The position numbers and the translations under genes were made by a program. Below are positions 1 through 64,000 of a stretch of 64,000 nt of DNA, in pieces. Under the pieces are notes generated by a model, which did not search any database, was not told the origin of the DNA, and worked only from the letters and a program-made list of their open reading frames with translations. The stretch's first letter is position 1. Every line of letters begins with the position of its first letter. Where the stretch lies: positions 105,411 through 169,410 of the forward strand of contig JAOMCX010000001.1 of NCBI GenBank assembly GCA_028345195.1. The letters are read 5' to 3'. The DNA comes from Candidatus Nitrosopelagicus sp. Its GTDB lineage: Archaea > Thermoproteota > Nitrososphaeria > Nitrososphaerales > Nitrosopumilaceae.

Positions 1-19
1 GATATTCTTCAATTTTCAT
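1..19 (-). CDS. Start of a reverse-strand gene running off the window (partial)
   Basis: Reading the reverse strand from base 19 gives an ATG followed by codons for MKIEEY before the window edge. A TATA-like AT stretch lies around bases 42-50, about 27 bases upstream, the spacing of the leaderless genes elsewhere in this window. Six codons are too few to name a product. Confidence is limited because the rest of the frame cannot be seen. Confidence 0.35.
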
Positions 20-44
20 TGTACTGCTAAAGTTTTAAGGGAAT

Positions 45-308
45 TTATTCTCTTATGCTCTCTAAAACTGATACTGCTTGCCATAATGTGGTTCTCACAA
101 ATGAGGGTACGTTTGGATCTTGTGTGATGTCATCTAAACTACTAATTGCGTTGGCTGCTCTTACTGATATTGAATATTCTTCTGTTTGCAACTCTATAAT
201 CAAGTCTGCAATTGTTTTCTTGAAATTTTTTGGTGTAGAATGGCTAGTTGCTAGTTGATTGAGTGTTTGAATTGCACTCTCCATTGCTTGTTTATTTTCT
301 TCGCTCAT
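45..308 (-). CDS. UPF0147 family protein
   Basis: An 87-residue acidic, all-helical protein. The segment around residues 48-80 (SVRAANAISSLDDITQDPNV, followed by PSFVRTTLWQAVSVLE) matches what I know of the archaeal UPF0147 family, which is widespread and short and has no assigned function. The length is normal for the family. It sits 3 bases from the Rieske ferredoxin gene upstream on the same strand and is probably co-transcribed with it. No catalytic motif is visible. Confidence 0.8.
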   Translation of the reverse strand: MSEENKQAMESAIQTLNQLATSHSTPKNFKKTIADLIIELQTEEYSISVRAANAISSLDDITQDPNVPSFVRTTLWQAVSVLESIRE

Positions 309-311
309 CTC

Positions 312-620
312 TCAAATCTCTATGAATACATCTTCTGATTCTATTACCACTGTATATGACTTTAAATCGTTAATCTTTGCAGGAAATTTTTCCATTTTAC
401 CTGTCTCACAATTAAATTCCGCTGCGTGCCATCCGCACGTAACTGTTGAATTTTCTAATTTTCCTTCTGATAAACTTGCACCTGAGTGTGTGCATGTATC
501 ATCACATGCAAAATAATTTCCATTTACATTTGCAACTAGAATCTCTTTACTATCCACAGAAACTTTTTTCATTTTTCCAGATTCTAACTCTGATGATTTA
601 CACGCAATAATCCGTCCCAT
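312..620 (-). CDS. Rieske-type [2Fe-2S] ferredoxin
   Basis: A 102-residue soluble protein carrying the two Rieske cluster motifs: CTH (after CDDT, about residues 43-45) and CGWH (about residues 62-65). Each provides one Cys and one His ligand to a [2Fe-2S] centre. There is no membrane segment, so it resembles the small ferredoxins that feed electrons to oxygenases rather than the bc1-complex subunit. Its partner cannot be told from the neighbourhood, where the UPF0147 gene follows directly and a GNAT gene is divergent. Confidence 0.88.
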   Translation of the reverse strand: MGRIIACKSSELESGKMKKVSVDSKEILVANVNGNYFACDDTCTHSGASLSEGKLENSTVTCGWHAAEFNCETGKMEKFPAKINDLKSYTVVIESEDVFIEI

Positions 621-662
621 GAACTAAATCGATTTTATATTCTTAATAATTTTTCTTATTTT

Positions 663-1472
663 ATGGATAATTCTCCTCGACTAGCTCAAAGTTCTGATAA
701 AAAAGATGTCTTGAATTTTTGCAAAAACACCTTCTCATGGGGTGATTACATACATGAGGTATGGGACAATTGGATTACTGAAGGAAATCTAATTGTCGTT
801 GAAAATGAAGAAATTCCTATTTCCATGGCACATGCTGGATTTTATCCTATGGAAAAAATGATTTGGATTGAAGGAATTCGTGTAAGTGAAGATTTTAGAA
901 AAAAAGGTATAGCAGAAAAAATGATTCATCATTTTGAAAACAACGCAAAGTCACAAGAATTTAAAATATCTAGAATGCTCATTGCATCTGAAAATATTCC
1001 TTCTCTTACGTTAGCTAAAAAACTTGGATATGAAATAATCTCCCAGTGGAATTACTATTCTTTAGAATCAAAACAAATCTCTTCACAGAATATCGATATA
1101 TCTAATTCATGTTTGGATGAATGTAAAGAACTAGATGTACAAAATCATCATTTTGTTGAATCTTGGAGATGGATTCCATTAACTAATGAAAGAATAAACA
1201 AATTAAATTCTGAAAATAAAATATTCTGTCAAAAAACTAACAACAAAACAATCGCTTTGGGTATAATTACTGAGTCTGAATCATTTGAAAATACAATAAT
1301 TTTAGAAATTCTTTCTGGTATCGAACCTGAAAATATGATAAAATTCGTACAAAATCTTGCATATGAAAAAAATTATTCAAAGATTAGAATACTAACTGAG
1401 CTTGAATCATTACCACAAATCAAAAATCTAGAAAATAAATTTCCATTTTATTTAATGCAAAAAAAACTCTAA
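663..1472 (+). CDS. GNAT-family N-acetyltransferase
   Basis: A 269-residue protein. Residues about 70-100 carry the acetyl-CoA binding signature of the GNAT fold (WIEGIRVSEDFRKKGIAEKM, with the R-x-x-G-I/A core), followed by the beta-bulge and alpha-4 pattern ending near LGYEIIS. The C-terminal ~130 residues look like a second, degenerate acyltransferase-like domain with no clear signature. A TATA box (TTTATATT, about 632-639) lies ~27 bases before the ATG, so the transcript is probably leaderless. The substrate is unknown. Its end overlaps the convergent FAH gene by 4 bases. Confidence 0.8.
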   Translation: MDNSPRLAQSSDKKDVLNFCKNTFSWGDYIHEVWDNWITEGNLIVVENEEIPISMAHAGFYPMEKMIWIEGIRVSEDFRKKGIAEKMIHHFENNAKSQEFKISRMLIASENIPSLTLAKKLGYEIISQWNYYSLESKQISSQNIDISNSCLDECKELDVQNHHFVESWRWIPLTNERINKLNSENKIFCQKTNNKTIALGIITESESFENTIILEILSGIEPENMIKFVQNLAYEKNYSKIRILTELESLPQIKNLENKFPFYLMQKKL

Positions 1473-2332
1473 TCTACAAACTTGACTGTATTTGTAATAG
1501 CGCCCATTTTTTCTATTTCCATCTCTATCAAATCCCCATCTTTTAGATATGGAACATTTGGATTATTCAATGCAACTCCAGCAGCAGTTCCCGTTGAAAT
1601 TATATCTCCTGGTTCTAGTGTCATTGATTTACTTAGTATTGATATTATTGATGGGATTTTTATGAACATGTTTGATGTAGTAGAATCTTGTCTAATAGTT
1701 CCATTAACTTTTGTTAAAAGTTTAAGGTTCTGCGGATCATCAATCTCATCTTTTGTTGTAATCCATGGACCACATGGAGCAAATCCGTCAAACGATTTTG
1801 CTCTTGTAAATTGTTTATCCATTGCTTGAATGTCTCTTGCTGATACATCATTTAGTATCATATATCCAAAAATCTTATCCATTGCTTCTTCTTCAGAAAT
1901 ATTCTTACATTTTTTTCCGATTATCAAGGCAAGTTCTACTTCATAATCTAACTCTTTGACAAAATTTGGACAAACTATCTCTGAATTTGTTCCATTAAGC
2001 GCAGTTCTTGGCTTATTTACTATAGCTGGCTCTTTTGGAGGCGTTAATTTTTGTTCTTCTGCATGATCTTTATAATTAAATGCCAAACAAATTATCTTGT
2101 TAGGATTAGGAATTGGTGCCAGAACATCAAATTCTGATAATTCATGTTTAAACTCAATTTCGCTAATCTTTGGTAAAATTTCTTCAAACCAACCGTCAAA
2201 CAAAAAATCTCTAACATTCATTGGAATTGGGATTCCAGTTGATTGTGTAATGTCATCTTTTGTGGCAATTTTTCCATCTTTAACTAGTCCAAAAGTCTCT
2301 TTACCTGATTTTACTACTCTTGCAATTTTCAT
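1469..2332 (-). CDS. Fumarylacetoacetate hydrolase (FAH) family protein
   Basis: A 287-residue protein with a short N-terminal region and a C-terminal FAH domain from about residue 78. The characteristic metal-binding acidic residues fall in LDYEVELALIIGK and in the following NDVSARDIQ segment, with the late GDIISTGTAAGV loop also typical. Members hydrolyse or decarboxylate acylpyruvates and similar 2-oxo acids in the cytoplasm, and the exact substrate cannot be read here. It starts 6 bases after the gltX stop on the same strand, so it probably belongs to that operon. Confidence 0.86.
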   Translation of the reverse strand: MKIARVVKSGKETFGLVKDGKIATKDDITQSTGIPIPMNVRDFLFDGWFEEILPKISEIEFKHELSEFDVLAPIPNPNKIICLAFNYKDHAEEQKLTPPKEPAIVNKPRTALNGTNSEIVCPNFVKELDYEVELALIIGKKCKNISEEEAMDKIFGYMILNDVSARDIQAMDKQFTRAKSFDGFAPCGPWITTKDEIDDPQNLKLLTKVNGTIRQDSTTSNMFIKIPSIISILSKSMTLEPGDIISTGTAAGVALNNPNVPYLKDGDLIEMEIEKMGAITNTVKFVD

Positions 2333-2338
2333 TTTTTC

Positions 2339-4054
2339 TCACTTGTGTGTAAATATGACTTGGTGTGTTGATTCTTTTCTACAATAACCAAATCTTATGA
2401 ATTGGATTTCATCACCGTCTTTTAACTCTAAGTACGCCTGTTCCACAAAACCTTCTACTTCTTTTAGACTATCTTCATTAAATTTCTCACCAAAAAATAA
2501 CTGATCAGGAACTATAATTTTGATTTTTATTGGTTCTCCTGCAACCCATTGTATTTTTTTTTCAATATTTTCAGCATTTTCTGAAATAAATTCTGCAGTA
2601 AGATTTGAACTATCTATTATCTTAACAATTCCAATTCCTAAAAGCCTTATTGATTCTCCATTCTTCAAATCTTTTGCATCCTCACCTTCAATCATAACTG
2701 AATTATCAATATTGACAGTTCGTTTTCCTAAATCCATTGTAGGATGATTTGATAAATGAAATTCACTTGATGGAAGATTCGTAATTTTTAGTTCCTTTGG
2801 ATTACGTACCATGTGTAACCTAACACTTTCACCGTCGATAATTTTCTTGTTAAATGCCTCTAGAGATGCAAATGGAGAAACCGTATCATTTTTTGTTAAT
2901 CCTAAAGATAAAATGAACTTCTTCACAGCTTCTGGTCTAATTCCTCTCCTTCGTAATCCTTCGAGAGTTGGCAATCTTGGGTCATCATACCATGGAACTT
3001 TTCCATTTTCAATCAGTGGTTTTAATGCACTTTTTGATACAGGCATTCCCTCTAGGTCTAATCTTCCAAAAAAGATGAATTCTGCCTTTTCCATTCCTAA
3101 TTTATCTAAAATTGTATGATGTAGCTCTTTTCTCAGTTCAAATTCCTTTGATCTCATAGCATGTGAAACCTTGCTAATACTGTCAAAAATTATGCCTGCA
3201 AAATCGTATGTTGGCCAAACTTTGTATTTTTGCTCTTGTCTTGCATGTCTTTTTGTATTAATTCTGAATAGTGCAGGATCTCTCATTGTTGTATTCCCCG
3301 ATTGCATATTTCCTCTAAATCGTAATAATGCTTGTCCTTCTTTAAAGCCTTTTTCATCAAACATTTTATGCCATAGTTTTTCATTTTCTTCTAGACTTTG
3401 TTTAGTACAGCCACATTCAGTCATTTCCCGTCTATCTTTACTAATACTGTCTTGACTACATGTACAAACATATGCATCATTTGATTTTATAATTTGATCT
3501 GCTTTCTTGTAAAGAATGTCTAAACTATCTGAAACATATTCAACACTATCATATTTTATTCCCAACCAATCCATTCCAACTTTAATTGCAGCATAATATT
3601 CTAATCGTTCAGTTCCAGGATTTGTATCCTCAAATCTTAAAATTATTTTTCCACCATGCATTTTTGCATATTCTTCGCTAATTATGGCAGCCTTTGCATG
3701 ACCTATGTGCGGATAACCATTTGGCGCAGGAGGAAATCTTGTAATGATCTCTTTTCCTTCTATATTTTTTAAAGCTGGTAAAAGACTTTCTTTTTGTGGC
3801 TTCTCTTTTTTAACCTCTAACAATTCTGGATATTTTTCTTGTATTTCCTTTTGCTGTTCTTCAAGTGAAATTTGATTTATTTCTAAAACAATTTCAGTAA
3901 TTATTGGTGATATCTCTTTTGCTTTTTGTCTTAACTCTGGTACATTTCCCATTATTTTTGCAAGAATTGTTTTATCTCTTGTTTGACCTTCATGTTCTGC
4001 AGCATTTTGTAATGCAAACTTTCTAATCTCATTTTTTATTTCTTCGTCATTCAT
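2339..4054 (-). CDS. gltX: Glutamate-tRNA ligase, archaeal type
   Basis: About 571 residues. It is a class I aminoacyl-tRNA synthetase of the archaeal GluRS type: the HIGH motif is seen as PNGYPHIGHAK (about residue 110) and the KMSKS-equivalent as VSKSALKPL (about residue 335). A C-terminal beta-barrel anticodon-binding region follows. The lineage is expected to charge both tRNA-Glu and tRNA-Gln with Glu, although the Gln amidotransferase is not in this window. I place the start at the ATG at 4054, 1 base after the upstream regulator's stop, rather than at a TTG four codons earlier that would overlap it. Confidence 0.95.
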   Translation of the reverse strand: MNDEEIKNEIRKFALQNAAEHEGQTRDKTILAKIMGNVPELRQKAKEISPIITEIVLEINQISLEEQQKEIQEKYPELLEVKKEKPQKESLLPALKNIEGKEIITRFPPAPNGYPHIGHAKAAIISEEYAKMHGGKIILRFEDTNPGTERLEYYAAIKVGMDWLGIKYDSVEYVSDSLDILYKKADQIIKSNDAYVCTCSQDSISKDRREMTECGCTKQSLEENEKLWHKMFDEKGFKEGQALLRFRGNMQSGNTTMRDPALFRINTKRHARQEQKYKVWPTYDFAGIIFDSISKVSHAMRSKEFELRKELHHTILDKLGMEKAEFIFFGRLDLEGMPVSKSALKPLIENGKVPWYDDPRLPTLEGLRRRGIRPEAVKKFILSLGLTKNDTVSPFASLEAFNKKIIDGESVRLHMVRNPKELKITNLPSSEFHLSNHPTMDLGKRTVNIDNSVMIEGEDAKDLKNGESIRLLGIGIVKIIDSSNLTAEFISENAENIEKKIQWVAGEPIKIKIIVPDQLFFGEKFNEDSLKEVEGFVEQAYLELKDGDEIQFIRFGYCRKESTHQVIFTHK

Positions 4055-4055
4055 T

Positions 4056-4439
4056 TTATAATGCAACTAACTTTACGGTGTCCATTTTTTTATTAATCTG
4101 AAAACCTTTTGTTATTTCACTGACTGAGTCTGATTCCCCTTTCAAGATGAAAAGTTCCATACATTTGTCGCCTTCAATCTTATTGTGTAAATGCATTGTA
4201 ATGAGGTCTTCGTAGGAATGTTTGATTTCAGTTACCTGATTGTCATATTCATCATTATGAACAACTAGCAAAATGGCATTGACATTTCCTGAAAGACTTT
4301 CTTTTTGTTTTTCTTCAGAAACAAAACTTCGAATTCCCGCTCTAATTGCATCTGACCTGCCTGAAAATCCAAGACTTTTCTGCAAATTATCAATTTGTTT
4401 GAGAATTTCATCATTTAATGAAATGGAGACAATTGGCAT
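4056..4439 (-). CDS. NikR-like ribbon-helix-helix metal regulator
   Basis: About 127 residues: an N-terminal ribbon-helix-helix DNA-binding domain (MPIVSISLNDEILKQIDNLQ, then SGRSDAIRAGIRSF) plus an ACT-like C-terminal domain containing HSYEDLITMHLH and a following Cys (DKCMELFILKG). NikR binds nickel with His and Cys in this region. Here the H-x-H and Cys are present but separated by two more residues than I expect, so the metal is uncertain. It is divergent from the metal-uptake operon and is its likely regulator. I take the ATG at 4439 because a TATA-like element lies at about 4466-4476. gltX follows immediately. Confidence 0.82.
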   Translation of the reverse strand: MPIVSISLNDEILKQIDNLQKSLGFSGRSDAIRAGIRSFVSEEKQKESLSGNVNAILLVVHNDEYDNQVTEIKHSYEDLITMHLHNKIEGDKCMELFILKGESDSVSEITKGFQINKKMDTVKLVAL

Positions 4440-4446
4440 ATGCTCG

Positions 4447-4488
4447 TTGTTATTAAGAAACATAAAAATATTAACAAATTGTTATTAA
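4447..4488. promoter_or_regulatory. Candidate operator: repeated 10-bp element between regulator and metal-uptake operon
   Basis: The sequence TTGTTATTAA occurs exactly at 4447-4456 and at 4479-4488, spaced 32 bp, about three helical turns. The second copy overlaps a perfect inverted repeat TAACAA-A-TTGTTA (4472-4484). The block overlaps the regulator's own promoter and precedes the uptake operon promoter, where an autoregulatory NikR-type repressor would bind. That binding is inferred. Confidence 0.5.
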
Positions 4489-4499
4489 CTTTTTACACA

Positions 4500-4509
4500 T
4501 TTATTAATA
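4500..4509 (+). promoter_or_regulatory. TATA box of the metal-uptake operon
   Basis: The element TTTATTAATA lies with its centre near 4505. Archaeal transcription starts about 25-26 bases downstream, which predicts a start at about 4531, exactly where the 5' strand of the structured leader begins. This makes the leader part of the transcript. Confidence 0.55.
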
Positions 4510-4530
4510 AGATTTTTTGGTTATGTGTAT

Positions 4531-4604
4531 GGGAAACTTGGCAAGTCTGCACGAAAGCAACCGCATGCTTCAGTCGTACATTCAATCTTGCCTTGTTTTC
4601 ACCC
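4531..4604 (+). ncRNA. Structured 5' leader RNA, riboswitch candidate
   Basis: Complementary segments nest into one long imperfect hairpin. GGG 531-533 pairs with CCC 602-604 and AAAC 534-537 with GTTT 595-598. GGCAAG 540-545 pairs with CTTGCC 587-592. Bases 549-553 pair with 575-579 (one mismatch) and AAGCA 555-559 with TGCTT 566-570. The loop is ACCGCA. The element starts at the predicted transcription start and ends 13 bases before the ATG of the binding-protein gene. GGGTTGAT (605-612), next to the closing stem, resembles a Shine-Dalgarno sequence, so folding could control translation. I recognise no known riboswitch class. Confidence 0.55.
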
Positions 4605-4617
4605 GGGTTGATTATCT

Positions 4618-5985
4618 ATGAATAAGAATTCATCAATTGCTATTGTAGCTGGTGTTGCTATTGCTATAGCTGTAATTGGGTCTGTTTTTGCGTTTAGTGG
4701 AATTTCAAATGACTCCGCACCTATGGATACACCTGATCAAGATAACCTCGTACCACAAGAAGAAAAAATATCTATCATTACATCATTTTATCCATATCAT
4801 GAGTTTACAAAAAATGTAGCCGGTGACTTTGCTGATGTTAAACAATTTATGCCATCTGGAGTTGAAGCTCATGATTGGGAACCACGAGCCCAAGAGATTC
4901 AGTCTTTGAAAGATGCTGACGTTTTTGTATACAATGGATTAGGAATGGAACCTTATCTTGAAAATATAATTGAATCAGGAGAGTTTGACAATATTTTATT
5001 TGTTAAAGCATCTGACGGCGTTGAACTATTAAAATTTGAAGATGACCATGATGATCACGATGAACATGCAAAAGATGATGACCATGATGATCACGATGAA
5101 CATGCAAAAGATGATGGGCACGATGAACATGCAGAAGAATTTTATGAAGAAATCGCAATAATAATTGAAGAATTTGAAGAAGGACATATGACTGAATCAC
5201 AATCTATTGAAGCTATTGAAGAAATACTTGCTGAACATGAAGGTGACGGACATGAACATGGAGTCAGTGCAATTGAAGATATTGAACATGTGTTACATGA
5301 AATTGAAGATGGTCACATTGCAGGTCCAGAAGGTTTAGAAGAAATTCACCATTTAGTTTCTGGTGAAGATGTACATGATGAACATGCAAAAGATGATGAC
5401 CATGATGATCACGATGAACATGAAGAAGGAGGACACGATGGACATGATCATGATTATGAATTTGATCCACACATTTGGTTAGATCCAATTTTAGTAAAAC
5501 AACAAGTTAATGTTATACGCGATGGATTGATTCAAGCAGATCCTGAAAACAAAGAACACTATGAAGAGAATGCTCGTATTTACAATAATAAAATGGATGC
5601 ATTAGATATGAAAATAGGCACTGCTTTATCCTCATGTCAGAAAGACACAATTGTTCCATATCATAATGCGTTTACCTATCTTGGAGAAAGATATGACATA
5701 CATATTATGTCTCTAGGTGGAATGGCACCTGATGCAGAAGCCTCAGCTGCTGAAATTGCTGAATTTGTAGATTTTGTTAAGGATAATGACATCAAGGTAA
5801 TCTTTTCAGAAGACTTAGTTGATCCAAGACTTGCAGAGGTAATTGCAGATGAAGCAAATGCTCAAGTCATGTTATTCAGCCCACTTGAAGCATTGAGTCA
5901 AGAAGAGGCAAGATTAAACGTATCTTACATCGATAAGATGGAAGAAAATCTCGATTCTCTAAAGGTGGCTCTTGAATGTCAATAA
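4618..5985 (+). CDS. znuA: Metal ABC transporter substrate-binding protein (ZnuA/TroA type) with large His/Asp-rich insertion
   Basis: A 455-residue secreted lipoprotein-like binding protein; family members are usually ~300. Residues 1-26 form a signal or membrane anchor. The N-lobe contains AHDWEP (His85, metal ligand) and the C-lobe starts with DPHIWLDP at 283-290, both ZnuA hallmarks. Between them, residues 141-280 form an extra region: Asp-His-rich repeats (141-172), a helical stretch with two related halves (about 174-213 and 218-253), then a second Asp-His-rich repeat (251-279). A 46-bp exact DNA repeat (5059-5104 and 5377-5422) flanks the helical part. First gene of the uptake operon. 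Zinc is the family default; nickel or another metal is possible given the NikR-like regulator. Confidence 0.92.
   Translation: MNKNSSIAIVAGVAIAIAVIGSVFAFSGISNDSAPMDTPDQDNLVPQEEKISIITSFYPYHEFTKNVAGDFADVKQFMPSGVEAHDWEPRAQEIQSLKDADVFVYNGLGMEPYLENIIESGEFDNILFVKASDGVELLKFEDDHDDHDEHAKDDDHDDHDEHAKDDGHDEHAEEFYEEIAIIIEEFEEGHMTESQSIEAIEEILAEHEGDGHEHGVSAIEDIEHVLHEIEDGHIAGPEGLEEIHHLVSGEDVHDEHAKDDDHDDHDEHEEGGHDGHDHDYEFDPHIWLDPILVKQQVNVIRDGLIQADPENKEHYEENARIYNNKMDALDMKIGTALSSCQKDTIVPYHNAFTYLGERYDIHIMSLGGMAPDAEASAAEIAEFVDFVKDNDIKVIFSEDLVDPRLAEVIADEANAQVMLFSPLEALSQEEARLNVSYIDKMEENLDSLKVALECQ
5059..5422 (+). repeat. 46-bp direct repeats inside the metal-binding protein gene
   Basis: Bases 5059-5104 and 5377-5422 are identical over 46 bp. 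Each encodes the Asp-His-rich peptide around HDEHAKDDDHDDHDEH. They bracket the inserted helical module. A further partial copy precedes the first one (5041-5058). The arrangement suggests growth by unequal recombination or slippage. Confidence 0.85.
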
Positions 5986-6194
5986 AAGAATGTAAGACTG
6001 ACCCTTCAAGTACTAAAGAAAGTGCTGATGCAGGAGTAAATGAAATTCAAATTGAAATAAATGATTCATCTTCAAGTCATAACAATAATTTTGCAATCTC
6101 ACTAAAGTCAAAAAATGTAGATGTTGATAAACTACTTCCTATGGCAAAACAGTGGATAAAGGAACATAAAGAAAAGGCCTGGCAGGGCGTTTGA
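5976..6194 (+). CDS. Small hydrophilic protein of the metal-uptake operon (72 aa)
   Basis: A 72-residue soluble protein that I do not recognise. The N-terminal part is Ser/Asn/Asp-rich, with a single Cys at residue 6 and SSSSHNNN around residue 31. The C-terminal part (MAKQWIKEHKEKAWQGV) is a likely amphipathic helix. It overlaps the end of the binding-protein gene by 10 bases in the +1 frame, so it is translationally coupled. Its position between binding protein and ATPase suggests a role in metal transport, but nothing in the sequence proves it. Confidence 0.65.
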   Translation: MSIKECKTDPSSTKESADAGVNEIQIEINDSSSSHNNNFAISLKSKNVDVDKLLPMAKQWIKEHKEKAWQGV

Positions 6195-6198
6195 CCAT

Positions 6199-6348
6199 AT
6201 GGTTATAATGGTTGATAATTCTCAAGTAATGCAAATGTTAGTGGATAAAATTGAAGAGATAGAAATAAGACTTCATAATTTAGAAAAATTTGCAATTAAT
6301 TATGGTAATAATACCTGGTACTCTAAAGGTGATACTGAATGTCAGTAA
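6199..6348 (+). CDS. Small coiled-coil-like protein of the metal-uptake operon (49 aa)
   Basis: A short frame ATG 6199 to TAA 6348. Residues about 8-31 (QVMQMLVDKIEEIEIRLHNL) form a heptad-like helix, and the chain ends DTECQ, the same ECQ ending as the binding protein. It begins 4 bases after the previous stop and overlaps the ATPase gene by 10 bases, mirroring the overlap at 5976. The tight packing supports it being real. Function unknown. A start at 6208 is also possible. Confidence 0.55.
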   Translation: MVIMVDNSQVMQMLVDKIEEIEIRLHNLEKFAINYGNNTWYSKGDTECQ

Positions 6349-7145
6349 CTAATGTACTTGATGTAAAAGATCTTACAGTAAATTATGATAATCTTCCTGC
6401 AGTGGATAACATCAGTTTTGATGTAAAACAAGGTGATTGTTTAGGAATTATTGGACCTAATGGTGCTGGCAAGACTACATTATTCAGAGCAATCTTAGGA
6501 TTACAGCCATATTCTGGCAACATCAAATTATTTGGATATGAAGATTCAAAGTATGATTCAATTGTTCCACTAATTGGTTATGTACCACAAAAAGTAACAT
6601 TCGAACCAAATTTCCCTGCAACTGTTTATGATGTTGTCTCAATGGGATTAATTTCTGACAAACGTATAGTACAGGGAGTAAAACTAATTCAACAATGTGA
6701 TTGTTGCTGGAACAGAATATACCAATCAATAGAAAAGAACGATGATAAAATAACTCAAGCTCTACATACTGTAGGATTAGAATCTCTCAGGAATAGAAGA
6801 ATCGGTGAACTTTCAGGAGGAGAATTGCAACGTGTCTTCATTGCAAAAGCCTTAGTAAAAGATCCTTTGTTGTTGATTTTAGACGAACCTGTTGCTAGTG
6901 TTGACGTTGAATCACAAACAAAATTCTATAATGTAATTAAAACAATCAATGAACAAAATAACATAACTATAATCTGGTCTTCGCATGACCTTGATGCAAT
7001 TTCAAAATATGCAAACAGAGTTGCATGCATGAACAAGAAAATCTTTTTCCATGGAGAAAAAGAAAAATTCTTTTCAGACAAAGAACTTCTTAAAATGTAC
7101 ACTGAATCATCAATGCAAATGCACATGCATAATCATGAGCATTAA
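6339..7145 (+). CDS. znuC: Metal ABC transporter ATP-binding protein (ZnuC type)
   Basis: A 268-residue ATPase with Walker A GPNGAGKTT (39-47), signature LSGGELQ (158-164), Walker B LLLILDEP (177-184) and the H-loop SSHDL. It powers import through the permease encoded next. Two oddities: residues about 108-135 before the signature include QQCDCCWNRIYQ, a Cys cluster in a loop that family members usually lack or keep short, and the C-terminus ends MQMHMHNHEH, a His-rich tail. Both could sense or bind metal in the cytoplasm (inference). Confidence 0.93.
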   Translation: MSVTNVLDVKDLTVNYDNLPAVDNISFDVKQGDCLGIIGPNGAGKTTLFRAILGLQPYSGNIKLFGYEDSKYDSIVPLIGYVPQKVTFEPNFPATVYDVVSMGLISDKRIVQGVKLIQQCDCCWNRIYQSIEKNDDKITQALHTVGLESLRNRRIGELSGGELQRVFIAKALVKDPLLLILDEPVASVDVESQTKFYNVIKTINEQNNITIIWSSHDLDAISKYANRVACMNKKIFFHGEKEKFFSDKELLKMYTESSMQMHMHNHEH

Positions 7146-7161
7146 TGAATAGGATGAAAAA

Positions 7162-8016
7162 ATGATTCTTGAAGCTCTCTCTTATGGATTTATGCAAAAA
7201 GCACTAATTGCAGGAATTGCAGTTGGTTTGATTTGTTCATTTATGGGAACCTTTCTAGTGCTACGACGTTATTCTTTATTTGGTGATGGAATTGCACATG
7301 TTGCATTTGGCGGTATCTCGGTTGGTTTATTCTTAGGAGTTTTTCCATTATGGACCGCATTTATTGTATCAATATTTGGTGGATTAGGACTCCAAAAATT
7401 AAGACAAAGTACCAAAATATCTGGTGATTCGGCAGTTGCTGTAGTCTTGGTTTCTGGATTAGCCGTAGGTGTGATTCTGGTGAGTTCTTCTGGTGGTTTT
7501 TCAGTAGATCTCTTTAGCTTTTTGTTTGGAAGTATTCTTTTGATAAGTCAGGAAGATACTATAATGATTCTTGCTCTTAGTGCAGGAATCATTGCTACAC
7601 TAACCATTTTACAAAAACAATTTCTTCATCTAACTTTCAACGAAGAACAAGCCAAACTTGCAGGTATGAGAACAACTTTGTTAAATTATGCTTTTGTTGT
7701 TCTTGCATCTATTACAGTTGTAACTTCTATGAGGCTAGTTGGAATACTGTTAATCTCTGCACTTATTGTAATTCCAAATATTACCGCAATGCAGTTTGGT
7801 AAGGGATTTAAAAAAACAGTTTTCATATCAATGAGTATTTCAGTTATCTCTGTAGTTAGTGGCATACTTGTGTCTTATTTCCTCAACGTTGCACCATCAG
7901 GAACTATAGTTGTTATAGCAGTTGGAATCCTAATAGGTACTCTTCTTTTAAAATCTACAGGCCTACTGGGAAAAATTGACATTAAGAATCCATCAAAATT
8001 AACACATAACAGCTAG
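7162..8016 (+). CDS. znuB: Metal ABC transporter permease (ZnuB type)
   Basis: A 284-residue integral membrane protein of the ABC-3 family. Many hydrophobic segments span its length, with the typical openings FLVLRRYSLFGDGIAHVAFG (about residues 31-50) and a late SMRLVGILLISALIVIPNIT stretch. It forms the channel of the zinc/manganese/iron-type importer. The gene starts 16 bases after the ATPase stop in the same operon. Length and motif order are normal. Confidence 0.93.
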   Translation: MILEALSYGFMQKALIAGIAVGLICSFMGTFLVLRRYSLFGDGIAHVAFGGISVGLFLGVFPLWTAFIVSIFGGLGLQKLRQSTKISGDSAVAVVLVSGLAVGVILVSSSGGFSVDLFSFLFGSILLISQEDTIMILALSAGIIATLTILQKQFLHLTFNEEQAKLAGMRTTLLNYAFVVLASITVVTSMRLVGILLISALIVIPNITAMQFGKGFKKTVFISMSISVISVVSGILVSYFLNVAPSGTIVVIAVGILIGTLLLKSTGLLGKIDIKNPSKLTHNS

Positions 8017-8028
8017 GATGGAACTGAT

Positions 8029-9093
8029 TTGAAGGATTCACTTTTAGATCTTGCAATGAAAAATTTTGAGAATGAAAATTTTACAAAAGCAATACAACAG
8101 TTTGAAAAAATTATAAAATTGGATCCAGATAATCTTGTAGCAATCATTAACAAATCATCGTGTCTTGCAGAGATTGGAAAATATGATGAGTCTATAGACC
8201 AACTAGAAATTTTTCTTAAGAAAAATCCAAATGATTTTGATGCATTATACAATAAAGCAACAACTCTCTATGACATGGATCGACATGAGGAAGCATTAGT
8301 TACATTTGACATTGCATTGAAAATAAATCCAAAAAGTTCTAAAGCACTTTGTAACAAGGCAAATGTCCTTGTTGCATTAGGAAGACATGATGATGCATTA
8401 TCTGTGTATAATCGTGCCTTACAAATAGACCCAAGAGATATTGAAATTCTAAATAATGTTGGGATTGTGTATGCAGGACAAAAACAACATAAAAAGGCAA
8501 TAAAACACTTTGAGTCTGCTATTGACAAGAAAAAAGATGATATTGATTCACTAAGTAATCTTGGTAATTCACTTTTAGAGATTGAAAAATACAAGTTAGC
8601 ATACGAATGTTTTAGACAAGTAGTAAAATTAGATCCAACAGACTTTGATGCAACTTTTCGTCTAGGTATTACCTGTAACAATCTGAAGATGCCTGCCAAA
8701 GCATTGATCTATTTTAACAAACTACTTAGTCGTGATAAAAACAATATTGATGTACTAATCAACAAAGGATACTCATTACATCTTATGGGGAAATATGGAC
8801 GTGCTATACTTTGTTACAAACAAGTTTTAAAACAAGATCCAGATGAGATCAATGCAATATACTACATGTCTAAATCAACTGCAAGACAAAATGATGCAAA
8901 ACAAACATGTGAGCTGATTTCTAAACTATTGAAGCTACAATTCATCAATGATCTTGACCATGACCATGACCATGACCATGACCATAACCATAACCACAAA
9001 CAGGTACACTTGATAGAAAAAATTCAAAAAGATTCTGACTTTAAACGGATGAGAACAAATGCCAATTTCTTGTTCCTGCTAAAACATAACTAG
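8029..9093 (+). CDS. TPR-repeat protein with Asp-His-rich C-terminal tract
   Basis: A 354-residue protein made of about eight tetratricopeptide repeats (for example ALYNKATTLYDMDRHEEAL, ALCNKANVLVALGRHDDAL), ending in a metal-binding-like run of alternating Asp/His then Asn/His (about residues 309-324) before a short tail. The tract is encoded by a hexamer microsatellite (8954-8998). The start is a TTG 12 bases after the permease stop, since the nearby ATG at 8019 reaches a stop at once. TPRs bind partner proteins. Together with the His/Asp tract and operon position, a metal chaperone or sensor for the importer is inferred. Confidence 0.85.
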   Translation: MKDSLLDLAMKNFENENFTKAIQQFEKIIKLDPDNLVAIINKSSCLAEIGKYDESIDQLEIFLKKNPNDFDALYNKATTLYDMDRHEEALVTFDIALKINPKSSKALCNKANVLVALGRHDDALSVYNRALQIDPRDIEILNNVGIVYAGQKQHKKAIKHFESAIDKKKDDIDSLSNLGNSLLEIEKYKLAYECFRQVVKLDPTDFDATFRLGITCNNLKMPAKALIYFNKLLSRDKNNIDVLINKGYSLHLMGKYGRAILCYKQVLKQDPDEINAIYYMSKSTARQNDAKQTCELISKLLKLQFINDLDHDHDHDHDHNHNHKQVHLIEKIQKDSDFKRMRTNANFLFLLKHN

Positions 9094-9170
9094 AATTCTG
9101 AAAATTTCTTTCTATTTCATATCACGTCTACTGAAATTTTTAAAATAGCTGGTTTTTCACCTAAAGCAGT

Positions 9171-9404
9171 ATGATAAAGACTCCTTGTCCATTATGTGAT
9201 AAACAAATGGATGAACACACCCAAAGTCAAATTAAAAAATGTCTATGGACATTTGTCAGAGAAGCAAGAAATCCAGTTGCATTTGCTGCTATTAATTCAA
9301 GAACATGTCCTGAATGTGAAAAAAAGATGTTAGATCATAACCCTTCTCAAGTAAGTGAATGTGTGAATCAATTCATACTTGATGTTGAAAGTTTAGAAAA
9401 TTAA
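9171..9404 (+). CDS. Small protein with two repeated Cys motifs
   Basis: A 77-residue protein built of two similar halves: CPLCDKQMDEHTQSQIKKC (residues 6-24) and CPECEKKMLDHNPSQVSEC (about 46-64). Each has CPxC, a His and a third Cys, so each half could hold one zinc ion. The ATG follows a TATA-like TTTTTAAAAT by about 26 bases, indicating its own leaderless transcript although it lies after the uptake operon. Function unknown; a nucleic-acid or protein-binding zinc module is likely. Confidence 0.75.
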   Translation: MIKTPCPLCDKQMDEHTQSQIKKCLWTFVREARNPVAFAAINSRTCPECEKKMLDHNPSQVSECVNQFILDVESLEN

Positions 9405-9408
9405 TTCC

Positions 9409-10407
9409 TTAGATGCTTCTTTTTACAACAAAATCTAAAAGACTAACCATTTCTTTTTTATCGTTTCCTGAATAACTATCAAGTGATTTTGTTGCCTTTG
9501 TTGCATATTGTAATGCTTTTTTCCGTACTTCTTCTTCAATTCCTAATAATCTGATTGTATTGACTGCGGTTTGAACATCTTTTTTTGTAGCGTTTGATTT
9601 ACCAAAAACTTTGAGAATTTTCTTCTTGTCACTTCCTCTTGCTTTTCTAATTGCTAAGAGAATTGGAAGTGATTTCTTACCTTCTCTAATGTCATTTCCT
9701 ACCGGTTTTTTTGTTACTTTACTATCGCCCATAATTCCAATCAAATCATCTGTTATTTGAAAAGCAATTCCAAGATTACGTCCAAATGTTGATAGATTCT
9801 TTACATCCTTTTCTTTTCTCTTTGCACAAATTGCGCCCATTGCACATGATACCTCAAAAAGTACTGCAGTTTTTTTCTCAATCATCTTGATGTATTCCTT
9901 TTCAGTTGGAATTCTTTTATTTTCTGCAAGTTTTACATCATCTACTTGTCCTTCACAAATTTCTACACATGCTTTTGATAATTTAGTAACTAATTGTGTA
10001 GTATGATTTGGAGAAAGTTTTGATTTTGATGATATTGTGTGGTATGCCTTTGAGTATAGGACATCTCCAGCTAAAATTGCTAGTGGCATGTCGAATTTAT
10101 TATGAGTAGTTGGAACTCCATGTCTCATTTCATCATTATCCATAATGTCGTCGTGTACTAGTGTAAAATTATGAATCATTTCTACAGAACTTGCAGCGGC
10201 TATTGCATCTGCTTGTTTTCCACCTAAAACTTTACAGCTTTTCAAGACTAGATATGGTCTTAGTCTTTTACCACCATGAATTATGAGATGTGCAGCTGCA
10301 TCGTACAATTGTTTTGGGTCTCCTTTCAATTCATTTTTCAGAAATTTATTTACAAATACGGCATTTTTCTTTATTGATTCTGATGGATTCAATTTACCAA
10401 TCTCCAA
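9409..10407 (-). CDS. idsA: Polyprenyl diphosphate synthase (geranylgeranyl diphosphate synthase)
   Basis: A 332-residue trans-prenyltransferase. The first aspartate-rich motif is DDIMDND (about residues 91-97) and the second is QITDDLIG (about 220). They bind the Mg-diphosphates of the allylic substrate. It condenses IPP with DMAPP/GPP/FPP to make the C20 chain of archaeal lipids. The start is TTG and overlaps the upstream idi gene by 19 bases. Last gene of the rpoN-eno-rps2-mvk-ipk-idi operon, consistent with its role. Product chain length cannot be proved from sequence alone. Confidence 0.92.
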   Translation of the reverse strand: MEIGKLNPSESIKKNAVFVNKFLKNELKGDPKQLYDAAAHLIIHGGKRLRPYLVLKSCKVLGGKQADAIAAASSVEMIHNFTLVHDDIMDNDEMRHGVPTTHNKFDMPLAILAGDVLYSKAYHTISSKSKLSPNHTTQLVTKLSKACVEICEGQVDDVKLAENKRIPTEKEYIKMIEKKTAVLFEVSCAMGAICAKRKEKDVKNLSTFGRNLGIAFQITDDLIGIMGDSKVTKKPVGNDIREGKKSLPILLAIRKARGSDKKKILKVFGKSNATKKDVQTAVNTIRLLGIEEEVRKKALQYATKATKSLDSYSGNDKKEMVSLLDFVVKRSI

Positions 10408-11027
10408 TTATTCTCAGGTATGTAATGTTTAATTGCTTTTTCATAATTTTGTATTAATTCGTCTTTTGTCCAATCAGAAATCATTGAAGAAAATTTTTCT
10501 TTCGTCTCTGATTCACATTCTGCAAGATAGTATAATGCAATGACCATCCATGGGCAATAGATGTCTGCGTTATTTTCGAGTTCTTGTTTTAATTCATCAG
10601 GTGAAATCCATTTTATTGCAGAAATTTCATCCTTGATTAATGATGATTCTTCAAAATCATCAACAACACCTAACAGTGTTCCACAAACCTCATTTTCTGA
10701 ACCTACATTTTTGTATGGAACATGATATTCAAATTTGTTCACGTAATTCATTTTACATGTAATTCCAATTTCTTCAGGCATTCTACGTTCTGCAGATGAT
10801 ACGTATGTTTCTCCTTCTCTAGGATGACTTGCAACAGTTCCGTCCCAATCACCAGGCCAAAGCATTTTTGAATCACTTCTTTTTGTTAGTAGTAATTTTC
10901 CCTCTTTATTAAAAATCAATGCAGTAAATGCTCTGTGAAGTTTTCCATTTGGTAAATGACATTTTACCTTCTCTTCTTTTCCAATGGGGTTGTCATTACC
11001 ATCAACTAAAATTACAAACTCATCCAT
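10389..11027 (-). CDS. idi: Type 1 isopentenyl-diphosphate isomerase-like Nudix protein
   Basis: A 212-residue Nudix-fold protein. It has the type 1 IDI pattern: LHRAFTALIF, WPGDWDGTVASHP, the degenerate Nudix helix (GETYVSSAERRMPEEIGI) and NEVCGTL with the catalytic Glu region. The active-site Cys that I expect just before SHP/GHP in bacterial and eukaryotic enzymes is Ala here (VASHP). Neighbours (IPK before, prenyl synthase after) fit isomerisation of IPP to DMAPP. The missing Cys leaves open a variant mechanism or a different Nudix activity, or it may be normal for archaeal members. Confidence 0.82.
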   Translation of the reverse strand: MDEFVILVDGNDNPIGKEEKVKCHLPNGKLHRAFTALIFNKEGKLLLTKRSDSKMLWPGDWDGTVASHPREGETYVSSAERRMPEEIGITCKMNYVNKFEYHVPYKNVGSENEVCGTLLGVVDDFEESSLIKDEISAIKWISPDELKQELENNADIYCPWMVIALYYLAECESETKEKFSSMISDWTKDELIQNYEKAIKHYIPENNWRLVN

Positions 11028-11029
11028 GA

Positions 11030-11770
11030 TTATTTCCTAAATAAGGTCCCTTCAAATCTCTTTCCTGAAACTGCATCAGTAATTCTCTTTGGTTTATTAC
11101 CATTTACAAAAAATATTTTCAATCCTGCCTTTGCCATGTTATTTGCTTCTGTAATCTTTCTAGTCATTCCTCCAGTTACATCCATTTTGTTATTTTCAAT
11201 TTCTGGCTTTTCTTTTTTGAAATCATGAATCAATTTCTTTGATTTCAGATCTGAATAAACTCCATCCACATCAAGTACGAAAAGTGAAAGTCTTGGTTTT
11301 AGAATCTTTCCGATTGTAGTCATTATTACATCTCCTGATAGAATGTATGATTTTTTCTGACCAAACCATAATGCATCACCGAATGTTATAGGCGTCAATC
11401 CTGATTTTGAAATATCGTTTATTGTTAGGATTTTACTCTTGATTGCTTTATTTCCATTCATAAAATCTGTTGGTGGCAAACAGTACGAATTGATTCTATT
11501 TTTTACCGCATTATCTAAAATTATTTTATTTAATTCAACCATCGAGTTTTTAACAATTGCAACTCCTTTTGGACTAGTTTTTGCAGGTTTTGTATGCATA
11601 TCATATTTGACCGACCAATAATGTCCGTATGAACCTCCGCCGTGTACAATTATTACTGGTTCTTTGATTTTTCCAATTTCTTTCAGGATTTTATCTATGG
11701 TTTTTCTTCTTGGAGAAAGTGGTTTTTGCTTATTTGTTATAATAGAGCCTCCAAGTTTGATTAATATCAT
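11030..11770 (-). CDS. ipk: Isopentenyl phosphate kinase
   Basis: A 246-residue amino-acid-kinase-fold protein. It starts MILIKLGGSIITNK with the glycine-rich phosphate loop and contains VIVHGGGSYGHYWS, whose His is the IPK hallmark that contacts the substrate phosphate. The DVDGVY segment lies near residue 175. It phosphorylates isopentenyl phosphate to IPP, the last step of the archaeal alternative mevalonate pathway. It lies between mevalonate kinase (upstream) and IDI (downstream, 2 bases apart), matching pathway order. Confidence 0.93.
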   Translation of the reverse strand: MILIKLGGSIITNKQKPLSPRRKTIDKILKEIGKIKEPVIIVHGGGSYGHYWSVKYDMHTKPAKTSPKGVAIVKNSMVELNKIILDNAVKNRINSYCLPPTDFMNGNKAIKSKILTINDISKSGLTPITFGDALWFGQKKSYILSGDVIMTTIGKILKPRLSLFVLDVDGVYSDLKSKKLIHDFKKEKPEIENNKMDVTGGMTRKITEANNMAKAGLKIFFVNGNKPKRITDAVSGKRFEGTLFRK

Positions 11771-11785
11771 ATTTCTACATTAGTC

Positions 11786-12733
11786 CTAGGTGTTAAAAAC
11801 CTGCATTCCTGTATTTTGTATTGATACTTGATGAGTTTGATATTTTGTTGTGTTTACATATTCTGAAAGATCATTATCTTTCTCTGTTAACGCTATGATG
11901 CATCCTCCGTCACCTGCTCCTGTAATTTTTGCGCCAAATGTTATTTTTTCAATTTCTTTTGTTATTGATAATAATGTATCATTAGAAACTCCAATCTGTT
12001 CTAAGTACATTTGATTCTGTGCCATACATTTTCCAATAGTATCTAAATCATTATTTTTTATACTATCAAGTGCTTTTGTGATTAATCGTTCTTCTTCTGA
12101 ACACAATTCTGAAAATACATTACTATTTTCTTCTTTGAATCTTTTTACTTGTGCAACTACCTTGTCAGTTGCATGAACTTGTTCTGAATCAATTATTAGA
12201 AAATTTAATTCATTTTCTATACTTATCTTTGAGAATCCTTCTTCTTTTTGATACTCAATTATTCCTCCATATACTGAAACTGTACAATCTGCTCCAGATG
12301 AATTTGTAAATATTGTTTTTTCTGCTTGAATAGACAATTCTAATATATCTTTTTCATCTGATTTATCAAATAAATTTAAAATTGATGCTGTTGCCGCAAC
12401 ACAACATGCAGATGACGAACCTAATCCTGCTCCAATAGGAATATCTGATTCAATTTTGATACTAATTCCTTTATCAAAATTATTTTTTAATATTACTTGT
12501 TTTGCAATATAAAAAAATGGTCTAAATTTTTTTTCTACTTTACTTACATCTTGATCTTTTTGTATTGATGCTTGTCCTAGTGAAGATGAGATTAGAATAT
12601 TTTCTGTATTTATTTTCTCAGATGTTACTGTTGCATATTTATCAATGGCACCAAGAATTGCTCTATTTCCATGAACAACAAAATGTTCTCCAAAAAGAAT
12701 AATTTTTCCAGGAGCTTTAGCTATTGAAGTCAA
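11786..12733 (-). CDS. mvk: Mevalonate kinase
   Basis: A 315-residue GHMP kinase: APGKIILFGEHFVVHG at the N-terminus, the ATP loop PIGAGLGSSSACCVA (about residues 96-110) and the C-terminal ITGAGDGGCIIAL motif. It phosphorylates mevalonate, the entry to isoprenoid lipid synthesis. Length is normal. It starts 22 bases after rps2 and ends 15 bases before ipk in the same operon. Confidence 0.94.
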   Translation of the reverse strand: MTSIAKAPGKIILFGEHFVVHGNRAILGAIDKYATVTSEKINTENILISSSLGQASIQKDQDVSKVEKKFRPFFYIAKQVILKNNFDKGISIKIESDIPIGAGLGSSSACCVAATASILNLFDKSDEKDILELSIQAEKTIFTNSSGADCTVSVYGGIIEYQKEEGFSKISIENELNFLIIDSEQVHATDKVVAQVKRFKEENSNVFSELCSEEERLITKALDSIKNNDLDTIGKCMAQNQMYLEQIGVSNDTLLSITKEIEKITFGAKITGAGDGGCIIALTEKDNDLSEYVNTTKYQTHQVSIQNTGMQVFNT

Positions 12734-12755
12734 ATAGTTATTTTGAAGAAAACTT

Positions 12756-13373
12756 CTATAATTCTTCTTCTATTTTGGTCTCAAAGTCATCAATTTCGTA
12801 TTTCATGTCTTGATCCTCTTTGAGTTCACCTTTTTGAATTAAAATTTCTCTTGCTAGTAGCCAGTATATTGTTGCTAATGCTTTACGTCCTCTGTTATTT
12901 CCAGGAATTATCAAATCTAGATTTGATGTAATATTATTTGTATTTGAAATGCCGATAACTGGAATACCTGCATTTGTTGCCTCAATAATTGCTTGACCAT
13001 CAACTTCTGGATCAGAAATTATGATTAATTGAGGTTCTATGAAATATGGTAATGATGGATTTGTTAATGTTCCTGGCATGAATCTTCTAAGCATCTGTGT
13101 TGCTCCTGTTAATTCAACAAATTTCTCAATTGGAGTTGTTGCATATTCTTTTCCAGAACATACGATTACTTTATTCATATCAAATCTTGTTGCAAATTTT
13201 GCTGCACTTTTGATTTTGGCTAATGTGATATCGATATCTATCATGTAAAGTCCCTCAGGACTTGCTGATGTGATAAATGGACGCATTGATTTAGTCTTCA
13301 TGTCAGTTCCAACACGAATACCTGTTGCTAGAACTTTCTTCTTTAGATCAGTAGTTTCTGTTTGTTGGCTCAT
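12756..13373 (-). CDS. rps2: Small ribosomal subunit protein uS2
   Basis: 205 residues of archaeal uS2: GIRVGTDMKTKSMRPFI near the N-terminus, the PGTLTNPSLPYFIEP loop and the VIGISNTNN..DLIIPGNNRGRKAL region at about 140-170 are typical. The C-terminal tail is acidic. It lies 8 bases after enolase and before mvk, the standard archaeal cluster order. Confidence 0.96.
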   Translation of the reverse strand: MSQQTETTDLKKKVLATGIRVGTDMKTKSMRPFITSASPEGLYMIDIDITLAKIKSAAKFATRFDMNKVIVCSGKEYATTPIEKFVELTGATQMLRRFMPGTLTNPSLPYFIEPQLIIISDPEVDGQAIIEATNAGIPVIGISNTNNITSNLDLIIPGNNRGRKALATIYWLLAREILIQKGELKEDQDMKYEIDDFETKIEEEL

Positions 13374-13381
13374 TGCGATTT

Positions 13382-14620
13382 TTAAAAGTCAATCATGCCA
13401 TGTATTAAATCATGCTCTGAAATACGAATCAATTCATTCACTTTTTCTACTCTTTCTCCTCCAACAATTCCTACTTTGAGTAGTTTTGAACCAGTTCCAA
13501 TTCCAATATGTGAGATATGTGAATCGCTAGATTCTCCTGAGCGGTGTGATGTGATTAATTTAATATTATTTTCTTTGGCAACCTTGGCAAATTCTAATGC
13601 ATCGTATAAACTTCCTGCCTGATTTACCTTTAGAATTGCAGCATTACAAGATTTTACCTCGACTGCTTTTGTAAGAATTTTATTATTTGTTACAGTTAGA
13701 TCATCTCCTGTAATCATTGACTTAGGGAATTTTTTTGTTATTTCTGCCATGTCATCAAATGCTTCTTCGTGTACGGCATCTTCTGCATAAATCAATTTGT
13801 AATTTTCTATAATTTTTGATGCAAATTCAATCTGTTCCCCTGAATCATTTTCAAAACCTGCACGATCATAAATATATTTTTTCTTTTCTTCATTCCACTG
13901 TGTTGATGATGCAAAATCAACTCCTAATCCAACTTCTTTTCCAAGTGTAAATCCTAAATTCTCAATTGCTTTAACTGAAATGTTTAGTGCTTCTTCATTA
14001 TTGAATTTTGGTGCCCATCCTCCTTCATCTCCACGTCCATTTGTAAAAGTTGGATCATTTTTCAGAATTAATTTTTTTAATTCTCTATGTACTTGAAGAT
14101 TAGTATCGATTGATTCTCTAACAGTTTTTGCACCTATCGATGCAACTAAAATCTCTTGAATATCTGGAGTGCCTGGTCCTGCATGTGCACCACCACCTAG
14201 AATATTTCCTAATGGGAATGGGAATTTTAAATCATTTTTTCCACTAATCATCTGGAATAATTGTTTATTTTCTGCTTTTGCTGCTGATTCTGTTGCAGCA
14301 ATTGTTATTGCAAAAGCACATGCGCCACCAATTTTTGCATAATTATCAGTTTTATCTATAGAATGAATTACATCATGTACTTGTTTTAGATCACTTGAAT
14401 TAATTCCAATAAATTTATCTGAATTTTTATTTAAAATCGAAAGACTTTCTTCTGGACTATTATTCGGAAAACTAACTGCTTCAAATTTACCTACACTGGC
14501 ACCCGATGGTGCACAAACTCTGCCAAGAAATTTCCCATCAGTTGTAATATCAACTTCAATTGTTTTACTGCCCCGACTGTTATACAGAACTCTACCAGAA
14601 ATTGCTGTAATCTTTGACAA
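13382..14620 (-). CDS. eno: Enolase (phosphopyruvate hydratase)
   Basis: A 412-residue enolase. Visible hallmarks are GGGAHAGPGTPDIQEILV, the metal-ligand loops VDFASS, YAEDAVHEE and ITGDDLTVTN, the catalytic lysine segment AILKVNQAGS, and SHRSGESSDSHISH near the C-terminus. It interconverts 2-phosphoglycerate and phosphoenolpyruvate in gluconeogenesis. It begins 1 base after the rpoN stop. The length and motif set are complete. Confidence 0.96.
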   Translation of the reverse strand: MSKITAISGRVLYNSRGSKTIEVDITTDGKFLGRVCAPSGASVGKFEAVSFPNNSPEESLSILNKNSDKFIGINSSDLKQVHDVIHSIDKTDNYAKIGGACAFAITIAATESAAKAENKQLFQMISGKNDLKFPFPLGNILGGGAHAGPGTPDIQEILVASIGAKTVRESIDTNLQVHRELKKLILKNDPTFTNGRGDEGGWAPKFNNEEALNISVKAIENLGFTLGKEVGLGVDFASSTQWNEEKKKYIYDRAGFENDSGEQIEFASKIIENYKLIYAEDAVHEEAFDDMAEITKKFPKSMITGDDLTVTNNKILTKAVEVKSCNAAILKVNQAGSLYDALEFAKVAKENNIKLITSHRSGESSDSHISHIGIGTGSKLLKVGIVGGERVEKVNELIRISEHDLIHGMIDF

Positions 14621-14621
14621 T

Positions 14622-14858
14622 TTATTCTAGTTCGCTTTGCACTTCTTGATTTCTCTTATGCATTGCTTCATAAAATGGAATAACTTGTTGAATTGTTTCA
14701 ACTGTTGTTAATAGCATACGTCTACAGCAATATCTTTCCATACCTAAATCATCAAGAACTTTCTTTGGATCTTCTCCGGTCTTGATTCTATTCTGATAAT
14801 CTGAATATTTATCGGCAATTAATTTTCCGCATGTAAAACATCTTACAGGTACTAACAC
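14622..14858 (-). CDS. rpoN: RNA polymerase subunit Rpo10 (RpoN)
   Basis: About 78 residues: [12 protein letters not shown] and [12 protein letters not shown] provide the CxxC and CC zinc ligands of the archaeal Rpb10 homologue, a small assembly subunit of RNA polymerase. I choose the GTG at 14858 (giving [11 protein letters not shown]) instead of a TTG at 14873. The TATA box (TTTTTATAAT, about 14880-14890 on this strand) is ~26 bases before the GTG but only about 10 before the TTG, so a leaderless GTG start fits. First gene of the long lipid/housekeeping operon. Confidence 0.94.
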
Positions 14859-14909
14859 ACTTGAAAAAATCAATCAAGGATTATAAAAACCCTACAAGGA
14901 TTTTTCTAT

Positions 14910-14994
14910 GCGGGTATCGCCCAGCCTGGTCAAAGGCGCTAGCTTGAGGGGTTAGTCTCTTAGGAGTTCGTGGGTTCGAATCCCACTACCCGCA
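14910..14994 (+). tRNA. tRNA-Leu(GAG)
   Basis: An 85-base class II tRNA. Acceptor GCGGGTA pairs with TACCCGC, the D-arm is GCC/GGC with a 13-base loop, and the anticodon stem CTAGC/GTTAG encloses TTGAGGG (anticodon GAG). A long variable arm and the T-arm GTGGG-TTCGAAT-CCCAC follow, then discriminator A. CCA is not encoded and there is no intron. Confidence 0.96.
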
Positions 14995-14998
14995 TTGA

Positions 14999-15616
14999 TT
15001 ATTTTTTTGAGTTTTTTTGTATATTTTTGATAAATTCTTGCCTTCTGATCTCTTCGGTAAGAACTAGCCTTGTGTCTTCAACCAACATTCTGTTTACGTC
15101 CAATTTTCTCCTAGATTCTTTAACGATCTTATCATATGTTGCAAATGGATACAAAATCAAATACAACTCTTCCATAATTCCAAAATAATTTTCCGCATTT
15201 TTTGAATTACCTATTCTGATTTGGTCGATCACTTGTCTCTTTAATTCTCCAATACAGTCAAGTAAACCAAGTATGTATGATTCACCAGATACCTTGATTG
15301 ATTTGTATGATGGAATCTGTTTTCCTTCAATGATTGATAATAGTGCAACCGCCTCAACTAATTCTTGCTCTGGTGTTAAGATATATCTGCTAAGATCTCC
15401 CGTTGATTTTTGTTTTAATTTAGCGAGAAGTAATTTTGCTTTCTTAATTTTTAGTTTTGCTGAATCTAAGTCATTTTTATGAATTGCAATTATTGCTTGA
15501 CTGCAATTTATTATAACTTCACGATTATTTTTTATTAAAAACTCTCTAGATGAGTTTGTTTTTTCTAATTCTTTAGAAATTTGTGGAAGTGAAGTTTTTA
15601 CATTTTTTAATCCCAT
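14999..15616 (-). CDS. Translin-family protein
   Basis: A 205-residue, all-helical protein. The segment NREVIINCSQAIIAIHKNDL (about residues 30-50) corresponds to the translin N-terminal helix, and the acidic RNase-type positions in the middle (LTPEQELVEAVAL, ILGLLDCIGELKR) fit the translin fold. Translin family proteins bind and in some cases cleave RNA as ring oligomers. In archaea, homologues have been linked to RNA processing. It is convergent with tRNA-Leu, ending 5 bases from it, and divergent from nnrE. Confidence 0.8.
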   Translation of the reverse strand: MGLKNVKTSLPQISKELEKTNSSREFLIKNNREVIINCSQAIIAIHKNDLDSAKLKIKKAKLLLAKLKQKSTGDLSRYILTPEQELVEAVALLSIIEGKQIPSYKSIKVSGESYILGLLDCIGELKRQVIDQIRIGNSKNAENYFGIMEELYLILYPFATYDKIVKESRRKLDVNRMLVEDTRLVLTEEIRRQEFIKNIQKNSKK

Positions 15617-15689
15617 AGAATCAGAAACTGTTATTCTTAGTTAAAGGCGTTTGCAAAACCTCTTTATTGAAACTATTTTGAGTTGTTCT

Positions 15690-16337
15690 GTGGAAATAAC
15701 TGTAGATCAAATGTATCAAATTGAAAATAAAGGTCATGATATGGGATTTTTAAAAAAATTTATGATGGAAAATGCAGGAGCTGTTGCTGTAAGAAGATTA
15801 ATCGAAAAAATTGGTAATGTAGATTCAAAAAATATTTTAATTTTTGTTGGAATGGGAAATAATGGTGGCGACGGTCAAGTTATGGCTAGACATCTTGCAG
15901 GTCACAATGCAAACGTAACTGTAATTCTACTTGGAACTCCTGATAAAATTAAAACTGAAGAAAGTAGTTGGAATTGGTCATTACTTGAAAAAATGCCTTC
16001 TGTTAAACTAATCACAGGTAATTCTACAAACTTTGATTTTAAACCAGATATTATAATTGATGGAATTCTAGGTACAGGAATTACTGGTGATATAAGAGAG
16101 CCTTATGCCTCTGCAATCAATTTCATTAATCACACTGATTGTTACAAATTTGCAGTTGATGTTCCATCTGGAATGGATCCTCAGACCGGTGAAACTGCTT
16201 CACTTTTTACAAAATGTGACATGACTGTAACTTTTCATAAAATGAAACAAGGAATTCCAAAAAGAAAGGATTTGACTGGAGAATTATTTGCTGAAAAGAT
16301 AGGAATTCCGCCTGAAGCGGAGATAGATGTTTTGTGA
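15690..16337 (+). CDS. nnrE: NAD(P)H-hydrate epimerase
   Basis: About 215 residues of the YjeF_N fold: MGNNGGDGQVMARHL (about residues 54-69) is the phosphate/nucleotide loop, followed by IIDGILGTGITG and VDVPSGMDPQTG. It epimerises damaged NADHX/NADPHX for repair. I start it at the GTG at 15690, which gives MEITVDQMYQIE and lies about 26 bases after a TATA-like TCTTTATTGA. The upstream TTG at 15651 would precede that promoter. It overlaps the next gene by 4 bases. Confidence 0.88.
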   Translation: MEITVDQMYQIENKGHDMGFLKKFMMENAGAVAVRRLIEKIGNVDSKNILIFVGMGNNGGDGQVMARHLAGHNANVTVILLGTPDKIKTEESSWNWSLLEKMPSVKLITGNSTNFDFKPDIIIDGILGTGITGDIREPYASAINFINHTDCYKFAVDVPSGMDPQTGETASLFTKCDMTVTFHKMKQGIPKRKDLTGELFAEKIGIPPEAEIDVL

Positions 16338-16945
16338 TAGTCCATCAAATTCCAGTAGGGCCAATGCAAAATTTTTGTTATATTGCAGAAGATGAATCTA
16401 CACACGAAGCAATTGTAATTGATCCATCTTGGGATTTAGACAAAATTATTTCTATAGTTGATGAACAAAACCTTCAACCAAAATACATTGTAAATACACA
16501 TTGGCATGATGATCATACACGAGGAAATGAGGAATTAGCAAAAATGTTGAGTGTAAAAATTATACAACATGAAGCATCAACTTTGCAAAATGATATGACT
16601 GTGAAAAATGGTGATTCGATCAAATTTGGATGCTCAGAACTTGTCGTGTATCATACACCTGGTCATTCTAAAGATAGTATTTGTCTTGTAGGTGATGGAA
16701 AAATATTTTCAGGTGATACTCTCTTTGTTGGAAATTGTGGAAGAATTGATCTTCCTGGAGGTAGTGCAAATGAACTTTATCACAGTTTATTTGATGTACT
16801 TCACACATTGGATGATAATCTTGTATTGTATCCTGGTCATGATTATGGTGGGGCTGTAACATCCACTATTGGAAATGAAAAAACTACAAATCCTGTAATG
16901 CAAAAGATGAATGAAGATTCTTTTGTAGATAGAATGGGTGGATAA
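16334..16945 (+). CDS. Metallo-beta-lactamase fold hydrolase (glyoxalase II-like)
   Basis: A 203-residue hydrolase starting with GTG. The metal site HWHDDHTRG (about residues 56-64), the later His in HTPGHSKDS, the Asp in FSGDTLF and the last His in YPGHDYGG make a complete two-metal centre. The length and FVGNCGRIDLPGG segment resemble glyoxalase II or persulfide dioxygenase-type proteins. The substrate is not determined. It overlaps nnrE by 4 bases and the CobT-like gene by 8. Confidence 0.88.
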   Translation: MIVHQIPVGPMQNFCYIAEDESTHEAIVIDPSWDLDKIISIVDEQNLQPKYIVNTHWHDDHTRGNEELAKMLSVKIIQHEASTLQNDMTVKNGDSIKFGCSELVVYHTPGHSKDSICLVGDGKIFSGDTLFVGNCGRIDLPGGSANELYHSLFDVLHTLDDNLVLYPGHDYGGAVTSTIGNEKTTNPVMQKMNEDSFVDRMGG

Positions 16946-18002
16946 TGTGTCAATTACATGCCACGGAGATGTGGATAATGCAAAAAAAATTATTCAAGAT
17001 CTTTCAAAAAAACGATTCACTTTCGGTTTAGTTGCATCATATAGTGAAACCTGTGAAATTCCTGGAATTACTATTGCAGGTGCTGATAAGGAATTTCTAA
17101 AATTTACTGCACCTGCAGATTCTGAATATATTGAATATGGAAAGTGTATCTGTATACCTGGAATTCCTATTTCCCCTGATGGAAAACCTACTCCTGCACT
17201 ATTGACTCGTGTTTCATTAAATGCTGCAAAAATTCCACATTTTGTTGTAAACGCTGGAAGTAAAGTTGCTCCCTCATTATGTTATTTTGATGCTGATATA
17301 CTTCCAGGGAAAAATATTTCTGAATCTCCTGCAATGTCTATTCAACAAGTAAAATCTGCAATTGAATATGGAAAAAACCTAGGTAAAATCATGTCACAAA
17401 ATACTGATTGTCTTGTAATCGGTGAGTGTATTCCTGGTGGAACTACCACTGCACTAACAGTTTTGCGAGCATTTGGATTGAAATGTAATGTTAGCTCTAG
17501 CATGCAGAATAATCCTTTAGATCTAAAAAATAAAATTGTGTCAGATGCACTAAAGCGAAAAAAATCTGATGATCCACTTGAAATAATTGCAAATTTTGGT
17601 GATCCGATGATGCCAGTTTGTGCAGGTATGTTGTCATCTGCATCAAAACATTGTCATGTAATATTGGCAGGTGGTACACAGATGCTTGCTGTACTACAAC
17701 TTGCAAAATACATTGGTTATGATGCAAAAAACTCTGCGATTGGATGTACTTCTTACATAGTTGATGACTCTCAAGCAAAATTTCTTGAAACTTTAGAAAA
17801 AATTGATACTCTTGCTGTACTTTCATGTGATCCTTGTTTACATAATTCTCAACATTTTGGATTTCGTTCTTATGCAGATGGTTTTGTTAAAGAAGGAGCA
17901 GGAGCCGGCGGTGCTATAATTGCATCTTTACTCAAAACAGAAAATTCCATTGAACAACTATTTTCTTTGTTTGAGCAAGAATACAAAAGAATCTCTACTT
18001 GA
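16938..18002 (+). CDS. CobT-like nicotinate-nucleotide phosphoribosyltransferase family protein (TIGR00303/UPF0284)
   Basis: A 354-residue protein. Features of the archaeal CobT-like family are the early TFGLVASYSETCEIPGITIAG, GECIPGGTTTALTVLRAFG (about residues 157-175) and the C-terminal GAGAGGAIIASLL. It is expected to activate the lower ligand of cobalamin, in line with B12 synthesis in ammonia-oxidising archaea. The start is a GTG overlapping the previous gene; a second GTG three codons later is possible. It converges on glmS with an 8-base overlap. Confidence 0.85.
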   Translation: MDNVSITCHGDVDNAKKIIQDLSKKRFTFGLVASYSETCEIPGITIAGADKEFLKFTAPADSEYIEYGKCICIPGIPISPDGKPTPALLTRVSLNAAKIPHFVVNAGSKVAPSLCYFDADILPGKNISESPAMSIQQVKSAIEYGKNLGKIMSQNTDCLVIGECIPGGTTTALTVLRAFGLKCNVSSSMQNNPLDLKNKIVSDALKRKKSDDPLEIIANFGDPMMPVCAGMLSSASKHCHVILAGGTQMLAVLQLAKYIGYDAKNSAIGCTSYIVDDSQAKFLETLEKIDTLAVLSCDPCLHNSQHFGFRSYADGFVKEGAGAGGAIIASLLKTENSIEQLFSLFEQEYKRIST

Positions 18003-19752
18003 CAGTAACTGATTTTGCTAAATTTCTAGGATAGTCTGGATCTGTATCTTTTTCCAAAGCTGAATAGTATGTTAGTAATTGTATTGGAATAATCTCTGAA
18101 ATTGGATATAGAATTTCATTAATTTTTGGGATTTTTATCCAATAATCATAAACGTCACTTTCAATATCTGAGACTCCAATAATCTTTGCTCCACGAGCTT
18201 TAATCTCTCGTGCACTTGTTAGTGTGTCAGTATATGTTGAATCCTTTGGATTAATGACAATTACAAAAACGTCTGTATCCATTAATGCAAGAGGTCCATG
18301 TTTTAATTCTCCACCTGGTATTCCTTCTGCATGAATGTATGTCAATTCTTTTAATTTTAATGCTGATTCTATTGCAATTGGATAGTTTATTCCTCTGCCC
18401 AAAATGTAAACATCTGATACTTCTTTCAATTCTTTTGCAATTTCTTGAATTTTGGCTGGATTTTCTAGAATTCCTGAAATTGATTTTGAAAACTCTTCAA
18501 AATTTATTGTAATATTTTCATTTAATTTCTGTACGATTTTGTATAATACTAGTAATTGTGCAGTAAAGCTCTTTGTTGCAGCAACTCCAATTTCTGGTCC
18601 ACAATTCATTCCTAATACAACATCTCCTTTGCGTGTAAGTGATGATGTTAGCAAATTAACAATAGAAATAATTTTACAGTTACTTTTTTTTGCAATTCTT
18701 ACTGCTTCTAAAACATCAGCACTTTCTCCACTTTGAGATATTGCAATTAAAACTGAATCTTCTTCAATTGTTTCTGGTGCAAATTGAAGCTCACTTGCTA
18801 TAATTGGTTCTGATTTTATCTTTACATATTTTGATAAGATTTGTTTTGCAATTAATGCTGAATTGTAACTAGTTCCACTTCCGGTAATGTAGATATTTTT
18901 TGCATTTTTTATGTATTTGACTGCTTCATCTATGCCTTCTACTGTTCTTTCTCCTGCTTTAAAGATCAGTTCTGGTTGTTCATAAATTTCTTTTAATGTG
19001 AAATGTGCATAATCACCTTTGTATGCATCTCCAAACTCTTTAGAAACTTTTGTAATTTCATGTTTAACTTTTTCACCATTAAAATCTAATATTTCAAATT
19101 CTTTATTCTCTAAAATTACAAAATTTCCACTTTTCATGTAAATCGCATTATCTGTATATTCGATGAATCCTAGAACATCGCTTGATAAGAAAATATTTTC
19201 TTGTCCAACTCCAATTATTAATGGTTCATGAAATCTGGCTGCTGCAAGTTGACCATTTTCAAACATTGCTACAAATGCATAATGGCCTTTTATTTCAGAA
19301 ACTGTTTTCATGATTGTATCTTTAACATTTTTTGTAGATTCATAATTTTTTTGAAGCAAGTTTGCAATTATTTCACTATCTGTCTCACTTTTGAAATTAT
19401 ATCCGTCATCCTCTAATTGTTTTTTTAGTTCTTCAAAATTTTCTATTATTCCATTATGCACTATTGCAATTTTTCCAGAATTACTTGGATGTGGGTGTGC
19501 ATTAAGATCTGTAACTTTTCCATGAGTGGCCCATCTAGTATGACCTATGCCTATTTTACCTGGTAATGTGTCTAGTTGAAATTTAGAATTTACCTCGGTT
19601 ACTTTACCAATTCCTTTTTTTAATTCAATATGATTTTCTGATTCTGTTGCAACTCCTACGCTATCATATCCTCTATACTCCATTCTTTTCAATCCCTTTA
19701 CAATAATTGGAGCTGCAATTTCATTTCCAGAAAAGCCGATAATTGAACACAT
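17995..19752 (-). CDS. glmS: Glutamine-fructose-6-phosphate aminotransferase (isomerising)
   Basis: 585 residues. The mature N-terminal Cys2 nucleophile (MCSIIGFSG) begins the glutaminase domain (1 to ~220, with GHTRWATHG). Two SIS isomerase domains follow (ITGSGTSYNSAL and ISQSGESADVLEA, then ILGRGINYPIAIESALKLKE with the C-terminal LAKSVTVK). It makes glucosamine-6-phosphate for UDP-GlcNAc and hence surface glycans. A monocistronic-looking gene convergent with the CobT-like gene. Confidence 0.96.
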   Translation of the reverse strand: MCSIIGFSGNEIAAPIIVKGLKRMEYRGYDSVGVATESENHIELKKGIGKVTEVNSKFQLDTLPGKIGIGHTRWATHGKVTDLNAHPHPSNSGKIAIVHNGIIENFEELKKQLEDDGYNFKSETDSEIIANLLQKNYESTKNVKDTIMKTVSEIKGHYAFVAMFENGQLAAARFHEPLIIGVGQENIFLSSDVLGFIEYTDNAIYMKSGNFVILENKEFEILDFNGEKVKHEITKVSKEFGDAYKGDYAHFTLKEIYEQPELIFKAGERTVEGIDEAVKYIKNAKNIYITGSGTSYNSALIAKQILSKYVKIKSEPIIASELQFAPETIEEDSVLIAISQSGESADVLEAVRIAKKSNCKIISIVNLLTSSLTRKGDVVLGMNCGPEIGVAATKSFTAQLLVLYKIVQKLNENITINFEEFSKSISGILENPAKIQEIAKELKEVSDVYILGRGINYPIAIESALKLKELTYIHAEGIPGGELKHGPLALMDTDVFVIVINPKDSTYTDTLTSAREIKARGAKIIGVSDIESDVYDYWIKIPKINEILYPISEIIPIQLLTYYSALEKDTDPDYPRNLAKSVTVK

Positions 19753-19799
19753 TGCATTATGTTTGAAAATAGGGGTATTTACTACTAATGCTACTTTGA

Positions 19800-20468
19800 T
19801 TAGTCTTTTTTAGAATCTTCTTTTGCTTCAGCAACAGGTTCTTCTTTTGCTTCAGCAACAGGTTCTTCTTTTGCTTCAGCAACAGGTTCTACTTTTGCTT
19901 CAGCAACAGGTTCTGTTGCAACTTCTATATTTTCTGTCTCAGGACTTCCTAAGTCTGATGTTACTTCTGGTTCTGATAAGATCTTGTTAAAAATTGATTC
20001 AGGTGTTAATTTGATGCTGTCTTCTTCTTCAACTTTAACCACATATGATGGTCTATTGATAATTCTATCTCCAATTAAAATATGTCCGTGCGATATTGCT
20101 TGTCTTGCTTGGTATGGTGTCTTAAAGAAAAACTTCTTGAAAACAATTGTCTGTAATCTTCTTGCCAATAAATTTTCAATTTCTAAGTTTAGAACATCGT
20201 CTAATGTTGCAGTCTTCTCTACAAGTCCTATACGTGATAATGAATGCATTAGAATTGGTTCTTCCTTTTCTCTAACTTCTTGTCTTACTGCAAGTAATGA
20301 ACGTGCTTGATGTCTTAATCTTGATAATTCTGTTCTTGATTTCCAAAGTTCTCTTTTTGTTTTTAGTCCAAAAGTACCTACTGTCTTTAACTCCTCCATT
20401 TTTAATTCAAAATTAAATGGTCTCTTTGGTTTCTTCCAAACTCTTCTGAAATTTTTAGTATCTCCCAT
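19800..20468 (-). CDS. rps4: Small ribosomal subunit protein uS4 with repeated acidic tail
   Basis: 222 residues. The first ~175 are archaeal uS4, with the S4 RNA-binding segment ARQAISHGHILIGDRIINRPSY at about 118-139. Beyond residue ~185 the protein ends in four near-identical octapeptides (EPVAEAKE-like) that the family normally lacks. They are encoded by 24-bp DNA repeats at 19817-19912. It starts 8 bases after rps13 and is co-transcribed with it. The tail is unlikely to be part of the folded ribosomal core. Confidence 0.95.
   Translation of the reverse strand: MGDTKNFRRVWKKPKRPFNFELKMEELKTVGTFGLKTKRELWKSRTELSRLRHQARSLLAVRQEVREKEEPILMHSLSRIGLVEKTATLDDVLNLEIENLLARRLQTIVFKKFFFKTPYQARQAISHGHILIGDRIINRPSYVVKVEEEDSIKLTPESIFNKILSEPEVTSDLGSPETENIEVATEPVAEAKVEPVAEAKEEPVAEAKEEPVAEAKEDSKKD
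19817..19912. repeat. Four 24-bp tandem repeats in the 3' end of rps4
   Basis: Three exact copies (19817-19840, 19841-19864, 19865-19888) and a fourth with one mismatch (19889-19912) encode the Glu-Pro-Val-Ala-Glu-Ala-Lys repeats of uS4. Such perfect tandem copies expand and contract easily, so copy number probably varies between strains. Confidence 0.95.
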
Positions 20469-20475
20469 ATCTCAT

Positions 20476-21072
20476 CTACTCCTTTTTCTCTGCTGCTGCT
20501 GGTTTTGCATCTGCTGCTGGTTTTGCATCTGCTGCTGGTGCTGTACCATCTGCTGCTGGTGCTGCTTCTCCTTCTACTACAGCTCCTCCACCTGCTGGTG
20601 CTCCTGCTCCTCCTTTCGGTAGAACTTTACCACCTTTTGCAACTCCGACTGCGCCTCCTTTACGGCCTGTACATCTTGTACGTTGACCTCTAACTTTTAA
20701 TCCATACATGTGTCTGTAACCTCTCCAACTGAAAAGATTCTTTTCTCTTTCTATATCATTTCTAATGTTAAATGCAATATCTGATGTGACAAAATGTAAA
20801 TCTTCGCCTGTTAGAATATCTTGCCTTCTATTCAAAAACCAGGTTGGAAAATCTGCTGCTTTAGGATTCTCTATAATTTTTTCAATTGAAGATATTTGTT
20901 CAGTAGTAAGATTACCAATTTTTTGGTGTGGAGAAATTTTTAGAACTTGAAGCATCGAATTTGCAAACATATATCCAATTCCTTTAATCTGATTTAGACC
21001 AATTAGCATATTCAATTCTCCATGAATATCGTTTCCCAATATTCTTACCAGATTCTCGTATTGTTCGCTCAA
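20476..21072 (-). CDS. rps13: Small ribosomal subunit protein uS13 with Ala/Pro-rich tail
   Basis: 198 residues. The core is archaeal uS13: [30 protein letters not shown] at the start, then [21 protein letters not shown] at about 118-138. After residue ~150 a low-complexity Gly/Ala/Pro-rich tail ([20 protein letters not shown] type) ends in EKKE. The tail is encoded by short 18-bp repeats (about 20498-20533). It is the first gene of the rps13-rps4 unit. Both proteins carrying repetitive tails is unusual. Confidence 0.95.
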
Positions 21073-21179
21073 GTAGCAAGATTTTCTATAGCCCCATTAA
21101 AAACCATGCTCTATTTTGTGCCTATTTCTCAATTATTCTAATCGAATGGTATTATAACTCAAAATGATGAATTTGAATT

Positions 21180-21494
21180 ATGAACGAGTCGGATGAACAT
21201 ACTCAGAAAATTTTAGATGCTGTTTTTGATGAAAATATATCTGAGATCTTAGCTGAAATGGAAACTTCACCGAAAAAGTGTGAATTCTTAACTGAAAAGT
21301 TTGAGATTACTCCTAATGACTTGGATGAAAAATTGTCTTTTCTTATACAACATGAATTTGTTGGAAAAACTGGATCTGATTCTCAAGCTGAATATTCTGT
21401 CGATTCAAAAAAACTGGCAAACTTGATGGAAACTGCACATAATTTTGAAAATGTTGATGCAGGTCTAGCAAAAATGGATGGCTATCTTAACTAA
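21180..21494 (+). CDS. Conserved-looking small acidic protein, possible winged helix
   Basis: A 104-residue protein that I do not recognise by name. The middle (ILAEMETSPKKCEFLTEKFE, then ITPNDLDEKLSFLIQHEFVG) has the helix-turn-helix and wing pattern of a small DNA-binding or ArsR-like domain, and the C-terminus is a helix. A TATA-like ATTATAAC lies about 26 bases before the ATG. It overlaps the convergent membrane protein gene by 8 bases. A regulator role is inferred from the predicted fold only. Confidence 0.6.
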   Translation: MNESDEHTQKILDAVFDENISEILAEMETSPKKCEFLTEKFEITPNDLDEKLSFLIQHEFVGKTGSDSQAEYSVDSKKLANLMETAHNFENVDAGLAKMDGYLN

Positions 21495-21993
21495 ATTTAT
21501 TTTTTCTCTGTTTAATTATCATAAATCCAATTACAGCAACTCCGATCATTCCTAATACGATAACAATAAACCCTGCAATTGAAATTGTAACTCCTGTTGA
21601 ATCTGGCACATGACCAATTCCTCCAACTAATGGTATCTCTTCTGATTCTTCAGTACTAATGATTAATGTGTAAGTTCCTGGACTATCAATCTCAAAATTA
21701 TCTTCAAATGAATTTCTACTAATTGATACATCTCTAATCTCATCTTGAGATGGATCTATAACACTAGCTGAAATATCATATTCTTTTCCTTCTATGGTCT
21801 GAACTGCATAAACACCTTGTGTGTTGATTTCCGGATCTAATTCTGATTTTATTTCTAATTGAGTTAGTGAATCAATTTTTCCTTCTTCTATAACTAAATC
21901 ACCTGTAATCGTTTGAGAACCATAAATTAGTAACATTGCTCCAATTGCTATCATAATTCCAACAATTACCAAATATTTTGTCAAATTTGACAT
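21487..21993 (-). CDS. Membrane-anchored protein with extracytoplasmic beta domain
   Basis: 168 residues: an N-terminal membrane helix (LVIVGIMIAIGAMLLIYGSQ, about 8-27), a beta-rich outer domain of ~105 residues with periodic Thr/Ile/Glu pattern, and a second membrane helix (SIAGFIVIVLGMIGVAVIGF) with a positive end. The layout resembles archaeal emp24/GOLD-like surface proteins, but no signature allows a name. Located upstream of and divergent from the multicopper oxidase. Confidence 0.65.
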   Translation of the reverse strand: MSNLTKYLVIVGIMIAIGAMLLIYGSQTITGDLVIEEGKIDSLTQLEIKSELDPEINTQGVYAVQTIEGKEYDISASVIDPSQDEIRDVSISRNSFEDNFEIDSPGTYTLIISTEESEEIPLVGGIGHVPDSTGVTISIAGFIVIVLGMIGVAVIGFMIIKQRKNKFS

Positions 21994-22045
21994 AAATAAT
22001 TTCTACTTTTCATGGATAAATCTGTATTTGTCATGACTACAAAAT

Positions 22046-22078
22046 TTAGTTATGGCTAAAAAAGTTAGCCTAGGCTAA
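22046..22078. promoter_or_regulatory. Paired palindromic operators, DtxR/MntR-like
   Basis: TTAGCCTAGGCTAA (22065-22078) is a perfect 14-bp palindrome. TTAGTTATGGCTAA (22046-22059) shares its outer half-sites, 19 bp away. They lie just upstream of the TATA box of the multicopper oxidase gene. The sequence resembles DtxR-family operators (TTAGG-TTAGSCTAA type), suggesting metal-dependent repression. The regulator is not in the window. Confidence 0.6.
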
Positions 22079-22080
22079 AT

Positions 22081-22091
22081 TTTATATATAT
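22081..22091 (+). promoter_or_regulatory. TATA box of the multicopper oxidase gene
   Basis: TTTATATATAT is centred about 25 bases before the ATG at 22111, implying a leaderless transcript. It directly follows the palindromic operators, so a bound repressor would block TBP/TFB. Confidence 0.75.
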
Positions 22092-22110
22092 ACTGAATTA
22101 TAGTTCGAAT

Positions 22111-23178
22111 ATGCAAAGTACAATTCAATCTACTAAAATGTTCTATATTCTTATAGGCATAGTAGCTGTTTCAAGTTTGTATTTTGTAGTACCTGGTGTA
22201 ATCGTAGCAGAAGAATCCCCTAGAACTTTTCTCACTCATACAGGGTTGGTTATACAAACAACTGGTGATGTAATTGATCCTATTGGTTATGACGGCGAAG
22301 CCTTGGATTTTGACCCTGATAAATTCATGAAAGAATTTGATTATGGTGAGGTCACTGTTTTAGATGATGGAACTATTCTGCGTGAATACTACATTACTGC
22401 AAGAGATGATCAAATTATGGAAGTATCTCCAGGTGTATTTTACAATGTGTGGACATTCAATGATTCTGTACCTGGACCAACTATTCGTGCAACAGAAGGA
22501 GACTTGGTAAGAATTCATTTCACAAATGAAGGTTCAAAACCACACAGTTTGCATTTCCACGGAATTCACAAAGCAGAGATGGATGGTGTATTTGAAAGCA
22601 TAGGAACTGGTGGTCAATTTACTTATGAATTCTATGCAGAACCTGTAGGTTTACACCTCTATCATTGTCATGTTCATCCGGTTGAGGAACATATCAATCA
22701 TGGTCTTTATGGTGCCTATATTGTAGATCCAAAAGAACCTCGTGAACCTGCTGATGAATTTGTATTTGTTTTGAACGGTTTTGATACTGATTTTGATGGC
22801 GAAAATAATTTCTATGCTGCAAACACCATTCCATTTTATTATCAACATCACCCAATTGAAATTAATGCAAATCAAAACATACGTGCATACGTTGTAAATA
22901 TTTTAGAGTTTGATGCAGTAAATAATTTCCATTTACATGGAACTTTATTCCACCACTATCCTGCTGGCACTGACACTGTACCATCTGGTTATAATGATAT
23001 GCTGACAATGTCTCAAGGTGATAGACAAATTCTAGAGTTTAATTACAAATATCCTGGATTGTACATGTTCCATGCACATAACACAGAATTTTCAGAAAAA
23101 GGTTGGGTCAGTTCATTTCTTGTAAAAGAAAATACTGGTAATTTTGATACACAAGTAGAGTATGATGACATCATCTAA
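22111..23178 (+). CDS. Two-domain multicopper oxidase
   Basis: 355 residues: an N-terminal membrane/signal helix (MFYILIGIVAVSSLYFVVPG) then two cupredoxin domains. Copper-ligand motifs are HSLHFHGIH (about 147-155), HLYHCHVHPVEEH (about 181-193), NNFHLHGTLFHHYP in the second domain and MFHAHNTEFSEKGW at the end. HCH(x)H and HxH patterns support type 1 and trinuclear sites. It is the compact two-domain type abundant in ammonia-oxidising archaea, proposed to act in copper homeostasis or nitrogen oxidation. Its end overlaps the ZIP gene by 17 bases. Confidence 0.9.
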   Translation: MQSTIQSTKMFYILIGIVAVSSLYFVVPGVIVAEESPRTFLTHTGLVIQTTGDVIDPIGYDGEALDFDPDKFMKEFDYGEVTVLDDGTILREYYITARDDQIMEVSPGVFYNVWTFNDSVPGPTIRATEGDLVRIHFTNEGSKPHSLHFHGIHKAEMDGVFESIGTGGQFTYEFYAEPVGLHLYHCHVHPVEEHINHGLYGAYIVDPKEPREPADEFVFVLNGFDTDFDGENNFYAANTIPFYYQHHPIEINANQNIRAYVVNILEFDAVNNFHLHGTLFHHYPAGTDTVPSGYNDMLTMSQGDRQILEFNYKYPGLYMFHAHNTEFSEKGWVSSFLVKENTGNFDTQVEYDDII

Positions 23179-24328
23179 ACCTGTACTTGCAATTAGTGCT
23201 ATTGCACCAATTGTATTATTAATTATTATGATTGCATTTCTTTTAGGTCCTGCATCATCATTTTTACAATTTGGTGTTGTACTTCCTGAAGTATCAATTG
23301 AAAAAATTGAATTTATTGAAAATGAAATACAAGCCACTGTAAGAAACACTGGTCCAATTGATGTGGATGTTGTATTAGCAGATGTGAATGATCGAATTCA
23401 ACCTGCGGCAATAGAACCTGATATTTCATTAAAACGATTTGAGACTGCACTTGTAAGAATTCCTTTTGATTGGAATGAAGGCCAACCTTATGAAATTGGT
23501 GTCACAATTAGTGATGGTACAAGATTTGCTAAGGGAATTGACGCAGCATTTCCTGCACTTGAGCCAAACGTAGACTTGTTTGTATTTTTAGGAATGATTG
23601 GATTTTTGATAGGCGTAGTCCCAATAATGATTGGTCTTTTGTGGTATCCATTTATCAAGAAACTAGGGAAAAACACGTTTAATTTCTTTTTGGCATTCAC
23701 TATGGGGCTGTTAGTATTTCTCGGAATTGACGCAGTAATTGAGGCTAGTGAAATATCTGAGAATCATCTTTCATCAATTTTTAATGGTGAACTTCTAATT
23801 GCAACCGTAGTAATCTTATCATTTTTGGCTTTGTATGGAATAGGTAAACAATTAACCAAAAAAATAGAGTTTTCAAAATTATCTCAAGGATTAGCAATAT
23901 CTCTAATGATTGCTATTGGTATTGGATTTCATAATTTAGGTGAGGGATTGGCTGTAGGTGCGGCTATCGCTCTTGGAGAGGTTGCTTTGAGTACTTTTTT
24001 GATTGTTGGATTTGCTACTCATAATACAACTGAAGGATTGGCAATTGCAGCTCCATTAACTAAATCAAAAGCCAAAATATTCAAAATGATTGGTCTTGGA
24101 CTGATTGCTGGCGTTCCCGCAATTTTTGGATGTTGGGTTGGTGGTTTCTCATTTTCACCGTTATTCACTTTGATTTTTCTTGCAATCGGGGCTGGTGCAA
24201 TTTTCCAAGTTGTATTATCAATTTTCCAATACATGAAAGAGAAATCTGACATATTATCAAATACTTCACTATTTGCAGGAGTATCTGCAGGACTGATTGT
24301 CATGTATTTGACTAGTGTGATAATATAA
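23162..24328 (+). CDS. ZIP-family metal transporter with N-terminal extracytoplasmic domain
   Basis: 388 residues. Residues ~8-28 form a membrane helix and ~35-130 a beta-sandwich-like outer domain (SIEKIEFIENEIQATVRNTG). From ~140 a ZIP transporter begins, with the hallmark GIGFHNLGEGLAVGAAIALG (about 258-277) and the paired HNTTEGLAIAAPL. Divalent metal (Zn, Fe or Cu-related) transport is expected. The N-terminal domain is an addition to the usual eight-helix ZIP. Translationally coupled to the multicopper oxidase and probably under the same operators. Confidence 0.88.
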   Translation: MMTSSKPVLAISAIAPIVLLIIMIAFLLGPASSFLQFGVVLPEVSIEKIEFIENEIQATVRNTGPIDVDVVLADVNDRIQPAAIEPDISLKRFETALVRIPFDWNEGQPYEIGVTISDGTRFAKGIDAAFPALEPNVDLFVFLGMIGFLIGVVPIMIGLLWYPFIKKLGKNTFNFFLAFTMGLLVFLGIDAVIEASEISENHLSSIFNGELLIATVVILSFLALYGIGKQLTKKIEFSKLSQGLAISLMIAIGIGFHNLGEGLAVGAAIALGEVALSTFLIVGFATHNTTEGLAIAAPLTKSKAKIFKMIGLGLIAGVPAIFGCWVGGFSFSPLFTLIFLAIGAGAIFQVVLSIFQYMKEKSDILSNTSLFAGVSAGLIVMYLTSVII

Positions 24329-24465
24329 TCGATAAATTGTACTTGATATCGCCAAAAATCCAATACGTTTTATACTAAATCCATTTTTATGAATAAAAAT
24401 TATCTAGTTTTTGTCAAATTTTTTATCAATAATTAATAAATACCACTTTGCAACAGAAATTTCAA

Positions 24466-25434
24466 ATGAAAATTGTTGTATCTGGTGCAATTTTGCTATT
24501 GATGTTTTCAATAATATCATTCGGAATGCCAACTTTTGTAAATGCACAATCTACTGAGTTTCCATTAACTGTATCTACTGATTATCCTGGTTATGCAGAA
24601 AACAGTGAAATAATAATTTCGGGTATAGTCAAAGAATCTTCCTTATCTGAATATCCTACTCCTATTACTTTGATGATTGTATCTCCTGATGAAAATATAG
24701 TTTCAATAAAACAACTAAATCTTGATTCAAATAATGAATTTTCTACAACATTAGTCGCTGGCGGTCCACTTTGGAAAGCTGGCGGTGATTATACTGTAAA
24801 AGCAAATTATGGTCCACAGAAAGCAGAAACCACTTTCAATTATGCAGGTGGCAGCGGCTCAATTACTGCATCACCTCCACCACCACCTGAACCAACACCT
24901 GTGCCAGAACCGGTTATTGAAGAACCAGTAGCAGTTATTGAAGAACCAGTAGCAGTTATTGAACCAGAACCAGAACCAGAACCAGAACCACAAGCACTAT
25001 GTGGTGAGGGAACTGTAATGAAAGATGGTAAATGTGTTGCAGAACAAAAAGAGGGTGGAGGATGTCTAATCGCAACTGCAGCATTTGGTTCTGAAATGGC
25101 ACCACAAGTTCAATTCTTAAGAGAAATTAGAGATAACACTGTAATGACAACACAATCCGGTACAGCATTCATGACCGGCTTCAACCAATTCTACTACTCT
25201 TTCTCACCTTATGTAGCAGATTATGAAAGAGAAAACCCAGTCTTCAAAGAAGCAGTCAAAGTTACACTAACTCCAATGTTAACATCACTAACACTACTCA
25301 ACTATGTTGAAGTTGACACTGAAGAAGAAATGTTAGGATACGGAATTAGTATAATTCTACTTAACATCGGAATGTACTTTGTAGCCCCGGCAGCAGCAAT
25401 CATTGCAATAAAGAACCGACTAAATCGCAATTAA
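24466..25434 (+). CDS. Secreted Ig-like protein with CFI-box-type C-terminal domain
   Basis: About 322 residues. A signal peptide (MKIVVSGAILLLMFSIISFG..NAQS) is followed by a ~95-residue beta domain (FPLTVSTDYPGYAENSEIII onward) like those of the PEFG proteins at 31-34 kb. A Pro/Glu low-complexity spacer (about 138-176), a short Cys pair (LCGEGTVMKDGKC) and a GGGCLIATAAFGSEMAPQVQ segment come next; the last is the CFI-box-CTERM pattern. The protein ends with a membrane helix. I use the ATG at 24466, since the TTG at 24448 lies too close to the TATA-like TAATAAATA. Likely cell-surface. Confidence 0.8.
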   Translation: MKIVVSGAILLLMFSIISFGMPTFVNAQSTEFPLTVSTDYPGYAENSEIIISGIVKESSLSEYPTPITLMIVSPDENIVSIKQLNLDSNNEFSTTLVAGGPLWKAGGDYTVKANYGPQKAETTFNYAGGSGSITASPPPPPEPTPVPEPVIEEPVAVIEEPVAVIEPEPEPEPEPQALCGEGTVMKDGKCVAEQKEGGGCLIATAAFGSEMAPQVQFLREIRDNTVMTTQSGTAFMTGFNQFYYSFSPYVADYERENPVFKEAVKVTLTPMLTSLTLLNYVEVDTEEEMLGYGISIILLNIGMYFVAPAAAIIAIKNRLNRN

Positions 25435-25463
25435 GTTATATATTCAAAGGATTGAGTATCGTT

Positions 25464-25787
25464 ATGAACATTGAATATGAAGAGTTTAACAATACAGAAG
25501 ATTTGTTGTTATATCTTTCATCTGTTGCACCACCAATGAAAAACTTCATGCCAATTAATTCTTACAAAGGATTCATTTGCTCTTTCATTCCATTAAGTCA
25601 ATCCGGTGGCGATCTATTTCTAATGTTATATGCAAAAGGTGAACTTGAAACAGGAATTCATGAATTTGATATTAAAACTCGTTCAGTTACTAAAGTTGAA
25701 GCAATTGAACGTGCAGACAAGACATACTTTATTGTGATGACACCAAAAAGAAATACAATTGCTGATAAAGCAATTGAAAACATGTAA
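25464..25787 (+). CDS. Uncharacterised 107-residue protein
   Basis: A soluble alpha/beta protein that I do not recognise. It has no Cys cluster or membrane segment. GFICSFIPLSQSGGDLFLML around the middle looks like a buried sheet. The start is placed at the ATG 25464, 26 bases after a TATA box (TTATATAT, 25435-25442), rather than the TTG at 25452. It follows the secreted protein by 29 bases but seems to have its own promoter. Confidence 0.65.
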   Translation: MNIEYEEFNNTEDLLLYLSSVAPPMKNFMPINSYKGFICSFIPLSQSGGDLFLMLYAKGELETGIHEFDIKTRSVTKVEAIERADKTYFIVMTPKRNTIADKAIENM

Positions 25788-25788
25788 A

Positions 25789-25980
25789 CTAATTTCTTTT
25801 TTTAAATTTTCCTAACTTTATCAATCCAATTAAAATACACAGAATGCTAATTAGCATTCCAACTATTCCAAACAAATAATGCCCCATAATGAATCCTGCA
25901 ATTATTGTAATTACAAATAATGCCGATCCAAAAATGAATGAAATAATTATTACGAATAAATTTGCTTTATCTAATTCCAT
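25789..25980 (-). CDS. Small two-helix membrane protein (63 aa)
   Basis: 63 residues with two hydrophobic segments (LFVIIISFIFGSALFVITII and YLFGIVGMLISILCILIGLI) joined by a short loop, and a positive C-terminus (KLGKFKKRN). No family recognised. It lies 10 bases after the radical SAM gene on the same strand, so it is probably co-transcribed with it. Confidence 0.6.
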   Translation of the reverse strand: MELDKANLFVIIISFIFGSALFVITIIAGFIMGHYLFGIVGMLISILCILIGLIKLGKFKKRN

Positions 25981-25990
25981 GAGAAAACTT

Positions 25991-27568
25991 CTAGAGTTTC
26001 TTTGTAATCATTTTTTGTGAAGAAACTGATCTACTTCTAGAGTATTTCTCAATTATTTCCTCTGGTGTTCTTCCATTGAATAGATCTTTACACAATCCTC
26101 TCAAATATCTCATAATTGCCCATGTTCCTGCTTTGAGTATTCCGTACATGAAAATCTTCATTGGTGGACCATATGTTTTATTTCTTAGTATGATGGGAAT
26201 AATGTCATTAATTACGCGTAAGTTATTCTCCCAACATCTCCAGAACAATGTAAATTGTGCTTCATTCAAGTTTCCGAAATGCATTGAATTTTTCTCACTA
26301 AAGTCTTGGTAAAGAAGTGGTGCAACCAATCCTCTAAAGTTCATTGTTCTAAAGTCATTCATCATATCGATTGTAAATTGACTGTCATCAGGTGTTTCAT
26401 CTGGCCATCCGATAATTATTGTTGCAGCTGGGAACCAATGATTATCATTTAGAATTTTTGCTCCTTCTCTAACCACACTTCCCCATTCTTCGGTAGCAAA
26501 TGGTCTTGTCTTAACACCTAGATGTTTCTTCACCATTGAAGGTGACACTGTTTCAATACCTAGATTAGTTGCAAGCCATCTGCCTGTTTCATGTTGTCTA
26601 TTAACATCTGCAATGTTTCTCATTAATTGAGGATCTGCTGCAACTGCTGAAAATGTCATATGTGTTGTACCGATAAAGTTTGCACCCATGCCTTTGAGGC
26701 CTTTCCATAAATCTGTAATTGCATCTCTATTTGGAATGAAATCTTTGTTATCACATCCATAAAGCAACATTTCATCAGAATGAAGCCAAACTGAGTCGAA
26801 TCCATAATCTAAGTTAACTTTTGCTTCTCTCTGTAATCGTTCTATTGATAGGTCTTTTTTAGAACGTTTGTTAACATCACAAAAATCACATCCTCTTCCA
26901 CATCCTCTCATTGCTTCAATTAGAGAATTAACGGTAGGTTTTGTAATTTCTGGAATGTTTTGTATATTTTTAACAAAACAATGCATTAATTCTGGTGCAT
27001 CACCTTTTTCTAAATCATGAAATAAATCTAATGCAAGTTCATCGGCTTCACCAACTACAACTGTATCAATTCCATGTACCTTCATTCTATCTGATTTCGC
27101 TAATTCCCATGCACCATTTCCTCCAACTACAACTTTGAAATCATATTTCTTTTTTAATTGAATAATTTCTGCACACATTTTTTTAAATTTCATTGCAACA
27201 TACGATAATTTTTCTGGAGCCATTGTTGTTGTAACTGGAGCCATTCCTAAAGGATCCATTACATTAATTCCAACAATTTTAGTATCTGGTCCTATAGATT
27301 TTGATAAATGCTCTGGATTTGCAACAAGAATGTCTTTTTTGTCATATCCTTGATGTAATGCACTCTCAACTCTTCTTAATCCGACCTGTGCAACTTTTGC
27401 TTCACCTGTAATCGGATCAGTTTCAACTGCTGGACAAAACACTTTATCAAAAACCCATTCTGGAAGAACTTCGTATGGACCACATGCTATGAATCCATAA
27501 AGGAAATTACCTCTATAATTTGTCATTAAACTTCTATCTGCTGTTAATACGATTCTTTTGCCAGACAA
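25991..27568 (-). CDS. B12-binding radical SAM protein
   Basis: 525 residues. The N-terminal ~200 contain a cobalamin-binding Rossmann-like region (VVVGGNGAWELA and VVVGEADELALDLF). The radical SAM cluster motif is CGRGCDFC (C-x3-C-x2-C, about residues 221-228). A long C-terminal region carries aromatic and basic segments. Length and layout resemble the archaeal lipid radical SAM enzymes (Grs cyclopentane-ring synthases and relatives), and ammonia oxidisers make ring-bearing GDGTs such as crenarchaeol, so a lipid role is possible. Other methyltransferase or maturase roles are not excluded. Confidence 0.85.
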   Translation of the reverse strand: MSGKRIVLTADRSLMTNYRGNFLYGFIACGPYEVLPEWVFDKVFCPAVETDPITGEAKVAQVGLRRVESALHQGYDKKDILVANPEHLSKSIGPDTKIVGINVMDPLGMAPVTTTMAPEKLSYVAMKFKKMCAEIIQLKKKYDFKVVVGGNGAWELAKSDRMKVHGIDTVVVGEADELALDLFHDLEKGDAPELMHCFVKNIQNIPEITKPTVNSLIEAMRGCGRGCDFCDVNKRSKKDLSIERLQREAKVNLDYGFDSVWLHSDEMLLYGCDNKDFIPNRDAITDLWKGLKGMGANFIGTTHMTFSAVAADPQLMRNIADVNRQHETGRWLATNLGIETVSPSMVKKHLGVKTRPFATEEWGSVVREGAKILNDNHWFPAATIIIGWPDETPDDSQFTIDMMNDFRTMNFRGLVAPLLYQDFSEKNSMHFGNLNEAQFTLFWRCWENNLRVINDIIPIILRNKTYGPPMKIFMYGILKAGTWAIMRYLRGLCKDLFNGRTPEEIIEKYSRSRSVSSQKMITKKL

Positions 27569-27638
27569 CTCTAACCTTTCCCTCTACCTATGATATATAT
27601 CGTTTACGAGATTTTCCAAGACCAAATCTGATAATTCT

Positions 27639-28409
27639 TTATTTTTTATTGATTTGATTTACAATTTTTGCAGCAGCTGCACCGGCTCCAATTCCATTAT
27701 CAATATTCACCACTGTTAATCCTAATGAACAACTTTGTAACATTGCTGCAAGAGCTGCAATTCCTTTTTCACCATAACCATACCCAATTGATGTTGGAAC
27801 TCCTATTATTGGAACATTTACTGTAGATGAAACTACTGATGCTAATGCACCTTCCATTCCTGCAACAACAATTATTGCATCTACTCCTGCTTTAACAAAT
27901 TCCTTCAAAACTGGGAATATTCTATGTAGTCCTGCAATTCCTACATCATAACTAGTTATACAACTACACCCCATTGACTCACACATCAATCTGGATTCTT
28001 CTGCAATTCCAATATCTGATGTACCTGCAGTGATAATTCCAATTTTTCCTTTTGTCTTTTTTAATGGTTTCTTATAAACCAAAATTGTTGTACAATTTTG
28101 TCCTACACTCACTTTCAAATCATTTTTTTTACAATAATTACATATATCCTGAAAATTTTTCTTTGGAATTCTTGAAACTACTATTGAGTTTGTTTTTTTT
28201 AGTACATTTTTTATAATTTTTTTTACTTCGGAATTCTCTTTTCTTTCTGCAAATACTACTTCTGGAACTCCTTTCCTAGCTTCTCTTCCAAGATCAATTT
28301 TAGCAAAATTTTCAATTTCTTCTATTGAATATAGTGATAATTGTTTTTTTGCTTCATTCACAGATATTTTCCCATTTTTTACTGAATCTAAAATATCTGA
28401 AACATTCAT
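27639..28409 (-). CDS. larB: Nickel-pincer cofactor biosynthesis protein LarB
   Basis: A 256-residue protein whose C-terminal two thirds resemble PurE-type carboxylases: GKIGIITAGTSDIGIAEESR (about 121-140), then VVAGMEGALASVVSS and GVPTSIGYGYGEKGIAALAAML. LarB carboxylates the pyridinium ring of NaAD in the nickel-pincer nucleotide pathway. Assignment is strengthened by LarC and LarE genes 1-3 kb away. The N-terminal helix region and DLGREARKGVPEVVFAE are typical. Confidence 0.9.
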   Translation of the reverse strand: MNVSDILDSVKNGKISVNEAKKQLSLYSIEEIENFAKIDLGREARKGVPEVVFAERKENSEVKKIIKNVLKKTNSIVVSRIPKKNFQDICNYCKKNDLKVSVGQNCTTILVYKKPLKKTKGKIGIITAGTSDIGIAEESRLMCESMGCSCITSYDVGIAGLHRIFPVLKEFVKAGVDAIIVVAGMEGALASVVSSTVNVPIIGVPTSIGYGYGEKGIAALAAMLQSCSLGLTVVNIDNGIGAGAAAAKIVNQINKK

Positions 28410-28443
28410 GGTATTCTAAAATTAACTTGCTTTAAAAAATTAT

Positions 28444-29358
28444 TTAAAATTCAACACCTGATAATGCATTTTTGACACTATCAATGCCTTTGTTAAACCA
28501 CTGTTTTTCTTCCTCGTTTAATTCTAATTCAACTATTTTTTCAACACCGTTCTTTCCAATCACTGCTGGAACCCCTATTGAGACATCTTTTTGTCCATAT
28601 TCTCCGTCTAGATTAGTTGAGACTGGAATCACTTGTTTCTTATCTTGCACTACTGATTCTATCATTGCTGATATTGCATTTCCAGGTGCATGAACTGTTG
28701 CTCCCTTTAATTTGATTACTTCTGCAGCAACATTTTTTGTCGCAGTAAAAATCTCATCAAGTTTATTCTTTTCAAGTATTGTTGGTAATGGAATTCCTGA
28801 AACTGTTGCAAATCTTGTTAGCGGTAGCATGTTTTCACCATGTTCTCCAATCACTAATGCTTTTGTTGATTCACGAGAATATCCTGTTGCTTCATGTATG
28901 AATTGTTTAAATCTTGACAAGTCCAACATTCCTCCCATTCCAAAAACTCTACTTCTATCAAATCCTGAAGTTTTGTATGCGATTTGTGCCATTGGGTCTA
29001 GTGGATTTGTTACTGGAATAATCATTGCATCATCTGCAAATTTCTTAATATTTCCAACAACATCTTTCACAACTCCTGCATTAATTTTTAATAAATCCAT
29101 TCTTGTCATACCTGGTTTTCTTCCAGCACCTGCAACTACGACGACAATTTTTGAACCTCTCATATCCTCATAATTGTTTGAACCCTTTACGTTAACGTCA
29201 ATTCCTTGTTCAGATAACATGTGGTTTAGATCCATTGCTTCGCCCTGTGGCAATCCTTCTGCAATATCTAAGAGTAAAATCTCATCATCTAGTTTTCTTA
29301 ATGCTGAAAATAATGCTGCATCTCCGCCTACTTTGCCTGCACCAATTATGGTAATCAT
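28444..29358 (-). CDS. mdh: Malate dehydrogenase
   Basis: A 304-residue NAD-dependent dehydrogenase of the lactate/malate family. The dinucleotide loop is [12 protein letters not shown] and the coenzyme-specificity Asp is in LLDIAEG. The mobile-loop substrate arginines are in [13 protein letters not shown], a further substrate-binding Arg lies near TNPLD, and the catalytic His is in IGEHGENM. The Arg-rich loop favours malate over lactate. It serves the TCA and carbon-assimilation routes. It sits between larB and larC, in the reverse orientation to larC. Confidence 0.93.
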
Positions 29359-29446
29359 GAATGAATTTCAAAATATTGAATAATTAAATCTATGTTGGAT
29401 GCATATTTGCAAACAGATTTTTATGCATTTTTATCACTTTATCGAC

Positions 29447-30661
29447 ATGGTGCTTTTCATAGATTGTCAAGTTGCTGGGATTTCAGGTGATATGATATTA
29501 TCGTCATTAGTGGATCTTGGTGCAAATAAATCAAAAATCATCGAGGGAGTAAAAAAATCTGCAGATCTCTTAGATGGGACAACAATTAAGAAATTAGATT
29601 TTATTAAAGTTCAAAAAAATGGAAAATCCGCTACACAATTAATTTTAGAAATAGATGAAAATACACATGAAAGAAAAGGTATCGATATGAAAAAATGCAT
29701 TGAATCAGCTTCTGAGAAATTGGAATTATCAAATATTGCAAAAGAATTTGCGATAAAATCAATTAACACATTGATAATTGCAGAATCAAATGTTCATGGT
29801 GAATCTGAATCTTCAGTTCATTTTCATGAAGCAGCAAGTGTTGATACTATTGTCGATATTATTGGAACTGCTATTGCTTTAGAAGATCTAAATTTGTTTA
29901 ATGAAGAAATATCGTGTTCACCTGTTGCAATAGGTGGTGGAACTATTTCATTTTCTCATGGAACAACATCAAATCCTGCATATGCAATAACTGAAATTTT
30001 TAAAAATTCAGGAATAATTGTTAAAGGTGGTCCTGTGAATGAAGAATTAACAACTCCGACAGGTGCTAGTATTTTGGTTAATCTAGTTTCTTCATGCAAT
30101 GAATTTTTTGTAGATATGAGTATAGATTCTGTTGGTTATGGATCTGGTACAAAAGATTTTGATACATTTTCAAATGTTCTGAAATTAATTCAAGGTAAAT
30201 CTAATGAAACTCTTACAAAAGATACTGTACAAATTTTAGAAACAAATCTTGATGATGTTTCTGGTGAAGTTATTGCAAATACAATAGAAAAATTAATGGA
30301 AAATGGTGCAAAAGATGTAACCGTCAGTCATGCAATTACAAAAAAAGGTAGACCCTCACAATTAGTATCTGTAATTTGTGATTCAAATAATACAAATTCA
30401 TTATTAAAAATACTCATTAATGAAACTAGAACCTTAGGCGTACGAATTAGAAATTCACAAAGATATGTGGTACCAAGAAAAATTCTTGAATCTGTAGTTA
30501 CACTTGAAAGTCAAAATTTCACTATACATTATAAAATATCTGATTCTGAGCACTTCAAATTAGAATATGATGATGTAAAATCCATATCAAATCAATTGAG
30601 CCTATCTTTTAATAAAACAGAAGAATTGTTAAGAGAACAGATTAAGAAAAAAAATGACTGA
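29447..30661 (+). CDS. larC: Nickel-pincer cofactor biosynthesis protein LarC
   Basis: About 404 residues. It opens with FIDCQVAGISGDMILSSLVD, the LarC signature, and has VHFHEAASVDTIVDIIGTA at about 125-144 and GGGTISFSHGTTSNPA nearby. LarC is the CTP-dependent nickel insertase that completes the pincer nucleotide. I start at the ATG 29447 (MVLFIDC). A TATA-like TTTTTATG lies about 26 bases upstream, and the earlier in-frame codon at 29399 would precede it. It overlaps larE by 8 bases. Confidence 0.92.
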   Translation: MVLFIDCQVAGISGDMILSSLVDLGANKSKIIEGVKKSADLLDGTTIKKLDFIKVQKNGKSATQLILEIDENTHERKGIDMKKCIESASEKLELSNIAKEFAIKSINTLIIAESNVHGESESSVHFHEAASVDTIVDIIGTAIALEDLNLFNEEISCSPVAIGGGTISFSHGTTSNPAYAITEIFKNSGIIVKGGPVNEELTTPTGASILVNLVSSCNEFFVDMSIDSVGYGSGTKDFDTFSNVLKLIQGKSNETLTKDTVQILETNLDDVSGEVIANTIEKLMENGAKDVTVSHAITKKGRPSQLVSVICDSNNTNSLLKILINETRTLGVRIRNSQRYVVPRKILESVVTLESQNFTIHYKISDSEHFKLEYDDVKSISNQLSLSFNKTEELLREQIKKKND

Positions 30662-31457
30662 TTTGAATCAACTATTGAACTGGTTTGCTGATAAAGATAA
30701 GGTGCTAGTTTCATTATCTGGTGGTGTGGATAGTGCTCTTGTAGCATATGCTGCAAATAAAAAATTAGGTAAAAATGCAATCGCTGTAACTGCTGATTAC
30801 AAAACTCTATCTTCTGAAGAATTAGATTCTGCAAAATTAGTAGCTCGTGAAATTGGAATTACTCATCATCTAATTGAATATAGTGAATTGGAAAATGAAA
30901 ATTTTGTTCAAAATGATAACAAAAGATGTTTTTACTGTCGCGAAGAATTATCTAAAGAATTGATTAAACTCTCTAACTATCTTGGAATTGAAACAGTTGT
31001 TGATGGAACACAAAGTGATGATATGGGTGATTATAGACCTGGAATTGATGCATTACATGGAAATGGAATACGTAGTCCTTTGTTGGAAGTGAAATTTACA
31101 AAAAAACTTGTAAGAAAAATTGCTAAACAAGTAGGTCTTTCAATATATGACAAACCATCTAATTCATGTCTTGCTTCAAGAATTCCTTGGGGTCAGCGAG
31201 TTACTGCTGAAAAATTAGTAAGAATTGAATTAGCTGAAAAAATTATTAAACAAAAAACTAACATTAAACAAGTTCGCGTAAGAGATATTGATGGATTGGC
31301 AAGAATTGAAGTTGAATCAAGTCAAATTAAATTATTAGATGATGTTGTAACTAAAAATGAAATATTCTCACAATTAAAAATAATCGGTTTCTCTAATGTT
31401 GAAATTAATCCTAATGGATACGTTTCAGGAAATTTGAATATTATTCTTGAAAATTAG
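30654..31457 (+). CDS. larE: Sulfur-transfer protein LarE
   Basis: A 267-residue PP-loop ATPase: VLVSLSGGVDSALVAYAA (about 18-35), VVDGTQSDDMGDYRPG and the sulfur-donor loop NSCLASRIPWG (about 176-186). The CLAS Cys is the one sacrificed in LarE of lactobacilli. An additional CFYC pair (about 92-95) could hold, with it, an iron-sulfur cluster as in the catalytic LarE variants (inference). It converts LarB product carboxylates to thiocarboxylates and is coupled to larC by overlap. Confidence 0.92.
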   Translation: MTDLNQLLNWFADKDKVLVSLSGGVDSALVAYAANKKLGKNAIAVTADYKTLSSEELDSAKLVAREIGITHHLIEYSELENENFVQNDNKRCFYCREELSKELIKLSNYLGIETVVDGTQSDDMGDYRPGIDALHGNGIRSPLLEVKFTKKLVRKIAKQVGLSIYDKPSNSCLASRIPWGQRVTAEKLVRIELAEKIIKQKTNIKQVRVRDIDGLARIEVESSQIKLLDDVVTKNEIFSQLKIIGFSNVEINPNGYVSGNLNIILEN

Positions 31458-31576
31458 ATTCTTGGCATAATGCTTAGTCTTGACTTTGCAGACACTGCAA
31501 TTATTGAAACAATTGCTACTGCTAAGACAATCATGGCAATAGTACCGAATTCTGGAACAACATGTGTACCTACAAT
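31454..31576. repeat. 123-bp near-identical repeat, first copy
   Basis: Bases 31454-31576 match 32358-32480 at 120 of 123 positions by direct comparison. They encode the PEFG sorting tails of two adjacent surface protein genes, whereas the rest of the two genes has diverged widely, which points to gene conversion or strong constraint. Confidence 0.9.
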
Positions 31577-32290
31577 CTCAACTTTTGTGTCGCCATCTTT
31601 TACTGGTATGTTTATTGAACGAAATTCACTTCCCGCTTCTATTTTCTTGAAATCTGTTTGTATAGGAATTACTGAATTTCCTTCATACATTAAAACTATA
31701 AAATCTATATCTTGTCCGTTATTATCCATAGAATCAATACTGTCTCTTGGTAAATTAATATTCAAATTTCCATCTGAACTAGTTGAAATATTAATTTCTA
31801 ATGAAAGATTTTTTTGATTCAGATTCATTGATGATATAATTCCACCTTTCATTGTATATTGAACATCGAATGTACCTCCTTCTGGAATTTTAACTTCATA
31901 ATTTGATGTAAATTCTCCTGATGTATTTTTGAAAAATTCTATATTCAATTCAGTAGATTCGCCACCATAATCTGCATTGATTGTAACTGTTCCTTCATTC
32001 TTCCATTGTGGTCCTGCAGCAGTAAATGTATCTGTAAATTTACCATCTTGTGAAACTTTAACCTGTGATACTTGTATCAAATTTTTTTCAAAAAATATTT
32101 GTAAAGTTACAGGCATTCCTGGAATAACTTTTTCAATTTTCCCTGTAATTGTAATCACGTCGCCTTCTTGGTATGCTGTATTATCCGCTGTTAGTGTAAT
32201 CTTTTGTGCCCCAAGTGTTTCTTCTTGTCCAAATGCAATAGGCATAGTTAGTATAACTGATAAAATTACAAATAAACTAATTTTCTGCAT
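31454..32290 (-). CDS. PEFG-CTERM surface protein with Ig-like domain (copy 1)
   Basis: 278 residues: a signal peptide (ending about AFGQ), an Ig-like domain (ITLTADNTAYQEGDVITITG to about residue 120), a second beta region, and a C-terminal sorting signal PEFGTIAMIVLAVAIVSIIA then a basic tail. The PEFG motif marks archaeosortase-processed surface proteins of Thaumarchaeota, which are cleaved and lipid-anchored. Its 3' 123 bp are nearly identical to the next gene's. It converges on larE with a 4-base overlap. Confidence 0.88.
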   Translation of the reverse strand: MQKISLFVILSVILTMPIAFGQEETLGAQKITLTADNTAYQEGDVITITGKIEKVIPGMPVTLQIFFEKNLIQVSQVKVSQDGKFTDTFTAAGPQWKNEGTVTINADYGGESTELNIEFFKNTSGEFTSNYEVKIPEGGTFDVQYTMKGGIISSMNLNQKNLSLEINISTSSDGNLNINLPRDSIDSMDNNGQDIDFIVLMYEGNSVIPIQTDFKKIEAGSEFRSINIPVKDGDTKVEIVGTHVVPEFGTIAMIVLAVAIVSIIAVSAKSRLSIMPRI

Positions 32291-32357
32291 TACTCAAGTC
32301 TAATAACATTCTATATCTCTTTTACTGAAAAATAAAAAAAGGAAAAAAGATGAGAAT

Positions 32358-32480
32358 TTAGATTCTTGGCATAATGCTTAGTCTTGACTTTGCAGAGACT
32401 GCAATTATTGAAACAATTGCTACTGCTAAGACAATCATGGCAATAGTACCAAATTCTGGAACAACATGTGTGCCTACAAT
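32358..32480. repeat. 123-bp near-identical repeat, second copy
   Basis: The partner of 31454-31576, in direct orientation with an offset of 904 bp. Recombination between the two would fuse the two surface protein genes into one. Confidence 0.9.
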
Positions 32481-33176
32481 TTCGATATCAGTTGTTGTTG
32501 AATCAAATGGAATCATTAGTTTATTTCCCATTTGATATGCATCATCACTTTCTTCACCGTTAACTAGAACGAAGAATGAACCATCGTTAAATGGTGTAAT
32601 GATATCTTCTGAAAGTGTAATGGTTAATTCACCATTATCATCTGCCATGTGGATTGAGACTAGTAAAGAATCATCGTTTGTTGCAGTAATACTTTCAACC
32701 ATTCCTCCACTTATGTTATAGTCGAGTTGTTTGGTAAAGTCAGCTGCTTCATGATGTTCTTCTTCATGACCACTGTGGCTTGGAGCTTGTTTTGCAAGTC
32801 CGCCTTCCAAGGTTACAACAATTACATCGTTGATGCCTGCATCACCGTATGTTGCTTTAATTTTGTATTCGCCGTCATATTTCATCAAAGGACTTGCAGT
32901 GTTGACACTAAGTGAGAAACTTCCATCTGAAGAAGGAGTAAGTTGTTCAATTGTTACTACTCCTGTAGATCCTGTTACGATTACTGTGACAGGTGTTCCA
33001 TCTCTCATGTTTCCAACTTGACCAGTTATCTCAATTGTAGAGTTGTGATCAAAGTTAACACCGTTAGACTCTATTTCTAGAGGTATCGGTGTATCTTCTG
33101 CAAAAGCCTGTGAAGCGGCTCCCATACTTCCTACTGCCATAACGGCCATCAAAAGTACGATAGATTGAACGTTCAT
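32358..33176 (-). CDS. PEFG-CTERM surface protein with Ig-like domain (copy 2)
   Basis: 272 residues with the same plan as copy 1: a signal peptide ending AFAE, an Ig-like domain (VNFDHNSTIEITGQVGNMRD onward), a His-rich spacer (SHSGHEEEHHEAAD, about 133-146) that could bind metal, a beta region and the PEFGTIAMIVLAV sorting tail. The C-terminal 38 residues are identical in copy 1. U-rich sequence follows the stop. Expected to be anchored at the cell surface. Confidence 0.88.
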   Translation of the reverse strand: MNVQSIVLLMAVMAVGSMGAASQAFAEDTPIPLEIESNGVNFDHNSTIEITGQVGNMRDGTPVTVIVTGSTGVVTIEQLTPSSDGSFSLSVNTASPLMKYDGEYKIKATYGDAGINDVIVVTLEGGLAKQAPSHSGHEEEHHEAADFTKQLDYNISGGMVESITATNDDSLLVSIHMADDNGELTITLSEDIITPFNDGSFFVLVNGEESDDAYQMGNKLMIPFDSTTTDIEIVGTHVVPEFGTIAMIVLAVAIVSIIAVSAKSRLSIMPRI

Positions 33177-33233
33177 CTTGAAAATTGTTTTTTTTGCTGA
33201 TTATTTATGTATATTCGAACTTTTATCTCTGAA

Positions 33234-34070
33234 CTACATTTTTGGAATGAAAATTTGCTTATTCTTTGCTGAAATTAAGATAATTGAAGAAATTGCTACA
33301 ACAAGAACCAGTGCTGCAATTGTACCAAATTCTGGAATTACAAATGTTCCTATAATCTCAATTTCTTCAGAACCATATGAGAATGGAATTGTTAAAGTCC
33401 AAAATTCACCAATTGATGATGCAATGTGATTAGTTTCATCTCCATCAACTAGAACAAAGAATCCATTTTCATCGGTATCAATCACTTCCTTTGGTAATGT
33501 TATAGTTAGTTCTCCATCACAATCTGTTTTAATTTCTATGATCATTGATTTCATTTCAGTATCTGGTGTCATTCCAAGAATCTCTGCACAAGTTAATTCA
33601 TAGTTTAACACGTTATCTTCTATTGTAATTGTTTGTGATGTATCTTCATTTTCTTCCATTGCAAATTCTGGTGTAGTTTGTACTCCTGCAGACATCATTC
33701 CTCCATATTCAAATTCAACCTGTGTAGAGTTTTCACCATAATTCATCATAATTGTATAAGTTCCAGTTTCTTTCCACTTTCCACCTATTGATGTTGAAAC
33801 AGTTTCAGAAAAACTTCCATCAGTTTCTACATCTATTTGTGCTGGATGAATCATATTTCCCATTGGGCTGACAATTCGAATTACTACGGGAGTTCCTTCA
33901 AGTATAATATCCACAAGTCCTAAAATCTCCACTGGCTCTCCAGCTGCATAAGATTCTTTTTCAGTTGTAATTGTTAATACTTGATTCGATTGAGCAACTG
34001 ATTCTCCGCCTAAAAATGGCAATAATATCAGACTAGCAATTACTAGAATCGAAACCTCTTTTGATTTCAC
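33234..34070 (-). CDS. PEFG-CTERM surface protein with Ig-like domain (copy 3)
   Basis: 278 residues: a signal peptide (ending about SVAQ), an Ig-like domain (VLTITTEKESYAAGEPVEIL), a second beta region with two Cys (LTCAEIL and KTDCDGELT) that may form a disulfide, and the C-terminal FVIPEFGTIAALVLVVAISS plus basic end. The tail is more divergent than the copies 1 and 2 pair, marking an older duplication. A promoter-like AT stretch lies just upstream. Confidence 0.87.
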   Translation of the reverse strand: MKSKEVSILVIASLILLPFLGGESVAQSNQVLTITTEKESYAAGEPVEILGLVDIILEGTPVVIRIVSPMGNMIHPAQIDVETDGSFSETVSTSIGGKWKETGTYTIMMNYGENSTQVEFEYGGMMSAGVQTTPEFAMEENEDTSQTITIEDNVLNYELTCAEILGMTPDTEMKSMIIEIKTDCDGELTITLPKEVIDTDENGFFVLVDGDETNHIASSIGEFWTLTIPFSYGSEEIEIIGTFVIPEFGTIAALVLVVAISSIILISAKNKQIFIPKM

Positions 34071-34163
34071 AATTCTAGAATCTTTGGATCATATTTAACC
34101 GGTTTGTGTAAAAAAAACCAATTAGAATAGAAAATTTTTGAAATTTTTCCAAAATTTCTAATT

Positions 34164-34242
34164 AAATATATATTGCGCTCATGGAGAATTTGTTCAGTTT
34201 GTATCAATCTTTCTTTTCTATAACTAATGTTATGCGTGGAGG
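34164..34242 (+). promoter_or_regulatory. Promoter and Shine-Dalgarno of the rpoH-rpoB-rpoA operon
   Basis: A TATA box AAATATATAT is at 34164-34173, predicting a start near 34194 and a 5' UTR of about 59 bases. GGAGG at 34238-34242 sits 10 bases before the ATG and is a classic Shine-Dalgarno site. This is one of the few leadered genes here, in contrast to the leaderless norm. Confidence 0.7.
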
Positions 34243-34252
34243 ATTGAATTAG

Positions 34253-34504
34253 ATGGCAACCAAGAAAATCCCAATTTTAGTCCCAGATCACGTTTATGTA
34301 CCAAAACATGAAATCATGACAAAAAAAGATGCCCAAAAAGTTTTAGACGAATTCAATTGTAAGCCAACAGAATTACCATTAATCTTTGTAACAGACCCTG
34401 CAATTCTTGGACTTGGAGTTAAACCAGGTGACATGATAAGAATTACAAGAAAAAGTGGAACTGCTGGTGAAAGTACCTATTATCGATACGTGGTGGAAAC
34501 TTAA
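34253..34504 (+). CDS. rpoH: RNA polymerase subunit Rpo5 (RpoH)
   Basis: 83 residues, equivalent to the C-terminal domain of eukaryotic Rpb5: VPDHVYVPKHEIMTKKDAQK at the start and DPAILGLGVKPGDMIRITRKS, then YYRYVVE at the end. It forms part of the polymerase jaw. Its stop overlaps the rpoB start (TAATG), indicating translational coupling. Confidence 0.96.
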   Translation: MATKKIPILVPDHVYVPKHEIMTKKDAQKVLDEFNCKPTELPLIFVTDPAILGLGVKPGDMIRITRKSGTAGESTYYRYVVET

Positions 34505-37500
34505 TGGCAGAAAATTACAATCAACGTTGGCCAGTCATTCAAGATATACTTCGAAGAGAAGGAATTGCACGACAACATCTTACTTCATTTGATGAATTCT
34601 TAGATAATGGATTACAAAGTATAATTCAAGAAGTAGGGCAAATTGAAATTGAAAACGCAGAATATCCTTACAAAATACAACTTGGAAAAATTAAACTTCA
34701 ACAACCAAGAATGATGGAATTAGATGGTTCTATCACTCATGTAACTCCTGCAGAAGCAAGATTGAGAAATATTTCATATGTTGCACCAATTATGATGGAA
34801 GCAAGTGTTGTTGAAGATGGCAAAACTCTTGAAACACGTTTTGTTCATATTGGTGATATGCCAGTTATGGTAAAATCACATGCATGTATTCTAAATACAT
34901 TCACTGACCAAAAATTAATTGATCATCAAGAAGATCCACGTGATCCTGGCGGATACTTTATCATTAATGGTTCTGAAAGAGTTGTAGTTGGTTTAGAAGA
35001 TCTTTCTTACAATAAAATTATTGTTGATGCAGAAAAAGTTGGAGGGAAAATAGTTCACAAAGCTAAAGTTTACTCTTCCATCATTGGTTATCGTGCAAAA
35101 TTAGAACTAATTATGAAAGACGATGGAATGATTGTCGCAAAAATTCCTGGTTCTCCTGTTGATATTCCAGTTGTAACTTTAATGCGTGCACTTGGTTTAG
35201 AATCTGATAAAGATATTGCAGGTGCAGTATCACTTGTTGATGAAATACAAGATCATTTAGAAGGTTCATTTGAAAAAGCCGGTGATGTCCCAACTTCAAA
35301 AGATGCAATTGTTTACATCAGTAAAAGAATCGCACCAGGAATGTTGGAAGAATTCCAAATTAAAAGAGCTGAGACACTTCTTGATTGGGGTCTATTACCT
35401 CATTTAGGAAAACATCCTGAAAATAGAAAAGAAAAGGCTCACTTTATGGGCGAAGCTGCATGTAAATTATTAGAATTAAAGTTAGGATGGATTGAACCAG
35501 ACGACAAAGATCATTATGGAAACAAAGTCATTAAATTTGCAGGTCAAATGCTTGCTGATTTGTTTAGAACCGCATTCCGTAATCTAGTTCGAGATATGAA
35601 ATATCAATTAGAACGCTCTGGTCAAAAACGTGGAATTAACGCAGTTGCTGCAGCCATAAGACCTGGAATTGTTTCTGATAAACTAAACAATGCAATTGCC
35701 ACTGGAAATTGGGGTAGAGGACGTGTTGGAGTTACACAATTACTTGACAGAACTAACTATCTTTCAACTATCAGTCATTTGAGACGTGTACAATCTCCTC
35801 TAAGTAGAACTCAACCAAACTTTGAAGCTAGAGATCTTCACTCAACACACTTTGGAAGAATTTGTCCAAGTGAAACACCTGAAGGTTCAAACTGTGGACT
35901 GGTAAAGAATTTGGCATTATCTGCAATTATCTCTCAAAATGTACCATCAGAGGAAATTGTTGAGAAATTATTTGATATCGGCGTATCCGATTTGGTATCA
36001 ACATCAAATGATGTAAAGAAAGATGGCACCAGAATATTTGTTGATGGTAAATTAATTGGATTCCATAAAGATGGACAAGGTTTAGTAGAGCAAATGCGTG
36101 ACTTTAGAAGAAGTTCAAAGATTCATCCACATGTTGGAATATCCATACATAAGCCAGAAGAAGAAGGTGCAACTCAAAGACTGTATGTTAATTGTAATGC
36201 TGGTCGTGTACTAAGACCTCTTGTAATTATTAAAGATGGTAAAACTCTACTTTCACAAGATATTCTTGAGAAAATATCTAAGAAGTTAATTTCTTGGAAT
36301 GATCTTGTAAGAATGGGTATTATTGAGTTACTAGATGCAAATGAAGAAGAAAATTGTTATGTAACATTTGATGATAAAAATACAAAAAAATTCACACATA
36401 TGGAAATTTTTCCATCTGCAATTCTTGGCGCAGGTGCATCAATTATTCCTTACCCTGAACATAACCAATCTCCAAGAAATACTTACGAATCTGCAATGGC
36501 AAAACAAAGTCTTGGGTTCTCAACTCCTATGATGAATACTAGTACATATGTTCGTCAACACCTGATGTTATATCCTCAAGGTCCAATTGTTTCTACTCGT
36601 GCAATGAATTTACTTGGAATGGAAGAAAGACCTGCTGGAGTAAATTGTGTTGTTGCAGTATTACCATTTGATGGTTATAACATTGAAGATGCAATTGTAT
36701 TGAATCGATCATCTGTAGACAGGGGATTGTTCAGAACTTTCTTCTTTAGAATTTATGATACTGAAGCTAAACAATATCCTGGTGGAATGAGAGATAACTT
36801 TGAGGTTCCAAATGCAGATGATAATGTTAGAGGTTACAAAGGTGAAAAGGCATATCGAATGTTAGAAGATGATGGAATTGTAGCAACTGAATCTGCTGTT
36901 CAAGGCGGTGATATTTTAATCGGTAAAACTAGTCCTCCAAGATTTATGGAAGAGTATAAAGAATTTGAAACAAGTGGTCCATACAGACGTGATACATCAG
37001 TTGGTGTAAGACCTTCGGAGCATGGTGTTGTTGATACTGTTGTAATGACTCAATCTAATGAAGGCGGAAAAATGTACAAAATCCGTGTACGTGATATGAG
37101 AATTCCAGAAATTGGTGATAAATTTGCATCAAGACATGGACAAAAAGGTGTACTTGGAATTCTAGCAAAACAAGAAGATCTTCCGTATACTGAAGAAGGA
37201 ACTCAACCTGATGTTTTGATTAACCCACACGCATTCCCATCTAGAATGACTGTTGGAATGATGATGGAATCTGTATGTGGAAAAGCTGCAGCACTTAGAG
37301 GAAAACAATTTGATGGTTCTGCATTTGTTGGAGAAAAAATGGATGTCGTAAAAGAAATTCTTGACAAAGAGGGTTTCAAGTATTCTGGTAAAGAAAAAAT
37401 GTATGACGGTAGAACTGGTAAGTCATTTGAAGTTGAGACATTTATTGGAGTTGTATATTATCAAAAACTTCATCATATGGTTTCTGATAAAATACATGCT

Positions 37501-37851
37501 AGGGCAAGAGGTCAAGTTCAAATGCTTACAAAACAACCAACTGAAGGTCGTGCTCGTGGTGGTGGTTTAAGATTTGGTGAAATGGAACGTGATTGTTTAA
37601 TTGCTTATGGTGCATCAATGCTTCTAAAAGATAGATTGCTAGATGAATCTGATAAAACTGATATTTTATTATGTGAAAAATGTGGATTAACTGGTTATCA
37701 TGATGCACGAAAACGAAAATTTGTATGTGCACAATGTGGTGAAAATGCACCTATATCTTCTGTTTCAGTTGCATATGCTTTCAAATTACTTTTACAAGAA
37801 ATTCTCAGTCTTAACATTGCGCCAAGATTGAAACTAAAGGAGAGAGTATAA
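34504..37851 (+). CDS. rpoB: RNA polymerase subunit B (Rpo2)
   Basis: A 1115-residue unsplit beta subunit. Landmarks are FIINGSERVVVGLEDLS near the N-terminus, FGRICPSETPEGSNCGLVKN (about 456-475), GYNIEDAIVLNRSS, the GDKFASRHGQKGV active-centre loop (about 872-884), RARGGGLRFGEMERD and a C-terminal zinc site (CEKCGLTGY, CAQCG). It is full length and undivided, unlike the split B'/B'' of many methanogens. It overlaps rpoA by 1 base. Confidence 0.98.
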   Translation: MAENYNQRWPVIQDILRREGIARQHLTSFDEFLDNGLQSIIQEVGQIEIENAEYPYKIQLGKIKLQQPRMMELDGSITHVTPAEARLRNISYVAPIMMEASVVEDGKTLETRFVHIGDMPVMVKSHACILNTFTDQKLIDHQEDPRDPGGYFIINGSERVVVGLEDLSYNKIIVDAEKVGGKIVHKAKVYSSIIGYRAKLELIMKDDGMIVAKIPGSPVDIPVVTLMRALGLESDKDIAGAVSLVDEIQDHLEGSFEKAGDVPTSKDAIVYISKRIAPGMLEEFQIKRAETLLDWGLLPHLGKHPENRKEKAHFMGEAACKLLELKLGWIEPDDKDHYGNKVIKFAGQMLADLFRTAFRNLVRDMKYQLERSGQKRGINAVAAAIRPGIVSDKLNNAIATGNWGRGRVGVTQLLDRTNYLSTISHLRRVQSPLSRTQPNFEARDLHSTHFGRICPSETPEGSNCGLVKNLALSAIISQNVPSEEIVEKLFDIGVSDLVSTSNDVKKDGTRIFVDGKLIGFHKDGQGLVEQMRDFRRSSKIHPHVGISIHKPEEEGATQRLYVNCNAGRVLRPLVIIKDGKTLLSQDILEKISKKLISWNDLVRMGIIELLDANEEENCYVTFDDKNTKKFTHMEIFPSAILGAGASIIPYPEHNQSPRNTYESAMAKQSLGFSTPMMNTSTYVRQHLMLYPQGPIVSTRAMNLLGMEERPAGVNCVVAVLPFDGYNIEDAIVLNRSSVDRGLFRTFFFRIYDTEAKQYPGGMRDNFEVPNADDNVRGYKGEKAYRMLEDDGIVATESAVQGGDILIGKTSPPRFMEEYKEFETSGPYRRDTSVGVRPSEHGVVDTVVMTQSNEGGKMYKIRVRDMRIPEIGDKFASRHGQKGVLGILAKQEDLPYTEEGTQPDVLINPHAFPSRMTVGMMMESVCGKAAALRGKQFDGSAFVGEKMDVVKEILDKEGFKYSGKEKMYDGRTGKSFEVETFIGVVYYQKLHHMVSDKIHARARGQVQMLTKQPTEGRARGGGLRFGEMERDCLIAYGASMLLKDRLLDESDKTDILLCEKCGLTGYHDARKRKFVCAQCGENAPISSVSVAYAFKLLLQEILSLNIAPRLKLKERV

Positions 37852-40800
37852 TGTCTGTTACATCTACAAAATCAATTGAAGGAATTACATTCGCAGTCTG
37901 GTCTCCTCAAGAAATTAGAAAGTATTCAGTTGTTGAAATTACACAACCTGAAACATATGATGAAGATGGTATGGCTGTACAAGGCGGTCTAATGGATGGT
38001 AGACTTGGTGTTTTAGAACCTGGACAAAAATGTCTCACTGATGGTAATACTGCTGCTAGAAGTCCTGGACATTTTGGTCATATTGAATTAGCAGAACCTG
38101 TCTTACATATTGCATTTGTTGATAATATATACAAATTATTACAATCTACATGCCGTACTTGTGGAAGAATCAAGATGTCGCCTGATGATATCAAAGAATT
38201 TTCTAAAATCAAAGAACGTCAAGCATCTTACACTGTTTTGTCTCAAAAAAGAATTCCAGATCAAATTCAAGAAAAGGCAAAAAAACAAAAAGATTGTCCT
38301 CATTGTGGAAAGTCACAATATGAGTTAATTTTTACAAAACCAACAACCTTTGTTGAAAAAACAGAAATTGGAGAGAACAGATTATTACCTATCACAATAA
38401 GAGAAAGATTATCAATTATTCCTGATGGAGATCTTTCATTATTAGGATATGATCCTAAAACTGCACGTCCAGAATGGTTTATTTTACAAGCATTACCTGT
38501 ACCACCTGTAACTGTTAGACCATCAATTATTTTAGAAACTGGAATTCGTTCTGAAGACGATCTTACTCATAAATTAGTTGATATCATTCGTGTAAATCAA
38601 AGACTAAAAGAAAGTAAAGAAGCTGGAACTCCTCCACTTATTGTACAAGATTTAGTTGATTTGTTACAATACCATGTTACAACCTATTTTGATAATGAAG
38701 TTAGTGGAATACCACAAGCACATCATCGTTCTGGACGTCCACTCAAAACATTAACTCAAAGATTAAAAGGAAAAGAAGGAAGATTTAGAGGCTCATTATC
38801 TGGAAAACGTGTTGATTTTTCAAGTAGAACTGTCATTTCTCCAGATCCTAATCTAGATTTATCAGAAGTTGGTGTACCTGAAACTGTAGCAAAAAAATTA
38901 ACCATTCCTGAAATTGTAACTGATTGGAATATTGAAAAATTAAAAAAATTAGTAATTAATGGTCCATCGACTTTTCCTGGTGTTAACTACATTACTCGTC
39001 CTGACGGTGTAAAAATAAGACTAGATTTTGTTGAAGATCGTTCCTTAATTGCAGAATCTTTAGAAATTGGATTTTTAGTTGAAAGACATTTGATGGATGG
39101 TGATATTGTATTATTTAACAGACAACCATCACTTCACCAAATGTCTATAATGGCTCATTATGTTCATGTATTGCCTGGAAAAACTTTCAGATTACATCCA
39201 TCTGTTTGTCCTCCATACAATGCAGACTTTGATGGTGATGAAATGAATCTTCATGTACCTCAAAGTGAAGAGGCACGTTCTGAAGCAATTTTACTAATGA
39301 GAGTTCAAGACCAATTAATTTCTCCAAGATTTGGCGGTCCAATTATTGGTGGTCTTCGTGACTTTATCACTGGAGCGTATCTTCTAACAAAAGATGGAAC
39401 AACTCTATCTAGTCAAGAATTTGCAAATCTTGCTATGTTGGGTGGTTATACTGGCCAATTACCAGAACCTGAAAACAAGAAAGAAAATCTTTACACTGGC
39501 AAACAATTATTCTCAATATTCCTTCCTGAAGACTTCAATTACGTGATGACATCAAAATGGTCTAAAGGTACTAAAGGAAAAGAAAAAGATGTTGTAATTA
39601 AAAATGGTCAACTAATCAGTGGTGTAATCGATAAATCATCAATTGGAGCTGAAGAACCAGAAAGTGTACTGCATAGAATTGCTAAAGATTACGGCAACGA
39701 AAAAGCAAAAATTTTCTTAAATTCTGAATTAATTGTTATCAAACAATTCATCACTCACTATGGATTTAGTTATGGATATGGTGACTTGGAAGTACCAGAA
39801 AAAGATCGTGAAGGAATTAGTTCTGACATCAATCAAACATATAATGAAGTTCTCGATTTGATCAGTCAAGAAAAGAAAGGAACACTGAAGGCAACTAGAG
39901 GAATGACTACGCAAGAAACACTTGAAGCATATATTGTGAATAATTTAGGTAAACTAAGAGATAGAGCTGCCACTGCTGCAAATCTCTCATTAGATGATAA
40001 CAATGCTGGTAAAATCATGGCAACAACTGGTGCTAGAGGTTCATCATTGAATGTTGGACAAATGGCAGGTGCCTTGGGTCAACAGGCAAGAAGAGGAAAT
40101 CGTCTTAACAAGGGTTACAATAACAGAGTTCTAACTCATTTTGAAGAACACGAAAATGATCCTGACGCACATGGATTTGTAAAATCAAATTATCGTGACG
40201 GTCTATCTACTCTAGAATTCTTCTTCCATGCTATGGGTGGTAGAGAAGGTCTTGTAGATACTGCTGTAAGAACACAACAAAGTGGATACATGCAAAGAAG
40301 ACTCATCAATGCATTAGAACACATTAAACTAGAATATGATGGAACTGTAAGAGATCCACATGGACATATCATCCAATTTTTGTACGGTGAAGATGGAATT
40401 GATGTAGCAAAAAGTGATCATGGTGAAGCATTTAACGTTGATAGATTAATTGAATCTGAAAGTATTGTAGACTCTGGTAAGGCTGCAACTAAAGATGAAA
40501 TTGCACCAATTATCAAAAAATACTCTAGTGCATTCAACCCTCGTTTATCAAGTGCAGTAAGTAAATCATTAGAAACTTCAAAATTAAGTAAAGCAGGTGT
40601 TGAAAAAGTCGCCAAAAAAGGATTATCATTATACAATAATGCAAAAGCAGAACCTGGTCAAGCTGTAGGTATTGTCACTGCACAATCAATTGGTGAACCT
40701 GGAACTCAGATGACTTTAAGAACATTTCACTTTGCAGGAATTGCAGAAAGAAACGTCACCTTAGGTCTTCCAAGATTAATTGAATTAGTAGATGCAAGAA

Positions 40801-41657
40801 AGAAACCTGTTACTCCAACAATGGATATTTACTTAACTGGTGATGCCAAAACAGATCAAACAAAAACAGTTGAAGTTGCTAGAAATATTTTACAAACTAC
40901 CGTCAATGATCTCATTCTTGATGCTGATACTGATTACAAAACAAAAATTACATTAAATATGAATGAAAGAAAATTATCTGACCGTGGTTGTACTCTAGAT
41001 GATGTTAAAGCAGCATTAGAATCTAACAAAAAATTCAAAATGGAAGATAATGGAATTAATTCCGTTGTTCTAAATTTAGTTGATGAAGAGGCTGATGCAC
41101 CTGCTGTTATTGTAGTACGAAACAAAGTTCTAAAAACAACCGTGAAAGGTGTTCCTGATATTGCACGTGTTACAATTGTTAAACAAAATGATGAATATGT
41201 CATACAAACCACCGGCTCTAATCTTGCTAAGGTCTTAGACGTTGAAGGACTAGATAAAAATAATGTTAGAACAAATAATGTCTCTGAAATTGCAGAAACA
41301 CTTGGAATTGAGGCTGCAAGAAATGCTTTGATTAATGAATTAAGTAATACATTAGAAGATCAGGGTCTAGAAGTTGACCAGAGATATCTTATGTTGGTAT
41401 CTGATCTAATGTGTCATCGCGGTTACATGCAACAAATTGGACGTCATGGAATTGCAGGTACAAAAGATAGTGTATTAGCACGTGCTGCCTTCGAAATTAC
41501 TGTGCCAACAATTGCAGGTGCAGCAAGAACCGGTGAAACAGAACAACTTAGAGGAATCACAGAAAATGTCATAGTTGGAAGTCAAATTCCAATCGGAAGT
41601 GGAACTGTTGACTTGTATATGCAAGTTGCAAAAAAACGTGGTTCTGATAAATCCTAA
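37851..41657 (+). CDS. rpoA: RNA polymerase subunit A, unsplit (A' and A'' fused)
   Basis: 1268 residues. The A' part has zinc motifs (CRTCGR, then CPHCGK), the clamp, and the catalytic YNADFDGDEMNLHVPQ (three Asp binding Mg) at about 460-475. The A'' part continues in the same frame with the trigger-loop/bridge region (GQAVGIVTAQSIGEPGTQMT, about 937-956) and the C-terminal ARAAFEITVPTIAGAA segment. In most archaea these are two genes; a single rpoA is a known thaumarchaeal trait. There is no frameshift. Confidence 0.98.
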   Translation: MSVTSTKSIEGITFAVWSPQEIRKYSVVEITQPETYDEDGMAVQGGLMDGRLGVLEPGQKCLTDGNTAARSPGHFGHIELAEPVLHIAFVDNIYKLLQSTCRTCGRIKMSPDDIKEFSKIKERQASYTVLSQKRIPDQIQEKAKKQKDCPHCGKSQYELIFTKPTTFVEKTEIGENRLLPITIRERLSIIPDGDLSLLGYDPKTARPEWFILQALPVPPVTVRPSIILETGIRSEDDLTHKLVDIIRVNQRLKESKEAGTPPLIVQDLVDLLQYHVTTYFDNEVSGIPQAHHRSGRPLKTLTQRLKGKEGRFRGSLSGKRVDFSSRTVISPDPNLDLSEVGVPETVAKKLTIPEIVTDWNIEKLKKLVINGPSTFPGVNYITRPDGVKIRLDFVEDRSLIAESLEIGFLVERHLMDGDIVLFNRQPSLHQMSIMAHYVHVLPGKTFRLHPSVCPPYNADFDGDEMNLHVPQSEEARSEAILLMRVQDQLISPRFGGPIIGGLRDFITGAYLLTKDGTTLSSQEFANLAMLGGYTGQLPEPENKKENLYTGKQLFSIFLPEDFNYVMTSKWSKGTKGKEKDVVIKNGQLISGVIDKSSIGAEEPESVLHRIAKDYGNEKAKIFLNSELIVIKQFITHYGFSYGYGDLEVPEKDREGISSDINQTYNEVLDLISQEKKGTLKATRGMTTQETLEAYIVNNLGKLRDRAATAANLSLDDNNAGKIMATTGARGSSLNVGQMAGALGQQARRGNRLNKGYNNRVLTHFEEHENDPDAHGFVKSNYRDGLSTLEFFFHAMGGREGLVDTAVRTQQSGYMQRRLINALEHIKLEYDGTVRDPHGHIIQFLYGEDGIDVAKSDHGEAFNVDRLIESESIVDSGKAATKDEIAPIIKKYSSAFNPRLSSAVSKSLETSKLSKAGVEKVAKKGLSLYNNAKAEPGQAVGIVTAQSIGEPGTQMTLRTFHFAGIAERNVTLGLPRLIELVDARKKPVTPTMDIYLTGDAKTDQTKTVEVARNILQTTVNDLILDADTDYKTKITLNMNERKLSDRGCTLDDVKAALESNKKFKMEDNGINSVVLNLVDEEADAPAVIVVRNKVLKTTVKGVPDIARVTIVKQNDEYVIQTTGSNLAKVLDVEGLDKNNVRTNNVSEIAETLGIEAARNALINELSNTLEDQGLEVDQRYLMLVSDLMCHRGYMQQIGRHGIAGTKDSVLARAAFEITVPTIAGAARTGETEQLRGITENVIVGSQIPIGSGTVDLYMQVAKKRGSDKS

Positions 41658-41688
41658 AAAATATTAAGCGAGAATTTTCTATAAAATC

Positions 41689-42033
41689 ATGTTAGAAACG
41701 TGGGTTGATAAAATTAGAACTAATGATCCTAAACAAGTAGTATCATTATATCAAGATGATGGATTATTACTTGGAACATTTTCTGATATCGAAAGAAAAG
41801 GACATGATCTTATTTTAGATTACTTTGAAAATTTATTCAAAGCCAAAGTTGATGTTGAAATTGTTACACAGCACAAGCATGAAACTGAAACAATGGTGGT
41901 AAATTCGGGTCTCTATAATTTCATTGTAGATGGAAAAACTGTAAATGCAAGATTCTCTTTTGTTTTCACAAAAACTGATGATGGTTGGAAAATTTTATCT
42001 CACCACTCTTCTGTTCTTCCTGAGAGTCACTAA
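41689..42033 (+). CDS. SnoaL/DUF4440-like small alpha+beta barrel protein
   Basis: 114 residues. The order helix (LETWVDKIRTNDPKQVVSLY), strand (DDGLLLGTFSDIERKGHDLI) and three-stranded sheet ending FVFTKTDDGWKILSHHSS matches the NTF2-like superfamily, in particular SgcJ/CaMKII-association-domain proteins. These act as small binding or hydrolase modules, with substrate unknown. A TATA-like AAAATATTAAG sits about 26 bases before the ATG, so it has its own leaderless promoter after rpoA. Confidence 0.8.
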   Translation: MLETWVDKIRTNDPKQVVSLYQDDGLLLGTFSDIERKGHDLILDYFENLFKAKVDVEIVTQHKHETETMVVNSGLYNFIVDGKTVNARFSFVFTKTDDGWKILSHHSSVLPESH

Positions 42034-42065
42034 GACTTTTAATCATAGCAAACTTTTGAAAAACA

Positions 42066-42575
42066 TTGGGTAAAAAAGATCCTAGTTACAAAAAACCACA
42101 AGATCCCAAAAGTTTTGGAGCATTTCTTAAGAAGAGAGCTCCAATCTATCTTGGATTGATTGGATTATTTCTCTTATTTGTATATCCTGCAATTATTGAA
42201 AAAGATCTTAATTCAATACTTGATGATTCGTTTGAAGGTAATGATAGAATTGCTGTAGATATGGTAAAGTTTTATTCTGGACCAAATAATTCTGGAATCA
42301 AGGTTATAGAAGTCATCGAAGAAAAAATCAATGAAAAACATGAAGGTCAGAAAATATTTGATGATGAAAATACACGCGCAAAATTTTTTGTAGATTCTAT
42401 TCCATCGTTTCTAGAAGCAGATGATGAATTCACTCATCAAGTAATTTTCACGTTTGACGCTGAAGATAATCAACAATTGGTCTATACTTGGTTTGTTAAT
42501 ATCGAAAATGGAGTAATTTCTCCAATTGACGATGATACAAAAAATATACAACAAACCGTTGACTATTCTGACTAA
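42066..42575 (+). CDS. Membrane-anchored protein of unknown function
   Basis: 169 residues starting with TTG: a basic N-terminus (GKKDPSYKKPQDPKSFGAFLKKR), one membrane helix (IYLGLIGLFLLFVYPAII, about 27-44), then a soluble alpha/beta domain of ~120 residues rich in Asp and Glu. No known family seen. It lies 32 bases after the SnoaL-like gene and 39 before the PTPS gene. Confidence 0.68.
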   Translation: MGKKDPSYKKPQDPKSFGAFLKKRAPIYLGLIGLFLLFVYPAIIEKDLNSILDDSFEGNDRIAVDMVKFYSGPNNSGIKVIEVIEEKINEKHEGQKIFDDENTRAKFFVDSIPSFLEADDEFTHQVIFTFDAEDNQQLVYTWFVNIENGVISPIDDDTKNIQQTVDYSD

Positions 42576-42614
42576 TTTCTTTAGGTATTAATTATCAATA
42601 ATCTTTGCAAATGT

Positions 42615-42971
42615 ATGAAAACACGTTTAGGCGTATCATTTGAGATTGACTTTGCTCATACACTTAGAGGTCACCCAAAATGTGGTAAACCGCATGGTCA
42701 TACATCTAGAATTATAGTCGAAGTTCAAGGTGATGTAAAAAAAGGTGGTTCATACGAAGAAAATATGGTAATTGAGTTTGATAAAATGAAAAAACTCTGT
42801 TGGGCAACAATTGAACAACTTGATCATAGAAATCTTAATGAATTATTTGATTTTCCAACATCTGAAAATATTGCAGAATGGATATTTGAAAATTTAAAAG
42901 ATAAAATTCCATTGCACTCTGTAAAGTTCTTTGAAGGAACAAACAAGTATTGTGAAATTACTTCTGATTAA
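42615..42971 (+). CDS. 6-pyruvoyltetrahydropterin synthase / QueD-like protein
   Basis: 118 residues of the T-fold PTPS family. The zinc-binding His residues are in FAHTL and PHGHTS (about 16 and 28-30), the catalytic Cys is in KCGKPHGH, and LDHRNLNELF (about 76-85) is the second signature. The GTP-derived substrate may lead to 7-deazaguanine tRNA bases (archaeosine) or pterins. The length is short but complete. Confidence 0.88.
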   Translation: MKTRLGVSFEIDFAHTLRGHPKCGKPHGHTSRIIVEVQGDVKKGGSYEENMVIEFDKMKKLCWATIEQLDHRNLNELFDFPTSENIAEWIFENLKDKIPLHSVKFFEGTNKYCEITSD

Positions 42972-42974
42972 AAA

Positions 42975-44156
42975 CTACTGAATTAAAATATCTGTAGAAA
43001 TTGTATTAGTTAATGGAATTGCTCCTTGAATAGAATTCCATACGAATCTTTCAATTGAATATTTACCTGGTTCCTGCGGCATCCATGAAACTGACATGCC
43101 GAGCTCCTGTGATGGCATTGTTTCACCTGTTACCCATGATAATGATATTACATTATTATCTTCATTTTTGATTTGTACAATGTAAGTAAATTCTTGAGAA
43201 AAATCAATTGCATTCTTAACTTTGGAAAATAACATGCCAGTTTGTCCTATCTCTAATCTTTCAATTAATTCTCCATTTTGTGATAATATTTCTAATTCAT
43301 TCATACTTAATCTCTCAGATGTAGGTATGTTTGAAATGACATTTTCTTGTGCAAAAATATCTAAATCATCATTAGTATTGTATGGTTTTGGTAATGTTCT
43401 ATCGGTATATTTTGCAGTAATTTCTGAATCTGGTAGTGCATAAAGCCGATTACCACTTGATTGATCATCTTTTGTAATTGTTATTATTCCTTCAAAAATT
43501 CCTGAATCTTCTGTAGTTTCGGCAATTTCTAATTTTATTCCCGCACTATCATTTTCAGAAAATACTTCAATATTTACTGTATCAATACTCTCTGGGTTTA
43601 GGTTCATATCTCTTTCAAATAATTTTATTTTTGCAGATTCTTCTGTCACATCAACTATTCGTAAATCCCCTACATTCCATTCTATTTTTGCAGATTCTGA
43701 TAAAACAACTCCATCAGCAAATTCAAATGAAACTGTAATTCCTGAATCTTCCTCATTTTGCAAATATCCTCCATTTGGGCCTTCACCTACTGTTCTCGGA
43801 TTTGTATCATTTTTTCCATCTCCATTGACATCGTGAAGAAATCCTGTCAGGATAATCTCTCCAGTAAAAATTCCACTTGAAGGATCTGTTTCGTATAATT
43901 TGTATTGTTTTAATTGATGAACATTCGTGTATACATTTACTGAATAATTTGGATCTCCTCCGATACTGTCGATTAGATTCATTCCAGTGTTCCAACTTGG
44001 AGCGATTATTGTAATCTCTACTTTTTCAGTCCAGCTGTAAATTGGTTTGTTAAAGAAAATTGGTGCATATGGCTTGTTATAATCTGGAATTTCTTCTGCA
44101 AACCCAAATTGTGTTATTGGAACTAAAAGTAATACTAGAAAAATTTCTTTTAACAT
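42975..44156 (-). CDS. Large secreted/surface protein of unknown function
   Basis: 393 residues with a signal peptide (MLKEIFLVLLLVPITQFGFA) and several beta-sandwich-like segments. They include a repeated pattern of Asp/Gly-rich extracellular loops (VNGDGKNDTNP, SSGIFEGIITITK and SSGIFTGEIILTG are similar), which suggests two related domains at about 30-170 and 180-265. No transmembrane anchor or PEFG tail is seen. Architecture recalls thaumarchaeal S-layer-associated proteins. It converges on the PTPS gene. Confidence 0.75.
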   Translation of the reverse strand: MLKEIFLVLLLVPITQFGFAEEIPDYNKPYAPIFFNKPIYSWTEKVEITIIAPSWNTGMNLIDSIGGDPNYSVNVYTNVHQLKQYKLYETDPSSGIFTGEIILTGFLHDVNGDGKNDTNPRTVGEGPNGGYLQNEEDSGITVSFEFADGVVLSESAKIEWNVGDLRIVDVTEESAKIKLFERDMNLNPESIDTVNIEVFSENDSAGIKLEIAETTEDSGIFEGIITITKDDQSSGNRLYALPDSEITAKYTDRTLPKPYNTNDDLDIFAQENVISNIPTSERLSMNELEILSQNGELIERLEIGQTGMLFSKVKNAIDFSQEFTYIVQIKNEDNNVISLSWVTGETMPSQELGMSVSWMPQEPGKYSIERFVWNSIQGAIPLTNTISTDILIQ

Positions 44157-44204
44157 ACTGTTGATATGCTTTAATATTATTTATACAAGAATAACTCGTC
44201 TAAA

Positions 44205-44354
44205 TTGAAAAAATCTGAATTACGGAAATTAATCTCTGATTATACTTTGTTAAAAATCAAATCAAAAAAGCATGATGTAAATAAAAAATTAAAAGAAATC
44301 GAGCATAGATATTTTCATGAAACTGGTAGAAATATTTTTGATGCTATCGATTAA
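44205..44354 (+). CDS. Small basic protein (49 aa)
   Basis: Reads TTG 44205 to TAA 44354: MKKSELRKLISDYTLLKIKS and onward, lysine-rich and helical. The start is ~26 bases after a TATA-like TTTAATATTATTTATAC, supporting a leaderless TTG gene. It overlaps the tiny zinc protein gene at 44351 tail to tail by 4 bases. Unknown function; its charge pattern suggests nucleic-acid contact. Confidence 0.55.
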   Translation: MKKSELRKLISDYTLLKIKSKKHDVNKKLKEIEHRYFHETGRNIFDAID

Positions 44355-44491
44355 GTTAAATCGCCATCTTTGAGTTTTTTAAGCTCCAAAATCCTAAAAC
44401 ATTCTTCGATTTCTTCAGGTAGATGATCATTAATTGGTCGTTCACAATTCTTACAAATTGTTCCTTCCATGTCGGAATTTGGTTTTGCCAT
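44351..44491 (-). CDS. Tiny Cys-containing protein (46 aa)
   Basis: Reads ATG 44491 to TAA 44351. It has CKNC (about 13-16) followed by HLPEEIEECF, with a third Cys at 31, so one zinc site is possible. The C-terminus is a Lys/Leu helix. It is immediately downstream of the 60-residue zinc-ribbon membrane protein (5 bases apart), likely one transcript. No family recognised. Confidence 0.6.
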   Translation of the reverse strand: MAKPNSDMEGTICKNCERPINDHLPEEIEECFRILELKKLKDGDLT

Positions 44492-44496
44492 CATAA

Positions 44497-44679
44497 TTAT
44501 CGCCAGTCCTTAGTATCTGTTGTACATTTAGGACATTTATTTCCATTTGTCACTGTACCACATTTGTTACACTTTGCTGAATATCCGATCATATCATTTT
44601 TCCCCGTTTTTGTATATTTGAAAATTAGTATGAATGCGGTTAAAATTCCAATTGCTGCTCCTGCTACCCATAACAACAT
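44497..44679 (-). CDS. Small membrane protein with C-terminal zinc ribbon (60 aa)
   Basis: A membrane helix (LLWVAGAAIGILTAFILIF, residues 2-20) followed by a cytoplasmic CNKCGTVTNGNKCPKC zinc ribbon (about 37-52). The whole protein is a one-helix anchor plus a zinc knuckle. In the same unit as the 46-residue protein. Could tether a complex to the membrane (inference). Confidence 0.7.
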   Translation of the reverse strand: MLLWVAGAAIGILTAFILIFKYTKTGKNDMIGYSAKCNKCGTVTNGNKCPKCTTDTKDWR

Positions 44680-44719
44680 GATATTGTATGGACTTTATTC
44701 AATTAAAAACTAACTATAT

Positions 44720-44842
44720 CTAGAATTTTCTTGAATCGCCCTCGAGTAGACCCGGACCGATATGTAACTTATCTATGTGAGTAGATAGTTCTTCTTTATC
44801 CTTGAACTTTGATTCACAATAGGGACATGAGTGTTCTTCCAT
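44720..44842 (-). CDS. C2H2 zinc-finger miniprotein (40 aa)
   Basis: Reads ATG 44842 to TAG 44720. The only domain is a C2H2 finger: CPYC (6-9), a 12-residue helix with KEELSTH, and the second His in KLH (22). Sequence after it is Gly-rich. Single-finger miniproteins of this type occur in ammonia-oxidising archaea. Likely DNA or RNA binding. Confidence 0.68.
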   Translation of the reverse strand: MEEHSCPYCESKFKDKEELSTHIDKLHIGPGLLEGDSRKF

Positions 44843-44903
44843 ACCATACTATGTGTTTCACCGAATAAAAGGTTGATGTAATTGATATTTGTATAAATTT
44901 ATT

Positions 44904-45686
44904 CTATCTTTTTGGTATATCATCTTCAGAACTAAATCTTGATTCAACCGCTTCAGCCTTGACCGATAATTCCTTCGTATCTCCAAGTTTTTGATAGGTT
45001 AATTTTTCTAATGTTTCTATAATTGTTCTTGCTGCTCTATATTGAGGAATTCTAGGTTCTAATAATTCTCCGTAGAGTCCAATACCATTAATCCCATTTA
45101 ATTTTGCGTAACCTAGAATCAATCCGTTAAAACCTGTAATCACTGATTCAGTTGGAGTAGTTTCTATTCCTAACTTTCTAACTAATTTCAATATGTCTTG
45201 TGATGTAGTTGTAACGTATGTTGTAGGGCTTTTTCCAAAAGATCTTGATGTATGATAACCTCCTACAGTATAGATGAATTTTGCATCATATCTTTTTGCA
45301 ACGTTGATGACATCTTGACATAATTCATTTAGCTCTTCATTTTCTTGAGGCTGACCTCTGCCTCCACCAAATACAATTATGTCTTTACTGAATCGATATT
45401 CCCATTTCTCTTCAGGAATCTCGATGTATCCTCCTTTATCGTATACATATGGTGGTCTAGATGATGTTGCATGTCGAAATGATGCTGTGCCTAAACTTTT
45501 GTTGATGTGATTTACAACTATGCTTCCAACATTTCCCATATCTTGCATTGCTGCTATGATGAGTGGCTTGTTAACATCTGGAATTCTCGAATCTTCAAAA
45601 TGCATACCTCTTGATGAAATTTCTTGTTTAAAACATGTTTGGTATAAAAAATCTAAATTGTTAGCACTATTTTGGAAATGTAGCAC
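44904..45686 (-). CDS. PAC2-family protein (proteasome assembly chaperone-like)
   Basis: Up to 260 residues. From about residue 36, VNKPLIIAAMQDMGNVGSIVVNH begins a PAC2 domain, with GGGRGQPQENEELNELCQDV and TVGGYHTSRSFGKSP typical. Archaeal PAC2 proteins are related to proteasome assembly chaperones. The first ~27 residues are atypical, and a Met at 45605 (MHFEDSRIPD) is a plausible alternative start. Upstream lies the structured element at 45720-45800. Confidence 0.85.
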   Translation of the reverse strand: MLHFQNSANNLDFLYQTCFKQEISSRGMHFEDSRIPDVNKPLIIAAMQDMGNVGSIVVNHINKSLGTASFRHATSSRPPYVYDKGGYIEIPEEKWEYRFSKDIIVFGGGRGQPQENEELNELCQDVINVAKRYDAKFIYTVGGYHTSRSFGKSPTTYVTTTSQDILKLVRKLGIETTPTESVITGFNGLILGYAKLNGINGIGLYGELLEPRIPQYRAARTIIETLEKLTYQKLGDTKELSVKAEAVESRFSSEDDIPKR

Positions 45687-45719
45687 TAGTTAAATATCAT
45701 TATCAACATGAAACTGTAT

Positions 45720-45800
45720 AGTTAAGATTGTCCGAAGGTTCATCACCTGTGAACTGTCACCGGAGTACTAACGTTTCCGGTCTTAAGTTCATGTTATACA
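45720..45800 (+). ncRNA. Candidate structured RNA with two hairpins and a closing stem
   Basis: TTAAG (722-726) pairs with CTTAA (782-786) and encloses two hairpins: GTTCA 738-742 / TGAAC 750-754 and ACCGGA 759-764 / TCCGGT 776-781. An outer stem is also possible (AACATGAA 705-712 / TTCATGTT 788-795). A TATA-like TTAAATAT at 690-697 predicts a start near 45720, and a T-run (CTTTTTTC, about 45809-45816) could end it. The strand is not certain: read in reverse it would lie between the CWC gene stop and the PAC2 gene, as a leader or attenuator. Confidence 0.45.
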
Positions 45801-45961
45801 CCCAAAATCTTTTTTCGGTATTTGACTAATAGACAAGTTCTACAAAGACAGTCTCGATCATCAATCTCATTTTTAGATAATTTTGGAAAATCTGCACACC
45901 AGCATGTAATGTCATTGTCACATGAAAAACCATCTCCACATTCAGCACAATTTTTTTGCAT
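45794..45961 (-). CDS. Cysteine-rich CWC-family protein (55 aa)
   Basis: Reads ATG 45961 to TAA 45794. Cys pattern: NCAECGDGFSC, then ITCWCADFP and DRDCLCRTC, which is the CWC (cysteine-rich, CxxC..CWC..CLCxxC) arrangement of a small zinc- or metal-binding family. The start overlaps the VWA gene's stop by 1 base, so it is the third gene of the MoxR-VWA operon. Function unknown. Confidence 0.78.
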   Translation of the reverse strand: MQKNCAECGDGFSCDNDITCWCADFPKLSKNEIDDRDCLCRTCLLVKYRKKILGV

Positions 45962-47529
45962 TAGTTATCTGACAATATGCTTAATACTCTATTAGGAATA
46001 TCTGGTAACCTACTCACTGCTAAGACTTTATCATAACCTAGATATTTCAAATTATTTGCAATTGATGTTGCACTAAATGTGTCTCTACCTACCCCAATTG
46101 CAGTCATTTTAATTCCTAATGTTTTGTATGACTTTAGTATTAATTTGGCAGCATTTGGATCTGCTGGTTCTCCATCAGATAATGTCAGGAAAATATCTGG
46201 TTTTTTTGATGTTAAAACTGGAAGCATTCTATCATATACTTCTGCTAGAGGTGTTCCTCCGTTGGCAGAAATTTGTGCTAATCTTTTGGCTGCTGAATTA
46301 TTCCATTTCATTTCTGCGGGTTTTATCAACCAGCAAACTACCTGTCTATCCACTGTATTGAATGCATATACTGAAAAATTTACCTTTAGAAAGGCCAATA
46401 CCTCACATAATCCAATTGTTGCTTTTTTGTACTCTATTTGTTGTTCGGACATACTTGAAGAATGATCCAGTAAAATTACAATTCTTGATTTTATTGATTT
46501 TTTAACATCTGTGATGAATGGTTTATGAAATCCTTCAAGATACGTTTCTTCATCAAATTCTTCACCTGAATCGACATGCTCTTCTTTCCATCCTGTTTTC
46601 CATTCACGGAATCTATTTTTTAAATTACTTATCAAATCTTGATCATAAATTTTTGTTTCATCGACATTTGTTGGATTTGGTATTTGAATTCCAATAGTTT
46701 CGGGCATCAATCCTTTATTTTCATTCTTCTTAGTCTCGTCTTTAATTAAATCAAATTCTTTAGCAATTTCTAATCCTGCCATAGCTCTGTTTGGATCTAT
46801 TTTTCCTAATTCCGATTCAAGATTTTTTGTAATTTTTTGTACCGCTTTTTCAAAATCTTGTGGTGTAACCATCATTCCAGGTCCTTTCATTGGTACTGAT
46901 AGTGGAATTGTAATCAATGGATCAATATCTAATATGGTTAAAATTTTTGGAATATGTTTTTCTATCCACTCTGTTCCGTAATCATTTTTTAATGCATCTT
47001 CTAGAATTTCCTTTGCAAATTCTGAGGCTTTTACTATGCGGTCGAAGTGACTTGGTTGCATTTCTCCTTTTACATCGCCAAACAAAAAATATTGGTAAAA
47101 TCCTTCAACAATTTTTGATTTTCCTAAAAGATCACCTAAAGATGGTCTGTAAGTCCACTGCCAAGCATAATTAAAAATTAATTCTTCATCCATTCCTTGC
47201 CAAACTTTTCTTCCAACTAATTCGATTCTACGTCTTTCAATTGAATTTAATAAAAATCCAAACGCATGATCATTAGATAAAATTTTTTCACAATTTTTTA
47301 TCTTCATACTTTCATACCATGCAGCAGTTCTAAATTGTCTATATTTAGAAAACTCATCTCCATTGTAATCTATTACTGGGGTAAGAATCACTTTGTTTTC
47401 TTTAATTCTAGTTTCATTGACTTTCTTTGGTGACATTGTCACAATGATTTTGTCATTTTCAGACCATCGTCTTATTAAAAATGTAGAAATTTCAATTAAT
47501 GTATCATTTCTTAGTGCAACTGATGACAT
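45961..47529 (-). CDS. VWA-domain protein (CoxE-like partner of MoxR)
   Basis: 522 residues. A long N-terminal helical region is followed by a C-terminal von Willebrand A domain. The metal-ion-dependent adhesion site is complete, with DHSSSM (DxSxS, about 353-358), a Thr in the ANGGTPLAEVYD loop and SDGEP. VWA/MoxR pairs usually help assemble or activate metalloenzymes or complexes. Overlaps moxR by 1 base and the CWC gene by 1 base. Confidence 0.9.
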   Translation of the reverse strand: MSSVALRNDTLIEISTFLIRRWSENDKIIVTMSPKKVNETRIKENKVILTPVIDYNGDEFSKYRQFRTAAWYESMKIKNCEKILSNDHAFGFLLNSIERRRIELVGRKVWQGMDEELIFNYAWQWTYRPSLGDLLGKSKIVEGFYQYFLFGDVKGEMQPSHFDRIVKASEFAKEILEDALKNDYGTEWIEKHIPKILTILDIDPLITIPLSVPMKGPGMMVTPQDFEKAVQKITKNLESELGKIDPNRAMAGLEIAKEFDLIKDETKKNENKGLMPETIGIQIPNPTNVDETKIYDQDLISNLKNRFREWKTGWKEEHVDSGEEFDEETYLEGFHKPFITDVKKSIKSRIVILLDHSSSMSEQQIEYKKATIGLCEVLAFLKVNFSVYAFNTVDRQVVCWLIKPAEMKWNNSAAKRLAQISANGGTPLAEVYDRMLPVLTSKKPDIFLTLSDGEPADPNAAKLILKSYKTLGIKMTAIGVGRDTFSATSIANNLKYLGYDKVLAVSRLPDIPNRVLSILSDN

Positions 47530-48332
47530 TAGCTCTCATACATGGATGTAATAATGTCATTAACTTTCTGTAATTCAATATTTCCCCATTGTGCATAGAC
47601 ATTTCCAAAAACTATTTCAGCTGCTTTCTTTGGTGACATATCTCCATCAATCAACTTTGCATATGCTATAGTTTCTCTAAGTGATGGTGAATAGTATAAT
47701 TCTTCAACTGATGCTGCTTGCCTCAGTGTGTTTGCAAGTTTAATTCCTCTTTGTAATGCTTCATCATCTGCTTCCGGAACATGTTTTTTCACAATTTCAA
47801 GTTCTTTTTCTTCAGGTGGATAGTCCATTCTTAATCTGATAGGAAATCTACTCAATAGTTGTGGCGGTAATTCTTTTGTTCCGACATGGTTTAATGGATT
47901 AATTGTTGCTATCACAAACCATGATTTGTTTGCTGTTACAACCTCTCCACCAGATTCTTTCAAAACTACTTGTCTTCTGTCATCCAATGCTTCATCTAAT
48001 CTTAATAAGACATCAGGCTCAGCTGCATTAATCTCGTCTAGATATAGCATGTCTCCTTCTTTCATTGATTTTATCAAAATTCCTTCATTAAATTCGATAT
48101 TTCCTTCTGAAAGACTCTTTGAACCTACAAGATGACTTTCTCTAGTTCTCAAACTAAAATTAATTGATTCTAGTTTCATTGATTGTTTTTTTGCAAATTC
48201 TCTAACTAGAGTTGTTTTACCTGTACCTTTTGGACCTATTACAAGTACAAAAATTCCTTGCTCATGGGCTTTCTCCAAAATCTCAAATGCATTACTCCAG
48301 TCTAAATATTCTGGAGTACTATCTTCCATCAA
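47529..48332 (-). CDS. MoxR-family AAA+ ATPase
   Basis: A 267-residue AAA+ chaperone: Walker A GPKGTGKTTL (about 33-42), Walker B GDMLYLDEINAAEPDVLLRL (about 92-111), sensor 1 in FVIATINPLNHVGTKELPPQLLSRFP with its arginine. MoxR ATPases work with VWA proteins to remodel or load cofactors into target enzymes. First gene of the three-gene operon. The client here is unknown. Confidence 0.93.
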   Translation of the reverse strand: MMEDSTPEYLDWSNAFEILEKAHEQGIFVLVIGPKGTGKTTLVREFAKKQSMKLESINFSLRTRESHLVGSKSLSEGNIEFNEGILIKSMKEGDMLYLDEINAAEPDVLLRLDEALDDRRQVVLKESGGEVVTANKSWFVIATINPLNHVGTKELPPQLLSRFPIRLRMDYPPEEKELEIVKKHVPEADDEALQRGIKLANTLRQAASVEELYYSPSLRETIAYAKLIDGDMSPKKAAEIVFGNVYAQWGNIELQKVNDIITSMYES

Positions 48333-48372
48333 AGTATAATTGTTTGATCTTGTACTTTATTTAAGACTAGAT

Positions 48373-49836
48373 CTATTCTGCGAATGATGCTATCTTAGCA
48401 AATGATTCATCTAATGTTTTATGTAACTTTTTATTCCAATCATCAAATCCGGATGGATCTTTTGGATAGTTATTGTAATGTTCAACAAGCCATTGATTTT
48501 GACCTGATGTATACTTGAGACCACTTGCAACTGTTTTATTCATTGCTCCTCTAATTATCATTCCTAGCTTACCAAGACCTGAAAAGTCTGGATGTTCTCC
48601 TTTACTTATTGATTCAACATCTAAGTTACCTAGGAAATGTTTCATTCCGTAACTAATTTGTTCATTTGTCATTGTTTGTACTAATCTTCTGAATAATTCT
48701 AAACCAGCTGTTTTGTAACCATACTCTTTAATGAAATCAATATTGTATTGCCACAAACTTGCTTCTGAAACATCATTAGCTTCAATTGACTGTGTAACAT
48801 TATTTCCAATAATTGTTCCTGCAATAAGTGCTGGTCCAATTCCTCCTGCATCTATTGGTTTAGGCATCCATGCTGAATCTCCAACTAACATGTATCCTCC
48901 TGAAACCATACAATCATTTTGTCTTCGTACTGAAACTGAAGAAATTCCTGAATTGTTATGTTGATCCATTTCATCTTCTGAAAGTTTTGGATTTGCAAGA
49001 ACTGGATTTCTTTCTAGATACTCTTTCATCAATGAACCAACATTGTCTTTTTTTCCTAGTCTGTTGTTTCGTTTATCTAAGTGTGTTTTTTCAACACCTA
49101 ATCCTATGTTAACTTTGTTGTCAGCTTTTGGAAAAACCCATCCATATCCTCCAGGTGCAATGTCTTGGTCTAAATGAATTATACAATAATCTGGATCAAA
49201 TTGTGTTAAATCTTCTTTGCCTGGTTCAAAATACATGATGTGTCTTCCAGTGGTTTCTACATCTGTTCTGTCTATCTCTCTCTCAACTTTTGTAGAATTT
49301 TGTAATCCATTTCTTAATTTCGATGTAATTCCCATTGCATCAACTACTAATTTTGCAGTTTTTTTGTATGGTTGTTTTGTTTTGTTATCTGTTCCTTGTA
49401 TGCCCACAACTTGTTGTCCGTCATAGATTAATCCTGAAAGAGAAACTTCAAACTCAAATTCAACTCCCATTTTTCTCGTTCTTGCATTTTGAATTTCTGG
49501 AAGTTTTTGTCTATTTAGCATATATCCTGCTCCATCAAATGGAATGGCTGTCTCATTATCTGGTGAAAATGCCATGACTCCTTTTACATCATGTTCAATT
49601 TCTGGTCGTGTCCAAGGAACCTTGATTCTCTCAGTCATGAAGTCTACTGCTTCTTTTGAACATGCATCTCCGCATGTCCAACCTGCTCCGCCTTTTCTAC
49701 CTGGTAATGTTTCTGGATTTCTATCTACTGAAAGAATTCTCAAATTTTGTTTTGAATAATATGAAATTGCTTGTGCAGCAATTGTTCCTGTTAATCCTCC
49801 ACCTGCAACAATTACATCATAATCTGTTTCCAACAA
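48373..49836 (-). CDS. Geranylgeranyl reductase family FAD-dependent enzyme
   Basis: 487 residues. The N-terminal FAD motif is VIVAGGGLTGTIAAQAIS (about 9-26). The GGAGWTCGDAC Cys-rich loop follows (about 49-59), then YGWVFPKADNKVNIGLGV and VGDSAWMPKPIDAGGIGPALIAG (about 320-342), the GGR signature with the second FAD loop. It saturates geranylgeranyl chains of archaeal lipids. Matches the lipid genes elsewhere in the window (mvk to idsA). A promoter-like AT stretch lies upstream, and a GC-rich RNA candidate is close behind. Confidence 0.9.
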   Translation of the reverse strand: MLETDYDVIVAGGGLTGTIAAQAISYYSKQNLRILSVDRNPETLPGRKGGAGWTCGDACSKEAVDFMTERIKVPWTRPEIEHDVKGVMAFSPDNETAIPFDGAGYMLNRQKLPEIQNARTRKMGVEFEFEVSLSGLIYDGQQVVGIQGTDNKTKQPYKKTAKLVVDAMGITSKLRNGLQNSTKVEREIDRTDVETTGRHIMYFEPGKEDLTQFDPDYCIIHLDQDIAPGGYGWVFPKADNKVNIGLGVEKTHLDKRNNRLGKKDNVGSLMKEYLERNPVLANPKLSEDEMDQHNNSGISSVSVRRQNDCMVSGGYMLVGDSAWMPKPIDAGGIGPALIAGTIIGNNVTQSIEANDVSEASLWQYNIDFIKEYGYKTAGLELFRRLVQTMTNEQISYGMKHFLGNLDVESISKGEHPDFSGLGKLGMIIRGAMNKTVASGLKYTSGQNQWLVEHYNNYPKDPSGFDDWNKKLHKTLDESFAKIASFAE

Positions 49837-49886
49837 AACATTGTCTATATCATGAATATTTAAAACATCATAATAGCATAATTGGG

Positions 49887-49948
49887 TCGGTTCGTCGCGG
49901 CGTCATCAGCGCTTGGCGCTCAGACTGGAGCGGCTTTTATTTCCTCAT
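49887..49948 (-). ncRNA. GC-rich island, candidate C/D-box-like small RNA
   Basis: The ~60-base stretch is conspicuously G+C-rich against the AT-rich surroundings. On the reverse strand it reads C-like ATGAGGA near the start, D'-like CTGA (49920-49923), an 11-base GCGC-CAA-GCGC hairpin spacer, C'-like TGATGA (49903-49908), and ends with CCGA (49887-49890) in place of CTGA. The overall size and order fit an archaeal C/D guide RNA. A TATA-like element (about 49965-49977) predicts a start near 49947. The last box is non-canonical and no rRNA target was verified. Confidence 0.4.
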
Positions 49949-49992
49949 TCCCTTCTTGAATTGCTTGTAAATATTATTAAATGATCTATGGA

Positions 49993-50409
49993 TCACATTT
50001 TCATTAATTCTTGATAAATTTTCTTTTTCTCATTTTTAACATAAACGGGGGTACTGATGTTAATTTTGATTGTATCTTCTTTTGATATTGTTAAAATTCC
50101 TGAAACTAGCTTTTGTTTACTTATACGTAAACTAAGACCTGAAGATGTTACAAAATTTTCAACATCATCGAAAATCTCCTGAAATTCATCTTTTTTCATT
50201 TTTGAGAAAAACAAACTAACAAAATTATGAGCAGATTTTCTTTTCAATTGTGATGAAATTAATAATATAGGGTTGTTAAAATGACCTGGAATTTGTTCAA
50301 TTTGAAAATCTTTTTGTTCTATACCAAAATTTTCTTCTAATTTTTCTAAAACCTTATTCTCATCTTCTGTGGCATGAAGAATTAAATTAATTTTTACTTC
50401 TAATTGCAT
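49993..50409 (-). CDS. Predicted exosome-associated RNA-binding protein (COG1325)
   Basis: 138 residues: alpha/beta fold with INLILHATEDENKVLEKLEE at the start and FNNPILLISSQLKRKSAHNF in the middle, fitting the archaeal COG1325 family linked to exosome or RNA metabolism. It begins 15 bases after rps3ae in the same operon, a common archaeal neighbour set. Identification is moderate because the sequence is divergent. Confidence 0.7.
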   Translation of the reverse strand: MQLEVKINLILHATEDENKVLEKLEENFGIEQKDFQIEQIPGHFNNPILLISSQLKRKSAHNFVSLFFSKMKKDEFQEIFDDVENFVTSSGLSLRISKQKLVSGILTISKEDTIKINISTPVYVKNEKKKIYQELMKM

Positions 50410-50424
50410 CTCTAAACCATCAGT

Positions 50425-51060
50425 TTAGTCTGCTTTTGGTTTTTTAGTTTTTGCTTCAAGCAAGACTGTTTGTGCTGATGCTGTCTTGATTAGTTTAACC
50501 TTCTCTAATCCTACATGTCTTAGTTTTATCACTTTTTTTGCAGCAGCCATAATGTCCGAATTTATTTTACCATAACATGTCGCTTGAACGAATCCATCAA
50601 TATCCATAGTTGGTACTGTTTTCTCTATCACATCTTTTGCAATTAGGCGTAATTGACGCTGTCTTGATGTGTTTAATTGTCTGTGTGTTAGAGCAATCAT
50701 CTTGATTCTAAAAACATACTTGTCTTTTGTTTCAATGTCAATGTTGAAATTGACTTTAGAAGAACCTTTACGAATCAAACTCCTTAGAAATTCTTTTGAA
50801 TACTCATATCTCTTGAAAACTGTTTTTGCCTTAGTATCATTGACCTCGTCAATTTGAAAAATTATTTTATATTGATGTTGTGAAGGATCACCTTTGAGTA
50901 TATCCCATAATGTAACTTCTAATATTCTACCTTTGGCATTTTCATCATCTGTAATTGGAACATATCCGATATTGACATTGTTAAATGAATCTGGAGCTAT
51001 AACATTTACCCATTTCTTTTCTTTCCACTTATCCTTAATCTTACGAGCTTTTCTGGCCAA
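50425..51060 (-). CDS. rps3ae: Small ribosomal subunit protein eS1
   Basis: 211 residues of archaeal eS1: KIKDKWKEKKWVNVIAPDSF near the start, then IGYVPITDDENAKGRILEVTL and the YVFRIKMIALTHRQLNTSRQ segment. A short Lys-rich C-terminus follows. Binds 16S rRNA at the platform. In an operon with serS, pcc1 and rps15. Length normal. Confidence 0.95.
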   Translation of the reverse strand: MARKARKIKDKWKEKKWVNVIAPDSFNNVNIGYVPITDDENAKGRILEVTLWDILKGDPSQHQYKIIFQIDEVNDTKAKTVFKRYEYSKEFLRSLIRKGSSKVNFNIDIETKDKYVFRIKMIALTHRQLNTSRQRQLRLIAKDVIEKTVPTMDIDGFVQATCYGKINSDIMAAAKKVIKLRHVGLEKVKLIKTASAQTVLLEAKTKKPKAD

Positions 51061-51101
51061 TTATCTTGAACGACTATTTTCTGAATATAAACTGTTCTAG
51101 A

Positions 51102-52364
51102 TTATATCATATTATCGCCAAAATATTTTTGTAAAACTTTTGGAATTTCTACATGTCCATCTTTAGTTTGGTTATTTTCTAAAATTGCAACCATTGTTCT
51201 TTCTATTGCTATCAAAGTACTATTCAAAGTATGTATGTACTTTGTATCCTCATTACTTTTATCTCTAAATCTTATCTTTAATCTTCTTGATTGATAATCA
51301 ATGCAATTAGAACACGATACGATCTCTCTATACGCATTTTGCCCTGCCATCCATGCTTCGATATCATATGTCTTTGCTGAAACCTTGCCCATGTCACCAC
51401 TTGATAATAACATCAGTCTATACGGGATCTCTAGTTTTTGATAAAATTCTTCTGTATTTTTTATCATTTTCTCATGTTCTTCCCATGATTCTTCTGGTCT
51501 GCAGAAAATGAATTGCTCAATCTTTTCAAATTGGTGAACTCTGAAAATCCCTTTCTGATCTTTTCCATGTGCACCTGCCTCTTTTCTAAAACATGGACTA
51601 ATTGATGCATATCTTAGTGGAATCTTAGAGCCTTCTAAAATCTCATCATAATACATAGAAGCAATTGCATGCTCTGATGTGCCAATTAAAAATAAATCCT
51701 CATCTTCTACTTTGTAGATTACATCTTCAAAATCATCTGCTATGACTGCTCCTTCCATGGATTGTCTGTTTATCATGTATGGGGGTTGAATTAAATTATA
51801 ATTTTTACCTGAAACAAAATCTAATGCGAATGCAGTTAGTGATTGTCCCAATTTCACTAATCCATCTTTCAAATAATAAAATCTGGCTCCAGCTGTTTTT
51901 GATGCTCTCTCTAAATCTACAATATCTAATTCTAATCCTAAATCTATGTGATCTTTTACTTTAAAATCAAATTTTGGGATTTCTCCCCATGTTCTAACTT
52001 GTTTGTTAAAAGTTTCATCTGATCCTTTTGGAACTGAATCATGTATCAAATTTGGTATTGAAAAAGACAAATTATGATAGTCGTCATCCACTGTTTTCCG
52101 TGAATTCTCTAACTCATCTAATCTCTTTGATATTTCTCCCATTTCTTTCAATAATTCTGATGCATCATTTCCTGCTTTTTTCTCACTTCCAATTTTAACT
52201 GACATTTGATTTCTTTTCTGTCTTAATTCATCTGATTCCATCATCATTTCTTTTCGTATTTTATTCAATTCTAACATCTTTTCAAAATCGAATTTCACTG
52301 CTCTATCTTTTAACATCTGCTTAATTCGATCAGGTTCATCTCTGATTATTTTTGGGTCTAACAT
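51102..52364 (-). CDS. serS: Serine-tRNA ligase
   Basis: 420 residues of class II SerRS. The long N-terminal coiled coil (about 30-100) binds tRNA-Ser. Motif 2 is FRKEAGAHGKDQKGIFRVHQF (about 262-282), and motif 3 is near LNSTLIAIERTMVAILE. It charges tRNA-Ser with serine. It abuts pcc1 with a 1-base overlap. Standard bacterial/archaeal form rather than the rare methanogen type. Confidence 0.96.
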   Translation of the reverse strand: MLDPKIIRDEPDRIKQMLKDRAVKFDFEKMLELNKIRKEMMMESDELRQKRNQMSVKIGSEKKAGNDASELLKEMGEISKRLDELENSRKTVDDDYHNLSFSIPNLIHDSVPKGSDETFNKQVRTWGEIPKFDFKVKDHIDLGLELDIVDLERASKTAGARFYYLKDGLVKLGQSLTAFALDFVSGKNYNLIQPPYMINRQSMEGAVIADDFEDVIYKVEDEDLFLIGTSEHAIASMYYDEILEGSKIPLRYASISPCFRKEAGAHGKDQKGIFRVHQFEKIEQFIFCRPEESWEEHEKMIKNTEEFYQKLEIPYRLMLLSSGDMGKVSAKTYDIEAWMAGQNAYREIVSCSNCIDYQSRRLKIRFRDKSNEDTKYIHTLNSTLIAIERTMVAILENNQTKDGHVEIPKVLQKYFGDNMI

Positions 52365-52615
52365 TATTTTATTACCTCCATAGAAAGATTTACGTGTTCT
52401 AGTACTTCGTCAATTGTAGAAATTAATTTTCGTAAATCTCCTTCATTTGAAAAATAAAACACAAGTTGATTTTTCTTTTCATTAATTGTTAAACTTAATC
52501 CTTGAGGAAAATCAACATTATCTGGCTCTAATGCCTTTTCAATAACTTTGGCCTTCTCTTTAGAAATATCATTGATTACTATTTCTATCTGGCATTTTGG
52601 TAACATTGCTTTCAA
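52364..52615 (-). CDS. KEOPS complex subunit Pcc1
   Basis: 83 residues with the Pcc1 alpha/beta pattern (KAKVIEKALEPDNVDFPQGL and NEGDLRKLISTIDEVLEHVN). KEOPS makes the t6A base at position 37 of ANN-decoding tRNAs, and Pcc1 is the dimerisation subunit. The gene overlaps the RecJ-like gene by 47 bases, an unusually deep overlap; a start at the Met at 52606 would shorten it slightly. Confidence 0.85.
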   Translation of the reverse strand: MKAMLPKCQIEIVINDISKEKAKVIEKALEPDNVDFPQGLSLTINEKKNQLVFYFSNEGDLRKLISTIDEVLEHVNLSMEVIK

Positions 52616-53990
52616 GATAATCTAAAAATCCATCTAATTTGTCTTTAGTTATTTTTGCTCCTGCAGCAGCTTCGTGGCCTCCACCAATTCCGTTAAATTG
52701 TTCTGCACCTCCTCTCATAAGTTGACTGAGATTTATGGAATTTTTACAACTTGCAGATTTACGTGAGGAAAATTTGATCGTACCCTCTGATCCATCTGTT
52801 CTTAAAATTACTATTTTTCCTGAATTTTTTGGAGATCCTGCAATTAATGATGAAATAGTGCCTGTCATTGTTTCTGGAACTAATCCTTCTGCATTTACCA
52901 TAACACAATCTTCCATATTATTAGTTCTCCATCTCTCATTTGACAATACGTTCATGTAATCTCTAATCATACTTCTATATTCTGACAAAATCTTCTCACC
53001 TTCTTGTAACATTGTATTTCTATCTCCCATACAAATTGCAATTCCAACTCCTGATTTGTTGATACGACCACAGGAATTCAACATGGTGGAGAACTCTCTT
53101 CCATCTCTCAAAAAACTCCTTTTTTCTTCATTTGGGAATGTGTATGTATATCCAATCAGCTCTTCCATTACCTGAGTAGCATTTTCTCCTTGAACAAATT
53201 TACTTATTGATTCGATAATACTTTGTTTTTCATCTTGCGTTAAATCTGCTGGAACTCTCCATCTTGCTCCATCCTTGAGCTGAATTTTTGCATTTGTTAA
53301 CATTGCAATACATGCATCTCGATTCCACGTCAATCCTTCAATAAATGGCTGAGATGTAAATGCAATTGCATCTGGCAGTGGCCTTGTTTCTCTACCTACT
53401 AATAGCAAATCTAAATCGACATTTACCAATCCTAATTTTTTTGCGGTTTCTACAATCTCTAGATTTTTTCCGGTGAATGCTTTTCTTTCACCTTGATCTT
53501 GTCTATCTCCTAGCGCTGATACTACTGCGACTCTAGACAAATCTTCGTTTTCATTATTTATTGCATTTGCTGCTAGATATGCCATTCCTCCGGCACAAAT
53601 TTCGACTCCTCCATCCATTCCAAACTTCCATGCGTTTATCACCCGTTCATTATCCTTCTCATCTTCTGAAATCTCATGATGATCTAACATGAGCCAATTA
53701 TCTGATAATTTTTCATCAAGTAATTTTCCAAAACCTCCTCCCAAGTCGGTAATTACATGCAAATCTCTAGTTTCTTTCTGCATTTTGTCTACTAGATTTT
53801 CACTAAATTCATTAGTTGTTCTAACTGTACATTTTGCTCCATGTCTGATTAGCGCTTTTGAAATTATGGAGCCAGATGTTATTCCATCACAATCTATGTG
53901 AGTTGTAACAAGAATATTCTTTTTTGCTTTAACCGCATCTGAAATACGATCTGAAAAATTAGATAATGATTCTTCTAAAACTTTCCCCAT
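52569..53990 (-). CDS. DHH-family phosphoesterase (archaeal RecJ-like)
   Basis: 473 residues. The DHH motif is LMLDHHEIS (about 100-108), preceded by ILVTTHIDCDGITSGSIISK (about 25-44) and followed by the ALGDRQDQG segment. The DHHA1 domain at the C-terminus has GGGHEAAAGAKI (about 440-451). Archaeal RecJ-like nucleases act with the replicative helicase (Cdc45-like) or in RNA decay. The operon of rps15, recJ, pcc1, serS and rps3ae is a familiar archaeal arrangement. Confidence 0.9.
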   Translation of the reverse strand: MGKVLEESLSNFSDRISDAVKAKKNILVTTHIDCDGITSGSIISKALIRHGAKCTVRTTNEFSENLVDKMQKETRDLHVITDLGGGFGKLLDEKLSDNWLMLDHHEISEDEKDNERVINAWKFGMDGGVEICAGGMAYLAANAINNENEDLSRVAVVSALGDRQDQGERKAFTGKNLEIVETAKKLGLVNVDLDLLLVGRETRPLPDAIAFTSQPFIEGLTWNRDACIAMLTNAKIQLKDGARWRVPADLTQDEKQSIIESISKFVQGENATQVMEELIGYTYTFPNEEKRSFLRDGREFSTMLNSCGRINKSGVGIAICMGDRNTMLQEGEKILSEYRSMIRDYMNVLSNERWRTNNMEDCVMVNAEGLVPETMTGTISSLIAGSPKNSGKIVILRTDGSEGTIKFSSRKSASCKNSINLSQLMRGGAEQFNGIGGGHEAAAGAKITKDKLDGFLDYLESNVTKMPDRNSNQ

Positions 53991-54439
53991 TACTCTAGTT
54001 GTGCTACTACAGACTTATATTTCCATTTTTGATCTATGTCACCATTTTTTTTGTAATGAGTTGATAATCTGTGAACTTTTGCCTCAACCAATTCTAAGGC
54101 TCTGGTATTTCTATTATCTGATTTATTTTCTTTTAGATGTTTTTGTAGATTTACTGCTTTCATCACAATATTGTTCAAATCTTCTGGAATTTCTGGCATC
54201 AACTTGTTTTCTTTTAATACGTCTGTGATGCTTTTGTTAATGATTGGTTTAACCAATGGAATTGCATGTTGATCTCTTAACTTTAATCCAATTTGACTGG
54301 AAGTCATTCCTTCTTTTGCATATTTGATAATTAATGCTTCAATCTCTTCATTACTTTGTTTGACCCATTCTGGTTTTTTTGGATCGATAGGTCTGATTGA
54401 ATGTGACTTTCCATGATTATGTGTGTGTAGTCTTCCCAT
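53990..54439 (-). CDS. rps15: Small ribosomal subunit protein uS15
   Basis: 149 residues of archaeal/eukaryotic uS15, with an N-terminal extension (GRLHTHNHGKSHSIRPIDPK) and the core: MTSSQIGLKLRDQHAIPLV, HLKENKSDNRNTRALELVEA and LSTHYKKNGDIDQKWKYKS. It binds 16S rRNA in the central domain. First gene of its operon; the RecJ-like gene overlaps it by 1 base. Confidence 0.95.
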   Translation of the reverse strand: MGRLHTHNHGKSHSIRPIDPKKPEWVKQSNEEIEALIIKYAKEGMTSSQIGLKLRDQHAIPLVKPIINKSITDVLKENKLMPEIPEDLNNIVMKAVNLQKHLKENKSDNRNTRALELVEAKVHRLSTHYKKNGDIDQKWKYKSVVAQLE

Positions 54440-54532
54440 TTTCTTGCCTAAATTACGTACGAAATTAAATGTATCTGGCTAAATTATTGAAAAAAGTTAA
54501 ATAATAACGATAGTCAGCAATTGCAGATACAA

Positions 54533-54871
54533 ATGAACAAATCAATAGTATTAGGCGTACTTCTAGCAGGTGTTTTCTCACTGCCTTTAATGTTGGCTGG
54601 TCCAGCATTTGCTCAATACATGGGTAGTGGTGGAGACGGTGGTCAAGACGGTGGACATCCATCAATGTCTTTAGAGGCTACCTTAGAACTCGCAAAGAGA
54701 AAAGTTGACTATGCAGCAGATAATCCAGGTGCAGGATCTGGCACTCCATACATGGATGCTAACGGTGTACTAGGTGCATCTGCCATTGCAGCCGCAATCT
54801 TTGGTGGTATTGCTGGTGCCTTCTTCATAAGAGGAAGATCCGGAAAATATGCCAAACCAGGAACAGGATAA
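54533..54871 (+). CDS. Small secreted membrane protein near amo (candidate accessory AMO subunit)
   Basis: 112 residues: a signal peptide (MNKSIVLGVLLAGVFSLPLM..AFAQ), a Gly/Asp/His-rich stretch (MGSGGDGGQDGGHPS), an amphipathic helix, and a C-terminal membrane helix (GASAIAAAIFGGIAGAFFI) with a basic end. The start is the ATG after a TATA-like TAAATAATA. Archaeal AMO has extra small subunits (AmoX, AmoY, AmoZ) whose genes are amo-linked in compact genomes. This and the next gene fit by size, topology and place, but I cannot match either name. Confidence 0.72.
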   Translation: MNKSIVLGVLLAGVFSLPLMLAGPAFAQYMGSGGDGGQDGGHPSMSLEATLELAKRKVDYAADNPGAGSGTPYMDANGVLGASAIAAAIFGGIAGAFFIRGRSGKYAKPGTG

Positions 54872-54977
54872 TCTCCTTCCTTACTTCTTATTTTATTCCT
54901 AAACCACAGCATTGGCTGATCTCGGCTTATCATAATCAAAAAAAATCTTTATATCGACCTCTGAATTCAAAATATTG

Positions 54978-55247
54978 ATGATTCCTGTATTCGGAACAAT
55001 CTTGAGTATATTGTCTAGTCTGACCGGACAACTCGGTCCTAACTATGACCCACTATTCTTCGATGTTATGGTATACATCTTTGGAACAATCATGTTCACA
55101 ATATTCCTACTCGCACTGATTGCGTACTGGGTACGTATTCACGGATGGGGATACAAAGATAATCGTGAAAGATGGGTTGATGAACTTGACAAACACTTTG
55201 AGAATGAGGGCATCGGTTTAATTCCTGATAACGGAAAATACTGGTAA
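54978..55247 (+). CDS. Small membrane protein near amo (candidate accessory AMO subunit)
   Basis: 89 residues: one strong membrane helix (VYIFGTIMFTIFLLALIAYW, about 29-48) with a weaker hydrophobic segment at the start (MIPVFGTILSILSSL), then a charged 40-residue tail (RIHGWGYKDNRERWVDELDK). TATA-like CTTTATATC (54948-54956) sits about 26 bases before the ATG. Transcribed in the same direction as the previous gene; paired with it as a possible AmoY/AmoZ-type set. Codon usage looks like that of the amo genes. Confidence 0.72.
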   Translation: MIPVFGTILSILSSLTGQLGPNYDPLFFDVMVYIFGTIMFTIFLLALIAYWVRIHGWGYKDNRERWVDELDKHFENEGIGLIPDNGKYW

Positions 55248-55454
55248 TTTCAATCTCTTTCTTTTCTATTTTATACGTCTCTAGTGGATACTTTAAATAT
55301 TTGAAACAGAGCCAATGCTCTCAACGCACTCATCTCCAAATTTTTTACTGGTTTGACAATAACTAACTGTTCATTCAAACTACAAGTTGAATTGCTATCG
55401 AATGTGTCACAACTATTGGAAATTTTTTAAGTCTGAATTGGCTAAGTCTCTTTT

Positions 55455-55976
55455 CTAAAGGTCTGGAGGCATGAAATCTGCATCCTTTGATGTATCGTAA
55501 TCTTTTGAAGTAAATTCTGCTCTGTACGTAAATCCATCTTGTAATAATTCATTGATGAAACGAGGTGATTCTTTACCGTTGACTATGATCTTTGATTTAC
55601 TTTGTTCCATATCTCTCATAGGAAACTCCCATGACCATAGGAAATGACCTATCTCAAATGGGTATTCTTCTGTCCATTCTGCATAAATCGTTCCATCATC
55701 TGTAAGTGTGTAAAGCGATCTTTGACAGCCATCTTCAAATCCAATATTTGCAGGAATCTCTGCTCTCTGTTTATCGATATACAATTCTAATTTAGCTGAG
55801 ATTACATATTGTGTATCTCTGTCATTTATGCAAACTTTGAGAGGATTATCCAGGTTCATCTGACCTTGAATTAGACTACTTCCTACTCCTACCGAGATTG
55901 CAATGATTGCCGTCATTCCTAAAAATTTCAATGTCTTTCTTCGCTTTGTTGGGTCTCCCATTCCTGGCCAATTCAT
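55455..55976 (-). CDS. Membrane-anchored protein of unknown function, amo-adjacent
   Basis: 173 residues: a basic N-terminus (DPTKRRKTLKFLG), a membrane helix (MTAIIAISVGVGSSLI, about 21-36), then an extracytoplasmic domain with two Cys (VCINDRD and DGCQRSLY) that could form a disulfide. Trp-rich segment HFLWSWEFPM in the middle. I recognise no family. The 207 bases between the previous gene and this one contain only a TATA-like TTTAAATAT at about 55290 and no clear gene. Confidence 0.62.
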   Translation of the reverse strand: MNWPGMGDPTKRRKTLKFLGMTAIIAISVGVGSSLIQGQMNLDNPLKVCINDRDTQYVISAKLELYIDKQRAEIPANIGFEDGCQRSLYTLTDDGTIYAEWTEEYPFEIGHFLWSWEFPMRDMEQSKSKIIVNGKESPRFINELLQDGFTYRAEFTSKDYDTSKDADFMPPDL

Positions 55977-56010
55977 AGCAAAACTGAACTAGTTTGGAAT
56001 AAAGTCTTTT

Positions 56011-56337
56011 CTAAGCCTCTGCTAAATCGTCGATTATTTCTAAAGTATCGAATTGGTCTTGATGGTCTGCTATGAAAAATGTAATTGGCGTGGAGTCCAC
56101 TTCTACCCATTCAGACTCTCCTTCAAACGGCAGCATATCTTCTACCGCTAGATTGTTAGGTCCTGTAAATCTGACTAAGACTTTTTGTTTCTTTTTTAAT
56201 TTGAATGGAAGTTTGAGAACTTTACCTCTTCTCTCATCTTGTATGTTAATTGTATAATCATCTCCTCTAAACTTGACTTTACCTTTGAAGTAACTTTCAT
56301 GAATATTCAGATGATCAATTTTGAATATGTGGACCAT
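56011..56337 (-). CDS. Small soluble protein of unknown function, amo-adjacent
   Basis: 108 residues, beta-rich, with no Cys and no membrane segment: VKFRGDDYTINIQDERRGKV and VLKLPFKLKKKQKVLVRFTG suggest a small barrel. A TATA-like element is not obvious. It lies 34 bases from the membrane protein and 156 from amoB, all on the reverse strand. Possibly a conserved companion of amo in this clade (inference). Confidence 0.58.
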   Translation of the reverse strand: MVHIFKIDHLNIHESYFKGKVKFRGDDYTINIQDERRGKVLKLPFKLKKKQKVLVRFTGPNNLAVEDMLPFEGESEWVEVDSTPITFFIADHQDQFDTLEIIDDLAEA

Positions 56338-56493
56338 AATCGGTATACGTTTTTCGAAGATAAAAGTAAATTGTAATTTTTAATCATGACTAAATATTAA
56401 TCTATACTTAATTATTTATGTAAAAAGTTAAGTGTACGAGATTTTATGTATGGGCTTAGATTTGTAATTCAATAAAAGGAAAAAAGAGTGAGT

Positions 56494-57060
56494 TTAGATT
56501 ACTTGCCAAGGACGTGTTGCAAATGTGATTACATAACCAACTGCAATGATAATTGATTGATATGCGATGTTGGTGTATGGAATTGGTTTCATAATAGGTT
56601 CCCCTTCTACAACGACTGTCTGTCCTGGTCCAAGTCCAGGTCCGACGTGCTCAATGTTCAATTGAGTGTGGACGTGATAAACTCCTGGTTCAAGAGCACG
56701 AGCTGAGATTTCATAATCTACAACATCATTACCTGGAATGTCAAAGACATTACCTGGTGGGTCTCTTGCTAGAATCTCCCATCTGTTACCTGCGTTAGTT
56801 GACTCTGAAAATATTGATGACCATGCACGCATGTCTGAATCAATCAAACTTACGAATGCACCGCTCAAAGTCAAAACTTCACCGGTTTGGAGGGATTGTC
56901 TATTGAATGTCTCATCCTCAATTCGAATGAAACGACTTTGCAATTGTGCTTGTACACCGTGTCCTTCAGCAGTTTGAATCATTGTTGCTACATTAGGTCC
57001 AAAGACTCCTACTACGAAAACGGCTGCAAGTGCAAATGCCATAACTTTTCTATCTACCAT
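56494..57060 (-). CDS. amoB: Ammonia monooxygenase subunit B
   Basis: 188 residues: the short archaeal AmoB. An N-terminal membrane helix/signal (VMAFALAAVFVVGVFGP) ends near AEG, so the mature protein would begin with His34 (HGVQAQ). That His and the HVH pair in GVYHVHTQL form the copper site known for this family. A C-terminal helix (YQSIIIAVGYVITFATRPWQ) anchors it. It lacks the second cupredoxin domain of bacterial AmoB. Divergent from amoC across a 268-bp spacer. Confidence 0.97.
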   Translation of the reverse strand: MVDRKVMAFALAAVFVVGVFGPNVATMIQTAEGHGVQAQLQSRFIRIEDETFNRQSLQTGEVLTLSGAFVSLIDSDMRAWSSIFSESTNAGNRWEILARDPPGNVFDIPGNDVVDYEISARALEPGVYHVHTQLNIEHVGPGLGPGQTVVVEGEPIMKPIPYTNIAYQSIIIAVGYVITFATRPWQVI

Positions 57061-57149
57061 TGTTATCCCTTAATTGTAAACGACAGAAATGAGGAATTTA
57101 AGTTTTAGTACAATAATCGATCCACGCTATTTTCCTCATGAATCAGGTC

Positions 57150-57175
57150 AATGTTAATCATTAATGTTAATCATT
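57150..57175. repeat. Tandem 13-bp repeat in the amoB-amoC spacer
   Basis: AATGTTAATCATT occurs twice without a gap (57150-57162, 57163-57175), in the 268-bp spacer between the divergent amoB and amoC genes. It lies about 125 bp upstream of the amoC TATA box and 90 bp from amoB. It could be an operator for a dimeric regulator. The rest of the spacer is AT-rich with no gene. Confidence 0.6.
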
Positions 57176-57298
57176 GAATCTATGAAAAAAAACAATAGAA
57201 AAATCATCTTTTATCATCAAATTAATGTAGAATTTATAAAATTTGAATAAGAAAAATCAATTTTTTTTAAAAAAATGAGTGGATCTTAAACCTCGTGG

Positions 57299-57306
57299 CT
57301 TATATT
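57299..57306 (+). promoter_or_regulatory. TATA box of amoC
   Basis: CTTATATT is centred 26 bases upstream of the amoC ATG (57329), the leaderless spacing, and no Shine-Dalgarno site is seen. Confidence 0.75.
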
Positions 57307-57328
57307 CCAAAAAGCACGTATAGTATCT

Positions 57329-57892
57329 ATGGCACAAATGCCGGCATTACTCCCAAAAGAAGTCGAAATCCAGAGATTGAAAAAAATCTGGTTAGTAGTC
57401 ATCGCTATGGGATCAACAGCCGCATCCGTAGAAGTCGACAACTTTGTCGATGGTTCACTCCATCAGACTTCTATTAGAGATTCAGCATTCACTCCAGCAC
57501 ACTGGTGGTTATACTCTCACTTTGTAGCACTACCACTCGGTTGGGGATTTGCAGCTATCTATGATAGAAAAGTCCCAGTATTGAGAGGACCAAACAACTC
57601 TATGAACACAGGTCTAAAGATGACAATCTTAGGTTATCTAGCAACCATGTTTACTATTGGTGTTAACGAGATGTGGCACTTTTGGTTCGTCGAAGAAATC
57701 TTCGCAGTTCCAAACCATTGGATGTTTAACATGGGTGTCGTCGTAGCCTTCATGGGCGCTCTAGCTTACGTAGTTAGGGTCTATGCAAGACTCGTCGAAT
57801 TAGGTGCAGAAACACCTGGTGAAAACCCATATGTTGCAGAAATGTACAAAATGGCCCTTGAGGGTAAATTGTACAGCAGATCCATACCATAA
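57329..57892 (+). CDS. amoC: Ammonia monooxygenase subunit C
   Basis: 187 residues: a multi-helix membrane protein. The sequence MPALLPKEVEIQRLKKIWLV opens it, then AHWWLYSHFVALPLGWGF, TILGYLATMFTIGVNEMWHF and NHWMFNMGVVVAFMGALAYV give four or five membrane helices. The NEMWH and following NHW segment hold the Glu/His residues of the family's predicted copper site. Length and order are typical of group I.1a AmoC. Confidence 0.98.
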   Translation: MAQMPALLPKEVEIQRLKKIWLVVIAMGSTAASVEVDNFVDGSLHQTSIRDSAFTPAHWWLYSHFVALPLGWGFAAIYDRKVPVLRGPNNSMNTGLKMTILGYLATMFTIGVNEMWHFWFVEEIFAVPNHWMFNMGVVVAFMGALAYVVRVYARLVELGAETPGENPYVAEMYKMALEGKLYSRSIP

Positions 57893-57894
57893 TC

Positions 57895-57922
57895 AAGTAC
57901 AAATTCGTACTTTGTTTTTTTT
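57895..57922 (+). terminator. Hairpin plus T-run after amoC
   Basis: AAGTAC (57895-57900) and GTACTT (57907-57912) form a 6-bp stem with a 6-base loop, followed within 2 bases by a run of eight T. This is an intrinsic-terminator pattern separating amoC from amoX. Confidence 0.6.
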
Positions 57923-57970
57923 ATTCTCTACTTAGTGGTAGATCGGTTTATCCTCTGAATCTAGGAAAGA

Positions 57971-57978
57971 CTTTAATA
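57971..57978 (+). promoter_or_regulatory. TATA box of amoX
   Basis: CTTTAATA lies about 28 bases before the amoX ATG at 58003, giving amoX its own promoter after the amoC terminator. Confidence 0.5.
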
Positions 57979-58002
57979 GATTCTGTCGACTGGTAATTCT
58001 AT

Positions 58003-58365
58003 ATGACACTTCCAAAAGGATTTGGTTCAGGTGGCGGCGGCGGAGCAGGCTCTGCTGACGTCGAGAAAATGATTGGCCGTCGTGTAGAAAACATGACTGG
58101 AATGATCACTGCATCATTTATTGCAGCATGGCTATCAACATTTGGTGGTACTGCAGCAGGATATTTTGTATATCCTTGGGCATATCCAACACCAAGCGGA
58201 CATTATGCATTTATCGTCCTGACCATTATAGAAGCAATTGGTTACCTCTTCTGTGTCAAAGTTATGGAAGAAGGAACAACTAAGAAAAGTAACGGTATAG
58301 TTGGCGGAGTATTAGGCGGAGTTACTGTCGGTACAATCGCAATCGTTATGTTCGTAGGTAAATAA
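58003..58365 (+). CDS. amoX: Ammonia monooxygenase accessory subunit AmoX
   Basis: 120 residues. An N-terminal Gly-rich segment (GFGSGGGGGAGSADVEKM) is followed by three membrane helices (ITASFIAAWLSTFGGTAAGY, YAFIVLTIIEAIGYLFCVKV and GIVGGVLGGVTVGTIAIVMF). This matches AmoX, found between amoC and amoA in ammonia-oxidising archaea and shown to be part of the enzyme complex. No role in catalysis is known. Confidence 0.93.
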   Translation: MTLPKGFGSGGGGGAGSADVEKMIGRRVENMTGMITASFIAAWLSTFGGTAAGYFVYPWAYPTPSGHYAFIVLTIIEAIGYLFCVKVMEEGTTKKSNGIVGGVLGGVTVGTIAIVMFVGK

Positions 58366-58372
58366 TCAACTC

Positions 58373-58397
58373 AGTCCTATAGGACTTTTTCCTTTTT
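58373..58397 (+). terminator. Perfect palindrome plus T-rich tract after amoX
   Basis: AGTCCTATAGGACT (58373-58386) is a perfect 14-bp palindrome followed by TTTT, CC and TTTTT. The hairpin with its T-tract is a strong intrinsic-terminator candidate, so amoA is expected to be a separate transcript. Confidence 0.7.
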
Positions 58398-58447
58398 ATC
58401 TTTCTAGTCACGTTTACGTGTGCACGATCTCGTGAATTTACCAAATT

Positions 58448-58455
58448 TTTATATA
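58448..58455 (+). promoter_or_regulatory. TATA box of amoA
   Basis: TTTATATA is centred 25-26 bases before the ATG at 58477. This decides the amoA start: a farther in-frame ATG at 58420 lies upstream of the box and cannot be in the transcript. Confidence 0.85.
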
Positions 58456-58476
58456 CTAACCACCAGAAATATTTTC

Positions 58477-59127
58477 ATGGTCTGGCTTAGACGATGTACT
58501 CACTACTTATTCATAGTAGTAGTCGCAGTCAACTCAACTTTGCTAACAATCAACGCAGGGGACTACATCTTCTATACTGATTGGGCCTGGACATCGTTTG
58601 TAGTATTCTCAATATCACAAACTCTTATGCTCACTGTAGGTGCGTGTTACTATCTCACCTTTACTGGAGTACCAGGAACCGCAACGTATTATGCACTAAT
58701 TATGACAGTCTACACTTGGATTGCAAAAGGTGCATGGTTCGCATTAGGTTACCCATATGACTTCATCGTTACACCAGTTTGGCTACCATCAGCAATGCTG
58801 TTGGACTTAGCGTACTGGGCAACAAAGAAGAATAAGCACTCTCTGATACTGTTCGGCGGAGTCTTAGTTGGAATGTCATTGCCACTATTCAACATGGTCA
58901 ATTTGATCACTGTGGCTGACCCACTAGAGACTGCATTCAAGTATCCAAGACCAACGTTACCACCATACATGACCCCAATAGAACCGCAGGTAGGTAAATT
59001 CTACAACAGCCCAGTTGCACTTGGTGCAGGTGCTGGTGCAGTATTAGCCTGTACATTTGCGGCTTTAGGTTGTAAACTTACAACATGGACATACAGATGG
59101 ATGGCCGCTTGGTCAAAGTGGGATTAG
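58477..59127 (+). CDS. amoA: Ammonia monooxygenase subunit A
   Basis: 216 residues, the marker gene of ammonia-oxidising archaea. It opens MVWLRRCTHYLFIVVVAVNS and contains ITLNAGDYIFYTDWAW-like and GTATYYALIMTVYTWIAKGA segments, WLPSAMLLDLAYWATKKNKH and PRPTLPPYMTPIEPQVGKFY. About six membrane helices. The start was set by the TATA box. A T-rich tract follows the stop. The gene order B (reverse), C, X, A is that expected for the clade. Confidence 0.98.
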   Translation: MVWLRRCTHYLFIVVVAVNSTLLTINAGDYIFYTDWAWTSFVVFSISQTLMLTVGACYYLTFTGVPGTATYYALIMTVYTWIAKGAWFALGYPYDFIVTPVWLPSAMLLDLAYWATKKNKHSLILFGGVLVGMSLPLFNMVNLITVADPLETAFKYPRPTLPPYMTPIEPQVGKFYNSPVALGAGAGAVLACTFAALGCKLTTWTYRWMAAWSKWD

Positions 59128-59304
59128 AAAAACCCATTCCTTTTTCATTTTATTGAATATCCTTTAGGCTACGCCTTATTCTACGAATTTGCTCAAAAAC
59201 GAAATTTGTATTTAACCTATTTCTAGTAAATCAACTAATTCTTCACACTTGGTGATCATAGATTCACTCGGCTAGAGAAAACCTGATTATGAAAGTAATT
59301 AGTC

Positions 59305-60168
59305 TTGGCTCAACAATACCGTCAAATTGCAGTATCGGAACCAAAGCCATTTGTAAAATGGGTTGGAGGAAAAAGACAACTTATGCAAGTGTTGGAAGAT
59401 AATTTTCCAAAACAATTTGGCACTTACCATGAACCATTTTTGGGTGGTGGTGCTGTCATGTTCAACCTATTATCAAAAGAACCAAAATTATCTTGCAATG
59501 TCTCTGATTTCAACTCTGATCTGATATTGGGGTATGTGACAATTCGTGATAAACTTGGAAAATTAATAGAATCTTTAGAAAATCATTCAAAGAATTATCA
59601 TAAAGATTCTATTGAATATTACTATGAAGTAAGAAAGCAAGAACCAAAACAACAAATCGAAAAAGTATCGAGATTAATTTTTCTCAATAGAACTTGTTTT
59701 AATGGATTATACCGTGTTAACAAAAAAGGCAAATTCAATGTACCTCTAGGCCGATACACAAATCCGAATATCGTCAATAAAGAAAATTTAACGGCTGTAA
59801 GTAAGATTTTACAATCTAAACAAATTAAAATTTCATGTAGAGGTTTTGAAGCAGTTTTAGATGATGTTAAGAAAGGTGATCTGATATATTTTGATCCTCC
59901 ATATCAGCCAATTAGCAGTACTGCAAATTTTACTAGTTACACTCATCGAGATTTCACGGAAAAAGACCTTGAGAGACTAGTTGATTTAGCAAATCAGCTT
60001 AACTCTAAAGGTTGTCATGTGTTGATGTCCAACTCAAATTCAAAAATTGTTAAAGATTTCTTTTCAGAAAAGCATTGGTCCGTATCTGAAATTAATGCAA
60101 ATAGGGCAATCAACTCAAATTCAAAAAAGCGTACTGGACATAAGGAAATTATTATAAAAAATTATTAA
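59305..60168 (+). CDS. DNA adenine methyltransferase (Dam/D12 class), orphan
   Basis: 287 residues. The SAM-binding motif FVKWVGGKRQLM (about 17-28) and catalytic DPPYQPIS (about 197-204) define a D12-class N6-adenine methylase, with FNGLYRVNKKGKFNVPLG the target-recognition region. No restriction enzyme gene is beside it, so it is an orphan methylase. The start is TTG; no better start is seen. It lies between amoA and tRNA-Thr, which may reflect past insertion near tRNA genes. Confidence 0.92.
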   Translation: MAQQYRQIAVSEPKPFVKWVGGKRQLMQVLEDNFPKQFGTYHEPFLGGGAVMFNLLSKEPKLSCNVSDFNSDLILGYVTIRDKLGKLIESLENHSKNYHKDSIEYYYEVRKQEPKQQIEKVSRLIFLNRTCFNGLYRVNKKGKFNVPLGRYTNPNIVNKENLTAVSKILQSKQIKISCRGFEAVLDDVKKGDLIYFDPPYQPISSTANFTSYTHRDFTEKDLERLVDLANQLNSKGCHVLMSNSNSKIVKDFFSEKHWSVSEINANRAINSNSKKRTGHKEIIIKNY

Positions 60169-60169
60169 A

Positions 60170-60243
60170 AGCTTCGAGCGGGATCTGAACCCACGACCTT
60201 TACATTACCAATGTAACGCTCTACCAGACTGAGCTATCGAAGC
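60170..60243 (-). tRNA. tRNA-Thr(GGT)
   Basis: 74 bases. Acceptor GCTTCGA pairs with TCGAAGC. The anticodon stem TTACA/TGTAA encloses TTGGTAA with anticodon GGT. The T-arm CGTGGG-TTCAGAT-CCCGC has one mismatch or wobble. Discriminator T, CCA not encoded, no intron. It ends 2 bases from the methylase gene stop. Confidence 0.94.
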
Positions 60244-60363
60244 ATAAATTTTTCAATATCTGGAATCCTTATAATTCTTGATTACTTTTATCTCAACATC
60301 AACTGTTAAATTTCTCGCAAATTGTTGTTTTTCTAGTGGAGGGGTAGTCAAGCCTGGCCAAAG

Positions 60364-60383
60364 AAAGCATTATGCTTTTGGAC
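60364..60383 (+). other. Non-canonical tRNA intron in the D-arm
   Basis: CCAA (60358-60361) pairs with TTGG (60378-60381) as the central helix. The 3-base bulges AGA and ACA flank it, each cut after the second base. An inner hairpin AAGCA/TGCTT closes the intron. Cutting rejoins the exon as CCAAAG + ACGCGGGA, which restores GAC for the D-stem, the single base 26 and the normal 13-base D-loop of the sister tRNA-Leu(GAG). Confidence 0.85.
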
Positions 60384-60397
60384 ACGCGGGACTTAAG

Positions 60398-60413
60398 ATC
60401 ATAATAATGGGTG
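60398..60413 (+). other. Canonical tRNA intron at position 37/38
   Basis: The 16-base intron sits after G37. The central helix is CTTA (60392-60395) with TGGG (60408-60411), using two G-U pairs, with bulges AGA and TGA. The anticodon stem serves as the outer helix. Removal gives a standard 7-base loop. Confidence 0.85.
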
Positions 60414-60460
60414 ATCCCGTCTCTCAGGAGTTCGAGGGTTCGAATCCCTCCCCCTCCACT

Positions 60461-60847
60461 TTATCTATTATTTCTGAGACCTTTGGAATTTAATTTCTCA
60501 TAAATTTCTGGTATTGACCATGCATAGCCAATACAGTGACAATCTTTTGCCTCACATAATTCACAATACAATTCTCCTCTTTGAAGAACAATTTCTGCAA
60601 TTCTATTTTGAATATTATTTTTTAGAATTACTCTATCATCCTCAATTGACATTAATTCTAATTTTGGTGCATATTTTGCAAATGTCTTATCTTTTAGCAT
60701 TGAACCCTCTAACATGTATGTAATATAGCCGGCGAAACTATTCACGCCTTTCATAGTTAGTTTATCTTTATTTTTTTCGTAAACATCAAAGAACTTTTCA
60801 TAAACTGTTTCTGAAATTGTTATTGATTTGAATCCTGGTTTTGGCAT
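60461..60847 (-). CDS. Protein with C-terminal Cys cluster
   Basis: About 128 residues. The N-terminal ~75 (FKSITISETVYEKFFDVYEK) resemble a ribbon-helix-helix or CopG-like helical region. The C-terminal part has CELCEAKDCHC (about 95-105), a compact four-Cys motif with one His that could bind zinc or iron-sulfur. The start is the ATG at 60847. A TATA-like TTATATATT lies at about 60880-60888. A DNA-binding regulator with a metal centre is a reasonable guess. Confidence 0.68.
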   Translation of the reverse strand: MPKPGFKSITISETVYEKFFDVYEKNKDKLTMKGVNSFAGYITYMLEGSMLKDKTFAKYAPKLELMSIEDDRVILKNNIQNRIAEIVLQRGELYCELCEAKDCHCIGYAWSIPEIYEKLNSKGLRNNR

Positions 60848-60974
60848 TTTACTTTCTCTTACCGTACTTTCAAGTACCAATATATAATGTTTTATCCATC
60901 AAATTTGTTACCTTATGCGTAAATCATTTTTTATTATAATTAGACTTTATACGATAGGTATCTAGTATTTTCAT

Positions 60975-61865
60975 ATGGCTCGTGGTTACGATGAGACTGA
61001 AGTAAAATTCCGTTTGATAAAACTTCTTCATTCATCAAAATCTGGAATATCTGGAGTTGAAATTTCTGAGAAGCTAAAGATTAATCGTATAACAATGTCC
61101 AAATATTTGAATAAATTTGCAGCAGAAGGTACTATTACACAGCAAAGTATTGGAAATCTGAACCTATGGTTCGTCGATGATGATATTGAACAATTAAATT
61201 TTCCTGACGATTATTTTTTGGCACAAGAAAAATTTGCTTCACATGTAATTGATTGTACTGAAAAACCTGCTTACAATTTGATAAAAAATTGTATTAATTC
61301 TAAAGCAAAAATGGATAAAATCGTCACTGAGATAATTCTTCCAACAATTCCTCAAGTACAAAAATTGTTTGATGATGGAAAAATTGGAAAATCTGAAGAA
61401 CAATTGATGACTGGAATAATCTCAAATTCTGTCCAAATGATCACTCACCATTCAAGTCATTCTGAATCTGGAAAAAATATAATAATATTATCCGCTGATT
61501 CTGAGTCTTCGTTAATTTCTGAATCTGCAGGAGCTGCATTTCGTTCTCAAAATTGGAACGTATTTTCTATTGGTGATATGTCGTCATCAATTGATGTTCT
61601 GTTTGATCTTGAACTTAGAAAATTGCTTTCAAAAACTTGGAAATCAAAAGAAGGTGTAATGATAATTCTTGTATTTTCTCAAACTGAAGAAGGTTTGAAA
61701 TTCATCTCTGATTCATTTTATTCTGTAAAGGAAAAATCTGAGAATAATTTGTTTATTGTGTTATCTGGAAAAACTGGGAAAAAAGTCAAAATTAAAGGAG
61801 ATTTGTCATCTCCAAAACTTGAAGATATTCTTCAATGGTCTAATACAAAATATGAAAATATATAG
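60975..61865 (+). CDS. Winged-helix transcriptional regulator with unknown C-terminal domain
   Basis: 296 residues. The N-terminal ~70 form a winged helix (GISGVEISEKLKINRITMSK, then YLNKFAAEGTITQQS), the DNA-binding part. The rest has a helical middle, then an alpha/beta region with IIILSADSESSLISESAGAA and GVMIILVFSQTEEGLKFI, Rossmann-like, perhaps a ligand or cobalamin-like binding module without the expected His. The sensing function is not clear. Monocistronic. The nearest neighbour downstream is tRNA-Ile, convergent. Confidence 0.78.
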   Translation: MARGYDETEVKFRLIKLLHSSKSGISGVEISEKLKINRITMSKYLNKFAAEGTITQQSIGNLNLWFVDDDIEQLNFPDDYFLAQEKFASHVIDCTEKPAYNLIKNCINSKAKMDKIVTEIILPTIPQVQKLFDDGKIGKSEEQLMTGIISNSVQMITHHSSHSESGKNIIILSADSESSLISESAGAAFRSQNWNVFSIGDMSSSIDVLFDLELRKLLSKTWKSKEGVMIILVFSQTEEGLKFISDSFYSVKEKSENNLFIVLSGKTGKKVKIKGDLSSPKLEDILQWSNTKYENI

Positions 61866-61873
61866 TAAATTAA

Positions 61874-61948
61874 TGGGCCCGATGAGATTCGAACTCATGG
61901 CCTTTCGATTATCAGTCGAACGCTCTAGCCAAGCTGAGCTACGAGCCC
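61874..61948 (-). tRNA. tRNA-Ile(GAT)
   Basis: 75 bases. Acceptor GGGCTCG pairs with CGGGCCC (one G-T). The anticodon stem TTCGA/TCGAA encloses CTGATAA with anticodon GAT. The T-arm is ATGAG-TTCGAAT-CTCAT. Discriminator A, CCA not encoded, no intron. Confidence 0.95.
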
Positions 61949-61974
61949 TCGAAAATTTTCGAGGATTTGGTCAT

Positions 61975-62532
61975 TTAAGTTTGCTGTTCTTTCCACTTGA
62001 TTGAGCATCCGATTGAAGGGTCAAAATCTTTTTCAATTTTTTGCCCCTCTAAGAATTTCTGAATATTGTTTATCATCACTTTTTCACTTACTTCTGCTTC
62101 TGGACTCATGGCATCATCAATTCGTCCATGAAAAATTAATTTTTTATCTGAGTCAAACAAGAATGGATCTGGTGTACATACTGCTCCATATTTTTTTGCG
62201 ATTTCTTGGGTCTCATCGACTAGATAGTCGATCTCTAGTCCTTTCTCTTTAGCAACAGCTTTCATACTATCAAAATCGTCATCTGGATATTTTACGGAAT
62301 CATTACTGTTAATGCCCACAATTGAAATATTATCTTTGAATTTATCCTGTAGTTCTTTAATTGCATCGATTTTTGCTTTTACGAATGGACAATGATTACA
62401 CATGAAAATTACCAATAATCCTTTTTTTGAATAATCATTTAGAGAATGCATGTTATCATCAATTCCTTTAAGATTGAATTCTGGTGCACTGTCGCCAGTT
62501 TTTAATGAAATAACTGATTCTAACTTAACCAT
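61975..62532 (-). CDS. Thioredoxin-fold redoxin (AhpC/TSA-like)
   Basis: About 185 residues: SVISLKTGDSAPEFNLKGID is the redoxin N-terminus, and FMCNHCPFVKAKIDAIKELQ holds the CxxC (CNHC) active site. VGINSNDSVKYPDDDFDSMK and YGAVCTPDPFLFDSDKKLIF follow, typical of the thioredoxin family subgroup with two Cys. I start at the Met at 62532 (MVKLESV), which is ~26 bases after a TATA-like CTTTTTATT. A longer frame to 62589 is also open. Confidence 0.86.
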   Translation of the reverse strand: MVKLESVISLKTGDSAPEFNLKGIDDNMHSLNDYSKKGLLVIFMCNHCPFVKAKIDAIKELQDKFKDNISIVGINSNDSVKYPDDDFDSMKAVAKEKGLEIDYLVDETQEIAKKYGAVCTPDPFLFDSDKKLIFHGRIDDAMSPEAEVSEKVMINNIQKFLEGQKIEKDFDPSIGCSIKWKEQQT

Positions 62533-62620
62533 AAAAAAATCAATTTCTATAAGAAATAAAAAGATTTCAGATATTCTAAAAGACAACAATTAAACTCTCA
62601 CAATTATTCAAGCAGTTAAT

Positions 62621-62697
62621 GGGCTTGTAGTTTAGACTGGTAGAATACTCGCCTTGCACGCGAGGGGTCAGGGGTTCAAATCCCCTCGAGTCCACCA
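62621..62697 (+). tRNA. tRNA-Ala(TGC)
   Basis: 77 bases including encoded CCA (62695-62697). Acceptor GGGCTTG pairs with CGAGTCC, with the G3-U70 pair that identifies tRNA-Ala. The anticodon stem CTCGC/GCGAG encloses CTTGCAC with anticodon TGC. The T-arm is AGGGG-TTCAAAT-CCCCT. No intron. It is the only tRNA here with an encoded CCA. Confidence 0.95.
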
Positions 62698-62772
62698 TTT
62701 TTTATTAATCGATCATTTTCGAATATCGAACATGAAGGTGGATTTAAATATCATTGATATGAGAAATTTACT

Positions 62773-62880
62773 ATGGCAGGTTATGAAGCCTCAATAGCAG
62801 TTTGGATTCCACTAATTGTTGGTCTAGCACCGGGACTAGTTTACTGGTTCGCAATTACTGGAATGAAGAAAAGAAGATAA
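62773..62880 (+). CDS. 35-residue single-helix membrane protein
   Basis: Reads ATG 62773 to TAA 62880. One membrane helix (AVWIPLIVGLAPGLVYWFAI, about 9-28) and a basic end (GMKKRR). A TATA box TTAAATAT (about 62745-62752) is ~25 bases upstream, so it is an independent leaderless gene. Function unknown. The size and promoter quality suggest a small subunit of a membrane complex. Confidence 0.6.
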   Translation: MAGYEASIAVWIPLIVGLAPGLVYWFAITGMKKRR

Positions 62881-62996
62881 TCTTCTATCAAATCTTTTTA
62901 CTTATTTTATTTTTCTTTAATTCAATATTATTTGATAAATCCTAATTTTTTACAGAATCCGAGAGTTTATGTTAAACAAAACCATCCCTATACGTG

Positions 62997-63461
62997 ATGT
63001 TTAACATAACTGCATTAGGTGGTACTTTTGATATCATTCATGTCGGCCATATCGAATTAATCCAAAAAGCAGTATCTATTTCTGATAAAATAATAATTGG
63101 TCTAACATCTGACGCTTTTATTTCAAAGAATGATAAAAAGATCATAAATAATTTTGAACAGAGATCTGAAAATCTAGAAAAAATAATTCATGAAAAATTC
63201 CCTGATTGTTCTTTTGAGATTGCAAAATTAGATGATGATTTTGGTCCTGCAGTAATTCAAGGAGATGTTGATGCTTTGGTAGTAAGTGAAGAAACCAGCA
63301 AAAAAGGTGCTATTTTGAATGCTTTACGCAAAGAACGAAAACTTGACCCTGTCGAAATCATCATTATTCCTATGAAAATGGCATCTGACGGAAATAGAAT
63401 CTCATCTACACGTATACGAAATTCTGAAATTGATAGTTCTGGAAATATCTTAGTTGACTAA
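62997..63461 (+). CDS. coaD: Phosphopantetheine adenylyltransferase, archaeal type
   Basis: 154 residues of the nucleotidyltransferase fold: ALGGTFDIIHVGHIELIQKA (T/HxGH, about 6-25) is the ATP site, and NRISSTRIRNSEID near the C-terminus is the second ATP-binding segment (ISSTRIR). It converts phosphopantetheine to dephospho-CoA. I start at the ATG 62997, one codon after a GTG at 62994; a TATA-like GTTTATGTTAAA lies about 30 bases upstream. Confidence 0.88.
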   Translation: MFNITALGGTFDIIHVGHIELIQKAVSISDKIIIGLTSDAFISKNDKKIINNFEQRSENLEKIIHEKFPDCSFEIAKLDDDFGPAVIQGDVDALVVSEETSKKGAILNALRKERKLDPVEIIIIPMKMASDGNRISSTRIRNSEIDSSGNILVD

Positions 63462-63516
63462 TCGCTGTTCATAAATTGAGTAATCCTGATAAAACAAAAA
63501 TTTTCGATATTTTATA

Positions 63517-63846
63517 ATGTCAATAATTCATCCATTATTACAAAAATTGCAGAATGATGTTCAGCAATTACAAAAAGGACTACAACCAGATCATCTGTCT
63601 TTTTGGTATCAGAAAATTATTGTTGATACGAAAGAAATGGCTCCTCCATGGTTACAAGATAAAATTAATGTAAAACAAGATCCAATTTTACCAATGAAAT
63701 TCAATCTTGATATTTCCAAAAGAGCAGTTAGATATTTTATGATTGCAGTTGAAAATAATTTGCCACAAATGCCTTACTCCACACAGCTTTATTTTTTGAA
63801 AGTCCAAGAAATATTAGGTTTTGAAATGGATAAATCGTTAGTTTAG
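63517..63846 (+). CDS. Uncharacterised 109-residue protein
   Basis: A soluble, mostly helical protein that I do not recognise: an N-terminal helix (HPLLQKLQNDVQQLQKGLQP), a central segment with EMAPPWLQDKINVKQDP, and a C-terminal helix region. No Cys, no membrane segment. Its end overlaps the partial reverse gene by 9 bases. A TATA-like TTTTCGATATTTTAT precedes the ATG. Confidence 0.62.
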   Translation: MSIIHPLLQKLQNDVQQLQKGLQPDHLSFWYQKIIVDTKEMAPPWLQDKINVKQDPILPMKFNLDISKRAVRYFMIAVENNLPQMPYSTQLYFLKVQEILGFEMDKSLV

Positions 63847-64000
63847 ATTTTCTTTAACAATTTCTACAAATTCCTCATTTGTTGAGGTATCGATAATTTT
63901 GGCTTTTTTCTCAATAACTGATTGCATGAAATCTGTAAATCTAGAAACTTGTTCTTTATCTTTTAACACTAAACTGTGTACAGATTTGTCTTTTATAGAA
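63838..64000 (-). CDS. C-terminal part of a reverse-strand gene (partial)
   Basis: An open frame of 53 codons ending TAA at 63838 on the reverse strand runs off the window edge. The residues (VSRFTDFMQSVIEKKAKIID, ending EIVKENLN) look like helix-strand-helix. Too short for a family call. No frameshift or internal stop is seen. Confidence 0.6.
   Translation of the reverse strand, partial: SIKDKSVHSLVLKDKEQVSRFTDFMQSVIEKKAKIIDTSTNEEFVEIVKENLN

Follow-up and report, generated by a model that had tools for sequence, protein, structure and literature searches.

A lineage-specific structured leader RNA of the znuA operon in Candidatus Nitrosopelagicus and its probable role in translation initiation

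Translational riboswitches for metals, such as NiCo/czcD and yybP-ykoY, have a folded leader 5' of a metal-transport gene, with a Shine-Dalgarno (SD) site downstream. In leader-ORF and translational-coupling leaders, a mini-ORF overlaps the start of the main gene and the SD site lies within its end. The mRNAs of the archaeal group studied here seem to be mostly leaderless, and to our knowledge cis-regulatory RNAs have scarcely been described in it. Our literature searches found no report of the leader described here. Transcription starts of marine thaumarchaea have been mapped (PMC5069720), and the passages of that report consulted make no mention of it. In this study, we analysed a stretch of 64,000 nucleotides from Candidatus Nitrosopelagicus sp. 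(the window; contig JAOMCX010000001.1, positions 105,411 to 169,410), in which a structured leader RNA of 89 nt is predicted 5' of znuA (4529..4617, + strand). Its layout is that of the metal riboswitches; unlike them, it has no Rfam match, its apex-SD pairing is not above chance and it occurs in a single genus. It also resembles the coupling leaders, with a mini-ORF that overlaps the znuA start (ATGA) and carries the SD site in its end. However, this mini-ORF starts at the predicted 5' end of the RNA in leaderless register, its peptide and frame are unconserved, and no codon-repeat sensor was seen. The remaining counterparts are znuA operons that lack a leader, in sister Nitrosopelagicus as well as in other Nitrosopumilaceae; these have the same promoter and, within the genus, the same repeats and nikR-like neighbour. 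We consider it fairly probable that the element is a lineage-specific, cis-acting structured 5' leader RNA of the znuA operon that acts at translation initiation.

The predicted 5' end of the leader was determined from its promoter. The TATA box TTTATTAATAA (4500..4510, + strand) is identical in all 15 genus genomes that were read, and it places the transcription start near 4529. The genomes compared are given by labels (G000, G001 and so on), with G000 as the reference of pairwise leader comparisons. In 400 kb of G001, a complete sister genome on a single contig of 1,232,128 bases, TTTAWWWW started 27-31 nt 5' of a gene ATG in 17 cases against 2.9 expected, and the distance peaked at 29-30 nt, the leaderless register. 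An ATG at 4529 follows the beginning of the TATA box by 29 nt, the modal leaderless distance. This ATG was missed in the earlier note, which had let the leader begin at 4531, the start it predicted from the TATA box; the leader proved real, and it begins at the ATG, at 4529. The exact 5' end of the RNA would lie at or beside this position.

The distribution of the leader was investigated by a ZnuA protein search of 31 genus genomes, followed by reading of the upstream sequence. The znuA start was readable in 15 genomes, and 11 of these had a leader of 88-94 nt (G000, G021, G020, G014, G024, G030, G004, G025, G001, G012 and G013). The other four (G008, G019, G027 and G029) had no leader; their in-frame znuA ATG lies 19 nt after the same TATA box, at the position of the leader ATG, and no SD site is evident. 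A search with a model of the leader gave E < 1e-15 only in the same 11 genomes, and no credible copy was found outside them among 250 family and 398 phylum genomes. The best family match elsewhere (1.1e-4, in one of the 250 genomes) was away from any znuA start. Weak matches outside the genus (G222, G145, G173 and others) occurred in roughly the number that chance predicts, and coding sequence is among the ones inspected. The other znuA genes of the family that were read have a short leader or none. These results indicate that the leader is present as one copy per genome, in one genus and at one operon. A mobile repeat was rejected, as each genome holds a single copy.

The leader stands between a regulator gene and the uptake operon in most genomes. 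The operon, for zinc or another metal, comprises znuA (PF01297 by domain match; 4618..5985, + strand) followed by genes for an ABC ATPase and an ABC-3 permease. ZnuA has a His/Asp-rich linker with repeated DDHDDHDEHAKDD-like units (window 5050-5440), which differs among relatives and disrupts alignments. Immediately 3' of the operon (8029-9093), visual inspection suggests a TPR-like protein; its C-terminal stretch is rich in His/Asp, and it may bind metal. The divergent gene at 4056..4463 (- strand) encodes a NikR-like repressor with RHH_1 and NikR_C domains. Its HxH...C pattern resembles the residues that bind nickel in E. coli NikR, and with such a protein beside a ZnuA-type operon the metal carried may be nickel rather than zinc. 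Between the two genes (4447..4489, no strand) lie two copies of TTGTTATTAA 32 nt apart and a TAACAA-A-TTGTTA palindrome, which are likely the operator of the NikR-type repressor. Similar sequence is found in relatives with and without the leader.

G013 resembles G000 in its nikR-like gene, promoter and leader, while its downstream znuA is only 47% identical to the G000 type. This znuA type is also carried by G019, there without a leader. It looks as though the operon of G013 (L085) was swapped at the start codon while nikR, promoter and leader stayed in place. In G004 (L147) and G025 (L148), leader and znuA are kept, and the sequence read around them shows no nikR-like gene; their neighbour is something other than nikR, the regulator gene having moved or been lost there. 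These results suggest that the leader tracks the promoter of the uptake operon, not one znuA sequence nor nikR. Where rpoB and GluRS allowed comparison, the genomes with a leader cluster closely, at 91% identity or more to G000, apart from the more distant G012, whose znuA is closely related; these are pairwise identities and not a species tree, and rpoB is absent from several genomes.

We then compared the leader sequences. Type A includes the G000-like leaders and the divergent one of G013, and type B those of G004, G025, G001 and G012. Both types share a core, GUYUG...CAnCCRCAUGCUUY, the 3' arm of the stem and UGAUUAU. In the window, the core is GTCTGCACGAAAGCAACCGCATGCTTCAGTC (4545..4575, + strand), with the apical motif CAACCGCATGCTTC (4558..4571, + strand; consensus CAnCCRCAUGCUUY) near-invariant in all nine haplotypes. 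Expected numbers of leader differences were derived from how far the fourfold sites of znuA have diverged. Of the 89 leader positions, 2 differ between G000 and G024, where 12.7 would be expected (p 1e-4; 14% of fourfold sites differ). One position separates G000 from G030 (18.5 expected) and none separates it from G021 (6.1 expected), although only 11/18 positions match in the 18-nt spacer between TATA box and ATG of this last pair. The leader of G020 has three differences from that of G000, all of them in the stem, against 3.1 expected. These comparisons support selective constraint on the leader, although the uniformity of type A could partly be due to recent leader exchange between species. 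They also bear on whether the leader only stabilises the 5' end as a passive hairpin, or is an insertion without function at the start codon that gained an SD site. Its presence or absence between close relatives, its narrow range and the TATG-like sequence that flanks the insertion on either side would fit such an origin. However, a passive stem needs neither the strong constraint in type A nor an apex conserved across types, and the leader was kept with a different downstream operon. We therefore regard this explanation as unlikely.

The fold was examined by energy calculation. The earlier note had described one long hairpin, and its 82 nt do fold into one long, irregular hairpin of -23.1 kcal/mol (z -2.0), which 5 of 200 shuffles equalled. 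The full 89-nt leader gave -22.9 kcal/mol (z -1.5, p 0.08), so the predicted fold of this one leader sequence, taken alone, beats chance only modestly. All nine haplotypes fold below their own shuffle means (z -0.84 to -3.15). In the window, the P1 stem (all arms on the + strand) pairs GGCAAG (4540..4545) with CTTGCC (4587..4592), and its outer part pairs 4532..4537 with GTTTTC (4595..4600); the minimum-energy fold has GGG 4531-4533 paired with CCC 4602-4604 in place of outer P1. The G000 stem, 6 bp of GGCAAG/CUUGCC plus the outer stem, is unexceptional by itself (p 0.2). In G004, G025, G001, G012 and G013, 8-9 Watson-Crick pairs close the hairpin (p 0.003-0.013), with type B having AUGGCAAG(U)/(A)CUUGCCAU and G013 having CACGGUAAG/CUUACCGUG (p 0.003). 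Between types A and B, the 3' arm is fixed and the 5' arm is shifted by 9 nt with complementarity retained. The inner fold differs between the types, and thus no single inner structure is claimed.

Compensatory change was then assessed. GGCAAG/CUUGCC becomes GGUAAG/CUUACC in G013, and in G020 compared with G000, two changes convert U-U mismatches to pairs and one preserves a G-U pair. Two doubly changed pairs were found in each leader type, and shuffles matched these in 51/500 and 160/500 cases, so that neither count exceeds shuffles. When the stem partner was slid by 1-3 columns, pairing fell from about 90% to 29-56%. The check for covariation in relatives, which the earlier note had named as its refuting test, yielded a few compensatory changes and a moved stem arm, a weak sign in favour of the fold, while the counts stayed within shuffles in few sequences.

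The 3' end of the leader carries the SD-like element GGGTTGATTAT (4605..4615, + strand), in which TGATTAT is invariant and supplies, with its TGA, an in-frame stop before znuA. The earlier note had placed an SD-like site just before the znuA ATG, as we also found: GGGTTGAT at 4605-4612, 5' of the ATG at 4618, pairs with AUCACCUCC of the 16S 3' end (AUCACCUCCUUA) at about -5 kcal/mol. Pairing was strongest in type B (-8.5 to -8.7 kcal/mol), followed by type A (-5.0) and G013 (-4.3), whereas among 35 genes in leaderless register it was mostly weaker than -3 kcal/mol. These results suggest that znuA is equipped for SD-led initiation where it has the leader, but not in its leaderless relatives.

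The leader also holds a 30-codon ORF (4529..4621, + strand), which runs from the ATG at 4529-4531 to a TGA at 4619-4621 within the znuA start. It raises the strongest rival to a leader that acts through its fold, which is also compatible in part with it: the 5' ATG may be a true leaderless start, from which ribosomes would translate a mini-ORF of 30-33 codons, unfold the hairpin and pass to znuA. The mini-ORF would deliver ribosomes or sense translation, and its peptide sequence would be irrelevant. The ATG is invariant in all 11 leaders, at exactly the leaderless distance and beside a poorly conserved spacer, and in each of them the frame is open to the znuA overlap and, despite lengths of 88-94 nt, never in the znuA frame. 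The other frames of the leader are mostly open too, which makes this openness weak evidence. G001, G012 and G013 have this frame in a different register to the core, so the peptide is not conserved between lineages, and every change within the near-identical leaders of type A is non-synonymous. A conserved small protein was rejected on both grounds. Furthermore, the AUG is paired in the predicted type B folds, and its invariance may be mere initiation context. Translation of the mini-ORF is possible from its sequence, and coupling through it remains tenable, with its chances short of even.

A different role for the hairpin is to sense a metal. The earlier note had proposed a metal- or cofactor-responsive RNA switch, of which the folded, constrained and operon-specific leader holds up, while a riboswitch is not supported: we found no Rfam match, no ligand-binding core of a known kind and no covariation beyond shuffles. 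In such a mechanism, a ligand at the apical motif would hide the znuA SD site. A conserved apex in an otherwise variable hairpin, 5' of a metal-uptake operon and with an SD site downstream, speaks for it. However, an Rfam scan of the window gave only tRNAs, and neither the leader nor its homologues matched any family; the best sub-threshold match over the leader scored 18 bits against a cut-off of 65, and the gathering cut-off was not reached for NiCo, yybP-ykoY or other families. An apex-SD pseudoknot, CAACC/GGUUG, is seen in G000, and was rejected at p 0.12-0.9 across haplotypes; covariation of single columns does not rise above noise either, as 44 column pairs qualify. The alternation that the note had envisaged, with the 5' GGG and the GGG after the stem competing for one CCC, fails on geometry: CCC 4602-4604 directly adjoins GGG 4605-4607 and cannot pair with it in cis, and both are missing from type B. 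Thus, neither sequestration of the SD site nor a terminator was found as an expression platform. The restriction to a single genus and operon, the mere 30 or so conserved nt, and the NikR-type repressor gene that already adjoins the leader in most genomes also argue against it. A metal riboswitch is possible but unsupported, with nothing found that is specific to it, and we hold it to be improbable.

Attenuation of transcription, in which the hairpin and an oligo-U tract halt RNA polymerase before the SD site, would be consistent with the invariant UUU after the stem and with U6 in G004 and G025. The remaining lineages, including the window, have only U3-U4, and a terminator scan detected no intrinsic terminator in the leader. 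We rate attenuation as very improbable.

We return to a structured leader that acts at initiation. Transcription would begin at or beside the A of the ATG at 4529, in a register that normally yields leaderless mRNAs. At its 5' terminus, the leader would fold into a hairpin with the conserved motif at its apex and a closing stem that covers the 5' AUG or lies against it. It would then present the SD-like site, so that znuA is initiated internally from an SD site instead of in leaderless fashion. Most likely, the hairpin adjusts this step, either by keeping ribosomes from entering at the 5' AUG or by coupling such entry to znuA; a factor that binds the conserved apex would probably mediate this. 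Occlusion of the AUG would not be universal, since it is mostly unpaired in the predicted folds of G024 and G030. By these means, the leader probably controls production of the uptake protein.

A further idea, which we consider a long shot, is that the metal state folds or opens the 5'-terminal hairpin and so chooses between the leaderless 5' AUG of the mini-ORF and the SD-led internal AUG of znuA. If this is true, abundant marine ammonia oxidisers would possess a metal-responsive RNA switch of a new archaeal class. The leader sits on the trace-metal uptake genes of these open-ocean organisms, and its presence or absence at the same locus among close relatives allows leaderless and SD-led initiation of one operon to be compared as a natural before and after.
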